64,000 nucleotides of DNA from Aquila chrysaetos chrysaetos (lineage: Eukaryota; Chordata; Aves; Accipitriformes; Accipitridae). The DNA lies in NCBI RefSeq assembly GCF_900496995.4, contig NW_024470384.1, positions 62,001 to 126,000 of the forward strand. The letters are read 5' to 3'. Position 1 is the first letter of the stretch, and every line of letters starts with the position of its first letter. A model generated the notes under the pieces. It saw only the letters and a list, made by a program, of their open reading frames with translations, searched no databases and was not told the DNA's origin. This document shows, one piece after another, positions 1 to 64,000 of the stretch. The position numbers and the translations under genes were made by a program.

Positions 1-2456
1 AACTAGGATATATCCTTCTTTTCAAGGCAGTTCTATAAAATCAATTTGCTAATATTCCCCTAAAAAATTTCCTTATTTAATAATTCCAAAGATAATCTTA
101 TTACTGATTTGGGGATCGTTTTATACGTAAATTTCACATCCGCTTATAATCGTTTAAACAATCTTTGTCATGTTTTACCTTCTGTTCCCCAATATACTTT
201 GTTATGTTCAGCTCGGGCAATTTCTCTTATTATTGTGGGCGGGACTATTATTTGACCTGTCGGTGTTACAGCCTGTCCTGTTTCATTTTGTTAGCCTGCA
301 ATCTAACAATTAATTCTTCGTCTTTTTCGTTCTAATTTCGAGTTTCTTTAGGCAATTTTATACTTTTCTCTGGAACTAGTGCTAGGATGCCTTTTTCTGC
401 AGCCTCTTTAGCAGCTTTATCGGCCAGTCGGTTACCTGCGTTAGGAACAGTCTTACCCAACTGATGTGCTTTACAGTGCATTATCGTGGCTGCTGTTGGT
501 TTTTGAACGGTTTCTAACAATTTCAGTATCTGTTCTGCATGCTGAATGGCGGCTCCTTGTGCAGATAAGAGTCCTCTTTCTCTCCGTTATCGCTCCATGT
601 GCACGTACTACTCCGAAAGCATACTTTGAGTCTGTCCAAATGTTGACTCGCTTTCCTTGACTTAGTTCCAGAGCTCGAGTGAGAGCTATCAGTTCAGCCT
701 TTTGGGCAGATATCATCGAGGGCAAAGTTCGCAACGCAATTACCTCCTCGGTAGTTATTGTCTATCTCGATAAACGTTTTCCTTCACAGATGAAACAGCT
801 TCCGTCGGTATATAGTTCCCAATCTGTTACTTCTAGTGGCACATCTCAGAGATCCGGTCGGCAGGAGTAAACTCTTTCGATTGTCTGCAAGCAGTCGCGT
901 TCCAGTTCTCCTTTAACTCGATCGGTTGTTGAAAACGCAACAGGGTTAACGGTGGTACGAGTTTTTAAGTAAACATCATCTTGTTCCGGCAACACCACTT
1001 GGTATTTCAGCATTCTGCGAGGGGATAACCAAGGCCCCCCCTTTCTGTTTTAGCACAACAGTTATCATATGGGAAACACACAGTAATCCTTTGTCCTCAG
1101 GTGAACTTACGAGCTTCCTGGATCAGTAGCACAGTTGCAGCGACGGCTCTCCGACGACCAGAGCATCCCAGACTCACGTGATCTCATCGCTTCGAGAAGT
1201 AGGCCACAGCTCGCCCACTTGGCCCTAAATATTGGGCCGGGATACCCAGAGCTATACCTCTTCTTTCACGAGTAAAAAGTTCAAATGTCTTTGTGAGATC
1301 TGGCAGGCCTAGGGCTGGCACCCCCGTTACAGCCTGTTTCGATTCTTTGAAAGTGGCTTTCTCGGCATCAGTCCAATCCATTGCTTGAGGTTTTGAGCTG
1401 CTCGTATAAAGGTCGGACCAGCAAGCCGCAATTGATAATCTACAGGTGACACCACTCAACCATTCCCGGAAATGCTCGTCATTAATTTTTTTTTGGTCTT
1501 AGGTTCGGGGAGACGACAGATTGCCTCTTTTCTCTCAGCTCCTAATTGTCTCTGTCCTTCTAGGATTTTAACACTCAAATAAGTGTCTTCTTTCTGGGTT
1601 CTTTGGCTTTTTTCTTTTGACACTCGATATCCACCGATTCCCAAAAAGTTCAAAAAGTTAACAGTTAACTTTGTGCATTGTTCTTCCACCTCAGCTACAA
1701 TTAACAGATCATCCCTATATTTCAACAAGATTTCTTGATTATTTTCTTTCTTCCAAATCTCTCATTCTTGTGCCAATGGATTTCCAAAAATGGTAAGACT
1801 ATTCTTAAAGCCTTGAGGCAAGACTGTCCACGTATAGTGTGTTTTTCTCCCAGTCTCAGGCTTTTCCCATTCAAAAGCAAAAAGCTCTTGACTATTGGGA
1901 TCCAAGGGAATACAGAAAAAGGCATCTTTTCAGCCTAACGCTGTGAACCGTTCTCGTCTCTCTGTCAGGGTTGTTAACAAAGTATAAGGATTTGCTACTA
2001 CCGGATGAATACCTTGTACTATTTGATTTATTGCTCTGAGGAACTAATCCATAATCTTTTTCGTTAGCCTTTTAACAGGCAAGGTCGGGGTGTTATATTT
2101 GGATTCACGTTCTATTAACAGTTTACGTCTTAAAAATTTTTGTCTTATCAATACTAACCCTTTCCGACTTTCCGGTTTTAGGGGGTATTGTTGAATTCTT
2201 ACCGGATTCGATCCTGGCTTTAAATCAGTTCTCACAGGTTCTGCTTTTTGGATTTACCGGGAACTTCCCAGTCCAGACGATTGGAATTACAGCGTTATAC
2301 TTTGACCGGTATAATCTTCGGCTTTCGGTAACCATCCTGTAACAACAAAGCCGCTGCTTCGATACGTTTAGTTTCTGGAATTAAAATTTTAACCTCTCCA
2401 TTTTTTAATTTAATCTCTGCCTCTTAAGTTCTCCAGTAGATCTCTCCTTAACAGGA
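1..2456 (-). pseudogene. ERV pol remnant, copy A (RT, RNase H, start of integrase)
   Basis: This is a decayed retroviral pol read on the minus strand. In transcription order it holds an RT N-terminal block (2,235-2,044), an RT palm block in another frame (1,925-1,722), a block with the RT active-site motif YRDD (1,728-1,456), a connection region ending in AYFSKR (1,459-1,184), and RNase H pieces with the WTDSKYA motif (734-471) and the ADKAAKEAA motif (520-332). The first bases of the integrase region lie below position 330. The blocks sit in several frames separated by stops, so no enzyme can be made. The motif order and the Y-x-DD context are gammaretrovirus-like (ERV1 class). The copy is nearly identical to copy B, 3,750 bp to the right, and starts exactly at an assembly gap. 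The ERV call is firm; the genus is an inference. Confidence 0.85.
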
Positions 2457-2956
2457 NNNNNNNNNNNNNNNNNNNNNNNNNNNNNNNNNNNNNNNNNNNN
2501 NNNNNNNNNNNNNNNNNNNNNNNNNNNNNNNNNNNNNNNNNNNNNNNNNNNNNNNNNNNNNNNNNNNNNNNNNNNNNNNNNNNNNNNNNNNNNNNNNNNN
2601 NNNNNNNNNNNNNNNNNNNNNNNNNNNNNNNNNNNNNNNNNNNNNNNNNNNNNNNNNNNNNNNNNNNNNNNNNNNNNNNNNNNNNNNNNNNNNNNNNNNN
2701 NNNNNNNNNNNNNNNNNNNNNNNNNNNNNNNNNNNNNNNNNNNNNNNNNNNNNNNNNNNNNNNNNNNNNNNNNNNNNNNNNNNNNNNNNNNNNNNNNNNN
2801 NNNNNNNNNNNNNNNNNNNNNNNNNNNNNNNNNNNNNNNNNNNNNNNNNNNNNNNNNNNNNNNNNNNNNNNNNNNNNNNNNNNNNNNNNNNNNNNNNNNN
2901 NNNNNNNNNNNNNNNNNNNNNNNNNNNNNNNNNNNNNNNNNNNNNNNNNNNNNNNN
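2457..2956. other. Assembly gap (500 N)
   Basis: Exactly 500 unknown bases, a round number that suggests a placeholder rather than a measured length. It separates pol copy A from the integrase end of copy B, exactly where env and a 3' LTR would be expected. An open frame read across it is meaningless. Confidence 0.99.
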
Positions 2957-5900
2957 TTATAAACTTACACAATTGTTTTCCCAAATAGATAACGTGAAAC
3001 TTACTTAGAGGTTTCAGTTTCAAAGGGCCAGTTTCTTTAGACTTCCAATTTCCTGTTGGTGCTTTCTTTATTCTTGAATAATGAAGCCAAGGTTCTTCTC
3101 CCAGACCTTTACTGCTGTAAGTGTTGTTAAAATGACTCGATATGGTCCTTGCCGCTTCTCAGCGATTTTATATATATTCAATCTCCGGGTCGGAAGGGAT
3201 GCGCTGCTACGTCCAATTCTAAGGGTCCAGCTGCGGAGACAGACTGACGAAGTTCTTGAAAAGAATTGCTTAAAGAAATCATAACACCTTTTAAAAACAT
3301 ATCTCCAAAGGCACTCAAGGTACGCAGAACATAGGACTCTTGATACGGTCTTTCATATAACATTGCATAATGACTTAAATTTTCTTTCTCTTCTGGCTAT
3401 ACTCTGATTCTTAATAGAGCCATCGGTAAGGCTTTAACCCATGTGAGTGAGGTTTCCTGACAAATTTTACTCAACTGTTGCTTAAGGGTATAGTTCATTC
3501 ATTCTTCCCCCCCCGCCCCCCGCCACTTGCTTGTGGTCCATATGGGGTGTGATAGTCTCAACCTCTAGATAATACTTTGCTCAACTTGTCTCATACTCTT
3601 TGCTATAAAATGAGGGCCATTGTCAGGTGACATTCTTATGGGCACCCCATATTTTGGTATTATCTCTTTGAGCAAGACTTTGACTACTTCTCTCGCTTTG
3701 TTGGTGCGACAAGGGAAAGCCTCGGGCCACCCAGTGAAGATACCAACTAAAACTAGGATATATCCTTCTTTTCAAGGCAATTCTAGAAAATCAATTTGCT
3801 AATATTCCCCTAAAAAATTTCCTTATTTAATAATTCCAAAGATAATCTTATTACTGATTTGGGGATCAGTTTATACGTAAATTTCACATCCGCTTATAAT
3901 CGTTTAAACAATCTTTGTCATGTTTTACCTTCTGTTCCCCAATATACTTTGTTATGTTCAGCTCGGGTAATTTCTCTTATTATTGTGGGCGGGACTATTA
4001 TTTGACCTGTCGGTGTTACAGCCTGTCCTGTTTCATTTTGTTAGCCTGCAATCTAACAATTAATTCTTCATCTTTTTCGTTCTAATTTCGAGTTTCTTTA
4101 GGCAATTTTATACTTTTCTCTGGAACTAGTGCTAGGATGCCTTTTTCTGCAGCCTCTTTAGCAGCTTTATCGGCCAGTCGGTTACCTGCGTTAGGAACAG
4201 TCTTACCCAACTGATGTGCTTTACAGTGCATTGTCGTGGCTGCTGTTGGTTTTTGAACGGTTTCTAACAATTTCAGTATCTGTTCTGCATGCTGAATGGC
4301 GGCTCCTTGTGCAGATAAGAGTCCTCTTTCTCTCCGTTATCGCTCCATGTGCACGTACTACTCCGAAAGCATACTTTGAGTCTGTCCAAATGTTGACTCG
4401 CTTTCCTTGACTTAGTTCCAGAGCTCGAGTGAGAGCTATCAATTCAGCCTTTTGGGCAGATATCATCGAAGGCAAAGTTTGCAACGCAATTACCTCCTCG
4501 GTAGTTATTGTCTATCTCGATAAACGTTTTCCTTCACAGATTAAACAGCTTCCGTCGGTATATAGTTCCCAATCTGTTACTTCTAGTGGCACATCTCAGA
4601 GATCCGGTCGGCAGGAGTAAACTCTTTCGATTGTCTGCAAGCGGTCGCGTTCCAGTTCTCCTTTAACTCGATCGGTTGTTGAAAACGCAACAGCGGTTAA
4701 CGGTGGTACGAGTTTTTAAGTAAACGTCATCTTGTTCCGGCAGCACCACTTGGTATTTCAGCATTCTGCTAGGGGATAACCAAGGCCCCCCTTTCTGTTT
4801 TAGCGCAACAGTTATCATATGGGAAACACACAGTAATCCTTTGTCCTCAGGTGAACTTACGAGCTTCCTGGATCAGTAGCACAGTTGCAGCGACGGCTCT
4901 CCGACGACCAGAGCATCCCAGACTCACGTGATCTCATCGCTTCGAGAAGTAGGCCACAGCTCGCCCACTTGGCCCTAAATATTGGGCCGGGATACCCAGA
5001 GCTATACCTCTTCTTTCACGAGTAAAAAGTTCAAATGTCTTTGTGAGATCTGGCAGGCCTAGGGCTGGCACCCCCGTTACAGCCTGTTTCGATTCTTTGA
5101 AAGTGGCTTTCTCGGCATCAGTCCAATCCATTGCTTGAGGTTTTGAGCTGCTCGTATAAAGGTCGGACCAGCAAGCCGCAATTGATAATCTACAGGTGAC
5201 ACCACTCAACCATTCCCGGAAATGCTCGTCATTAATTTTTTTTGGTCTTAGGTTCGGGGAGACGACAAATTGCCTCTTTTCTCTCAGCTCCTAATTGTCT
5301 CTGTCCTTCTAGGATTTTAACACTCAAATAAGTGTCTTCTTTCCGGGTTCTTTGGCTTTTTTCTTTTGACACTCGATATCCACCGATTCCCAAAAAGTTC
5401 AAAAAGTTAATAGTTAACTTTGTGCATTGTTCTTCCACCTCAGCTACAATTAACAGATCATCCCTATATTTCAACAAGATTTCTTGATTATTTTCTTTCT
5501 TCCAAATCTCTCATTCTTGTGCCAATGGATTTCCAAAAATGGTAAGACTATTCTTAAAGCCTTGAGGCAAGACTGTCCACGTATAGTGTGTTTTTCTCCC
5601 AGTCTCAGGCTTTTCCCATTCAAAAGCAAAAAGCTCTTGACTATTGGGATCCAAGGGAATACAGAAAAAGGCATCTTTTCAGCCTAACACTGTGAACCAT
5701 TCTTGTTTCTCTGTCAGGGTTGTTAACAAAGTATAAGGATTTGCTACTACCGGATGAATACCTTGTACTATTTGATTTATTGCTCTGAGGAACTAATCTA
5801 TAATCTTTTTCGTTAGCCTTTTAACAGGCAAGGTCGGGGTGTTATATTTGGATTCACGTTCTATTAACAATTTACGTCTTAAAAATTTTTGTCTTATCAA

Positions 5901-6496
5901 TACTAACCCTTTCCGACTTTCCGGTTTTAGGGGGTATTGTTGAACTCTTACCGGATTCGATCCTGGCTTTAAATCAGTTCTCACAGGTTCTGCTTTTTGG
6001 ATTTACCGGGAACTTCCCAGCCCAGACGATTGGAATTACAGTGTTATACTTTGACCGGTATAATCTTCGGCTTTCGGTAACCATCCTGTAACAACAAAGC
6101 CACTGCTTCGATACGTTTAGTTTCTGGAATTAAAATTTTAACCTCTCCAGTTTTTAATTTAATTTCTGCCTCTTAAGTTCTCCAGTAGATCTCTCCTTAA
6201 CCGGAGCTTAGGAGAATTTGGCACGTACAAAAACTGCTGAGTGACCCGTTGCTTTCCTAATTTCATTGTTCAAGATTTAAAGAAGGGTCTAGTTTCTCGT
6301 TCACTTGTTGCACCACCACCACCAATTTCTTCAAAACTTAACTCTCCCTCTAAGGTATCTAAAACTGAAAAGGCGACTCTAGTGTCAATTCAAATTCAAT
6401 TTTCTGTTCTCCCAGTTTAGCTGTAACCAGAGGTTCTGCTGGGAGACTCCCCTCCGGTCCCCGTCAGATACGTTCACTTAAAAAGAACAAATCGAC
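2957..6496 (-). pseudogene. ERV pro-pol remnant, copy B (RT, RNase H, integrase)
   Basis: This is the more complete pol copy of the ERV, on the minus strand. The protease/pre-RT stretch (6,496-6,000) is heavily broken. RT blocks lie at 5,984-5,793, 5,674-5,471 and 5,477-5,232 (YRDD motif), with the connection at 5,209-4,934. RNase H follows at 4,484-4,082. The integrase core, with GWPEAFPCRTNKAR and SPDNGPHF, lies around 3,740-3,590, and its C-terminal part, with WVKALPMALLRIR, runs from about 3,480 to the gap. Frameshifts and stops separate the blocks. From 3,751 rightward it matches copy A at an almost constant 3,750-bp offset, with scattered substitutions and single-base indels in homopolymers. 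No env is visible. Confidence 0.85.
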
Positions 6497-6721
6497 CTAT
6501 GGCACTTTATTCCATTTACTCTCTCTCCTACAAAACAACAGTAATTGCGATATAGCATTATAACTCAAAGTTCTGTTTGTTTCCCATTTTTCCTGCAGTT
6601 CACCCCAGTGTGCCAATAAACTTCCCAACGGTGATGTTTTTGGTACCTTTTCATCAGCAGTTATATTTCCTGCGCTCTCATTCTTAAACAGCTTTGCTAA
6701 TGCCATGATACTTACATACAT
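6497..6721 (-). pseudogene. gag matrix-like fragment of the ERV
   Basis: A 74-codon minus-strand open stretch lies between the leader and pol. It contains the pattern SPLGSLLAHW and later LLFCRRESKW, which resembles the start of gammaretroviral matrix proteins (P-L-x-x-x-L-x-x-W, then a cysteine and tryptophan). The rest of gag (capsid and nucleocapsid) is missing: only about 500 bp separate this block from the RT start, so most of gag has been deleted. The assignment rests on position and weak motif resemblance only. Confidence 0.45.
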
Positions 6722-7054
6722 TCAAATACCAAATAATACCAAACAAATGCAAATGACAGTTGTCCCAAATAATACACAAAGTCCAACCCAGCAATAACTT
6801 TCGCTTATGACTTACGGGCGGACGCCTAGGCTTCCAATGCAAACGGGTACCCTCCGAGCCCCAACCCTGCGAAGCTTTCGCCGCGCCTCAGGGGCAGGCT
6901 TTCCAAACAAATTCCAAAGAAGCAGCGCCTTACCTTTTTTCCAGGGAACGCTGCGAGGAGCTTTGCGAGTCGAGGGTGATGGTTCTCCCCGAGAATACCT
7001 CGGTGCCGGCCGGAGTTCGATCAACACTCGATCTCGTCCAGTCTCACTCGCAAG
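6722..7054 (-). other. ERV leader region (between PBS and gag)
   Basis: GC-rich sequence between the putative primer-binding site and the gag scrap, in the position of a retroviral 5' leader. No open frame in it is convincing. Its composition differs from the AT-rich pol that follows. A packaging signal cannot be recognised by eye. Confidence 0.45.
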
Positions 7055-7072
7055 GTCCCGTCTGGGTCGCCA
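7055..7072 (-). other. Candidate retroviral primer-binding site
   Basis: On the minus strand the 18-mer TGGCGACCCAGACGGGAC begins with the TGG expected to pair with a tRNA CCA end and lies just after the presumed LTR end. It partly resembles the PBS for tRNA-Trp, but the primer cannot be fixed by eye. About 10 bases separate it from the last CA dinucleotide, more than usual. Confidence 0.4.
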
Positions 7073-7082
7073 AAACCGTTAC

Positions 7083-7434
7083 TGAAATCCGGAATAAAAC
7101 TCCTTAACGCCAACGTGAAGTTAAGAAGCGGGCACTTCGTTTATCGCAGCGCTGGGGAGACGGGGGATCACTCCTCCAGAGGCGTGTCCCGCCTAGTATC
7201 AAAATCCATCAGTTTTTACAGACTTTTTCTGTCAGGTCATTGTTACATAAGCTCTTTCCATAAAAATGCATACTGTGCTCGTTCTTAAATTTAACCTTTA
7301 TAAGGACTGGTCCTTTGATTATGTAACCTTATCAATATTCTTATTCAAAAACAATCATTGGTCAGTTACACTTTTAGCTCTACTGACTGGAATCTTCGAT
7401 ACTCAAATCAAGACAGGAAGGATAAGGGGGTCCA
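7083..7434 (-). mobile_element. Truncated 5' LTR of the ERV
   Basis: This minus-strand segment has LTR architecture: a CCAAT box, a TATA box about 55 bp further on, a poly(A)-like GATAAA about 155 bp after that (near 7,140), and a putative PBS just beyond. The U3 end is cut off abruptly at 7,434, where the CpG satellite begins. No LTR partner is visible on the other side of pol, so the boundaries are inferred. Confidence 0.55.
7295..7361 (-). promoter_or_regulatory. LTR core promoter (CCAAT and TATA boxes)
   Basis: On the minus strand CCAAT (7,361-7,357) is followed by CCTTATAAAGG (7,305-7,295). The spacing is normal for a retroviral U3 promoter. Nothing intact lies downstream, so it is probably a relic. 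Confidence 0.5.
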
Positions 7435-8279
7435 AGTCGACGAGTCGACGCATCGTCGGAGTCGTCGAAGCCGACGAGTCGACGCGTTGTGGAAGCCGTC
7501 GAGTCGATGCGTCGTCGGAGCCAACGAGTCGTCGAGTCGACGCGTCGTCAGAGCCGACGAGTCTTTGAAGTCGACGCATCATCGAAGTCGACGAGTCGTC
7601 GAAGTCGACGCGACGTCAGAGTCGACGCGACGTCAGAGTCGACGCGACGTCAGAGTCGACGCGTCGTCGGAGTCGTCAAGTCGACGCGTCGTCGAATTCG
7701 ACGAGTCATCGAGTCTTCGAAGTCGACGAGTCGACGAGTCGTCGGAGTCGTCGAGTCGACGCGTCCCTGGAGTCGACGCGTTGTCGGAGTAGTCGAGTTG
7801 CTGAAATCGTCGAGTCATCGGAGTCGTCTAGTCGTCGGAGTCGACAAGTCGTCGCGTCGACGAGTCGTCATGTCGTCGAGTCGTCGTGTCGTCGAAGCCG
7901 ACGAGTCGTCGTGTCGTCGAGTCGTCGTGTCGTCGAAGCCGACGAGTCGTCGAGTCGACGAGTCGACGGAGTCATCGAGTCGACGCGTCGTCGAAGTCGT
8001 CGAAGTCGTCAAAGTCGTCGAGTCGTCGAAGTCGTCGAGTCGTCGAGTCGTCAAAGTCGACGAGTCGTCAAAGTCGACGAGTCGTCGAGTCATCAAAGTC
8101 GACGAGTCGTCGAGTCGTAAAAGTCGACGAGTCGACGTGTCGTCGGAGTCGACGAGTCGTCGAGTCGACGAGTAGTCGAGTCGACGTGTTGTCGGAGTCG
8201 TCGAGTCGACGAGTCGTTGAGCCATCGGAGTCGATGAGTCGTCGAAGCCGACGAGTCGACGCGTCGTCGGAGTCAACGA

Positions 8280-8343
8280 GTCGACGCGTCGTCGAGTCGT
8301 CGGAGTCGACGCGTCGACTCGGACGACTCGACGACGCGTCGAC
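8280..8343. repeat. 64-bp near-perfect palindrome at the satellite turning point
   Basis: Each base from 8,280 to 8,311 pairs with its partner from 8,343 down to 8,312, except one G/G mismatch (8,302 and 8,321). The centre is the perfect 18-mer GAGTCGACGCGTCGACTC at 8,303-8,320. There is no spacer. It marks the exact point where unit orientation flips. Confidence 0.9.
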
Positions 8344-10264
8344 GCGTCGACTCGGACGACTCGGACGACGCGTCGAATCGAGGACTCGGACGACGCGTCG
8401 AATCGAGGACTCGGACGACGCGTCGAATCGACGACTCCGTCGACTCCGACGACTCGACAACTCGACGACTCGTCGACTCCGACGACTCCACGACTCCGAC
8501 GACTCGACGACTCCACGACTCCGACGATTCGTCGACTCGACGACTCCGACGACTCCACGACTCCGACGACTCCACGATTCCGACGACTCGACGACTCCAC
8601 GACTCCGACGACTCCACGATTCCGACGACTCGAGACTCATCGACTCGTCGACTCCGACGACTCCACGATTCCGACGACTCGAGACTCATCGACTCGTCGA
8701 CTCCGACGACTCGACGACTCGAAACTCGTCGACTCCGACGACTTGACACTTGTCGACTCCGACGACTCCACGACTCGTCGACTCGAGACTCGTCGACTCC
8801 GACGACTCGTCGACTCGACCACTCGAGACTCGTCGAATCCGACGACTCGTCGACTCGACCACTCGAGACTCGTCGAATCCGACGACTCGTCGACTCGACC
8901 ACTCGAGACTCGTCGAATCCGACGACTCGACGACTCGACCACTCGAGACTCGTCGACTCAACAACTCGAGACACGTCGACTCCGACGACTCGACGACTCA
9001 TCGACTCGACGACTCGAGACTCGTCGACTCGACGACTTCGACGACTCAACGACTTCGACGACTTCGACGACTCGACGACTTCGACGACTCGACGACTTCG
9101 ACGACTCGACGACTTCGACGACTCGACGACTTCGACGACTCGACGACTTCGACGACTCGTCGAATTCGACGACTCGACGACTTCGACGACTTCGACGACT
9201 CGACGACTTCGACGACTCGACGACTTCGACGACTCGACGACTCGACGACTCGACGACTCGACGACTTCGACGACTCGACGACTCGTCGACTTTGACGACT
9301 TCGACGACTCGACGACTTCGACGACTTCGACGACTTTGACGACTCGTCGACTTCGACGACTTCGACGACTCGACGACTTCGACGACTTCGACGACTCGAC
9401 GACTTCGACGACTTCGACGACTCGACGACTTCGACGACTTCGACGACTCGACGACTTCGACGACTTCGACGACTCGACGACTTCGACGACTCGACGACTC
9501 GAGACTCGACGACTTCGACGACTCGACGACTTCGACGACTCGACGACGCGTCGACTCGACGACTCCGATGACTCGGACGACGCGTCGACTCGACGACTCC
9601 GATGACTCGGACGACACGTCAAATCGACGACTCCGACGACACGTCAAATCGACGACTCCGACGACTCGACACTCGTCGACTCCGACGACTCGTCGACTTC
9701 GACGACTCGACGGCTCGTCGACTCGTCGACTCCGACGACGCGTCGAATCGACGACTCGGACGACGCGTCGAATCGACGACTCGGACGACGCGTCGAATCG
9801 ACGACTCGGACGACACGTCGAATCGACGACTCCGTCGACTCCGACGACTCCACGACTCCGACGACTCGACAACTCGTCGACTCCGACGACTCCACGACGC
9901 CGACGACTCGTCGACTCCACGACTCCGACGACTCGACGACTCCACGACTCCGACGACTCCTCGATTCCGACGACTCGAGACTCATCGACTCGTCGACTCC
10001 GACGACTCCACGACTCGAAACTCGTCAAATCCGACGACTCGACGACTCGTCGACTCCGACGACTCATCGACTCGACGGCTCGAGACTCGTCGACTCCGAC
10101 GACTCGACGGCTCGAGACTCGTCGACTCCGACGACTCGACGACTCGAGACTCAGCGACTCCGACGACTCGACGACTCGACGACTCGAGACTCGTCGACTC
10201 CGACGACTCGTCGACTCGAGACTCGTCGACTCCGACGACTCGAGACTCGACGACTCGACGACTC

Positions 10265-10502
10265 GAGTCTCGAGACTCGACGACTCGAGACTCGACGACT
10301 CGACGACTCGAGTCTCGAGACTCGACGACTCGAGACTCGACGACTCGACGACTCGAGTCTCGAGACTCGACGACTCGAGTCTCGAGACTCGACGACTCGA
10401 GACTCGACGACTCGACGACTCGAGTCTCGAGACTCGACGACTCGACGACTCGAGTCTCGAGACTCGACGACTCGAGACTCGACGACTCGAGTCTCGAGAC
10501 TC
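10265..10502. repeat. Sub-block with seven copies of a 14-bp palindrome
   Basis: The self-complementary 14-mer GAGTCTCGAGACTC occurs seven times, starting near 10,265, 10,310, 10,355, 10,377, 10,422, 10,452 and 10,489, separated by CGACGACTCGAGACTCGAC-type units. It is a locally amplified variant within the CpG satellite. Confidence 0.85.
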
Positions 10503-11696
10503 GACGACTCGAGACTCGACGACTCGAGTCTCGTCGACTCCGACGACTCGAGACTCGACGACTCGACGACTCGAGTCTCGTCGACTCCAACGACTTGAGA
10601 CTCGACAACTCGACGACTCGTCGACTCGACGACTCGAGTCTCGTCGACTCCGACGACTCGTCGACTCGACGACTCGACGACTTCGACGACTCGACGACTT
10701 CGACGACTCGACGACTCGTCGACTCGACGACTTCGACGACTCGACGACTCGACGACTTCGACGACTCGACGACTTCGACGACTCGACGACTCGACGACTT
10801 CGACGACTCGACGACTTCGACGACTCGACGACTCGACGACTTCGACGACTCGACGACTTCGACGACTCGACGACTCGACGACTTCGACGACTCGACGACT
10901 TCGACGACTCGACGACTCGACGACTCGACGACTTCGACGACTCGACGACTCGACGACTCGTCGACTCTTCGACTTCGACGACTCGACGACTCCACGACTT
11001 CGACGACTCGTCGACTCGACGACTCCACGACTCCGACGACTCGACGACTCCACGACTCCGACGACTCGTCGACTCGACGACTCGACGACTTCGACGACTC
11101 GTCGACTTTGACGACTTCGACGACTCGTCGACTCGTCGACTTCGACGACTCGACGACTCGACGACTCGACGACTTCGACGACTCGACGACTCGACGACTC
11201 GACGACTTCGACGACTCGACGACTCGACGACTTCGACGACTCGACGACTCGACGACTTCGACGACTCGACGACTTCGACGACTCGACGACTTCGACGACT
11301 CGACGACTTCGACTCGACGACTTCGACGACTCGACGACTTCGACGACTCGACGACTCGACGACTCGACGACTTCGACGACTCGACGACTTCGACGACTCG
11401 ACGACTCGACGACTTCGACGACTTCGACGACTCGACGACTTCGACGACTCGACGACTTCGACGACTCGACGACTTCGACGACTCGACGACTTCGACGACT
11501 CGACGACTTCGACGACTCGACGACTTCGACGACTCGACGACTTCGACGACTCGACGACTCGTCGACTCGACGGCTTCGACGACTCGTCGGCTTCGACGAC
11601 TCGTCGACTTCGACGACTCGTCGGCTTCGACGACTCGTCGACTTCGACGACTCGACGACTTCGACGACTCGATGACTCGTCGACTTCGACGACTCG

Positions 11697-14600
11697 CTCT
11701 CTCGTGCGGTACACGCAGGAGTTAGACAGAGGGTGAGAGAAAGAAGGTAGGAAACAAGCCAGAAGGATTGAGGAAAACGAGACAGCAATCATGACAAAGG
11801 GATGGAGAGAGAAAAACCAGCTCCGGGCTGCAGGATGAGAAAAAAGGCCAGGGAGCGGGATAGAGGGGTATAATGCAACAGCAAGCCAGGCAGGGAGATA
11901 TAGCGAGAAACGATGGAACAGGCAGTAGTATGGGCATGTACAGACAAAAAGTTAAGGGGAGGGTGGAAGACAGAGAGAATAAGAGAAAAGGGACAAGGCA
12001 TAAATGGAGAAAGTAATATTAGAGACAGAGAGAGGCAGAGAGTGACAGGACCGAGGCAGAGAGATGGAGAAAGAAAAAAAATGGTGATGGGTAGCAGGCC
12101 AGAGGGACAAGGAAAGGCAGGAGGAAGGACAGCTGGATATAGAAAACAGGTAAGAGACAGAGAGCCAGAAAGTGGCATACTGCAAAAGAGAGTGGGATGG
12201 GGATCAGGATGCTGGCAGAGGGAGGCAACGAGAGCAACAGAGAAAATGGGGACAGAGAGTGGGACAGAAAGTTAAGCAACAAATAATAGGGCCAGGGAGC
12301 AGGACAGAGGAAGAGAGACAGTGACAGGGGGACAGGTAAGACAACAGATCATTAGAGAAAGCAAATGAAAGGAACAGCACAGAGGGTCACAGAGAAAAAG
12401 AGAGGGAGAACAAAAAGGGAAAAATAAGATGAGGGAGAAGGACTGAGCAGCAGAGAGAAAAAGGACGGAGACAGAAAACAAAGACTGGAGGCAGAACACA
12501 AAGGGAAAGATTGACAAGGACAGGGAGTGGGATAAAGGGATGGAAAATGAAGAAATAGCGATGGGCAGCAGGAGAGAGGAAGAGAGGGAAAGAGCAAGAA
12601 GAGCAAAATAAGGACTATGACAGAAAGGTGTAGAGAGAAAGACCGGGACATGTCAGAAGGGTGGAAAGGAAAAAACAGGGATGGGGAGCAAGACAGCGTG
12701 ATAGGGAGGAAGAGGGATGCAAGGATACGGCACGACACAGGTACAGGGAAGAAGAAAGAATGACACGAGAGAAAGCGGGGCATATGGAGCAGGAGAGACG
12801 GAGAACGAAAAAATGGTAACGTGCAGAAGAACAGAAATACAGAAAATTAAAAAATACTTATAAGGAGCAGGACAAAGGGACAGAGCAAGACGAAAAATCA
12901 ATGGGGAGAAGGATGGGTAACACACAGCAAGATACAGGGGGAGTGAGAGCAAGGAAACACACAGCAGGACAGAAGGATAAAGAAAGAAAAAATAGGGAGA
13001 GAAAGAAAAGCTGAGTAATCAACAGAGAAGGGGGGGAAGGGAACAGGCATGGGCAGCAGGACAGAGACACGGAGAAAGAAAAAACAGAGACAAGGACAGA
13101 GGGATAGAGAGGCAAAGAGAGGGAGGGGACCGAGACAGTGGGGTGTAAACAGAGAAGAACGGCACACAGTACTCAAGATAGCAGAGTGAGAGGTACAGGG
13201 AAGCAGAAAGAATGACACAGAGGAAACAAGGGGGATGGGGACCAGGTCAGAGAGCTGGAGAAAGACAAAATACGGCTGGGGAGCAGGATGGGAGAATGGA
13301 GCCAAAAGAGATAAATTGGAAACAGGGCAGTGGGATGCAGACAGCAAAAATAACAATAGGCAACAGGACCGAGAAATTGACAGTGAAATGACGGACAGGG
13401 AACAGGATAGAGGAATGCAAAGAAAAAACACTGATGAGCAACAGGACAAAGAATATAAAGAATAAGAAGGAGGAAAAAAGGAAAAAGGGAGAGAGAAAGT
13501 AATGGGGATAGAGAGTGTGAGACACGGAGAGACAAAAAGCAGTACGAGGAACGGGACTGAGGGACTGGCGGCAGCGGAGGGAACCAGATGCGGATTAAGA
13601 CAAAGAGATGGAGGGGGGGAAAAAACGGATAGAGATAGAGCAAGAAAAAGTAGGGGCAAAGTAGGGAAAAGAGAAAAGAAAAAAGGGACACCTGGCTGGA
13701 CAGGCAGCTATAACTAGAAACAAGGAGACAGGCAAGCGGGACAGAGGGTTGAAGGCAGAATAAACTGTGAGAGGAAGCAGGACGGACAGTCAGACAAAAA
13801 AAGGGGCAGGGAGCAGCACTGAGAAACGGAGAAGGAAGCATTAGGGGCAGAGGGAGGAAAAGGCAGGTTGGAGAAAGGACACAGAGCAAAAGAGAATGAC
13901 AGAACTTGGACAAGGTGTGGGAGAAAGAAAAACCAGTGATGAGCAGCAGGCCAGAGGCAGAGGTGGCACAGGGAAGGAAGGACAAGAGGAAGGAGATAGG
14001 GATACAGAAAACAAGCGAGGGACAGGGTATAAGAAAATGGGATACAGAGAAAAAGAGAGGGATGGGGAGAAGGACACTGGGATAGAAAGAGAATGACAGG
14101 AAGAATGACAAGGAGATGGAGCCAGAGGAAAAACAGGGACCAAAAGCAGGACAGAGAAATGAAAACAGAAAATTAGGGTCAGGGAGCGGGACAGAGGGGT
14201 GGAGAGACAACAAAGGACTCGAGGATAACAACAGAGAAAGAGGGAGGGAGAGAGGGAAGGAGGGATGGGCAGCAGCATGGTGGGATGGAGAAAGAGAGGG
14301 AGGGGGAGTGGGGCAGAGAAATAGAGAAAGAAAATACAGCGATGGGGAGCAGGACAGAGGACTAGAAAGAGAAAAATAAGACAAGAGAGAAGACCGAGGA
14401 GCAAAGAGAGAGGAAAGGTCAAAAGAAAAGGTCAGAGAGATAGAGAAATCAAGAAAAAGAGAGATGGGACAAGAAGATGTAGGGTCAGTAAACAGGACAG
14501 AGATGGGGTAGAAAGAGAGAACAAACAAAGGAGGAATGACAACTATGACAGAGCACAGGGCATACAGACAGAGACAGAAAAAGGACAGGGAATGGGAAAG

Positions 14601-15225
14601 AAAGAAAGGTTCAGATCTGTACAAAGAGACCAAGAAGGGGGAAAAAAAAGCAATGGGCTAGAGCACAGAGAGGGGAAGAGGAGAAAAAAAAGGGCCAGGG
14701 AGCAAGATAGAGGAGGAGAGAAGGGAAAAAAAGGAGAGCCAGGTGGGCATGGAGATACAGCAAGAAACAACTGGGCAGGCAGCAGAATAGAGAAATAAAG
14801 ATGGAAAAAGATGGGGACAGGAAGCAGGACAGAGGAACAGCGAGAGGAAACAAGGGGCAGGCAGCAGGACAGCGGTGGAGAAAGAAGCATTGGGGCAGAA
14901 GGCTAGAAAGAGAAAAAAGAAAGAGAGAAAGCAGAATGCAGGATGGGGTGAGGGGGAAAGAAGGACAAAGAGCAGGACACAGTGTCAGAGAGGAACAGTG
15001 AGCGAGACAAGGTGATACAGAGAGGAAAAAAAGGGCCAGGGAAACAGGACAAAGTGAAAGATGGGCAAAATTGAAAGACATAGAGCAGGACAGAGACAGA
15101 GTGAGAAAAGATAGTGACAAGGAACAGGACAGAGCATCAGAGAACAAAAAAAACTGCAGAGCGAATAGGACAGAGAAATGGAGAGGGGAGACAAGGAGAA
15201 GGACACAGAAAAGGGCTAGGGTGGG
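11697..15225. repeat. Purine-rich satellite, about 41-42 bp period
   Basis: Degenerate tandem DNA built around GGACAGGGAGCAGGACAGAG followed by GGATAGAGAAAGAAAAAAT. The plus strand is almost all A and G with scattered C and T. The minus strand reads as Leu/Ser/Phe/Pro-rich open frames, including one of about 486 codons at 14,633-13,173, which arise from composition and are not genes. Individual units diverge strongly, which suggests an old array. Period and composition recall the 41-42 bp repeats known from bird microchromosomes, but membership of a named family is not shown. Confidence 0.8.
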
Positions 15226-17148
15226 TAGGATCCAGGGAACTACAGGCCTGTGAGCCTGACCTCAGTACCGGGGAAGATTATGGAGCAGTTCATCTTGAGT
15301 GCGCTCACATGGCACGTGCAGGACAACCAGGGGATCGGGCCCAGCCAGCGTGGGTTCATGAAAAGCGGGTCCTGCTTGACCAACCTGATCTCCTTCTATG
15401 ACCAGGTGACTGTCCTAGTTTCAGCTGGGATAGAGTTAACTGTCTTCCTAGTAGCTGGTACGGTGCTATGTTTTGAGTTCAGTGTGAGAAGAATGTTGAT
15501 AACACTGATGTTTTCAGTTGCTGCTAGTAGTGTTTAGACTAATGTCAAGGATTTTTCAGCTTCTCATGCCCAGCCAGTGAGAAAGCTGAAGGGGCACAAG
15601 AAGTTGGCACAGGACACAGCCAGGGCACCTGACCCAAACTGACCAACAGGGTATTCCATACCATATGACGTCCCATCTAGTATAGGAACTGGGAAGTGGG
15701 GGTGGGGAATCGCCGCTCAGGGACTAGCTGGGTGCCGGTCGGTGGGTGGTGAGCAATTACACTGTGCATCATTTGTACATTCCAATCCTTTCATTATTGC
15801 TGTTGTCATTTTATTAGTGTTATCATTATCATTATTCGTTTCTTCTTTTCTGTTCTATTAAACTGTTCTTATCTCAACGCGTGGATTTGCTTCTTTTCCC
15901 GATTTTCTCCCCCATCCCACTGGGTGGGGGGGGGGGGGGGGTGAGTGAGCGGCTGCGTGGTGCTTAGTTGCTGGCTGGGGTTAAACCATGACAGTGACCC
16001 ACCTAGTGGATGAGGGAAAGGCTGTGGATGTTACCTACCTTGACTTCAGCAAGGCCTTTGACACTGTCTCTCATGGCATACTCCTTGAGAGGCTGGCAGC
16101 TCATCGCTTAGACAGGTGTACTCTTCACTGGGTAAAAAAACTAGCTGGATGACTGAGCCCAGACAGTTGTAGTGAACAGAGTTAAATCTAGTTGACTAAT
16201 GGTCGCAAGTGGTGTTCCCCAGGGCTCGGTTTTGGGGCCAGTTCTCTTTAGTATCTTTATCATCAATGATCTAGATGAGGGGCTTGAGTGTACCCTCAGT
16301 AAGTTTGCAGACGACACCAAGTTGGGAGGGAGGGCTGATCTGCTTGAGGGTAGGAAGGCTCTATAGAGGGATCTGGACAGGCTGGATCGATGGGCCAAGG
16401 CTAATTACATGACATTCAACAAGGCCAAGTACCCGTTCCCACGCTTCAGTTGCAACAACCCCATGCAGCACTACAGGCTTGGGGAAGAGCAGCTGGAAAG
16501 CTGCCCGGTGGAAAAAGACCTGGGGGTGCTGGTTAATAGCTGGCAGAATATGAGCCAGAAATAGCGTGGCCAGCAGGAGCAGAAAAGTGATTGTTCCCCT
16601 GTATTCGGCACTGGTGAGGCCGCACCTCGAGTACTCCTTTCAGTTTTGGGCCTCTTGCTACGGAAAGACGTTGAGATGCTAGAACGCGTCTAGAGAAGGG
16701 CAACCGAGTTGGTGAGGGGTCTGGAGCATAAGTCTTATGCGGAGTGGCTGAGGGAGCTGGGGTGGTTTAGTCCAGAGAAAAGGAGGCTGAGGGGAGACCT
16801 TATTGCTCTCTACAACTACCTGAAAGGAGATTGTAGCGAGGTGGGTACTGGTCTCTTCTATCAAGTAACTAGAGATAGGACGAGAGAAAATGGCCTGAAG
16901 TTGCGCCAGGGAAGGTTTATATTGGATATCAGAAAAAATTTCTTTACTGAGAGGGTTGTCAGGCATTGGAACAGGCTGCCCAGGGTAGTGATGGAGTCAC
17001 CATCCCTGGAGGTGGTCAAAAAACACGTAGACGTGGCACTTTGGGACATGATTCAGTGGGCGTGGTGGTGTTGGGTTGATGGTTGGACTTAATCTTAGAG
17101 GTCCTTTCCAAATTTCATTATTTGATTCAATTCGATTTGATTCTATTC
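15226..17148 (+). mobile_element. CR1 LINE fragment, reverse transcriptase and 3' end, interrupted by an LTR
   Basis: Plus-strand CR1 sequence starts inside the RT domain with the block [17 protein letters not shown]. It continues, after an inserted LTR (15,411-15,993), with YLDFSKAFDTVSHGILLE, then [13 protein letters not shown] and the RT active-site motif FADD (16,304-16,315), followed by the usual CR1 3' region and a terminal run of ATTC/GATT short repeats near 17,110-17,148. In-frame stops, frameshifts and a deletion near 16,550-16,575 make it inactive. The 5' half is absent, as is usual for CR1. It lies inside the purine-rich satellite, which resumes on the right. The presence of CR1 is a main reason for calling the window avian or sauropsid. 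Confidence 0.93.
15411..15993 (+). mobile_element. Solo LTR inserted in the CR1 (TSD GTGAC)
   Basis: A 583-bp LTR starts TGTCCTAGTTTCAGCTGGGA and ends GGGTTAAACCATGACA. The five bases GTGAC flank both ends (15,406-15,410 and 15,994-15,998), and removing the LTR restores an uninterrupted CR1 reading. It belongs to the LTR family seen again at 35,102, 37,765, 39,736 and 49,240. It contains a G-run near 15,925. The nested order shows the LTR is younger than the CR1. Confidence 0.93.
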
Positions 17149-17815
17149 AAGGGAGCAGAACAGAGATGTAGCAAGAAAGGAAAAAAGGAAGGGAGGGAGA
17201 ACAAAGGGAGAGAGAGACAAGGACTGGAAGAAGGACAAAGTGATGGAAGACGAAAAAAAATAGTGATAGGCTGCAGGACAGAGATGGAGGAGTTAAAAAA
17301 AGACACAGGGAGCATGACAGAATGAGAGTGAGAAAAAAGGGACAGATAGCAGGACAGCACTGGAGGAAAAAACAACTGTGATAGGCAGTGAGAGAGAGAT
17401 GGTGGAAGAGAGAAAAGAGAGAAGGGACAGCTAGCTGGACGGGGATACAGTTAGAAAGGATGGAAGAGGGAATGGCAGAGAGAGGAATACAGAAAAGATA
17501 GCAAGAGGAAGCAGGACAGAGGGACAGCAATAGAAGAAAACAGGAACAGGGATCTGGACAGATGGAGAAAAAAGCAGGAGGAACAGATACAACATGATAC
17601 AATGGGACAGGAAGTAAGACAGAGTGACAGATGAGAATAATGACAAGAGATAGAGAGAGACTGTGAGAAACACAGGAGGTTAGAGAAAGAGAGGTATTAG
17701 GACCCCTGCAGAGAGATAGAAGACATGAATAAAAAGAGTAGGGAGCACCACAAAGGGTCAGAGAAAGAGAAGAACAGGAAGGACAACGGGGACAGTGAGA
17801 TACAGAATGAAAAAA
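17149..17815. repeat. Purine-rich satellite, continuation after the CR1
   Basis: Same A/G-rich composition and GGACAGAGGGACAG-type units as 11,697-15,225. The two parts were probably one array before the CR1 landed. Confidence 0.75.
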
Positions 17816-17849
17816 AAACACATATTATACACATATTATCCAGTAATCA

Positions 17850-18090
17850 AGCCCATTTCAGAGTTACACAGTACCTCAGCCCCTTTGAAAGAAGTAACAC
17901 ATTGACTGAGCCCACTTCGGCAGTACACAGAACCCAGACAAATTTCAAAGTTACACAGTACCCGAGCCCATTTTGGCGCCGCACAGCGCCCGAGCCCATT
18001 TCAAAAGTTACACAGTACCCAAGCCCATTTCACAGTTATGTAGCTACAGAACCAATTTCAAAGTTGTGCACTTACTAGAGCCAGTAATGC
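17850..18090. repeat. Minisatellite of GTTACACAGTACCCGAGCCCATTT type
   Basis: Six to eight degenerate copies of a roughly 30-bp unit, GTTACACAGTACCCGAGCCC followed by ATTTCAAA. One variant has drifted to GCCGCACAGCGCCCGAGCCC. Confidence 0.75.
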
Positions 18091-18565
18091 ACACCCTTTC
18101 TATTAACCCATCTGCAGCTACATTTATCTCAAGGTATCTACAACTCTCCCTTGGATGCCTAATTCTAACAGACACTTTCACTTACTTAAACAGCTAAGTT
18201 TACCTACGGGCACTAAACACGCGTGCTTCGCTTTGCACTTGCCTTTGTGATTGCCATTAGTACTGTGATTCTCACAAGGAGACCTAATTACCTGCCTTTT
18301 TTTCATTTTATTTTTATTGTTTCATTTGGTCCATTACTGATTCCACGTACATTCAGCTGTATCAGTATTTACAGTCCAATTCTACAATGTACTTTTACTA
18401 CAATGTATAGAAAAGAGTTATGGCCGCATTGGTCAAATATTTGCCACTATCAGTTTTGATCCTCTTTTAATCATTATTTTTACAAATACATTTAAAACTC
18501 CAAAAATTTAGCATTAGCTTAAGAAGAATTGCCACTATTTAGTGCCTGCAATTCTCTACAGAGTG
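18091..18565. other. AT-rich interval without recognisable genes
   Basis: Unremarkable AT-rich sequence with short open frames only. No transposon ends, tandem structure or exon signals were recognised. Confidence 0.5.
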
Positions 18566-20015
18566 GTCTTTTCCACATTCCTCGCTCCCATTACATCTGT
18601 CGCTGCACGTGTAGAAGTTTTACTCCGTGAGGTGACGTGACCTCCACGATCCCTGTTCCCAAGCAGAAAACGAGTGAACTCCGCTCGTCTTGACAGACTG
18701 TCCACTTCCACACTTAGACACAAAAATAAAAATTGAAAAATATCATTACATCACAAACTACAAAGACCACCCAAAGATTTTACAAACCCACCACGGAAAA
18801 ATACAGTTACACCCACACACTTCACAACCCTGGCCTACTCAATGCTGGCCGTCTAGTCCAACTCCCCCCACCCTTCACCCGCAAAATCCTCAACTGTCTT
18901 CCAAAGACCATCCACCAAACAACATATTTCCCTGCGCTGACTGGCAATTACCACATTCCAGGGCAGCGCTGCACGGGAACACCATTCCCGGGAGCCTTGA
19001 AAAAAATCGCCCTGCCTGTGAAAACCCTGGCCCGAGCTGGACCCCGGTCCGAACATTGGCAATCAACATTGCCTCATGGAGCAGCTGGGACCAGGGGGAA
19101 AAAAAAAAATGGGGGGTGGTGGGGGATGGACACAACACCAAAAACCAACCCATATCCCAGCTGGGTTTTTTCATTCTAAGTTTTTTTTTTTTCTATTTCC
19201 CTGAAAAACATCTCAACTCTACATCCAACCTGAAAGGAAAAAACATAACAAGGCTAAACCACATAACCCTACAAGGTTACACACATTCACAACACACCAC
19301 TCATTAAGATCACATGCACGCCAGCCCTCACTCTCAACTCATCCATCCTACCACCCACAGGTCTCAAGGGGCTATCACCCCGTGCCTGCGGCACTGGGGG
19401 ACTCAAAAACCACCCTACCTGCAAAAACCTGGCCCGAGCCCAAGCTCCTTCCAAACTCCCCACAAACTACCCTTCCATTACACCAATGTTTCAACACACC
19501 ACCATCCGTGCATTTTCAACCCCATACTTAGCTTTCACAGTGCCACGTGTCACAGTCCAACCTCCATAGCAGCCATGTCACCTAAACGCAAGGTTCCTTC
19601 AAGTACCTCGTGCCCTGTCATCACCTGCAAAAACAACACACAAAGCTTTTTAATAGACACTTCATCCTTGAGAGAAAAGTCCTCCTCCGCTCCCCTACCC
19701 TGCTTCCCACCTATTCCAAAAATAACACATCCTCACACTCAGTGTCCTCCATGGCACTTGAAAAACCAGAGCATCACAAACACAGAGATGTCCCAAAGTT
19801 ACTGATCGCTCCGAGGCCCGTCACGCTGCTACTCAGACGTCAAGGCCTTAACCGTTTCTAGAGGCTTGCCACAAAGCATCCACATAAACAATATGAACCA
19901 CTGCCCAGTTACTGCCTTACTCTATGCTAGCTCACAGTCCAATTGCGATCCACTCAACTCCTTGCATGCAAAGAACCCAAAGTCATTAAACCTTCTATGC
20001 TGTCTCTACAATACC
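18566..20015. repeat. Segmental duplication unit 1, copy 1
   Basis: This block is closely similar to 21,636-23,275. Both begin with a CTTTTCCACATTCCTC segment and continue through a stretch starting ACAAAAATAAAAATTGAAAA, then CACCCACA/CTTCACAACCC, an A-run, and a terminal CCTTAACC-TTTCTAG segment. The text around 19,310-19,800 recurs twice in the second copy (near 22,330 and 22,680), so there were later internal duplications. Splice-like CCTGCAAAA motifs recur on the minus strand, but no reading frame is convincing. Confidence 0.75.
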
Positions 20016-20410
20016 ATACAATACACACACAAACATACAGTCATGCAATTCACATGCAAATATAATGCCATACGAGGCAGTACTCTTATCTCAGTCAAGA
20101 CAAAACAACTCAGAGCGCTGCCATACCAGACAAAACAGAACAGGGCCAACGCAAGAGACTCTCAGATGGCAGTCAATACAAGTACAGACCAAAACAATAC
20201 AAAACCAATACAGAACCAGACAATACAAGGCAGTCTCAGATGGCACTCAATACAAGTACAGAGCACTGCAATACAAAACACAACGCAGGGCCATGCAATG
20301 CAAGAAAGTCTTACGACAGTCAATACAAATACAGAGCAAAACAACACAAGACAAAGGCAAATACAGACAATACAATGCAAGAAAACTGCAAAGCAAAGCA
20401 AAGCAAAGCA
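20016..20410. repeat. TACAA-rich degenerate tandem repeat
   Basis: Repeated words such as CAATACAA, AGTACAGA and CAGTCTCAGATGGCA recur at roughly 60-100 bp spacing. The strand is C/A-rich with little G or T. No coding signal was seen. Confidence 0.7.
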
Positions 20411-20463
20411 GTCTCATAGAGCCACCGGCCACATCTTCCCTCCGACTCCACTCACAGACCCAC

Positions 20464-20526
20464 CTCCTTACGGCACTCCGCTGCCTTCCCCTGTTGCTCT
20501 GTGGCACGCATCTTGCCCTGCCGCAT
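20464..20526 (-). pseudogene. 63-nt exon-like block, paralogue of the exon at 25,095-25,157
   Basis: Minus-strand exon candidate bounded by a CAG acceptor (20,528-20,527) and a GTGGGT donor. It encodes 21 residues beginning MRQGKMRATEQQ, charged and helix-prone. It has the same length, frame and splice boundaries as 25,095-25,157. The flanking A-run (20,531-20,556) replaces most of the polypyrimidine tract on the minus strand with T. No other exons of this copy are intact nearby, so it is probably a fragment. Confidence 0.4.
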
Positions 20527-20877
20527 CTGGGGAAAAAAAAAAAAAAAAAAAAAAAACATATCGAACAAGTCGCCTGGATGCAGAGCAAGAGCTTAACAAC
20601 TCCAGAGGTCTGGATTCCATCTACGAAGACCATCTGGAGTCCAACTACAGCCTGCCATTTAAAAAAAAAAAAAAAAAAAAACCAACAACAAAAAGCCACC
20701 AACCAAAAAAAAACCAGGGCCAAACTTTAAGCCCATCACGTGCAAGACTTAACACCTTACAGAGTCAAATCCGCTTCATTGCCCCTCAACGGCCCCCGCC
20801 ACACAGCTCCAATCATCTCCGTAAAACACTATCGGCACAGCTGTCCACACAGCCCTTTTCCCATGGCCCTTTTCACC

Positions 20878-21312
20878 CGGCCTGGTGACCTTTTGACCCC
20901 TGACCCCATGACCTTTGACCCCCAACCCGGCAACCTTTTATGCCTGTGACCTTTGACTTTTTACCATGGTTGCCTTTGACTTTTTTACCCCGGTGACCTT
21001 TTAACCTGAGCCCAATGACCTTTGACCCTGAGCTCGGACCTTTTACCCCTGCGACCTTTGACCCCTGACCCTGTGTGGCCTTTGACCCCGATCCAATGAA
21101 CTTTTTACCCCTGTGACCTTTCACTCCTGATCCAGTGACCTTTTACCCCTGACCCTGTTGACCTTCTAACTTTGACCCCAACTCCATGACTTTTGACCCC
21201 TGACTCCGGTGACCTTTGAGCTTTGCCCCTGACCCTGGTGAGTTTTGACCTCTGGGCCTGGTTTACCTGTGGCCTCTGAGCCCCACGACCTTTGACCTCC
21301 AAGCCCTTGCCT
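20878..21312. repeat. TGACCTTTGACC minisatellite (DR1-like nuclear-receptor half-site array)
   Basis: A 435-bp array of degenerate TGACCTTTTGACCCC, TGACCTTTGACCCC and TGACCCTG words. On the minus strand several copies match AGGTCA half-sites in direct repeat with one-base spacing, for example GGGTCAAAGGTCA near 20,908, 21,015 and 21,052. Other copies have two-base spacing or a decayed half-site. It is tandem DNA first; receptor binding is inferred from motif match only. Confidence 0.8.
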
Positions 21313-21635
21313 TTGACCTCGTTAAGCACAGCAGTACAGCAAGGTTGCAGTAGAAAATAGCTTCTGCCCTGGGAGTAAATTTTTTAACTCTTTACTCCCA
21401 GAGACTAACCCATCTGCTACTGCTCTTTTGTTTTAAATTTAAGTTTTACAATAGCAACTTCAAAAGTTGCATTACAAAATGACTTCTGCTGTGTTATTAA
21501 ATTTTTTATTTTTTTTTACTTAATTACACTCAGCGACAGTGCCGTATTCTACTACTTTTTATTTCATATTTTATTTAATTTCAAAGTTTACAGAGCATTT
21601 TCCAAGTTTTACAGAGCATTTTCCAACATATCAGT
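21313..21635. other. AT-rich spacer with an 11-bp hairpin
   Basis: AT-rich DNA without genes. It contains the perfect inverted repeat CTGGGAGTAAA / TTTACTCCCAG (21,369-21,379 and 21,391-21,401) around an 11-base T-rich loop. Confidence 0.6.
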
Positions 21636-23275
21636 CTTTTCCACATTCCTCACTGCCATTACGTCCCTCGCTGCACATGTAGAAGTTTTAGTCCCCCAGG
21701 TGACATTACCTCCACGATCCCTGTGCCCAAGCAGAAAATGAGTGAGCTCCGCTCATCTTCACACACTGTCCACTTCCATACCTAGGCACAAAAATAAAAA
21801 TTGAAAAATATCATTACATCACAAACTACAAAGAGCACCCAATATTTTACACACATACCATGGAAAAATACAGTTACACCCACATACTTCACAACCCTGG
21901 CCTACTCCATGCTGGCCATCTTGTCCAACTCCCCCCACCCTTCGCCCGCAAAATCTTCAACTGTCTTCCAAAGACCATCCACTGACTAACATAATTCCCT
22001 GCGCTAAGTGGCAATTACCACATTCCAGGGGAGCGCTCCATGGGAACGCCACTCCCAGAAGCCTTGAAAAAAATCGCCCTGCCTGCCAAAACCCCAGCCC
22101 GAGCCTGACCCCTGTCCAAACACTGGCGATGAACATCACCTCACGGAGCGACCAGGACCAGGGGAAAATAATAAAAAAAAAAAAAAGCCGGGGTTTTTTT
22201 ATTCTACTTGTATTTTTTTTTTCCTAATTCCCTGAAAAACATCTCAACTGTACAACCTGAAAGGATAAAACATTAAAAAGCCAAAACACATAACTCTACA
22301 AGCTTACACACATTCACAACACACTACACATTGACATTGCATGCACATCAGCCCTCGCTCTCAACTCATCCCACCCAACTGCCTGCCACCCTCAAGGGGC
22401 CATTGCCCCGTGCCTGTGGCACCAGGGACCTCAAAAATCGCCCTGCCTGCCAAAACCCTGGAACATCGCCTCGTGGAGCGGCCGGAACTAGGGGGAAAAA
22501 AAAAAAAAAAAAAAAAAACAACACACACACCCTGCTACATTTTTTTATTCTAATTGTATTTTATTTTTTCTAATTGCCTAACAAACATCTCTACATCCAA
22601 CCTGCAAGAGACCACTAAAAAGCTAAACCACGTAACCCTACAAGGTTACACACATTCACAACACACCACTCATTCAGATCACATGCACGCTAGCCCTCAC
22701 TCTCAACTAACCCATCCCGCTGCCAAAGGGCATCAAGAGGTCATCGCCCCTTACCCGCAGCACCCAGGGCCTCAAAAATCACCCTGCCTGCAAAAGCCCC
22801 AGCCCCAGCCCAACCTCCTTCCAAGCTCCCCACAAACTGCCCTTCTGTTACAGCAACTCTTCAACACACACCATCTGCACCACACATAGATTTTCAACCA
22901 GATACTTAGCTTTCATAGTGGCGCATGTCACAGTCCAACCTCCGTAGCAGCCACATCGCCTAAACGCGAGGTTCCTTCAATCGCCTCGTGCCCCACGACC
23001 ACCTGCAAAACCAACACACAAAACCATTGAATAGACACTTCACCCTCGGCATAAAAAAAATCCTCCACAGCTCCAAACTCCTGCTTCCCACCTATTCCAA
23101 AAACAAAAACCTCCATGCCTTAACCATTTCTAGAAACTTACCACAAAGTATCCACATAAACGATATTATAACCCATGCCCACTTACTGCCTTACTATATT
23201 CTACCTCACAATCCACTTGCAATCCACTCCACTACTCACATGCAATGACTCAAAAATCATTTAACCCTCAATGCT
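21636..23275. repeat. Segmental duplication unit 1, copy 2
   Basis: Second copy of the block at 18,566-20,015, diverged by many substitutions and carrying an internal repeat of its central part (near 22,330-22,530 and 22,660-22,900). Poly(A) runs at about 22,170 and 22,496-22,518 occupy equivalent positions in the copies. Confidence 0.75.
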
Positions 23276-24396
23276 GACAATCTAGACATATCAAGATTTC
23301 ACCCATAGACACTTATTGCTGTTCCGCCTACCCCTGACTCTACATCCCCAGGCAGAGCAGCTCCAAGCCAAACACACCCGTGCACAAACAGAACAACACA
23401 GAACACTACCAACAAGGTAATTCAAAAAGAGAAAACTCTCAGCAAGAAGAATGACTCCCGGACGGGAGTTGCCATCCGGCAAGATGACCTACAGCATCCA
23501 AAACCACAAAGCGAGGAGGCTCTGCGACAGCCCCAAAGAAGAAGAGGCAAAAGTAACGGCCCGTTACAAGATGGTACTGTCAAAACCAAGATGATGGATG
23601 CCTAAGAAGCCTGTCATCAAGACCTAGGAACATCAAGATGCAGGGAAGAACACCCAGTCCAAGGCAACACACGGCTAGAGAGCGGAGCTGCCAAAGCAGC
23701 CTGGAAGAGCGCCGCAAAAGAGAACCAGCGGGAACCTTCCAGCACCCATCCACGCTTTAGAGCTCCGAGCGCAAGAAAAGAGGCACCCGATTGGCACGGT
23801 GCCGATGAGTGAGGGCATTCAAGACCCTAGGGATGGTGCCCAAAGCGCATGCCACGCTCCCTGAGCTCAAAGACTGATGATGGCATTGAGAGCCAAGGAA
23901 GGTCGAAGGCACAGAAGACAGACTACACAAACTACACACCACCACAGACACAGGCTGGAACTGCCCTGCCCAGCACACGCTGGTCTCATGCTGAAAAGCA
24001 ACCTGCTCCCTTCGTCTGCCCAAACAGGACTGCTCCTGGACAGCCCTGCCCTCCTACTCTAACTTTAAAACCCCTCCCTGCAATTCCCAGCTTCATCCCT
24101 CCCTCCCAGCCTCTCCCCAGCCCGGGTCCCTCAACTTAACTTTCAGAGGGCCAAGGCTACGAATCCATCCTCCACAAAAATCACATAGGCTAACTGGGAT
24201 GATCCAGCAGTCGCCAGGTTCCTCTTCATCATCTGCAGTGAAGACAAAAAAACAAAAACAAAAAAAAAACCAAACAAAAACCACCACACCACACACCAAC
24301 AACAAAATCAGAAGAGGCAGGAAGTAACCTATCAGCCAACACCAACTACTTTCCCAACCCCCCACTTAATCACACACACCACAGTGTTATGCTTAC
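23276..24396. repeat. Segmental duplication unit 2, copy 1
   Basis: Matches 25,490-26,582 over most of its length, including the segment TACCCCTGACTCTACATCCC, the AAGAAGAATGAC segment, the CACCACAGACACAGGC segment and the CCAGGTTCCTCTTCATCATC segment. A shorter third copy lies at about 29,620-29,760. The unit ends in a minus-strand exon-like stretch reading DDEEEPGD (near 24,225-24,205) after a CTGCAG acceptor. Confidence 0.75.
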
Positions 24397-25157
24397 CTGC
24401 TCATTCCAGAGTCACACCCTGCAGCCATCATCTCTCATGGTACCTAAGGTAGCAAGACACACAAAATTAGCATAGCAGTCATGAGAAGTCACCGATCCCA
24501 CGCTCCTCCTCCCTAAGCCACAGCTCACCTCAAATGCTCATCCCATTCCAAAGGTGGCCCGCACAGCGCCTGCAAAACAAAAGGTAAATGCTTAACCAAG
24601 CAACCACCTAATACTTCGATATTCAACACCAACCCAGCCCACAACCACCTCACCTTCTCAGACTGCTCATCGGCCTGCAGCTTCAGCCCTCCAAGGCTGC
24701 GTGCGCCACCTGCAAAAACCAAAGCAGAAGACATATGCTGAGACACCGCCTGAAACCTCAGCCTGCCCAGACCGATTCCCAACTTGCTTTCCTTTACCTT
24801 GGCCGCTCGACCACCCCGCTCTGTCATCAAGAGCTTGCCACGTCAAGGCATGTGTACCGCCTGCAAAAAACAAACAACAAGGGATGCTTCCAGCTTTGCC
24901 AACAATACAACACCTCCAAAGGAACAGTTCCTTTAACCCAGTAATCATGGCTCACCTTGCCGAGACACCTTCAGTACAGATAGCCCTCTTCACTCCTTGC
25001 TTCATACCTTCAAAATAAAAGAAAAAAAGAACCCTATCAGCTAGTCATAGAGCCACCGGCCACATCTTCCCTCTGATTCCACTCACAGACCCACCTTCTT
25101 ATGCTGCTCCGCTCCCCTCCTCCGTTGGTCTGTGGCATGCAACTTGTCCCTCTGCAT
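24397..25157 (-). pseudogene. Unidentified multi-exon gene or pseudogene, six exon blocks
   Basis: On the minus strand six short blocks have matched AG acceptors and GT donors: 25,157-25,095 (63 nt, MQRDKLHATDQRRR..., charged helix), 25,007-24,956 (52 nt), 24,860-24,798 (63 nt), 24,709-24,654 (56 nt, contains LKLQADEQSEK), 24,569-24,529 (41 nt, contains PLEWDEHLR) and 24,443-24,397 (47 nt). Paralogous blocks with identical lengths and splice boundaries occur elsewhere: the 63-nt exon at 20,464-20,526, the 41-nt exon at 26,715-26,755 and 29,957-29,997, and the 47-nt exon at 26,583-26,629. Conservation of splice sites across copies argues for a real duplicated gene. I do not recognise the protein, and a continuous frame through all six exons has not been established. 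It may instead be a noncoding transcript or dead copies. Confidence 0.4.
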
Positions 25158-25440
25158 CTGAAAAAAACCATATTGAATGAGTCACCAAGATGCAGAGCAA
25201 GAGCTTAACAATTCCAGAGGTCTTGATTCCATCTAGGAAGACCATCTGGAGTCCAACTACAGCCTGCCATCTTAGGAAAAAAAAAAAGAAAAAAAAAAAA
25301 AGGCCAAACTTTAAGCCCATCACATACAAGACTTAACACCTTACAGAGTCAAATCCACTTCACTGCCCCTCAACGGCCCCTGCCACACGGCTCCAATCGT
25401 CTCCGTAAAACACTATCAGCATGGCTGTCCACACAGCCCG
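25040..25440. repeat. Duplicated block, second copy of 20,416-20,850
   Basis: Shares the segments ATAGAGCCACCGGCCACATC, CCAACTACAGCCTGCCAT plus an A-run, and TCAAATCC-CTTCA-TGCCCCTC with 20,416-20,850. It contains the 63-nt exon-like block at 25,095-25,157. The DR1-like array that follows the first copy is absent here. Confidence 0.75.
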
Positions 25441-25489
25441 CCGACGGCTACTCGAGCCAAGATGACTGTACAACCCTCGCCTAAATGGT

Positions 25490-26582
25490 CTAGGCACATC
25501 AACGTTTCACCCGTAGACTCTTATCGCTGTTCCACCTACCCCTGACTCTACATCCCCGGGCAGAGCAGCTCCAAGCCAAACACACCTGTGTGCAGAACGT
25601 CGCCACGTGGAACGCTACCAAGAAGGTGATTCAAAGAGAGAGAAAACTCTCGGCAAGAAGAATGACCCCCGGACGGGAGGCGCCATCAGGCAAGACGACC
25701 TACGGGGCCACAACCGTGAGGCCAGGAGGCTCTACGGCAGACCCCGAGGAGTCGAACATAACAGCCCGTTACAAGATGGCATTGTCAAAACCCAGACGAT
25801 GGATGCACCAGAAGCCTGGCGTCGAGACCTAAGGACATCAGGATGCAGGGAAGAAGCCCCAGTCCGAGAAAACAGACAGCTTGAGAGCAGAGCTGCCAAC
25901 ACTGCCTGGAAGAATACCGCAAAAGAGGAACGACCGGAACCTTCCGAGACCAATCCACGCTTTAGAGCTCCTAACGCAAGAAAAGAAACACCCGATTGGC
26001 ACCAGGACGATGAGTACAGGCATTCGAGACCCTAGGGACGGCACCCGAAGCGCATGCCGTGCTCCTCCAGCGCAAAGCGCAACGAGGACATCGAGACCCG
26101 AGGAAGGCCTAAGGCACAAGAGACAGACTACACAAACTACACACCACCACGGACACAGGCCGGAACTGCCCTGCCCAGCACACGCTGGTCTCGTGCTGAA
26201 AAGCAACCCGCTCCCTTCATCTGCCCAAACAGGACGGCTTTGGGACAGCGCTCTCTCCTGCAATAATTTTAAAACCCCTCCCTGCAATTCCCAGCTTCGT
26301 CCCTTCCTCCCAGCCTCTCCCCAGCCCCGGTCCCTCAACTTAGCTTTCAGAGGGCCGAGGGGCTGAATCCATTATCCAGAAAAACCAGAAGGGCTAACTG
26401 GGATGTTCCTGCAGTCACCAGGTTCCTGTTCATCATCTGCAATTAAAAAAAAAAAAAAAAAAAACAACACACCACACACACACACCACCAAAAGGAGAAA
26501 AGGGAGGAAGCATCCCATCGGCCAATGCCAACTACTTCCACAACTCACCCCTTCCTCACAAGCGCCACTGCGTTACACTTAC
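25490..26582. repeat. Segmental duplication unit 2, copy 2
   Basis: Second copy of 23,276-24,396. It keeps a longer open frame (25,607-26,035) than the first copy and ends in the same exon-like region before the 47-nt exon block at 26,583-26,629. Confidence 0.75.
25607..26035 (+). other. 142-codon basic open frame of unknown nature
   Basis: An open frame encodes a very hydrophilic K/R/E/D-rich product (for example KREKTLGKKNDPRTGGAIRQ). The paralogous stretch at about 23,420-23,605 keeps the same frame for some 60 codons, with similar residues, before a stop. That shared frame is the only support. No start context, family motif or partner exon was recognised. It could be part of a transposon ORF or chance. 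Confidence 0.2.
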
Positions 26583-26755
26583 CTGCTCATTCCAGAGTCG
26601 GACCCTGCGGCTGCCATCACTCACAGTACCTAAGATACTAAGAGACACCATATTAGCACAGCACCTGTGAAAAGTCACCGGCCCCATGCTCCTCCTCGCT
26701 AATCCACAGCTCACCTCAAATGCTCATCCAATTCCAAAGGTGTCCCACACAGCAC
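26583..26755 (-). pseudogene. Paralogous exon blocks (47 nt and 41 nt)
   Basis: Minus-strand blocks 26,755-26,715 (41 nt, contains PLELDEHLR) and 26,629-26,583 (47 nt) have the same lengths and splice boundaries as 24,569-24,529 and 24,443-24,397. The next upstream block (homologue of 24,709-24,654) starts at about 26,834 but is cut off by a CR1 at 26,873, so this copy is broken. Confidence 0.4.
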
Positions 26756-26872
26756 CTGCAAAACAAAAGGTAAATGCTTAATGGAGCAGCCACGTAATAC
26801 TCTGCTGTTCAACACCAATCCAGCCGACAACCGCCTCACGTTTTCAGACCACTCATCAGCATGCAGCTTCAC

Positions 26873-27222
26873 AGGAGACCTTAGAGCAGCCTTACAGTAC
26901 CTAAAGGGGGCCTATAAGAAACCCACAGAGGGACTTTTTACAAGGGTGTATAAAAATAGGACAAGGTGGTAATGGCTTTAGTCCTAAAGAGGATAGATTT
27001 AGTTTAGGTGCAAGGAAGAAGTTCCTCACTACGAGGGTGGTGAGACACTGGAACAGGTTACCCAGAGAATTTGCAGATGCCCCCTGCCAGGAAGCATTCA
27101 AGGCCAGGTTGGATGGGGCTTTGAGGAACCTGGTCTAGCGGAAGGTGTCCCTACACATTGCGGGGGGGTTGGAACTAGATGATCTTTATGGTGCCTTCCA
27201 ACTCAAACCATTCTATGGCATC
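26873..27222 (+). mobile_element. CR1 LINE 3' end
   Basis: About 350 bp of CR1 3' sequence. It starts with AGGAGACCTTAGAGCAGCCT and contains the conserved segment GTGAGACACTGGAACAGGTT. It ends GGTGCCTTCCAACTCAAACC followed by ATTCTATGG, the usual CR1 terminal repeat. It is 5' truncated and truncates an exon block of the duplicated gene. Confidence 0.95.
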
Positions 27223-27519
27223 CAAATCCAACTGCAAAACTGATCTGAGAACGGCTGATGAACCCTCCCTCCCTTTCCCCAGCAGTCCCATATCTTTAGA
27301 AACCCCTTTTCTTCTTCTGAACTGCCAGGAAAGGAACCCCACTGCTTCCTGACACCTCCTGCCCTGTATTTGCACCCCTGAACCCCCTTCATTGGCTACT
27401 CCTCAGGAGACGCTCTTCTGAGCCACATCCCAAATTCTGGAGGCACCTCCTAACCTACAACTCCCCAGAGACTCTGAGTTCTGCTATGTGCCCACAAAAT
27501 AAAGTCACATCACAAGGTT
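27223..27519. other. Interval without recognisable features
   Basis: Mixed-composition DNA with several in-frame stops on both strands. No transposon, repeat or exon signal was recognised. Confidence 0.5.
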
Positions 27520-28570
27520 TATTATCTACGAGGGGCCTGCCACAAGCTGCAAAGTTTCTAGGGACAACGTGGCATTCTGTGAGCAATGAGGAAAGGCGAC
27601 GACGCGTCCCAGACCCTGAAAGGCACTGTGCCTCATGGCCCTACTGCTTTCTTGAGAGATACTAAAGCTCCATCTACAGATGCATACAAGACACTCACCC
27701 TAACCCCTGCTAAATAATGTCACCATTGGTCCTAATAAGAGAGTTAATATCAGCAACTTACACAGTGTACAGCAGAACTGGTGAAATAAACAAGGTTCTG
27801 TTTTCAATAAAGTCAGGAATTCCAGGAAAACACAATGCATCAAGAATTAAAAAAAAAAAAAAAAAAACCAACGCATACTACTAAACCATCTCTCCACCCC
27901 TGAACACTCAAAACAAAATTACTGACCTGAAAAAAAAAAAAAAAAAAAGCTGCATACAGGTGTTACTTTCTACTACTACACGTGCTGCTGAACCTTGACT
28001 GGTCCTGAAGGTCTTACCTCAGACAGACCCCTCTGCTTCCCTAAATATCAAAACACCTCTTCCCAAAGGGCTGAGCCAGCTCAACAGCTGCAAAGGACTC
28101 AAGGAAGAGCTGAGCACCAACACCAGAGACACCCAGGAGCACAATGAGCTCCCTGAGCAGAGGCTGTGGCTCATATACCCCAGGCCCTGCCTACCACCCT
28201 TAGCACAATCACCTGGAAAAGGGGAAGGGCAAACCACCAGAAGGCATGAAGGCAGACACAGCAGTAGCTGTGAGTTTTCTCACCTGCCTCCAATTTACAG
28301 CATGCAAAGCCCTGAACAGAGAAGGCAACCCTTCCTGGAAACAACAATACCTGCTCTTGTACTACAGCTACACCTATTGCATCAGCAATGTGACCAGGTA
28401 GGGAATTAAACTTAATTATTCCGGGGCACAGGTAGAAAAAGATAGATGTCCTTCTAAACTGTGTAAGAAACTAGCTCATTAAATGCAATAACAATGTTAT
28501 CAAAATTGATGTGCTTTAGTTTCCTGTAAAAAAGCCAAAATGCTCTGGGGTTACGCTGCATTTCTAGCAA
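27520..28570. repeat. Segmental duplication unit 3, copy 1
   Basis: Similar to 30,028-31,000 from GCCTGCCACAAGCTGCAAAG through the ACACTCACCCTAACCCCTGC segment to the ATGTGACCAGGTAGGG segment. Its right half recurs at 44,870-45,400. In all three copies the plus strand keeps an open stretch reading LSQL-SCK...EHNELPE-RLWL. Poly(A) runs interrupt it at 27,849 and 27,931. Confidence 0.8.
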
Positions 28571-28784
28571 GACCACACATACCAATCAGAAAGCAGAATT
28601 ATATCCCTTAAGAATTCCATCTAAAAAATATCCCTGGTTGCAAAATAAGTTATTTACGGTGAATCACTGATGATTCAGAGTCCCCCTGCCTGTGTCTCCA
28701 ACTGACTCCCTTAACAGAGGTACAAGATTCCCAAAGCGCAAGAAACACCGAAAGAACATGGAACACGGGCACGTAGCAGACCAG

Positions 28785-28985
28785 GCAGCAGCCATGCTCC
28801 ACACAGATATGGGGGGGGGGGCAGAAGCCACGCCCCCAGAAACACGGGGCGGGGGGGGGGGGGGGGATAGCCACCACAACCCCAGAGACATGGGAGGGGC
28901 AGGAGCAATGCCCACCACAGACACACAGGAGGGGGGGGCAGCCACCACACCCCCCACGGTCACAGGGAGGGGCAGCTGCCCGCGT
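28785..28985. repeat. G-run minisatellite, small copy
   Basis: Five imperfect units of about 40 bp combine CCACCACAGACACA with runs of 7 to 16 G. It belongs to the same type as 41,760-43,080 and could form G-quadruplexes on the plus strand. Confidence 0.75.
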
Positions 28986-29619
28986 CGAAAATAACCTTGA
29001 GTCAGCAGAATTGGCAGTCGATAGACAGGGTGGGGTGCAGAGGTATGTCTGTAAAAACATGCGGGGGCAGGGGGAAATGCATGAGCTTACCTACACCAGG
29101 GGATCCACCCCAGTAATCCACAGCAGTAAACTCACCTGGGATAACCTGCAACAGCCAATCCACTCTGGGTAATTGACCCAACACCAGATAATCCATGCCA
29201 CCTGCCCCATGGAAGGGGTGCATCCCACAGGATGGGGCATCTCCTGTGCATGACCAGACACTTATGACAACACATCTGAAATACAAAAATCACAAATTGT
29301 ATTTCAGCATATTAAAAAAATAACACCAAACAAAGTAGAGGAATTCCAGCAGAGTAAAGGAGAGGCTAGCACGTGACCTAAAGGAGGACTTGAGCTAAAC
29401 AGGTCAGCTCACAATACAACACATCTTTCAGAAGCTAGACTGATTTGAACACTTCGAAGCAGTGTTAAGACTAAACTGATATGATTTTGAATGCATTCTT
29501 GGCAGAAAAGTAAACACTCTTGCCAGTGTTGCAAAGTGTCTCCTCCCTTCCTTACGCCACTGCTGCAGGGAGATAAAACTGGGAGGCTGCAGGACTAGGT
29601 TGTACTGGCATCAGAATCT
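28986..29619. other. Interval with a hairpin, no recognisable gene
   Basis: Mostly unremarkable DNA. It contains the perfect inverted repeat CTGAAATACAA / TTGTATTTCAG (29,276-29,286 and 29,297-29,307) with a 10-base loop. No coding frame was recognised. Confidence 0.55.
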
Positions 29620-30027
29620 AGACTTTAACTTAGCTTCCAGAGGGCCGGGGGTCTGAATCCATCCTCAACAAAAACCAGAAGGGCTAACTGGGATGTTCCT
29701 GCAATCGCCAGGTTCCTCTTCATCATCTGCACAAAAACAGTGCCAGCAATAAGCATCATGTCAGTCAACTTCTTCCACAACACCATTCTCCTCAAAAGCA
29801 ACATGGCCTTCTGCTTCCCCGCTCTGCGGATTCTGGTGTCGGATGCTGCAGCCATCATCATTTGTGGCACCTAAAATACCAAGAGACAGAAAACTATCAT
29901 TGCACTTGCAAGAAATCACCATCCACGTGCTCCTCCTTGCTACTATGCTAGCTCACCCGAAACGCTCATCCAAGTCCAACAGCAGCCTGCAAGGCACCTG
30001 CAAAACCAAAGAGAAGTGAAGTCTGAC
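29620..30027 (-). pseudogene. Third, partial copy of the duplicated gene region, with a 41-nt exon
   Basis: This is similar to the right part of unit 2. It keeps the CTGCAG-like acceptor region followed by the DDEEEPGD frame (29,733-29,700), a block after a TTTTAG acceptor near 29,870, and the 41-nt exon 29,997-29,957 with intact AG and GT boundaries. The block matching the 47-nt exon has lost its donor, so this copy is decaying. Confidence 0.4.
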
Positions 30028-31000
30028 ATTTATAATGTACAAGGGACCTGCCACAAGCTGCAAAGGTTCTAGGGACAACATGGCACTCTCGTGAGCAATT
30101 GGGAAAGGCAATAAGCCATCCCAGACCCCAAAAGACACTGTGCCTCATGGCCCTACTGCTTTCTTGAGAGATACTAAAGCTCCATCTACAGATGCATACA
30201 AGACACTCACCCTAACCCCTGCTAAATAATGTCACCATTGGTCCTAATAAGAGAGATAATATCAGCAACTTACACAGTGTACAGCAGAACTGGTGAACAA
30301 AACAAGGTTCCATTTTCAAAAAGATCAGGAATTCCGGCAAAAAGCAATGCATCTAGAATTAAAAAAAAAGTGCATAATATTAAACCATCTTGCCAACCAT
30401 GAACAGTCAATACAAAATTACTGAACGGGGGAGGGGAGAAAAAAAAACCTGCATAAAAGCATTACTTTCTACTACACATGCTGCTGAACCTTGACTGGTC
30501 CTGAAGCTCTTATCTCAGACACACACCTCTGCTTCCCAAAGGGCTGAGCCAGCTCAAAAGCTGCAAAGAAGCAAAGGAACAGCAGAGCACTGATACCAAC
30601 AAAGCCCAGGAGCACAATGAGCTCCCTGAGGAGAGGCTGTGGCTCATATACCCCAGGCCCCTGCACACCACGCTTCCCTGAACCACCTGGGAAAGGGGAG
30701 GGACAAACCACCACAAGGCATGACGGCAGACACAAGAGCAGCTGTGTGCTTTCTCATCTGCCTTCATTTTGCACTGTGCAAAGCACTGAACAGAGAAAGT
30801 GACCCTTACTGGAAATGACGATACCTGCTCTTGTACTACAGCTACATCTATTGCATCCACAATGTAACTGGGTAGGTAACTCCATTTAGTTTTTCTGGGG
30901 CATAGATAGAGAAATATAGATGTCCTACTAAGCTATGTAAGTAGTTCATTAAATGCAGTAACAATATTGTTATCAAAAATTATGTAAGTGAGAGGGATGT
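30028..31000. repeat. Segmental duplication unit 3, copy 2
   Basis: Second copy of 27,520-28,570, about 2.5 kb downstream. The stretch CTGCTTTCTTGAGAGATACT and its surroundings (30,145-30,285) are almost unchanged between copies, while other parts differ more. Confidence 0.8.
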
Positions 31001-32370
31001 GAGGTGTCCTACAGAGCTAAAAGTGCGCTAAGGGCAACCTCAAAAGCATCAATAGGCATTGTGACACCATTAGAAGGGCCCCAATTGGGCCAAACACACC
31101 AAAGAAGGCTCAGAGACACAAGGAGGAAGTCTAGAGGGGATTTAAACAGAATACAGATGTCCTTAGGAGGCTGGGGACCAAATAGAGGCACCCTAGATGG
31201 CAGAGAGGATAAGAGCACTCTGAAGTGCAAAGAAAGCCGAGGATGGGTCTCTGAGGGAAGAAGACAGGATCAAAGTCTTCTGCAGAGCTAAAATAGGGCT
31301 GTAGTACACAAAGAAGGTCTCAGGAGGCACAATGACTAGGAGCAGGGGGGTCATGAAAGGCACAGTTGGGTAAAAAGAGAGATTGAAAGGGAAGTGCTAC
31401 CAAAATGCTGTGTGGCACAAGGAAGGTCTGGCAGGCATCCTAGGTGGCATAGAGAAGAAAAAGAATGCTCTTTTTTTGGGAACGGAGATCTTGGGAGAGG
31501 TGCAATTGCAACAAAATTAGTCCAAAGGGGGCTTACAGATCTAAAAGTGTGCTGCAGAGGACATCTAGGACCTTAGGAGACATTGTGACAGTAGCAGAGG
31601 GCTTCTGAGAGGGACGGACAAAAGAAGGCTTGAGGACACAATGAAGCGGTCCAGAGAGGATTTGAACAGACTACAGATGTCCTCAGGGGACCAGGGAACA
31701 AACAGAAGTATCCTAGCTAGCATAGAGAACATGAGCATTCTGGAGATGAAAGATGGCATCAGGAAAGGTTCTCAGGGAGGGAGAAGGGTGCAAAGTGCAC
31801 AACAGAGCCAGAAGAGGACTGCAGGGCATGAAGATGGCCTCAGGAGGCATGATGATGGGAGAAGAAGGGTGCTGAGAGTGAAAGACAAAAGGTGGCTCTG
31901 GGACACAATGCAAAACTCAAGAAGGTGTCCCAGCAACATACAGATGTCCTCAGGGGACAAGCAACTGAATGGAGACATCCAAGATGGCAGTGAATAAGGT
32001 AGAAAGTGCTCTGGGGCACAATGAAAGCCTGAGGACGAGTTTTCTCTGAATAAGAAAGAAACAAAGCCTGCTGCAGAACTCAAGGGTAGTGACGGAACAC
32101 AAGGACACTCGCAGGAAGCATCATGACAGAAATAGAGGGGTGCTGAGGTGGCCAGAGACACAGAAGGCGGCTGGAGGGCACAAAGGTACTCGGGAGGAGA
32201 TTTGAACAGAGTACAGATGTCATGAGGGAGACACTGACCCCCTGAAGTCAAGTGAGATGGAGGAGAGGACAAAAAGACTGCTCTGAGGAAGAGGCGATGT
32301 TCTGACAAAATGAGAGGGGTGCAAAAGACACTCCAGAGGTAAAAGCATGCTGATGAGACCCTCTAAAGAT
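31001..32370. repeat. Tandem repeat with about 265-bp period
   Basis: Around five diverged units. The marker ACAGATGTCC (or a one-base variant) recurs at 31,153, 31,673, 31,940 and 32,213, spaced 520, 267 and 273 bp, preceded in most units by GATTTGAACAGA. Other shared words are GGCACAATGA and GCAGAGCTAAAA. No coding sense was seen. Confidence 0.75.
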
Positions 32371-34179
32371 TTAGGATGAAGCGAGAGAAAAGAAAATTTA
32401 AAAAAAGACACTAAGAAAACTTAAAAAGCAACAGGGTATGTGACAAACAAGAAAGAATTAAAAAATAGGGATAGAGAGCTTGATAAAAGTAGACATAAAA
32501 AGAAAATTTTAAAAGTGACAGCACTAAGACAAGAAACACAAAAATAAAGACAGTGAATGGGATAAAAGTAGACATAGAAAGGGGATTTTAAAAAAAGGAT
32601 TAAGAAAATAAAGGAAAAATTTGAAAAATAAGGACAGCCAACTAAAACAGAAACATAGAAAGTAAATTTTTTAAGTGGTGACAAGAGAGGAAAAAAGTGA
32701 AAAATAGGGACAGAAAAGTAAATAAAAGTAGACCTTAAGAAGCTTTAAAACCCATGGGACTAAGAGAGGAAAAATTAAAAAAATAGGTACAAGCAAACTA
32801 AATAAATGGAGATATAGCAAGTACATTTTAAAAGCGGCAGGGTACATGACAGACAGGAAAGAAATAAAATATGGAGATAGGGAGCTTGACAGAAGTAGAC
32901 AAAGAAACAAAAGGGAGTAAGAGAAAAAGCATGAAAAATAGGGAGAGCAAACTAAAACAACAACATAGAAAATTTAAAAAGCGAGGGCACTAAGGAAATG
33001 CAAGAAATAATAAAGACAGTAAACTGGATAAGAGCAGACACAGAAAGATAATTTAAAAGTGACACATTAAATGACAGAGAGAAAAATTAAAAACTAAGCA
33101 TAAGCCTGTTCATAAAAGTGGTCACGGAAAGAGCACTTTAAAAAGCTATGAGGTACAGGACAGACAGGATAAAATTTAAAATAGGAACACCAAAATAGGT
33201 TAAAGTAGACATAGAGACAAAATTTTAAAAGCCAATGGATTAAGAAATGAAAAGATTAAAAAATAGGGACAGCAGTTAGAAGGTAGACATAGAAATAAAA
33301 TTTTTAAAAGAGACAGCACTAAGGAAGGACAAGAAATAATTCAAAACTAAAGACATGAAACAGGATGAAAGCAGACATAGAACATTTTAAAAGTGAGAAG
33401 GACTAGGAGAAGTAAAGAAAAAAAGGCTAAAATAGAGACAACAAACTAAACAGAGACATATAAAGTAAGTATTTTAAGTGACGGGGTATGTGAAAGGCAG
33501 GAAACAATTAAAAAACAGGGATAGGGAGCATAGTAGGCATAGAAGAATAATTTTTAAAGCAATGAGGTACAGAACAGACAGGAAAGAATTAAATCTAGGG
33601 ACAGCAAACTAGATAAAAGTATACATAGAAGCAGCATTTTAAAAGCCAAGGGATTAAGAGAGGAAAGAATTAAACAATATTGATAGCAAATGAAAATGCA
33701 GACATAGAAAGAAAATTTTAAAAGGGAGGGCACTCAGGAAAGACAAAAAATAGTAAAGAAATTAAAACAGCTAACAGGATAAAGGTAGAAAGAAATAAAG
33801 TTTAAGGAAATAAGGAAAAATAGCAAAGGCAAATTAAAACAGAGATGTAGAAATGAAATCTAAAAAGCAACAGTGCTAAGAAAAGACAAGAAATAATTTT
33901 TAAAAGACAGTGAAGGGAATAAAAGTAGACATAGAAACAACATTTAAAAAGCAATAGGATTAGGGAAATAAAGGAAAAACTTATGAAATTGGGACAGCAA
34001 TCTAAAACAGAGATGTAGAAAGAAAATTTAAAAAGCAACAGCACTAAGGAAAGACAAGAAATAATTTAAAAAACAAAGACAGTGAAATAAAGACAGCAAA
34101 TGGGATAAAAGTAGACAGAAAATTTTAAAAGAAACAGGGACTAAAGAAATAAGAAAAAAAATTAAAAATTAGCAATGGT
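32371..34179. repeat. 84-bp AT-rich satellite, part 1
   Basis: Tandem DNA with units such as GGGACAGCAAACTAAAACAG, then ACATAGAAAGAAAATTTTAA, then AAGCGACAGCACTAAGGAAA, then a GACAAGAAATAATTAAAA segment. In the related part at 36,387-36,554 neighbouring units are 83-84 bp apart. The half-unit resembles the 41-42 bp purine-rich satellite, so the two are probably related. It was split from part 2 by the insertion at 34,180. Confidence 0.85.
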
Positions 34180-34296
34180 TGTCGTGGTTTAACCCCAGGC
34201 AGCAACTAAGCGCCTCACAGCTGCTCACTCACTGCAGTTGTCGGAGCCAGAGACCTTCTCTTCCCTTTGAGGGTACTGAAGAGTGTTGAACAGGGC

Positions 34297-34977
34297 TCAG
34301 TAGGCACGGGCCTGGCCCCAGCACATTGCAGCGATTTGTGTCTCCCTGGAATTGTTGGGGTGACAGCATACTTTTTCCAAATGTTCTACTAGTTTTTCAG
34401 GACTCTGCACTTGTTCAAGGATGAAGTTCCAAAACACTAGAGGTGCCCACCATCCTAGGCATTTGCCCATAGTATCCCACACACCCTGCCACTCATAATT
34501 ATCCAGCTTTGGGGCAGATCTCTGGCTGATATTCTTAAATAGCTGTTTAACCCTAAACAAGACTGGAACCACATTCAGGAACATGCTAGTTCCTAGCAAG
34601 AGGACCATATCCTAAGGATATTGAAATTTTAAAAAATTCTCAAACACTGTTGTAATTAGCCTGGAGGAGAAGGGGTGGGGAAAGAAAGGCGTCTCACCCA
34701 TAGATTGGTTCTCCGAGGAGAAAAGGTAAATGGTGTAATTATTAACAGTTTCCCACGGATGGCTCCTGAAGCATAGAGGTGACGACCATGCCAAGTACAA
34801 ATATTGGATTAGTCCCACGACCGATAATTTTATCATACCATAAGCCAGTGTTACATAGTACATCAAAGCAAAAACCTTAATCCACAGATGATATGCAGCA
34901 GCACAGAGACTATATACAGCAAGTGAGGTGGTACATAACAAAACTCTAAAAATGAGCACCACAACTCTAAGAGCCAA
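34297..34977 (-). pseudogene. ORF inside the ERVK-like element, broken by one TAG
   Basis: In one minus-strand frame an ATG at 34,977 opens 121 codons, a TAG stop lies at 34,614-34,612, and the same frame continues for 103 codons from an ATG at 34,608 to a stop at 34,297. The first part is hydrophobic, with two or three likely membrane segments (for example VVVLIFRVLLCTTSLAVYSL). The second part is soluble-looking, with the block WAPLVFWNFILEQVQSPEKL and conserved-looking Cys and Trp. It does not resemble gag, pol or env domains I can name. One stop in 226 codons is less decay than the neighbouring pol relics show. It may be an accessory ORF of this LTR family or captured host sequence. Confidence 0.4.
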
Positions 34978-35076
34978 TAAATCAACATTGTGACCAGTGA
35001 ATATTAAACAAATGTAATGAATGCTTGTAACAAATTTGTTTTAACACACCCTGGTCAGTAATCTCAACCCTTTGTG

Positions 35077-35094
35077 CCCCATGTTGGGCACCAA
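35077..35094 (-). other. Primer-binding site, tRNA-Lys type
   Basis: Just downstream of the LTR the minus strand reads TGGTGCCCAACATGGGGC, two mismatches from the PBS for tRNA-Lys1,2 (TGGCGCCCAACGTGGGGC). This supports a betaretrovirus-like (ERVK) origin. The position was read by eye and may be off by one or two bases. Confidence 0.7.
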
Positions 35095-35101
35095 AAAGGA
35101 C

Positions 35102-35691
35102 TGTCGTGGTTTGACTCCAGCCAGCAAGTAAGCACCGTGCAGCCGCTCACGTATTTTCCCCCTACTCAGGAGGATAGGGGAGAGAATTGGGGGGGGGAGG
35201 GGAGTAAAACTCGTGGGTTGATATAAGAACAGTTTAAATAGGACAGAAAGGAAGAAAATAATAACGATAATAGTAACAACAATAAAATAATAATAATAAT
35301 AAAAGAATTGGAATATACAAACCAAGCGATGCACAATGCAATTGCTTACCACTCGCCGACCGATGCCCAGTTAGTTCCTGAGCAGAGATGCCCCCCCAGG
35401 CCAACTCCCCCCAGTTTATATACGAGGCATGACATCACATGGTATGGAATACCCCTTTGGCCAGTTTGGGTCAGCTGCCCTGGCCGTGTCGCCTCCCAAC
35501 TTCTTGTGCCCCTCCAGCCTTCTTGCTGGCTGGGCATGAGAAGCTGAAAAATCCTTGACTTAGTATAAACACTATTTGGCAACAACTGAAAACATCAGGG
35601 TGTTAACATTCTTCTCATACTGAACCCAAAACATAGCACTATACCAGCTACTAGAGAGAAAGTTAAATCTATCCCAGCTGAAACCAGGAGA
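35102..35691 (-). repeat. 5' LTR of the ERVK-like element
   Basis: A 590-bp LTR in minus orientation, same family as the solo LTRs in this window. Its minus-strand start has drifted from TGTCC to TCTCC, and its end reads CAAACCACGACA. Confidence 0.88.
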
Positions 35692-37764
35692 ATGGTGAAC
35701 TAAAACAGAGATGTAGAAAGAAAATGTAAAAAGCATTAGCAAGAAGAAATAAGAAATAGTTAAAAATAAAGACACCAAAAGGAAAAAAGTAGGCATAGAA
35801 AGAACATTGAAAAAGCAACAGTCATTAGGAAAATAAAGGAAAAAAAAAAACAGGGACAGCATACTAAAAGAAAGGTAGAAAGAACATTTAAAAAGCAACA
35901 GCACTAAGGAAAGACAAGAAATAACTAAAAGAAAGGACCACAAAATAAAGTCAGAAAATGGGATGAAAGTAGAAAATTTTAAAAGTGACAGAAATAAAGG
36001 GAAAAAATTAAAATATAGGGACAGCCAAGTAAAATGGAGACATAGTAAGAAAGAAGCAGCAAGAGCAGTCAGGAAAGATATGAAATAATTAAAAATAAAG
36101 ACCTGGAAGAAAAAAAGTAAGTGTAGGAAGAACATTTAAAAAGTGATGGGCATTAGGGAAATAAAGGGAAAAACTAAAATATGGACAGCATACTATAACA
36201 GAAACATAAAAACAACATTTTAGAAGCAACAGCACAACGGAAAGACAAGAAATAATTAAAAGAAAAGACAGCAATGTAAAGACAGTGAATGGGATAAAAG
36301 TAGCAAAATTTTAAAGCAAAAGGGATTAGGGAAATTAACAGAAAAAAATTAAAAATGAGTGACAGCAAACTAAAACGGAGACATAGAAAGAAAATTTTAA
36401 AAGCGAGGGCACTAAGGAAGGACAAGAAATAATTACAAAAAAACAGCAAAGGGAATAAAAGTAGGCAGAGAAAGAACTTTTAAAAGACAATAGGCATTAT
36501 GGAAATAAAGGAAAAAATTATGAAATAGGGACAGTGAACTAAAACAGATGTAGAAAGAAAATTTTAAAAGCGACAGCACTGAGGAAAGACAAGAAATTAT
36601 TAAAAGAACAGAGAGCGAAATAAAGACAGTGAACAGGACAAAAGTAGACAAAATTTTGAAAGCAACAGTTATTAAAAAATAAGGAAAAAATTAAAGTTAG
36701 TGACAACTAAAATGGAGACATAGAAAGAAAATCTGAAAAGTGATGGGAAAGAAGCAAGAGAAGAAAGAATTAAAGACAGCAAAGAGGAAAAAAGCAGGCA
36801 TAGAAAAAACTTTTTAAAAGCAAGGGGTATTAGGGAAATAAAGAGAAAAACTAAAAAACAGGGACAGCAAACTAAAACAGACATGTAGAAAGAATATCTA
36901 AAAAGTGAGAGCACTAAGGAAAGACAAGAAATAATTGAAAAATAAGGGCAGGCAAATAAAGACAGTGAGCAGTATAAAAGAAGACAGAACATTTTAAAAG
37001 CAACGGTGATTAACAAAATAAGGAAAAAATAGTGACAATGAACTGAAACGGAGGCGTACAAAAAAATTTTTAAAGTGATGGCACTAAAAAACCAAAAAAT
37101 ATTTTAAAATACAGCGAAGGAGATAAAAGTAGAAAATATGGAATGCAGAGGGATTAAGAGAGGAAAGAACTAAAAAATAGAGATAGCAAAATAGAAGGCA
37201 AACATAGATAGAAAATTTTAAAAGCGATGGCACTAAGGAAAGAGAAGACAAGATTTTAAACAGACAGCCAAGGGAATAAAAGTAGGCATAGAAAGAACAT
37301 TCAAAAAGCGAGGGGGATTAGGAAAATAAAGGGAAAAACTAAAAAATAGGGACAGCAAACTAAAGCAGATATAGAAAGAAAATCTAAAAAGCAAGGGCAC
37401 TAAAGGATGACAAATAATCAAAAAAAATAAAGACATCAACAGGAAAAAGTAAGCATAGAAAGAACAATTTAAAAGCAATAGGAATTGGGGAAATAAAGGA
37501 AAAATTATGAAATAAGGACAGCAAACTAAAACAGATCCAGAAAGAAAATTTTAAAAGTGAGGGCACTAAGGAAAGACAAGAAATAATTAAAAATAAAGAC
37601 ATCGAAGGGAAAAAAGTAGGCATAGAAAGAACATTGCTAAAGTGATGAGCATTAGGGAAATAAAGGAAAAAATAAAAAATAGGGACAGCAGACTAAAATA
37701 GATGCAGAAAGAAAATTTAAAAAGTGAGGGCACCAAGGAAAGACAAGAAATAATTATAAAAAGC
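35692..37764. repeat. 84-bp AT-rich satellite, part 2
   Basis: Continuation of 32,371-34,179 on the other side of the ERVK-like insertion. The marker AAAGAAAATTTTAAAAGC and its variants recur every 83-84 bp. Confidence 0.85.
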
Positions 37765-38342
37765 TGTCGTAGTTAAACCCCAGCCAGCAGCTAAGCACCA
37801 CGCAGCCCCTCACTCACTCCCCCCACCCAGTGGAATGGGGGAGAAAAGTCAGGAAAAAGAAGCAAAACCCGCGGGTTGAGATAAGAACGGTTTAATAGAA
37901 CAGAAAAGAAGAAACTAATAGTGATAACACTAATTTTTTTCATTATTGACAATAGCAATAATGAAAGGATTGGAATGTACAAATGATGCACAGTGCAATT
38001 GCTCACCACCTGCCGACCGACACCCCGCTAGTCCCCCAGTGGCGATTCCCCGCCCCCACTTCCCAGTTCCTATACTGGATGGGACGTCCCACGTGGAATA
38101 CCCTGTTGGCCAGTTTGGGTCAGGTGCCCTGGCTGTGTCCTGTGCCAGCTTCTTGTGCCCCTCCAGCTTTCTCGCTGGCTGGGCATGAGAAGCTGAAAAA
38201 TCCTTGACATTAGTCTGAACACTACTTAGCAACAACTGAGAACGTCAGTGTTATCAACATTCTTCACATACTGAACTCAAAACATAGCACCGTACCAGCT
38301 ACTAGGAAGACAGTTAACTCTATCCCAGCTGAAACTAGGACA
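37765..38342 (-). mobile_element. Solo LTR (TSD AAAGC)
   Basis: A 578-bp LTR on the minus strand, from TGTCGTAGTTAAACCCCAGC on the plus strand to AGCTGAAACTAGGACA. Perfect AAAGC duplications flank it (37,760-37,764 and 38,343-38,347). Same family as 15,411-15,993, inserted in the 84-bp satellite. Confidence 0.93.
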
Positions 38343-38938
38343 AAAGCCAGCAAAGGGAATAAAAGCAGGCATAGAAAGAATGTTTAAGAAGTGAGGGGGA
38401 TTAGGGAAATAAAAGAAATATTTAAAAAAAAATAAGAACAGTGAACTAAAACAGACACATAGAAAGAATATTAAAAAAAGCAAGGGCACTAAGCAAAGAT
38501 GAGAAATAATTTAAAAATAAAAGGTAGACAAATGAAGACCACATTTTTAAAAGCAACTGTGATTAAGGAAATAAAGAAATAATAAAGGCAGTGATTAGGT
38601 TGAAGTAGACATAGAAAGAAAATGTAAAAAGCAACACAGCAGACAATAGCAAGGAAAGAATTAAAAAACCACAATACGCAGCTTGATAGAAGTAGACAGA
38701 AAGAAAATTTTAAAAGCAATTGGGCATAGGACAGACAGGAAAAATTTAAGAACTAGTGACAGTGAACTAAAACTGAGATATAGAAAAGAAATTTAGAACC
38801 AATGGGGTGCAGAATAGAGAGGGAAAAAATGAAAAAATAAAGACAGTGAACTGGATAAAAGTAGACATAGAAAATTTTAAAAGCAATGGGTTACATGACA
38901 GACAGACAATAATTAAAAAATAGCAATAGCCAGCTTCA
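38343..38938. repeat. 84-bp AT-rich satellite, part 3
   Basis: The same satellite resumes after the solo LTR and ends where ERV sequence begins near 38,939. Confidence 0.8.
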
Positions 38939-39735
38939 TAAAACCAACCTCCACTCCCAGTTTTATTGCTGAGCACGACATCATATGGTCTGGAATATCC
39001 CTTTGGTCAGTTGGGGTCAGCTGTCCCAACTGTGTCCCCCTCCCAACACCTTGTGCATCCCCACCTGCTCGCTGGCAGAGCAGGGTGATGAGCAGACCAG
39101 CCCTCAGCACTGTTAGCACTGCTCAGCTATAACTAACACATCCCTGTATCATCAACACTGTTTTCCGACAAATCCAAAACAAAGCCCCCGTACCAGCTAC
39201 TGTGAAGAAAATTAACTCTATCCCAGCCAAAACCAGCACATTCTCTACCCCTTATTCCATACCATTTACGCCATGCTTAGGTTCACACTATCCAACACAT
39301 CCTCACTAACCACCACCACACGCTTCCCATCCTTTGATACAATATACAGATATCATTCTCTTAGTCTATGGACCGCCCCTCTAAAATGTCCATAAAATGT
39401 CCACAGAATGTCCATTAAGTTCATTTAGCCCATGACTTTGGGCTCCATCTGTTACAGCGGTCACTCAGGACAGCAGAGGTGGCGTGTTGCGTGGAGTTAC
39501 TGGGCACCAAAGCCATCTCAGGTCAGGTCGCTGCTGCGCTTGCACTGCTTCTTGTAAGGCTTGGCCTCCATTAGTTCGGGTGGTTCCTGCTATAGTAATT
39601 CCTGTAACGCACAACTCAAATCATGGGTTACAACAATTTAAAGTTATTTCCATTACGATCTCCACCCCTGGTCCCTTTGGACCAGGCCACAGGGTTTAAC
39701 ATTGCAATGAAGTCCTCGCCTTGCCCATGCTCCAG

Positions 39736-40310
39736 TGTCCTAGTTTCAGCTGGGATAGAGCTAACTGTCTTCCTAGTAGCTGGTATGGTGCTATGTTTTG
39801 AGTTCAGTATGTGAAGAATGTTGATAACACTGACGTTCTCAGTTGTTGCTAAATAGTGTTTAGACTAAGTCAAGGATTTTTCAGCTTCTCATGCCCAGCC
39901 AGCGAGAAAGCTGGAGGGGCACAAGAAGCTGGCACAGGACACAGCCAGGGCACCTGACCCAAACTGGCCAACGGGGTATTCCATACCGTGGGACGTCCCA
40001 TCTAGTATAGGAACTGGGGAGGGGGGGGGGGCAGGGAATCGCTGCTTGGGGACTAGCTGGGTGTCAGTCGGCAGGTGGTGAGCAATTGCACTGTGCATCA
40101 CTTGTACATTCCAATCCTTTCATTATTGCTGTTGTCATTTTATTAGTGTTATCATTATTAGCTTCTTCTTTTCTGTTCTATTAAAACGTTCTTATCTCAG
40201 CCCACAAGTTTCGCTTTTTTTCCCGATTTTCTCCCCCATCCCACTGGGTGGGGGGGAGTGAGTGAGGGGCTGCGTGGTGCTTAGTTGTTGGCTGGGGTTA
40301 AACCACAACA
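39736..40310 (+). mobile_element. Solo LTR (TSD TCCAG/TCCGG)
   Basis: A 575-bp plus-strand LTR from TGTCCTAGTTTCAGCTGGGA to GGGGTTAAACCACAACA. The flanks TCCAG (39,731-39,735) and TCCGG (40,311-40,315) differ by one base. It is nested in the ERV 3' region and so younger than it. Confidence 0.9.
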
Positions 40311-40344
40311 TCCGGCTTGGACTTATCCACAGACTGCAGTCCCT

Positions 40345-40880
40345 TAGGGGTGTACCTGCTCTGCGTGGAGCCTTATCTATGAGCCACAGTCTCTTCAGGG
40401 GTATACCTGCTGTGGCAGAGACTTATCCACAGCCACAGTCGCCTTGAGGTGCGCCTGTTCCAGCATGGCCTTATCCATGGGCCACAATGCCTTTGGAGAT
40501 ATACCTCCTCCAGCACGGCCTTGCCCACAGCCATAGTCCCTTCAGAAGTAAACCTGCTCCAACATGGCCTTACCCATGGCTGCAGTCCCTCCAGGGGTGT
40601 ACCTGCTCTGTCATGGGCTTATCCACGGCCACATGCTTTCAGGTGCTCCAGCATGACCTCATGCACAGCCACTGATGCTTCAAGGTGTACCTGCTGCAGC
40701 ATGGACTTATCCTTGGGCTACAGTCCCTTCAGAGGTATACCTGCTGCGGCACAGACATAACTACAGCCACAGAGGCTTCGAGATGTACCTGCTCTGGCAT
40801 GGGCTTATCCACGGCCACAGACACTTCAGGGTGTCCTGCTCCCACATGAAGTCATACGCAGGTCACAGTCCCTTTGACTC
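40345..40880. repeat. About 50-bp tandem repeat within ERV sequence
   Basis: Around ten or eleven units with a consensus like GGTGTACCTGCTCTGGCATG followed by GCTTATCCACGGCCACAGTC and CCTTCAG. Starts near 40,349, 40,400, 40,448 and 40,497 give a 48-51 bp spacing. A plus-strand open frame runs through it but looks repeat-derived. Confidence 0.8.
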
Positions 40881-41759
40881 AAGTTCACACTGGAGTTCCA
40901 GCCTGTCCAGTACAGCACCACAGAAACAGCAGCAGATGACCATAGAGCCCTGGAGGTTCCATCTTTGCTCCGTACAAGTGCGCAGCTCTGCACTCCTTGC
41001 CACTCCCTGCCAGCAAGCATCACAGTTGCAATTTACCGCCTGCAACACGCAATACTTAGTAGGCTGGATAGGCTGTTCTGCCAATGCATCAAGTGAGCAT
41101 CTCAGTTCCTTTGGCTGCCTAATTTGCCTCCTTAAAACAAACACCTCAACACTCAGTTTCTCTAACTCAGACCCCTCTAAAGATCTCCTGGCCTGCAAGC
41201 CATTTTCAGCTAGCAACACAGCTGAAATACAGCACTGGTAGAAATCTAGCCATCATCGTGCTTTGATATCAAAAGGCTTTTGTAGAACCCCTAATTGTTT
41301 TGGCATCAAGACTGCAAGGCAAGAAATACACCTCTCCTTGAACAAGCAAGACACCTGCCAAAAAGCTGTGCACAGTGATATGTGGCTGCCTGTGACCGAC
41401 GCCTTTTTCTGCTAAAACCAGACCATGGTTCCCTTGTGAAGAGCCATGGGCAGTGCAGAAAGTACCTCAGCTTTCCCTGCACCGGGTCCCCAGAGAACAG
41501 CGTCTTAGTCTGACTGGAGCGTGCAGCAGCCTGTTTTCATCCCAGCCCCTTGCCCTTGAGAAAGCGGCTGCCTGTGGCAGCAGCAGAACCGCTGCAGCCC
41601 AAGGGGAAAGAAATGACTCGGTGTAAAGCTCTCCAGGATGCCTGTGTCCTGTGCAGAGTTGATGACCGCAGCAGCCTGTACACAGGGCCAAGCTGACAAC
41701 CTGAGAAGGAGGCACAAGGTGTAGAAGTTTCTGCAACAACCGTACATTCCAGACTAGCT

Positions 41760-42130
41760 GGACAGAGTAATAGGTGAGAGACACGGGCTGGGAGGAGAGG
41801 GGAAGAGACACATCCATGGATGGGGGTGCTGGGAAGGGGAGAGAAATGGCAAGGCGGGGGGGCGGGGGGGAGCGACACACCCACAGACATGGTAGAGCAG
41901 GAAAGGAAGAAACATGCCCATGGGGGGGGGAGGGGGGGAAGGAAGAGACACACCCACAGACACAGGGGGCAGGGAAGGAAGAGACGGCCCACAGATGCAG
42001 GGCAGGCTGGGGTGGTAGAGACACACCCATGGACACAAGGCAGGTGGGGGAAGGTACACACCCAGGGATGTGGGGGGCTCAGGGAAAGACACACACCCAT
42101 GGAAATCGGATTAAACACACACGTGCAGAC

Positions 42131-42162
<32 letters not shown>

Positions 42163-43080
42163 GGAAAGACACCCAACCCGCAGACACGGCCGGGCAGTGG
42201 GAGGGACACCCAACTGGCGGACACATGAGAAGAAACATGCCAACAGACATGGGAGGGAGGGGGGAAGACACACCCATGGACACTGGGGAAAGACCCACAA
42301 ACACAGCGGGGTCAGGGGAAGACCCACGCCTGCAGACAAGGGGAGGGACAGAGAAGACCCATGCCCACGGACACAGGGGAAGACACACAGACACAGGGAG
42401 GGGCAGGGGGTGAAAGGCCCGCACCCACAGACATCATAGGGACTGGCAGAGGGGAAAGGCCCACACCAACCGACATGGGGGGAGAAGGGAAAGGCTCGTG
42501 CCCACCAACAAATGGGGGGGGGGAGCCCTGAGCTCACAGATACAGAGGGGAAAGGCCCACGCCCACAGACATGGGGTGGGGTGGCAGAGAGAAAAGGCCA
42601 ACACAGACTGACATGGGGGGAAAGGCCTACACCGACCAACATGGGAGGGGGCGGGGGGGAAAGGCTCATGCCTACCGACATGGGGGGGGGCAGGGGAGGG
42701 GAGACAGCCACACATGGAAACACAGAGGGGCAGAGAGGGAGGACCACACCCACCCACATGGCGCAGGGACAGCGGAGAAGACACGCACCCACTGAGACCG
42801 TGGGGAGGGGAGGAAGACACACCCACGTGGAGAGAGGGGGGACAGCAGGGGAGACGCCCACCCACAGAGCGCGGTGTGGGGACAGCGGGGGAGACAGCTA
42901 CATGTGGACATGACAGAAGCCGGGGGGAAGCACCAATCGACAGGCACGCTGGGGGGGGGGGACAGGACACAACAGACAATGACCACCTGTGGTCATGGCA
43001 GGGGGAGATGCATGCACCCATGGGCACAGGGAAAGGGGGGGCACGCCCACAGATGCGCCACAGGGGGCCAGGGTGCAAAA
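41760..43080. repeat. G-run minisatellite, about 38-40 bp units
   Basis: More than 25 imperfect units of CACACCCACAGACATGG followed by runs of 4 to 10 or more G and AAGA. A pure run of 27 G lies at 42,131-42,157. Strong strand asymmetry gives long open frames (minus strand Pro/Cys/Ser-rich, plus strand Gly/Arg/His-rich) that are not genes. The plus strand has many potential G-quadruplex sites. Confidence 0.88.
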
Positions 43081-44869
43081 TAATCCCAAAAAGAGACCCC
43101 AAAAGCACAAAACCCAAGCAAATCGACCTCATTCCCCATCATGGCCTGTACCACTGTCTGCTCACCTTTGCTCTTGGGCCTCACTTAACTGTCCTGCTTA
43201 GCCTAGATCTATTACTTGAACTGCAAGAATAAGTCAAACCACTCACTGACACACAAAAATTACAGTTACTGCCACATGATTCAAATACAGGTAGAGGCCG
43301 ATAGAGCTCAAGAACTCAGCCCCACAAATGCCAAAAGTAGTACAGGTAGCAAACGACCGTGGCTGGTGTAGCAGACTTCCTTTACGGATCAATACTTCTT
43401 AAACAACTCTATGAACTGCAGCACGGAGAACCCCTCGGTAGACAGCAAGCTCGAAAAAGAACACCAACATAAATGGGACATGAGACTGGGCTGCCAGAAG
43501 CTGCTTGCATATGGAATGCTACTAGTAGATAACACTGAGTTATAAAGCCTTAAGCCAAAACTGCACAGTAGTTACAGGACACCTGAGTGCAGACAGATGC
43601 TGAATATGACTTGATGGTCCCAAAATCTGATGGAGACCCCTCAGACACAATTGCTTGATGAGAGCCACTTCTTGCCAACATATGAGCTCTGTAAGAAAAA
43701 GCCAAAGGCGATGCAGACTGACCTATTAAAAATCTCGGTACAGAAGCATGTGTTACTTCAGATGGCAGGATGGTTCTGCCAGGTTGGTCCGACCCAAGCA
43801 TTGGGTTCTAATGCCTGTCCAGTGGTATCCGTGAGATCCCTTGCAGCCTCAAATGCTAGAGACGCTCCCCTGTCCAGGACCACGTTCTGCATGTCTGAGC
43901 CACCACCCCGCCATGACCATGTGTCCCCCCCATGACCAAAGTCAAACAGAACAAATAAACACTCTGCTTCATCACCTTGGCCTCTGAAAGAGGCTTCCTT
44001 CCTTTGCTGACAGTCAATGCAGATATCCTCATGCTATTCCTTGAGTTTGGGCTAGCCCTTGGGTGCCTGTACTGCCAAAGGAAGAGAAAATGATTACACA
44101 CCAATAACCTGCTCCATCCTCCTCTTGTTCTTCAAGAAATCTAAAGAAAGCTACCATCCCCATCATTATCTAAGAGAAGAAGTTTGTGCAGGAGATGACA
44201 GAGCCCATCCCCATCAACAGAAAACTCTGCTATGGCCCTGCTTTGCCTTTTGCCAACAGCACCTGCCATCAAGGTGCGCCAAACCCCTTTGTGAGTTGCT
44301 AGGAAAGTCAGATACACTTAGTTCAAAACATCTGGCAAAGAAGATATCAGCTAACAACTTACATGTACCCTACCTTATCCCAGAATGAGGCAAATAGCTG
44401 GCTTCCTCCCACACAAAACTCACATATTCAGCAAACACACAAACCAGAACAACATTACACTAAACAAAACAAAATCCTTACCCTCTGACATGCTTTGAAA
44501 GGGATTAGCGCACCCACATTATATCTACTCACACAATTGACCCATGTACAGGACTTCCTCAGGGTCAGCCCTGCAAAGACGAGAGGAAGCCTTACATTAC
44601 CTCCCTGGATGCCCCGGTGCTCCACTCCCCTCTCTGCTGCTCCAATCATGGGAAAACACTGGTGAGGATATCTGGCAAAACAAGAGGAGAGAGCGCTACA
44701 GGGACCTGGATGCCAAAACACCACCTGACTTCACCTGCAGGAATAAACAAAAGAAACCCTGCCAAAAAGAATTCTAACCAAAATCCAGAAAGCATGAAAA
44801 AAACAGAAAGCTCAAATAGACAGGACACTGTACCATGCAGGAACCAAGACCACCTGACAAACAAAGCTC
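43081..44869. other. Low-repeat interval without an assigned gene
   Basis: Ordinary-composition DNA. A 101-codon plus-strand frame at 43,630-43,935 and a minus-strand frame near 44,646-44,800 have no recognisable domain. No transposon ends were found. Some of it may be unidentified old ERV sequence. Confidence 0.45.
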
Positions 44870-45490
44870 TAAGGAAGAAAGGTCCCAAAGACCTTAGCCA
44901 GCTCAACAGCTGTAAAGAACTCAAGGAAGAGCTGAGCACCAACACCAGAGACACCCAGGAGCACAATGAGCTCCCTGAGCAGAGGCTGTGGCTCAAATAC
45001 CCCGAGCCTCCGCCCACCACCCTTAGCACAATCACCTGGAAAAGGAGAAGGGCAAACCACCAGAAGGCATGAAGGCAGACACAGGAGCAGCTGTGAGTTC
45101 TCTCACCTGCCTCCAATTTACAGCATGCAAAGCTCTGAACAGAGAAGGCAACCCTTCCTGGAAACAACAATACCTGCTCTTGTACTACAGCTACACCTAT
45201 TGCATCAGCAATGTGACCAGGTAGGGAATTAAACTTAATTATTCCGGGGCACAGGTAGAAAAAGATAGATGTCCTTCTAAACTGTGTAAGAAACTAGCTC
45301 ATTAAATGCAATAACAATGTTATCAAAATTGATGTGCTTTAGTTTCCTGTAAAAAAGCCAAAATGCTCTGGGGTTACGCTGCATTTCTAGCAAGACCATG
45401 CATACCACCTAACTTCTACCGTAACTACCTTCTGGATAGGACTGAATCAGAAAGCAGAATTAGATCCCTTAAGAATCCCTTCTGACTCCC
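44870..45490. repeat. Segmental duplication unit 3, copy 3 (right half)
   Basis: Third copy of the 28,070-28,570 / 30,535-31,000 block, with the stretch GAGCACAATGAGCTCCCTGA and its neighbours conserved. It is closer to copy 1 than to copy 2: the stretch after GGGAATTAAACTTAATTATT, including ACAGGTAGAAAAAGATAGAT, matches copy 1 almost exactly. Confidence 0.8.
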
Positions 45491-45539
45491 TTAACAGAGG
45501 CACAACAGTCCCAGAGGACAAAAGAAACTGAAAAAACAT

Positions 45540-45609
45540 GGAACTACAGGGGCAGGGGGCAGCAGCTATGCCCGGCACACTGGAGGTGGGGGGGGGGGGG
45601 GGAAACCTT
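45540..45609. repeat. Short G-run unit
   Basis: One or two units of the G-run minisatellite type, with a pure G run near 45,587-45,602. Confidence 0.6.
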
Positions 45610-46780
45610 GCATGGGGGAAAGCCAAGTTAAATGACAGGAAAGAAGTAAAAACTAAGAATAGGCCTGTTGATAAACATGGTCATGGAAAGAAAACTTTAA
45701 AAGCAACGAGGTACAGAACAGACAGGAAAACATCGGACACCAAAACCGATAAAAGTAGACATAGAAGCAAAATTTTAAAAGCCAAGGGATTAAGAGATGA
45801 AAAGATTAAAACATAGGGACAGCAAACTAGAACAAACATAGATATAAAATTTTCAAAAGAAGTGGCACTGAGGAAGGACAAGAAATAATTTTTAAAAGAC
45901 AGCAAAGGGGAAAAAAAGTAGGCATAGAAAGAACATTTTAAAAGCAATGGAGATTAGGGCAATAAAGGGGAAAATTAATAAATAGGGACAGCAAACTAAA
46001 ACAGATCTAGAAAGAAAATTTAAGAAGTGATGGCACTAACAAGAGACAAGAAATCATTAAAAGAAAACACAGCAAAATAAAGACAGCAAATGGGGTAAAA
46101 GAAAATTTTAACAGTGACGGGGTTAAGGAAATAAGGAGAAATTAAGAAATAGCAACAGCGAACTAATACAGACATAGAAAAACCTTTAAAAGCAGCAGGG
46201 TACAAGACAGGAAAAAATAAAAAGCAGAGACAGCAAACTAGATAAAAGTTGACAAAGAAAATTTCATAAGCAATGGCATTAGGGAAAGATAAGAAAAAAT
46301 GTAAGAAAAGGATTCAGGGAGGAAGAGAGGAGAATGGAAAGAAAATTCTAAAAGCTGTGGGGTAAGGGACCAACAGGAAGGAATTTTAAAGGGATAGGGA
46401 GCTTGATAAAAGGAGAAATGAAAATTTCAGAAGTGGAAGGAGTAAGAAGAGAGACAAAATAAAAAATAGGGGCAAACTAAGTCAGAGACATCAAAAGAAA
46501 ATGTAAAAGCAACAGCATAGAAGAACAGAGAGGAAAAATTAAAAAGTAGGGAGCGCAAACTGGATAAAAGTTGACAGTACGAAAACTTTAAAAGCGATGG
46601 GATTGAGAACAGGGATGGAAAAAATATAAGAAATAGGCTCAGCTAACTAAATAAATGAAGACATGGAAACAACATTTAAGAAGTGATGAAGTAGAGGACA
46701 GGCAGGAAGAGATAAAAAAATAGAGAGAGAAAATTCAGAAAGCAAGGGGGTACTAGCCATACGGATAAGAAGTATCAGGA
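45610..46780. repeat. 84-bp AT-rich satellite, distal block
   Basis: Same AAAGAAAATTTTAAAAGC-type units as 32,371-38,938, 7 kb away and separated by ERV and duplicated DNA. It grades into the purine-rich type at its right end. Confidence 0.8.
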
Positions 46781-47129
46781 GAGGGAGCTGGACAGACAGC
46801 CCCAGGGAAAGCACATTGGAAGAGCAATGGGGTGCAGAGCAGAGGGAGTCACTGAAAACAGACATAGATCACTGGGCAGAGGGAGACCTAGAAATGCCAT
46901 TTTCACAAGCAATGGGGAAGAAGGCAGTGTGGGAAGAATGAAATAACAGCGGGTGGGGACCCAGAAAGGGAAAGGCATAAAAAGGAAACAGAAGGTAACA
47001 GGGTACAGGGCAGCATTGACAAGAGAGCAAAAAGCTTCAGAGAGCAGGGCAGCCCAAAAGGGAGATGGAGGCAGGGACCGGCAGAGATCTAGAGAAGCAT
47101 GGCAGCAATGGGCCAAACGTGCAACTCAC

Positions 47130-47229
47130 CACAGCTCCTGGTGTCAGCAGGAAACCCTCACCGCCCCGAGGCTCCTCTCTCTGCCTCTGCCCCTTCCTCC
47201 TCCACAGTGCCAGCTGTCTGACCCTCACC
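47130..47229 (-). pseudogene. GC-rich paralogue of the exon at 55,169-55,289
   Basis: Minus-strand sequence aligning with the 55,169-55,289 exon: both contain GAGGAAGGGG followed by GAGRCAGA and end at a GAGCTGT-G/C-GTGAGT donor. This copy has drifted in base composition and its frame is not preserved. The left (upstream) boundary is approximate. Confidence 0.35.
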
Positions 47230-47690
47230 CACCCAGGAGCAGGCAGTGGGTGCCTTCATACTCCTCTCCCAGGAGGCTTCCCACAGGAGCTCCCTCTGGA
47301 ACACGAACCTCACCAGCTGCACCTGGAGCTGCCCCAGCCCATCCCCACCCGCAGCCTTTTAAACCACCAGCCCAGCCCCATCGTCACCTCATGGGTCCCA
47401 CCTGGGCTGCCCCAGCCCACCCCACAGCCTCCAGCTGTGGGGAGCAGGGCCCATGGCCCTGGCCCCCCAGCTCCTCAGCCCCCAAGACCCCGCCCAGGGA
47501 CTGCAGACCTATACAGGGGTACAGAGGGACAGAGAAATGTTTATTCATCCCAGCAGTGAAGTGAGCGGCTCAAGGCGCAGTGCCCCCAAGCAGCAGGACA
47601 AAGGAAGGGAGGAGGGATGCCAGAAGAGGTGGGGGAGGGAGCCAGAACAGGGTAAAATTAAACACAGGAAAAAATTTTAAGATACAGGGA
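47230..47690 (-). pseudogene. GC-rich fragment with decayed 3' end (TGAATAAA)
   Basis: C-rich DNA followed by the minus-strand sequence GGGATGAATAAACA (AATAAA at 47,545-47,540), which matches the end of the exon candidate at 50,811-50,954. The coding part is not preserved, so this looks like a dead copy of the same 3' end. Confidence 0.3.
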
Positions 47691-48058
47691 TGGTGCCAGA
47701 TAGAGGCAATGTAGGAAAAATGTCAATGGTGACAGAGTACAGGGCAGCGTTGGCAGAAGAGGAAAAGGTTTGGGGAACTGGACAGATAGGTGGGCAGCTG
47801 GAGAGGGAGACGGAGGCAGGGAGCGATCTGGAGACCTTCTGCAGACCTGCTGCGGTCACTGACCCCACACACGCACTGCACAGGGCAGCTATGAGGACCA
47901 GCCCGCCTCCAGCCCAGCCAAAGCCAGGACCACTGCAGCCCGCACCCCACCACAGCAGGGTCCTGCTCGGTCCCACCCTGTGCCACACCACCAGCCACCA
48001 CCTCCTGCCCATCCTGCGACAGCTACACAGCTATCGGTCCCTTCATCTGCAAAAATTG
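47691..48058. other. C-rich interval, no gene recognised
   Basis: A short purine-rich satellite tail is followed by C-rich DNA. Open frames on both strands are compositional. Confidence 0.45.
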
Positions 48059-48450
48059 TCTTTCCAATGTCCATAAATCATCCATCAAACATCGACCGTT
48101 GTCAGCCAGCCCCTGGCTCGGGCTCCACCCATTGTGGTGGTTGCCCAGAGCAGGAGAGGCGGTGTGGGGCCACCCAGGCCGGCTCCAGCGGGGGCACAGC
48201 AGCAAGTCCACGGCCTCCTGCAGCTCCTCCTCCAGCAGCGTGGGTGGCTCCCGCAACGGTGCGTCCTACCACGGGTGGAAACGTGGGTTGCGGCACCATC
48301 GAGGCATCTCCACCGCCATGTCCACGCAGCGTCCATGGCACCAGGCGGTGGGGTTTGACATTGCAGGAAACTCCTCCCCTGGCCTCTTCTCTGGGGGCGG
48401 TGTTGTCCACGGGCCACTGGCCTATCGGGGTGTGCCTACTCTGGTGACCC
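48059..48450 (-). mobile_element. GC-rich homologue of ERV 3' internal sequence
   Basis: Similar in order and wording to 39,380-39,730 (TCCATTA/CATCAA..., GGTGG-TTGCCCAGAGCAG, TGGCTCCCGC, CAGGGTTTAACATTGCA versus GGGGTTTGACATTGCAGG), but much richer in G and C. It is probably a separate insertion of the same element family. Orientation follows that copy. Confidence 0.5.
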
Positions 48451-48458
48451 CCCCCACG

Positions 48459-48482
48459 ACACACACACACACACACACACAC
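48459..48482. repeat. (AC)12 microsatellite
   Basis: Pure CA dinucleotide run of about 24 bases, flanked by C-runs. Confidence 0.9.
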
Positions 48483-49090
48483 CCCCGTGGGAGCAGCGGT
48501 GGTGGTTTGGGGGTGGCGCTGCAAGTGCTTCCTGGAGCTGGGGGACAGTGAGGTCTGGGGGGGGAGGAAGCTTAGAGGGGATTTGGGGCATCCCCCATCC
48601 CCCCATGGCTGCCCCGCATACCTGCAGTGCTCCCCTGCCAGGGGTGCTGCTCTGTGGCCATCAGCCCACGCACATCCCCCGACAGTCAGCCCCGCATCAG
48701 TCGTCCCCGAAGTCCCCTGACAGTCATCCCTATGACATCCCTATGACAGTTGAGACACACCGACGGGCACAGCGGGGGGGAAGAGACATGCACGCACCCA
48801 CAGGCACGGCAGGGGGAAATGCACGCACCCCGCAGGCAAAACCCCATATGCTGCACCGACAGGGCAGTTCTGCACTGTTGCCCCCTGGTACCACCTGTCA
48901 AAGCAGACTCCGAAACATAAGTTCACTTTTGAGCTTTTGCTGTTTATTGAGAACATAAAATCATGAAGAAGCACTGAGGATAAATCCCACCTTATCTTAA
49001 GGTTTACATGCTTTTATGCATTCAGACAAACCATAAATTCTCTAGATAAGGGAAAACTCGCTATGGGACTAGAATCTTAGTAGGTTGGTA
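48483..49090. other. Interval without an assigned gene
   Basis: G- and C-rich at first, with two units of the CACCCACAGGCACGGC G-run type near 48,780-48,840, then AT-rich after 48,900. A minus-strand AATAAA (48,950 region) is present but no upstream gene was recognised. Confidence 0.45.
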
Positions 49091-49239
49091 ACTTAAGGAT
49101 ACAGTTTAGGGATAGAGGGGTAGAAAGAGAAGAGATGAATAAGGAGCAGGACAGAGGGATACAGAGAAAGAAACAAAGAAGGAAGGAGAGAGAAACACAG
49201 GGACAGGGAGCAGAACATAGAGAAAAAGAAGACAGGGAA
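49091..49239. repeat. Purine-rich satellite
   Basis: Units of AGGAGCAGGACAGAGGGATA type, interrupted by the LTR at 49,240 and resuming after it. Confidence 0.75.
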
Positions 49240-49833
49240 TGTCATGGTTTAACCCCAGCCAGCAAGTAAGGACCACACAGCCACTCGCTCGCTCCCCCCC
49301 AGTGGGATGGGGGAGAGAATCGGAAGGATGAAAGTGAGAAACTCATGGGTTGAGACAAAGATAGTTTAACGGATAAAGCAAAAGCCGCGCACACAAGCAA
49401 AGCAAAACAAGGAATTCATTCGCCACTTCCCATCGGCAGGCAGGTGTTCAGCCATCTCCAGGAAAGCAGGGCTCCATCATGCGTAACGGTTACTTGGGAA
49501 GACAAACACCATTACTCCAAACATCCCCCCTTTCTTCTTCTTCCCCCCGATTTTTATTGCTGAGCATGATGTCATGTGGTATGGAATATCCCTTGGGTCA
49601 GTTAGGGTCAGCTGTCCCATCTGTGTCCCCCTCCCAACTTCTTACCCACACCCAGGCTACTCGCTGGCAGGGCAGCATGAGAAACAGAGAAGGCCTTCAC
49701 GCTGTGTAAGCGCTGTTCAGCAATAACTAACACAGCCCTGTGTTATCAACACTGTTTTCATCACAAATCCAAGATGTAGCCCCATACAAGCTACTATGAA
49801 AAAATTAACTCCATCCCAGACAAAACCAGTACA
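49240..49833 (-). mobile_element. Solo LTR, second subfamily
   Basis: A 594-bp minus-strand LTR, on the plus strand from TGTCATGGTTTAACCCCAGC to GACAAAACCAGTACA. The flanks GGGAA (49,235-49,239) and GGGAC (49,834-49,838) are a near match for a 5-bp target duplication. It resembles the partial LTR at 38,939-39,240 more than the others and is inserted in purine-rich satellite. Confidence 0.85.
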
Positions 49834-50419
49834 GGGACAGACAAAGAGAGTGGTAGGACCAGGACACAAAGAAAGAGAAAGAAAAATCAGCAATGGGCAG
49901 CAGGACAGAGGGAGAGAGAGGGGGGAAAAGGACACGAGGACAGTCAGAGGGATACAGAAAACCAGTGAGGGACAGGGAGCCAGAAAATGGGATTCAGCAA
50001 ACAAGAGAAGGACAGGCACCAGGACACTGGGACAGAGAGAACAAGAGTGACGGAGGAACAATGGAGAGATGGAGCAAGAGAAAGACAGTGACAGAGCGCA
50101 AGATGAAGACAGACCAGTAAGTAATAGGTAGACAGGGATAGAGAGAAGAAAAAATAGGGACAGAAAGAAGAGCAGAATAAGCAAGAGATGAAAAAAGGGA
50201 AGGAACAGGACAGAGATGCACAGCTGGACAAGAGATGGAAAAAGTAAAAGTAGGGATGGGGAGCAGGAAAGAGGAACAGGGAGTCAACAAGATGCAAGGA
50301 TAAAAACAGGAAGGAGCAGAGAGGGATGGAGAAGGAAAGAGGGATGGGGAGCAGGACAGGAAGACAGAAAAATAAGAAGGAGAAGGCATGAGGAACAGAG
50401 AGAGAAACAGCAGCACCAC
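49834..50419. repeat. Purine-rich satellite
   Basis: Same family as 11,697-15,225, with units such as CAGCAGGACAGAGGGAGAGA. Confidence 0.75.
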
Positions 50420-50810
50420 TGCACAGGCGCTTCTGGACCCTGCAGAAAACCCCATGAAATAAGCTCCTGGCATGCCCAGGAGCCAACATGGCTGACCAGA
50501 AGCCCCGTACCACAGTACAGCTCCTGCCATGCCAGCGGACACAGCCTTCCCTGCTTTTTGACCCTGCAAGGATGCAGTTCCCCCCACTGCCTCCTCTGGA
50601 GCTCTACCCAGCCCCCAGCAGCCCCCACCCTGCCCTGGCACGAACCCCCCAACACCTCAGCCACCACCCCCAGCCTCTGCCATGATCTGCCCCCCCACCC
50701 CCACCCACGCCCAGGGCCTTCCCCTGGACCCACCCACCGATTGCTCAAGCGACCCCACCATCAGACCCAGAGCCCTGGGCATGCAAAGCAGACAGCGAGT
50801 GTTTATTCAT
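50420..50810. other. C-rich interval downstream of the exon candidate
   Basis: C-rich non-satellite DNA just beyond the poly(A) signal of the exon candidate at 50,811. A similar C-rich stretch accompanies the parallel 3' end at 47,230-47,540, so the two are probably duplicated together. No gene was recognised. Confidence 0.5.
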
Positions 50811-50954
50811 TCACGCATATAAGTCGTCCCAGGAGTGAGTCTTCTCAGGGGCTCGATGCCCGTGCACTCCCCTGCCCTGGGACATCTCAGCAACTGTTAC
50901 TGGAGCAGAGCTCTTCGATCCCACAGGGAATGGGTCAGGTTCCGGAGCGATGCG
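50802..50954 (-). CDS. Candidate terminal exon of an unidentified gene
   Basis: On the minus strand a pyrimidine tract and CTGCAG acceptor (AG at 50,956-50,955) are followed by 47 codons beginning RIAPEPDPFPVG and ending THSWDDLYA, then TGA (50,813-50,811). AATAAA starts only three bases after the stop (50,807-50,802), giving an unusually short 3' UTR. The residues are mixed and hydrophilic, unlike the Leu/Ser noise of the surrounding satellite. A related but decayed 3' end lies at 47,540. I do not recognise the protein. The upstream satellite is pyrimidine-rich on this strand, so the acceptor could be accidental. It may belong with the exon at 55,169-55,289. Confidence 0.3.
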
Positions 50955-53900
50955 CTGCAGGACAGAGGTGAAGGTAGCCACAAGGGAAAGGGCCCAGAAC
51001 ACAAGAGAGGACAAAAGGGACAGCCAGCTGGACAGGGGATATAACAAGAGTCAATGGGACAGGGGGTACAACAGAGGGATCATCAGAGAAAGGGACAGGG
51101 AGCAGGACAGCACTGGGGGAAAAAACCAGCTGTGATGAACAGCAGGACAGAGAGACAGAGAAAGAAAAAATACTGAGGAAGAGAGAGAGAGGAAAGAAGG
51201 AGAGCCAGCTGGGCAGGGGGATATAACAAGAATCAATGGGTCAGGGAACAGGGCAAAGAGAGAAAGAAAAAATAAGAAAAAAGACAGAGGGGACAGCAAG
51301 AGGCAAAAAAAGGGACAGGGATTTGGCCAGAGATAAGAGGAAGAACCAGTAGGAACAGAAGAAAAGAGATAAAAAAGGGAGACAGGGAGCAGGACAGAGC
51401 TGGAGAAAGCAGCAGTAGGGACAGAGGGGTAGAGAGAGATAAAGACAGAAGAAAGGACAGAGAAACAAAAATAAGGACAGGAAATAGGACAGAGGTGGAG
51501 GGAAAAAACTGGGATGAGCAGTATGACAGAGGGAGTAAAAAAAAAAATAGGGGCAGGGAGCAGGACAGAGAGATATAGTGAGAAACCATGGGACAGAAAG
51601 GACAGTGACAAGATAAAAAGCAAGAGGGAGCAGGACAGAGAAAAGGGTGGGGAGGGGGGAGGACAGAGAAACAGGGAAAGAGGGTCAGAGAGCAGGACAC
51701 TGGAATAGAACAAGAAAAAGAAGGACAGGGAGCAGGACATAGAGAAAGAAAGGGAACAGGACAAGGGGACTGAATAAGAGAGGAGGGTGCAGATCAGGAC
51801 AAAGAGATGGAGAAGGAGAAAAAACAGCGATGGAGAAAGAAGAAATAGGGACACAGAGCCCTACAGAGGCATTGAGAAAACAAGTGGGAGACAGGGAGAC
51901 AGAAAATAGGACAGAGAGAAAAAGACCAGAAAAGGGAGCTGGACTGAGGGGCGAGGGGGCAGGGGGGGATTAGGACAGATTAACAGAGAGGGAAACAGAG
52001 GGATGGGGACCAGGACAGTGGGACTGAAAGACAGAAAGAAGGGGAGCAGGACAGCGAGGTGGAGTGAGGAAAAAACACAGATGGGAACAGACAGAGGAAA
52101 AAGCAAGAAAGAGCTGAATAGGAAGGATAGTGGGATATAGATATAGAAAGAAAAAATAGCGACGGAGAGCAGGGAAGAGGGATAGAGAGAAAAACAAGGA
52201 CAGGAAGAAGGACAGAGGCATAGAGAGAGAAAGAGAGCCATTGGGGGACCAGGACACTGGGACAGAGACAGAAAGGAACAGGGTGCAGGACACACGAATA
52301 CAGAGAAAAACAGATACACAGGGAAGTGGGGGGGGGAAAAACAGAAAGAAAGGGACAGTGAGCAGGACAAAGGGATGGAGAGAAAAAGAGAAGCATGGGG
52401 AGCAGGGCAGCAAGCTGGAAAGAAAAGATACTGCTGGGGAGCACAACAGAAGGACAGAGCACAAAAGAGAAGAATGAAAAGCAGGGCAGTAGGATGCAGA
52501 AAGAAAAAATAGTCATAGGGAACAGGACAGATGGATAGAGAGGAAAAAAAGGAAGGACAGATGGATTGTCAGAGAAAGAGAGGGACAGGGAGCAGGTCAG
52601 AGTGGCAGAAAAAAAGGACACAGCAGGACAGATGAATAGAGGAAATAATACTGATGGGGAGCAGGACAAAGGGATGGAGACAAAAAGGAGGGGAAGGGTG
52701 AACAGGGGATAGAGAAAGAGGGGCTAGAGAATGGGACAAAAAGAAGGACAGGGAACAGGACAGGGGGACTGAGAAAAGAAAAGAAGTATGCAGATGAGGA
52801 CAAAGAGATGGAGAAGGAAGAAACAGCGATGGGCTGCAGGACAGAGACAGAGGAAGAGAAAAATGGGTTGGGAAGCAGGACAGAGGAAGACAGAGAGGAA
52901 AAAAGGGACAGCCAGCTGGACAGGGGGATATAGTGAGAAACTATGGAACAGGCGGGAGGACAAAGGCAGAAAAAATAGGGAGAGAAAGCAAGACAGAGGG
53001 ACGAGGAAAAAAAAAGGAGGAGGGAGCAGGACAGAGATGGAGAAAGAAGCAATAGGGACAAAAGGATAGAGAAGGAAAAAGACAAACTGGATGCAGGACA
53101 GAGGGACAGAAAAAGAGAATGACAGGACCAGGACAGGGAGGTGGAGAAATCAAAAAATAGCAATGGAGAAATCAAAAAATAGCAATGAGCAACAGGACAG
53201 AGAGACAGACCAACAGACGAGGAGCACGACATGAGGGATAAAGACCAGGACAGGTAATGGGGTGGGGAGACAAGGAGCACAACAGACGGATAGAAAGAAA
53301 ACAAGAGGGGAGGAGAGCAATACAGCACTGTCGTGGAAGAGGGATGGAGCAGGCAGAGCAAGAACAGAGAAAAACAGAGGTACAGGAAGTAGAAGAAACA
53401 TGGCAGAGAGAGAGAGAGAAAGGGAGGCTTTGGGAGCAGGGGGGAGAGAGGGAGAGGGAACAAAATAGCAATGGACAGAAGAGAGAGATGGATAATTAAA
53501 CAATACCTTTAGGGAGAGAACAGAGGGACAGAGTGAGAGAAAAGAGGGATGGGGAACGGCATAAACCAAAACAGAAGGAAAGAGCAGGGGGAAAGGACAA
53601 GAAGACAGTGGGTGGAGAGAGAAAGAAACTGGGATAGACAAAGAGGAACCCAGAGAAGGACAGAGATGGCAAAATAAAAACCAGTGAAGAGTAGCAGGAC
53701 AGACAGATGGAGCAAGAAAAAAAAATAGGGCCAGGGAGCAATACAGAGAAAAGGGAGGAAAGAAAGAGACACGGAGCAGGACAGAGGAAAAAAAATACTG
53801 ATGGGGAGCACGACAGAGGAAGAGAAAGAGGAAAAAGGGACAGCCAGCTGGACAGATGGATATAGCAAGAAATGATGGGATGGACAGCGGGACAAAGGCA

Positions 53901-55140
53901 GGACAGAGATGGACAAAGAAACATTAGCGACAGAAGGATAGAGAAAGAAAAACACAGACGAGAAGGACAGAGGAATAGACAAAAAGAGTGACAGGACCAG
54001 AACAGAGAGAGGGAGAAAGAAAATCCAGTGATGAGCAGCAGGACAGAGGGAGAGAGAGGGGAAGAGAAGGGCAGGAAGACAGCCAGACACAGAAAACCGG
54101 TGAGGGACAGGGAGCGAGACAATGGGATTCAGAGAACAAGAGAGGGACAGGGAGCAGAACACTGGGACAGAGAGAGAATGAGAGTGACGGGGAGAACAGC
54201 AGCGAGTTGGAGCAAGAGAAAAACAGGGACAGAGAGCAGGATGAAGATGGAGCAATACATAATAGGGACATGGAAAAGGACAGAGCAATAGAGACAAAAA
54301 GAGAGGAACAGGTAGGACAACAGAGGACTGGAAAAAGAAAAGACAAGGGACAGGGAACCGCACAGAGGGACAGAGAGAAAAAGAGTGATGGGGATATAAA
54401 GAATAGGGACACAGAGCAGCACAGAGGCATAATAGGATGCACAAGGATAACAACAAAGCAACAAAGACAGGGACAGGGAGCAGAAGAGAGGGATGGGGAG
54501 CAGGGCAGAGGGACAGAAAGAGAAAAATAAGAAGAGGAAGGAGAACTAAGGAACAGAGAGAGAAACAAAGGTACAGGGAAAAGGATGGAGAGATGGAAAA
54601 AACAGTAAAAATAGGAATGAAGTGTCCTGCAGAGAGATGGAGAAATTTAAAATAAACTGACAGGGACCGCGATGGAGGGAGAAAGAGAGGGACAGGCAGA
54701 AGGACAGAGGATAGAGGAATATGGGGATGGGGAGCACAACATAAAGACAGATGGAGAATAAAGAGGACAGGGAACAAGCCAGAGAGATTGAGAAAAAAAG
54801 GAATGCAGATCAGGACAAAGAGATGGAGAAGGGAAAAGTGGTAATGGGCTGCAGGACAGAAATGGAGATAGACAAAAAGAGGGACAGGGAGCAGGACACA
54901 AGAACAGAGAGAAGAGAAGAGCAGAGATAGAGGGAAAGAAAAAAAGACAGAGGAAAAGAGAGGCTCAAGAAGCCACACAGAGGGACAGGGAGCCAGGCAG
55001 TCAGATGGACAAGCAAAGAGAGATAGAGGGATGAAGGACAGAGAGAGACGGTGGCAGAGACAAACAGAGAGATGGGCGGGGATCTGGAGGGGTGGCGGAT
55101 GCAGAGGGGGGCAGGGAGAGACCAGGATGCAGATGAGTGA
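50955..55140. repeat. Purine-rich satellite, large block
   Basis: Some 4.2 kb of GGACAGGGAGCAGGACAGAG-type tandem DNA. The minus-strand frame 54,978-53,509 stays open for 489 codons of Leu/Ser/Pro/Phe only because stops are rare in the unit. If the exons at 55,169-55,289 and 50,811-50,954 belong to one gene, this block would be its intron. Confidence 0.8.
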
Positions 55141-55168
55141 GACATGGCCCTAAGGGCCTGGAACTCAC

Positions 55169-55289
55169 GACAGCTCCTGCTTTCAGCACTGCCCACAGAA
55201 TTTTCCAGTTCTGATGCTTCTTTCTCTGTCTGTTCTTCTGTCTCTCCCCCTTCCTCTTCTGCAGCTCTAGTCACTTGACTGTCCTCCAC
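55169..55289 (-). CDS. Candidate internal exon, acidic product, gene unidentified
   Basis: Minus-strand exon of 121 nt bounded by a TTCTCTTAG acceptor and a C|GTGAGT donor. It reads VEDSQVTRAAEEEGGETEEQ and continues acidic to SRSC. A GC-drifted paralogue lies at 47,130-47,229 with the same donor. It lies 0.5 kb downstream of a possible first exon and CpG-island promoter. No family was recognised, and whether the gene is live is unknown. Confidence 0.4.
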
Positions 55290-55752
55290 CTAAGAGAACA
55301 CAGTAGTACCTTATAGCTCTTGCAATACGAGGCTTCCTAGATGCACAGCCTTGCACGCACACACGCCCTCCCCATGGCCGTACCGTGCTTTTGGATACAC
55401 ATACAGACCCTGCGGTGCATGTCGGCGATCTGGTCTGCTGAGGACTACTCAGAGGGACCCTTCCTCACTCAGAAAGGCTGGCTGTCTCTTGTCTGTGGCT
55501 GGAGGCACCTTCTAGCTCAATCCCCTTGATTTCATTCTCCAGCTGCTTTACCATTTTCTAGCCTCTTAAGCTTCATCCACAGCAGCTCCTGTGGATGGTC
55601 CAAAGCCAGTAAGTGTCCACCGGTCCCTGGTCCAAACAGGGGCAGCCCACAAAAACCTGAGGCAAATGCAGTCAACAACAACCACGGGGAGGAACAGACA
55701 ACTGAGTCCTCAGCACGGCCTCTGGGAGAGGAAGAAGACGGGAAGCCATTAC
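55290..55752. other. Probable first intron of the leftward gene
   Basis: Ordinary-composition DNA between the donor after 55,753 and the acceptor at 55,290. A minus-strand stretch with ENEIKGIE (about 55,535-55,510) could be a further exon, but its boundaries are unclear. Confidence 0.35.
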
Positions 55753-55765
55753 CTGTACGGTCCAT
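55753..55765 (-). CDS. Candidate first coding exon (MDRT)
   Basis: Minus strand, 13 coding bases: ATG GAC CGT ACA G followed by the donor GTAATG. It lies directly downstream of a CpG-island promoter. The start codon has a fair context (CTGTCATGG). The small size makes this tentative; it is supported by the exon candidates that follow in the same direction. Confidence 0.3.
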
Positions 55766-55849
55766 GACAGCTCACACCGACAAAAGCTCCCAGAGATGGC
55801 GCTTTCCCCACACGGACGCTCCCAGCACCTGCATTAACGGGCGATAAAG

Positions 55850-56350
55850 CGCATTCAAGGCAGCCGGCTGCTATCAGGAAGGGGCCGGGCGGGGGGGGGG
55901 GGGGGTCGTCGCCTGGCGGTGGCCTTGGCGGGGGGACAGAGGGTTGGGGCCCCTCTCCTTGCAGCGGGACGAGGATCGGGAAATCCCCCTCCCCGCCCGC
56001 TCCTGCCCGCGTCTGCCGCCCCAGGGAGCGGCCAGGAGCCGCCCCTCACCCGCAGCCGCCGAAAGGTCCCGCCGGCTGCCGAGGACGGGAAACGCGCCCG
56101 GCTGGCGCCCGCAGCCTCCCGGCGTGCCTCGCGCCCCACGTGACCGCCCGGAAGCCCCTCCCCCTCCGTTCCGGAAGACTACTGCTCCCGGCGTACCCCG
56201 CGCCCCACGTGACTGCCCGGGAGCGCCCCCCCCCCCCCCCGCCGCCCCGCCGCCCCGGGCCGTCCCCCGGTGGACTGGCGTGGTCCCGGCCCCGGGCTCC
56301 TGGGCCCCGCTTGGGGGGCCGGGAGGGCAGTGGAGGACGGGTGCTCCCCC
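55850..56350 (-). promoter_or_regulatory. CpG-island promoter with duplicated CACGTG elements
   Basis: GC-rich, CpG-rich DNA with housekeeping promoter motifs: CTTCCGG (ETS type) on the minus strand, two CACGTGAC E-boxes 69 bp apart (56,137-56,142 and 56,206-56,211), each preceded by CCCGGCGT-CC and CGCGCCC, and ACTACTGCTCCCGGCGTAC (56,178-56,196), which resembles the ZNF143/THAP11 promoter motif. It could drive transcription in either direction; the leftward direction is favoured by the exon candidates at 55,753 and 55,169. It ends about 100 bp from the 3' end of ELAVL3. Confidence 0.6.
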
Positions 56351-56429
56351 ACCAGGCCTCGCCCCTGGGGTGCCCCGTGCTGCGGGGGAGGGTCACATCC
56401 CATGGGGCCACGCACACCTCCTGCCCGCC

Positions 56430-56474
56430 ACACACACACAGACGACAATTTCTGAATTTTTTTTATATTTTATT
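56430..56474 (-). terminator. ELAVL3: ELAVL3 poly(A) signal and GU-rich downstream element
   Basis: On the minus strand AATAAA (56,474-56,469) is followed about 25 bases later by a run of TGTGTGTGTG (near 56,444-56,430), the usual order for a strong cleavage site. It is the only AATAAA I found between the ELAVL3 stop and the CpG island; an ATTAAA variant lies near 57,650. Confidence 0.65.
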
Positions 56475-59088
56475 ATTTCTGCCATGAAAAGTACAAAGAG
56501 TCGAGTCCGGGGGTGGGGGCCTGCAGCCCGTCCCCTCCGGAGGCCCCGCTCCGCCACAGGGGGGGCCCTGTTCACACTCAGGAGGTTTCTCCCCATGGTG
56601 GGTCCCCCCCAGACAAATGGTGGGGGGCCGAGGCCGGGGCCCCTGGGGTGCAGCTCTTATTGCTACTGAACCGGGGGTCCCCTCGGCCCACTGATCCTGC
56701 TGGGGCTGGGGCTGCCTGGAGGCCTGGGGTGGGAGTCCCGAGGGTGGAGCTGCCCCGGGTGGGGTCAGAGCTTGGAGGGTGGAGGCAGCCCCGGAGGCCT
56801 GGGTCCCTTGCCCACCCCCAGGGACGTGCGCACACATAGGCGGGGGAGTAATAAATATTTACATTAACAATAAGTTAAAACTACAAGAAGCTGCAAACAG
56901 GCACAACACGACGCAACGCAAAAAGCGGGACCTGGGAGGGGTGGGGTCCCAGGGTACCCAGGAGGGACAGGGGGTCCTGGGGGCCCCAAGGCTGGGGAAA
57001 GGCAGCGAAGAATCGGAAATAAATAGGAACCGAAACCACTGAAAAGCAAGAAATTATCCCGACGGAGAAGAGAAAATAAATAATAATAGCAATAGTAATA
57101 ATAACAACAACAACAACAAGAACAACAACAACAATAATAATAATAATAATAATAATAATTAATAATAATAATGAGGATGGGGCTGCTATGGGGAAGACAG
57201 CCTGTTGGGAGGATTGGGGGTTTCGGGGGGGGGGGCGGGTTCTGCCCTTTTCTTTGGCCACGACACTCAAACTGGCCAAGCAAAAGCACCCACCCCAGCA
57301 AGCTGAGGAGGTTGGGGCAAAAAAGCAGCCCATTTTGGGGTATTTGGAGAAGGATGGGGACAGGGCAGTGTGGACAAGACACACACACCCCCCCACCCAC
57401 ACCCAGTTTGGGGGTGCCAGAGGCTTGGGGCAGCAGGACCCCCTGGCAGCCTCAACCTGACGACATTTTAGTGCCATCAACCACCCCCGCCCCCCAAAAC
57501 GTGCTGTGACCGTGCTTGGGGATTATAACGTCTGGCCCTGCCTCCAAGCAACTGGGGTGGCACATAAAAGATTCTCACACACACACCCAGCCCCCACAAC
57601 TTCCCTCCAGAGGGGTGGTTTTGGGGGACGTCAGGGGATATTTTTTTTTAATTTTTTTTTTCTTCTCTTACAAAAATAGATGGTTTTGTGTCTGTCGCTC
57701 TGGAGGAGTCACCGCGTGCTGTGTCGGTCTCTCTCCTCGCTACCGTTAGCGCTACCGTTATTGTTATTATTCGTTATTGTTTGTTCTTTCTCCCAAAAAA
57801 ATTTCCCCCTCCAAAAAAAGAAACAAATTGGAAAAAAAAAGGAGAGAGAGCAGACACCTCCCCCGGACTCCTGGACCGGAGGGGAGGGGGGCACGGCCCC
57901 CACTTGGCACCAGCCTGGGGACAAAATGAGCCGAATCGGGTGCTCTGATGGGGGTCCCTCCCCGGGGCAGCGGCCGGAGCCGGGGCTCGAACCCACGCAC
58001 CCCAGGCGCCGCTCCGGGTGGTCCGGCCACCGCCAGAGCGCGCCGCCCCAGGCGGGCGCCGCGCCGGAGGCGTGGTCTCCCAGCTGGGGGCGGGGTCAAG
58101 CCCCGGGACATCGGGGGGGGGGGGCTTAGCTGTAGGGGCGGGGCCTCGCGGAACCCGGGGCGGAACTCCCCGCTTTCCCTCCCCCACGATATCCCCGGCA
58201 GCAGCTCGGTCCCGGGGGACCCTGTGGTCTCCACAACCCACCCCAGCCTCGCCCCGGTGGGGGCAGGACACCCTAAGGGGGGGGGAGATCCCACTTCTCT
58301 CCATTTGGGGGTGCACGACCCCCCAGAGGAGGAAACAAAGGAGGGGGGGGGTGTTGGTCTGGCACCTGCCCCAGGGAGTGCTGGGGGTCCCAGGGATCCC
58401 CAAGGTACCTGGGCTCGCTGGGGGTCGCCGCGGCTTCCCGGTGCTGGGGGGAGGGGCAGGGGGCCCCTACCTCCAGGTTCTCCGCAGTGCCTGGGGGGGG
58501 GGGGGGGTCCCCCAACATCTCTGGGTGCTGGGGGGTCCCCAGGGTCTTTGGGGTGCCCATGGCATTCCTGGAGACTTGGAGGTGACGCCCCTCCATATCC
58601 AGACTCCTTCACAATTCCCAGGGTTTTCAGGGTGCCTGGGGGGTCCCCAGCGTGTCCTGGGGGTTCTCCAGTCTTTCCAGGTTGGTGGGTCAGGAGGATC
58701 TTCAGGGGTCCTCCCGGCATCTCCATGCCCCCACAGTGTCCAAGAGCTCTGGGGCACCTGGGGGAGTCCTCAGGGTGTCCACGGTGCCTAGGGGAGAGAT
58801 GGGGTGTCCATGGTATCCAGGCTGTCCTTCGGGCATCCCCATGGTGTCCTTGGTGCCCATGGAGGAGGTCCCCAAGGTCTCCAAGCGTCTGGGGGAGTTC
58901 TCCATGGTCTCCAGGGCGGGGAGGTCCCCACAGTGTCCTTGGTGCCTGGAGGGGGTCCCCAAGGTCTCCAGGTGTCCAGGGGGGTTCTTCATGGTCTCCA
59001 GGGTGTCCTTGGTGCTCATGGGGGTCCCCATGGCCTGGTGGTGCCAGGGGACCCAGTCCCAGGGGCTGGGGGGCCAGCAGGGTGTTGC
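56450..59088 (-). other. ELAVL3: ELAVL3 3' untranslated region
   Basis: About 2.6 kb between the ELAVL3 stop codon and the poly(A) signal. It holds imperfect minisatellite-like DNA near 58,560-59,030 (GGTGTCC/CATGGTCTCCAG words), a CpG-rich patch at 57,950-58,150, A- and T-runs near 57,640 and 57,790, and a trinucleotide run at 57,074-57,172. Open frames here are compositional. Assignment as one continuous UTR is inferred from position. Confidence 0.6.
57074..57172 (-). repeat. (TTA)n/(TTG)n microsatellite in the ELAVL3 3' UTR
   Basis: On the plus strand (AAT/AAC)n. In the ELAVL3 transcript it would read as UUA and UUG repeats, a U-rich tract of about 100 bases. Confidence 0.85.
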
Positions 59089-63698
<4,610 letters not shown>

Positions 63699-64000
63699 CG
63701 TCGCGGTGCCGTGGCCGCGGGGGCTGCTCGGGGGGGCCCCCGCACGGCCCAGCGGGCTCGGGGGGCTGCGGGGGGCCCCGAGGTGGGGGGACTCCGGGGG
63801 TCTCGGTCGCGGCGTCGGGCGCTGCGAGCGGCGGCCCCGTCGGTCCTTTAAACGTCCTTGGGCAGCCGCGGGGCGGGGCCCCCCCAAACCGCCGCGGTGG
63901 GCGCGGCCCGGCCCCCCCGCTCTGCGATGGCTCCGTCCGCCCCCCCGCCCGCAGGTGGGTCGGTCCGGCCCCCCTGACACCCCAAAATGGACCGGCCCCC
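63699..64000 (-). promoter_or_regulatory. ELAVL3: ELAVL3 5' UTR and CpG-rich promoter (partial)
   Basis: GC- and CpG-rich DNA immediately upstream of the ELAVL3 start codon, running to the end of the window. The transcription start cannot be fixed by eye, and no TATA box is evident. The promoter probably continues beyond the window. Confidence 0.6.

Follow-up and report, generated by a model that had tools for sequence, protein, structure and literature searches.

A CpG-dense tandem array at one locus of the Aquila chrysaetos chrysaetos assembly that looks like a local repeat expansion

Array, flanks and contig setting

The window, a stretch of 64,000 nucleotides from the genome of Aquila chrysaetos chrysaetos, corresponds to bases 62001–126000 of contig C92 (NW_024470384.1; 367,739 bp). 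Tandem Repeats Finder bounded a tandem array at 7435–11696 of the window (4262 bp; period 8, 517.6 copies), coordinates identical to those proposed in a sequence-only reading of the same DNA. The extreme CpG density described in that reading was borne out. The array contained 928 CpGs, with an observed/expected ratio (o/e) of 2.43 and a GC content of 60.3%, and the o/e in the remainder of the window was 0.389. The density had been put at about 14 CpG per 60 bp; it was indeed high, but the mean over the array was 13.06. In sampled 1-kb windows, 207–232 CpGs were counted inside the array and at most 170 elsewhere on the 306 kb of the contig that were read. Intervals between CpGs were commonly 3 bp (406/927), 5 bp (232/927) or 6 bp (140/927). 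The units were mostly 8–9 bp long, with best periods of 8, 17 and 25 bp, and the words TCGACGAC and TTCGACGA occurred 200 and 75 times, respectively, on the plus strand.

On its left, the array bordered the long terminal repeat (LTR) of a retroviral remnant. A genome search with a 415-bp query gave 444 candidates, 40 of which were scored; 39 of those lay elsewhere in the genome. Since 38 of these 39 matches ended at positions 410–413 of the query and 21 started at 56–60, the LTR was placed at approximately 7078–7434 on the minus strand, its last base probably falling within a few bases of the array. The degraded remnant itself (2957–7077, minus strand) lay outside the array. Separate pieces of it matched the Pfam families RVT_1, RT_RNaseH_2, RNase_H and rve, the second and the last of these below the curated cut-offs, and a fifth piece had no Pfam match. 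A 500-N gap (2457–2956) was located 4.5 kb left of the array. A retroviral stretch found on either side of the gap (1–2456 and 3751–6205) was about 98.5–98.7% identical, possibly a false assembly duplication. On the 306 kb read, no second copy of this LTR turned up apart from a weak match of 60 bp, and the far side of the retrovirus carried no remnant of the array; insertion of the retrovirus into the array is thus no more than possible.

On its right, the array was bounded by purine-rich, CpG-poor repeats (11697–15000, plus strand), where the CpG o/e was 0.40 over the first 500 bp and 0.20 over the next 500 bp. Strongly purine-skewed repeats with a GC skew of approximately 0.5, an AT skew of approximately 0.7 and loose periods near 40 bp were observed at 12001–15000 and 51001–55000. 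The window also contained short tandem repeats of TGACCTTTGACCCC-like units (20946–21262), which we take to resemble direct repeats of nuclear-receptor half sites, and a 2-kb A-rich array (35698–37762) with a 167-bp period, 67% matches and 0.35 CpG per 60 bp. Exons of a neuronal ELAV-like gene were located about 48 kb right of the array (59605–62158, minus strand). They encoded RRM halves (Pfam), and the first of them matched HuD, HuC and ELAV-like protein 1 best (solved structures: HuD and HuC).

The 306 kb of the contig consisted of mixed ERV-bearing DNA followed, beyond approximately 118 kb, by DNA of mostly 60–78% GC, and no N run occurred from the array to the right end. By its likeness to the compartmented dot chromosomes of chicken, as these are described in PMC9974502, the 368-kb contig resembles part of a dot microchromosome. 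It carried a second CpG-dense array outside the window (C92:15132–18813, 3.7 kb), with CGGCT-type units in a 5-bp phase, a best period of 45 bp, 8.5 CpG per 60 bp and an o/e of 1.24; a GC-rich stretch adjoined it on the right. Because its units were unrelated to those of the array at 7435–11696, this contig seems to have gained CpG-dense arrays on two occasions.

Internal architecture of the array

The array had been described as a simple repeat of 8–9 bp units. The unit length was correct for most units, but the array was not a single simple repeat: its first 0.9 kb was inverted, and it comprised several unit types arranged in blocks. The orientation switched at approximately 8316, with AGTCG/GTCGTC units on the plus strand before this point and CGACT/GACGAC units after it. 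The left block (7435–8316), with units in minus orientation, made up the first fifth of the array. The main part (8317–11696, plus strand) was divided into 351 tokens, of which CGACGACT (115), TCGACGACT (70), CGTCGACT (35) and CCGACGACT (30) were the commonest, next to other units. At the switch lay a near-perfect palindrome (8260–8380), which folded as single-stranded DNA at −60.2 kcal/mol, compared with −45.4 kcal/mol for shuffled sequences (0/200 shuffles as good). Of the six segments folded, including the palindrome, four of the remaining five were also better than all 200 shuffles; the segment 7500–7640 was not (z = −0.81, 39/200 shuffles as good).

Two blocks of the main part were homogeneous in 8+9-bp units (9036–9540 and 10681–11570, both plus strand) and had an exact 111-bp word in common (9049–9159 = 11409–11519). 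A triplet of GCGTCGAATCGA words at 25-bp spacing (8370–8431, plus strand) recurred 1370 bp away at 9740–9801, and each triplet was followed by mixed units and then by one of these homogeneous blocks. Further exact duplicates, among words with two to four copies, measured 118 bp (9348/9374) and 102 bp (10233/10278). The left block was diverged, with 58–97% of its 24-mers unique per 200-bp step, yet its 39–52 CpG per 200 bp equaled the numbers in the homogeneous blocks. Through most of the left block, TG and CA together numbered 8–10 in each 200-bp step, versus 0–2 in most steps of the last kilobase. Among common unit variants, A to T and T to C dominated and CpG transitions were rare, so that most changes were not strong-to-weak. 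We take this block pattern to reflect growth through local duplications on several scales, together with an inversion.

Distribution in the genome and in the literature

The assembly searched comprised 1,233,704,830 bp in 144 contigs. An exact 15-mer of the unit had 95 matches in it (90 forward, 5 reverse), all 95 inside the array. A 70-mer had 60 scored matches, and none of these lay outside the array either. These results concern close copies in assembled DNA, as exact words miss diverged relatives and the 70-mer search skips simple or very common words. They gave no support to a genome-wide satellite family, and the label "satellite" given to the array in the sequence-only reading had to be dropped in favor of a single 4.3-kb locus. 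Its statement that the array was not recognized as a described bird satellite met no contradiction among the matches listed from open-licence publications, where no repeat was recognized as the array, though the 8-mer string itself occurs in print. A preprint surveying vertebrate genomes reports that 94% of the recurrent satellite families were each confined to a single species (PMC13320880), which makes a private repeat as such ordinary. What is unusual about the array is its CpG density, together with the apparent persistence of that density.

Spectrum of changes at CpG sites

CpG-dense tandem DNA is expected to decay in a vertebrate that methylates its genome. The retroviral pair beside the array served as a control and showed this bias: CpG transitions were found at 12 of 185 sites and other changes at 18 of 2269 sites, a per-site ratio of 8.2. 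The ratio was 4.0 for the eight repeat pairs on the contig with at least 90% identity, including the retroviral pair, and 2.0 for all 30 pairs with at least 80% identity, where saturation is expected. One CpG-rich pair among the eight (C92 33958–36413) had 7 CpG transitions at 447 sites; its 1965 other sites had 16 changes, and the ratio was approximately 1.9.

In the array, a variant was scored as a change if its parent word was at least five times as common. Relative to other changes, the per-site frequency of CpG transitions was 0.77, 1.00 and 0.99 for word lengths of 9, 11 and 13, respectively, bearing in mind that variants are copied along with the array and thus are not independent, and that repair or assembly errors dilute a CpG bias. 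At word length 11, there were 29 CpG transitions at 1452 sites and 33 other changes at 1660 sites, and the proportion of transitions to transversions at CpG was 29:22, versus 12:2 for the two retroviral copies. Counted separately, the main part gave 0.44–1.10 and the second array 0.11–0.31; the left block alone gave 1.35–2.67, based on 3–7 CpG transitions versus 2 other changes. An uncalibrated pairwise count gave 0.52 on the left and 0.48 on the right.

The detector responded to simulated CpG bias. Multipliers of 1, 4, 8 and 12, equivalent to true per-site ratios of 0.67, 2.7, 5.3 and 8.0, were returned as 0.49, 5.3, 7.3 and 10.4 at word length 11 and as 0.47, 2.5, 4.3 and 10.6 at word length 13; at word length 9, the two strongest multipliers overshot to 27 and 24. 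A version requiring variants to be ten times rarer was given no weight, its simulations being meaningless. A test with singleton variants (array ratios 0.81–1.28) was discarded, as simulated biases from none to twelve-fold all returned approximately 0.5–1.5; it is blind to CpG bias, since a CpG change that recurs is no longer a singleton.

The spectrum of the array suggests weak germline methylation or changes made by repair, and fits either of these more than youth alone. The sequence-only reading had left three options, namely that the array is very young, is protected from methylation or is maintained by recombination. The change spectrum indirectly favors protection or repair-driven turnover and makes youth by itself less attractive.

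Origin and maintenance

On balance, we lean towards a single-locus minisatellite which grew locally from a CGA-rich seed, underwent inversion and kept its CpGs through weak germline methylation. A short seed would have been enlarged in place by repeated local duplication, whether through slippage, unequal exchange or gene conversion, and at least one fold-back or template switch would have inverted the first 0.9 kb. A search for the seed on the 306 kb of the contig found, outside the array, no more than seven overlapping 10-mers of the array in any one cluster. CpG-dense islands are often weakly methylated in the germline, and weak germline methylation would be the simplest reason why CpGs seem to change no faster than other bases of the array. 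The array would then behave like an orphan CpG island made of repeats, probably without a dedicated function. Counting against such protection, gene-rich microchromosomes of zebra finch tend towards more methylation according to a preprint (PMC13060365). The contrast in CpG change between the array and ordinary DNA also narrows once the wider sets of repeat pairs are taken as the control, and the left block by itself gave a ratio above 1, on few changes.

The main alternative, possible though in our estimate less likely, is that the array is methylated like its surroundings but is very young and constantly re-homogenized, most substitutions stemming from error-prone break repair without CpG bias. 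The homogeneous blocks, the exact duplicates of up to 118 bp and the drop in TG+CA between the left block and the last kilobase are in line with youth, and the repair of human meiotic breaks is reported to be mutagenic for substitutions (PMC7615360). This alternative depends on an assumed repair spectrum, however, and it sits poorly with the left block, which is diverged and nevertheless as rich in CpG as the homogeneous blocks.

A reading based on recombination is made attractive by the statement in PMC11708917 that birds, which have no PRDM9, show more recombination close to CpG islands and transcription starts. Parts of dot chromosomes might grow unrelated CpG-dense arrays that escape germline methylation, adopt open chromatin and attract meiotic breaks, and these breaks would in turn drive expansion, resulting in a self-sustaining tandem CpG island. 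We regard this scheme as speculative and rather improbable; if it were true, the two unrelated arrays on the contig would be two cases of it. A further proposal appears more doubtful still: local recombination would be frequent, and the strong GC-biased gene conversion that comes with it would remove CpG-to-TpG changes while methylation is not lacking. High recombination and GC-biased conversion have been proposed for dot chromosomes (PMC12954441), and the scarcity of strong-to-weak changes and CpG transitions among common unit variants would suit them. Non-CpG singletons, however, showed no clear weak-to-strong excess (e.g. 5/1120 versus 2/442 sites), in a small set and with a detector of low power.

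An assembly or contamination artifact is the least probable of these explanations. The 500-N gap, the possible false duplication across it and the HiFi dropout to which dot-chromosome DNA is described as subject (PMC13320880) speak for an artifact; against it stand the N-free DNA from the array rightward, the direct junction of the array with an LTR whose family has many copies in the genome, and an irregular block structure unlike machine stutter. An array 25-mer also had no exact match in a prokaryote and a viral collection, by which a bacterial or viral origin was rejected; a megablast of the last 1.1 kb versus plasmids was empty too, but carries little weight as simple repeats were filtered. 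A coding repeat was dropped because the 8/17/25-bp periods are not multiples of three, despite long open frames in several frames on both strands, and an RNA gene was rejected as the window contained no Rfam match at gathering score and no tRNA.

If the array does lack a CpG excess of change directly beside a retroviral remnant with an eight-fold excess, nature would provide a test of two questions: can a high CpG density by itself keep germline DNA unmethylated, and do islands of this type seed recombination in birds? Sequence of the kind found at this locus also makes the assembly of dot chromosomes difficult.

Comparison with known systems

The array has the appearance of a repeat that expanded locally, rather than that of a new satellite spread through the genome. 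Members of a satellite family are numerous and occupy several loci or form very long arrays; within the assembled DNA, the array occupied one locus of 4.3 kb. By form it is a minisatellite of mixed 8/9-bp units, as minisatellites are short-unit tandem arrays of 0.1–20 kb at one locus. It also has the sequence composition of a CpG island, for which a GC content above 50% and a CpG o/e above 0.6 over 200 bp are required (array: 0.603 and 2.43 over 4262 bp). Like CpG islands, it is a discrete block with an o/e far above the threshold and CpG-poor DNA on its right; unlike them, it is built of tandem units, and the likeness is one of sequence composition.

MS32 and CEB1 are hypervariable vertebrate minisatellites (VNTRs) in which one end is more homogeneous than the other. 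The array shares with them short units, kilobase length, a single locus, internal variant blocks and one more homogeneous end. It differs from them in containing an inverted block, and it is much denser in CpG than is known for minisatellites of this type.

Tandem DNA with dyad symmetry is also represented among avian satellites, such as CNM with a 41-bp unit and sate-21 with a 21-bp unit on the chicken W (PMC9974502). The array differs from both in unit length and sequence, its periods of 8, 17 and 25 bp being distinct from the 41 bp that defines CNM, and these satellites are described as forming long arrays in several or large regions, in contrast to the single locus here.

For chicken dot chromosomes, Hron et al. 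2026 (PMC12954441) described a strictly local repeat expansion termed "sequence stuttering", and noted variation in short intergenic repeats as well. The array resembles these cases in its strictly local expansion, its imperfect tandems and a contig that looks like a dot chromosome. Sequence stuttering as reported there concerns mainly introns and blocks of tens to hundreds of bases, whereas the array consists of 8–9 bp units flanked by a retroviral remnant on one side and purine-rich repeats on the other; the main text of that paper gave no hits for the word "CpG". The closest known kinds are minisatellites and, on the dot chromosomes of birds, sequence stuttering.
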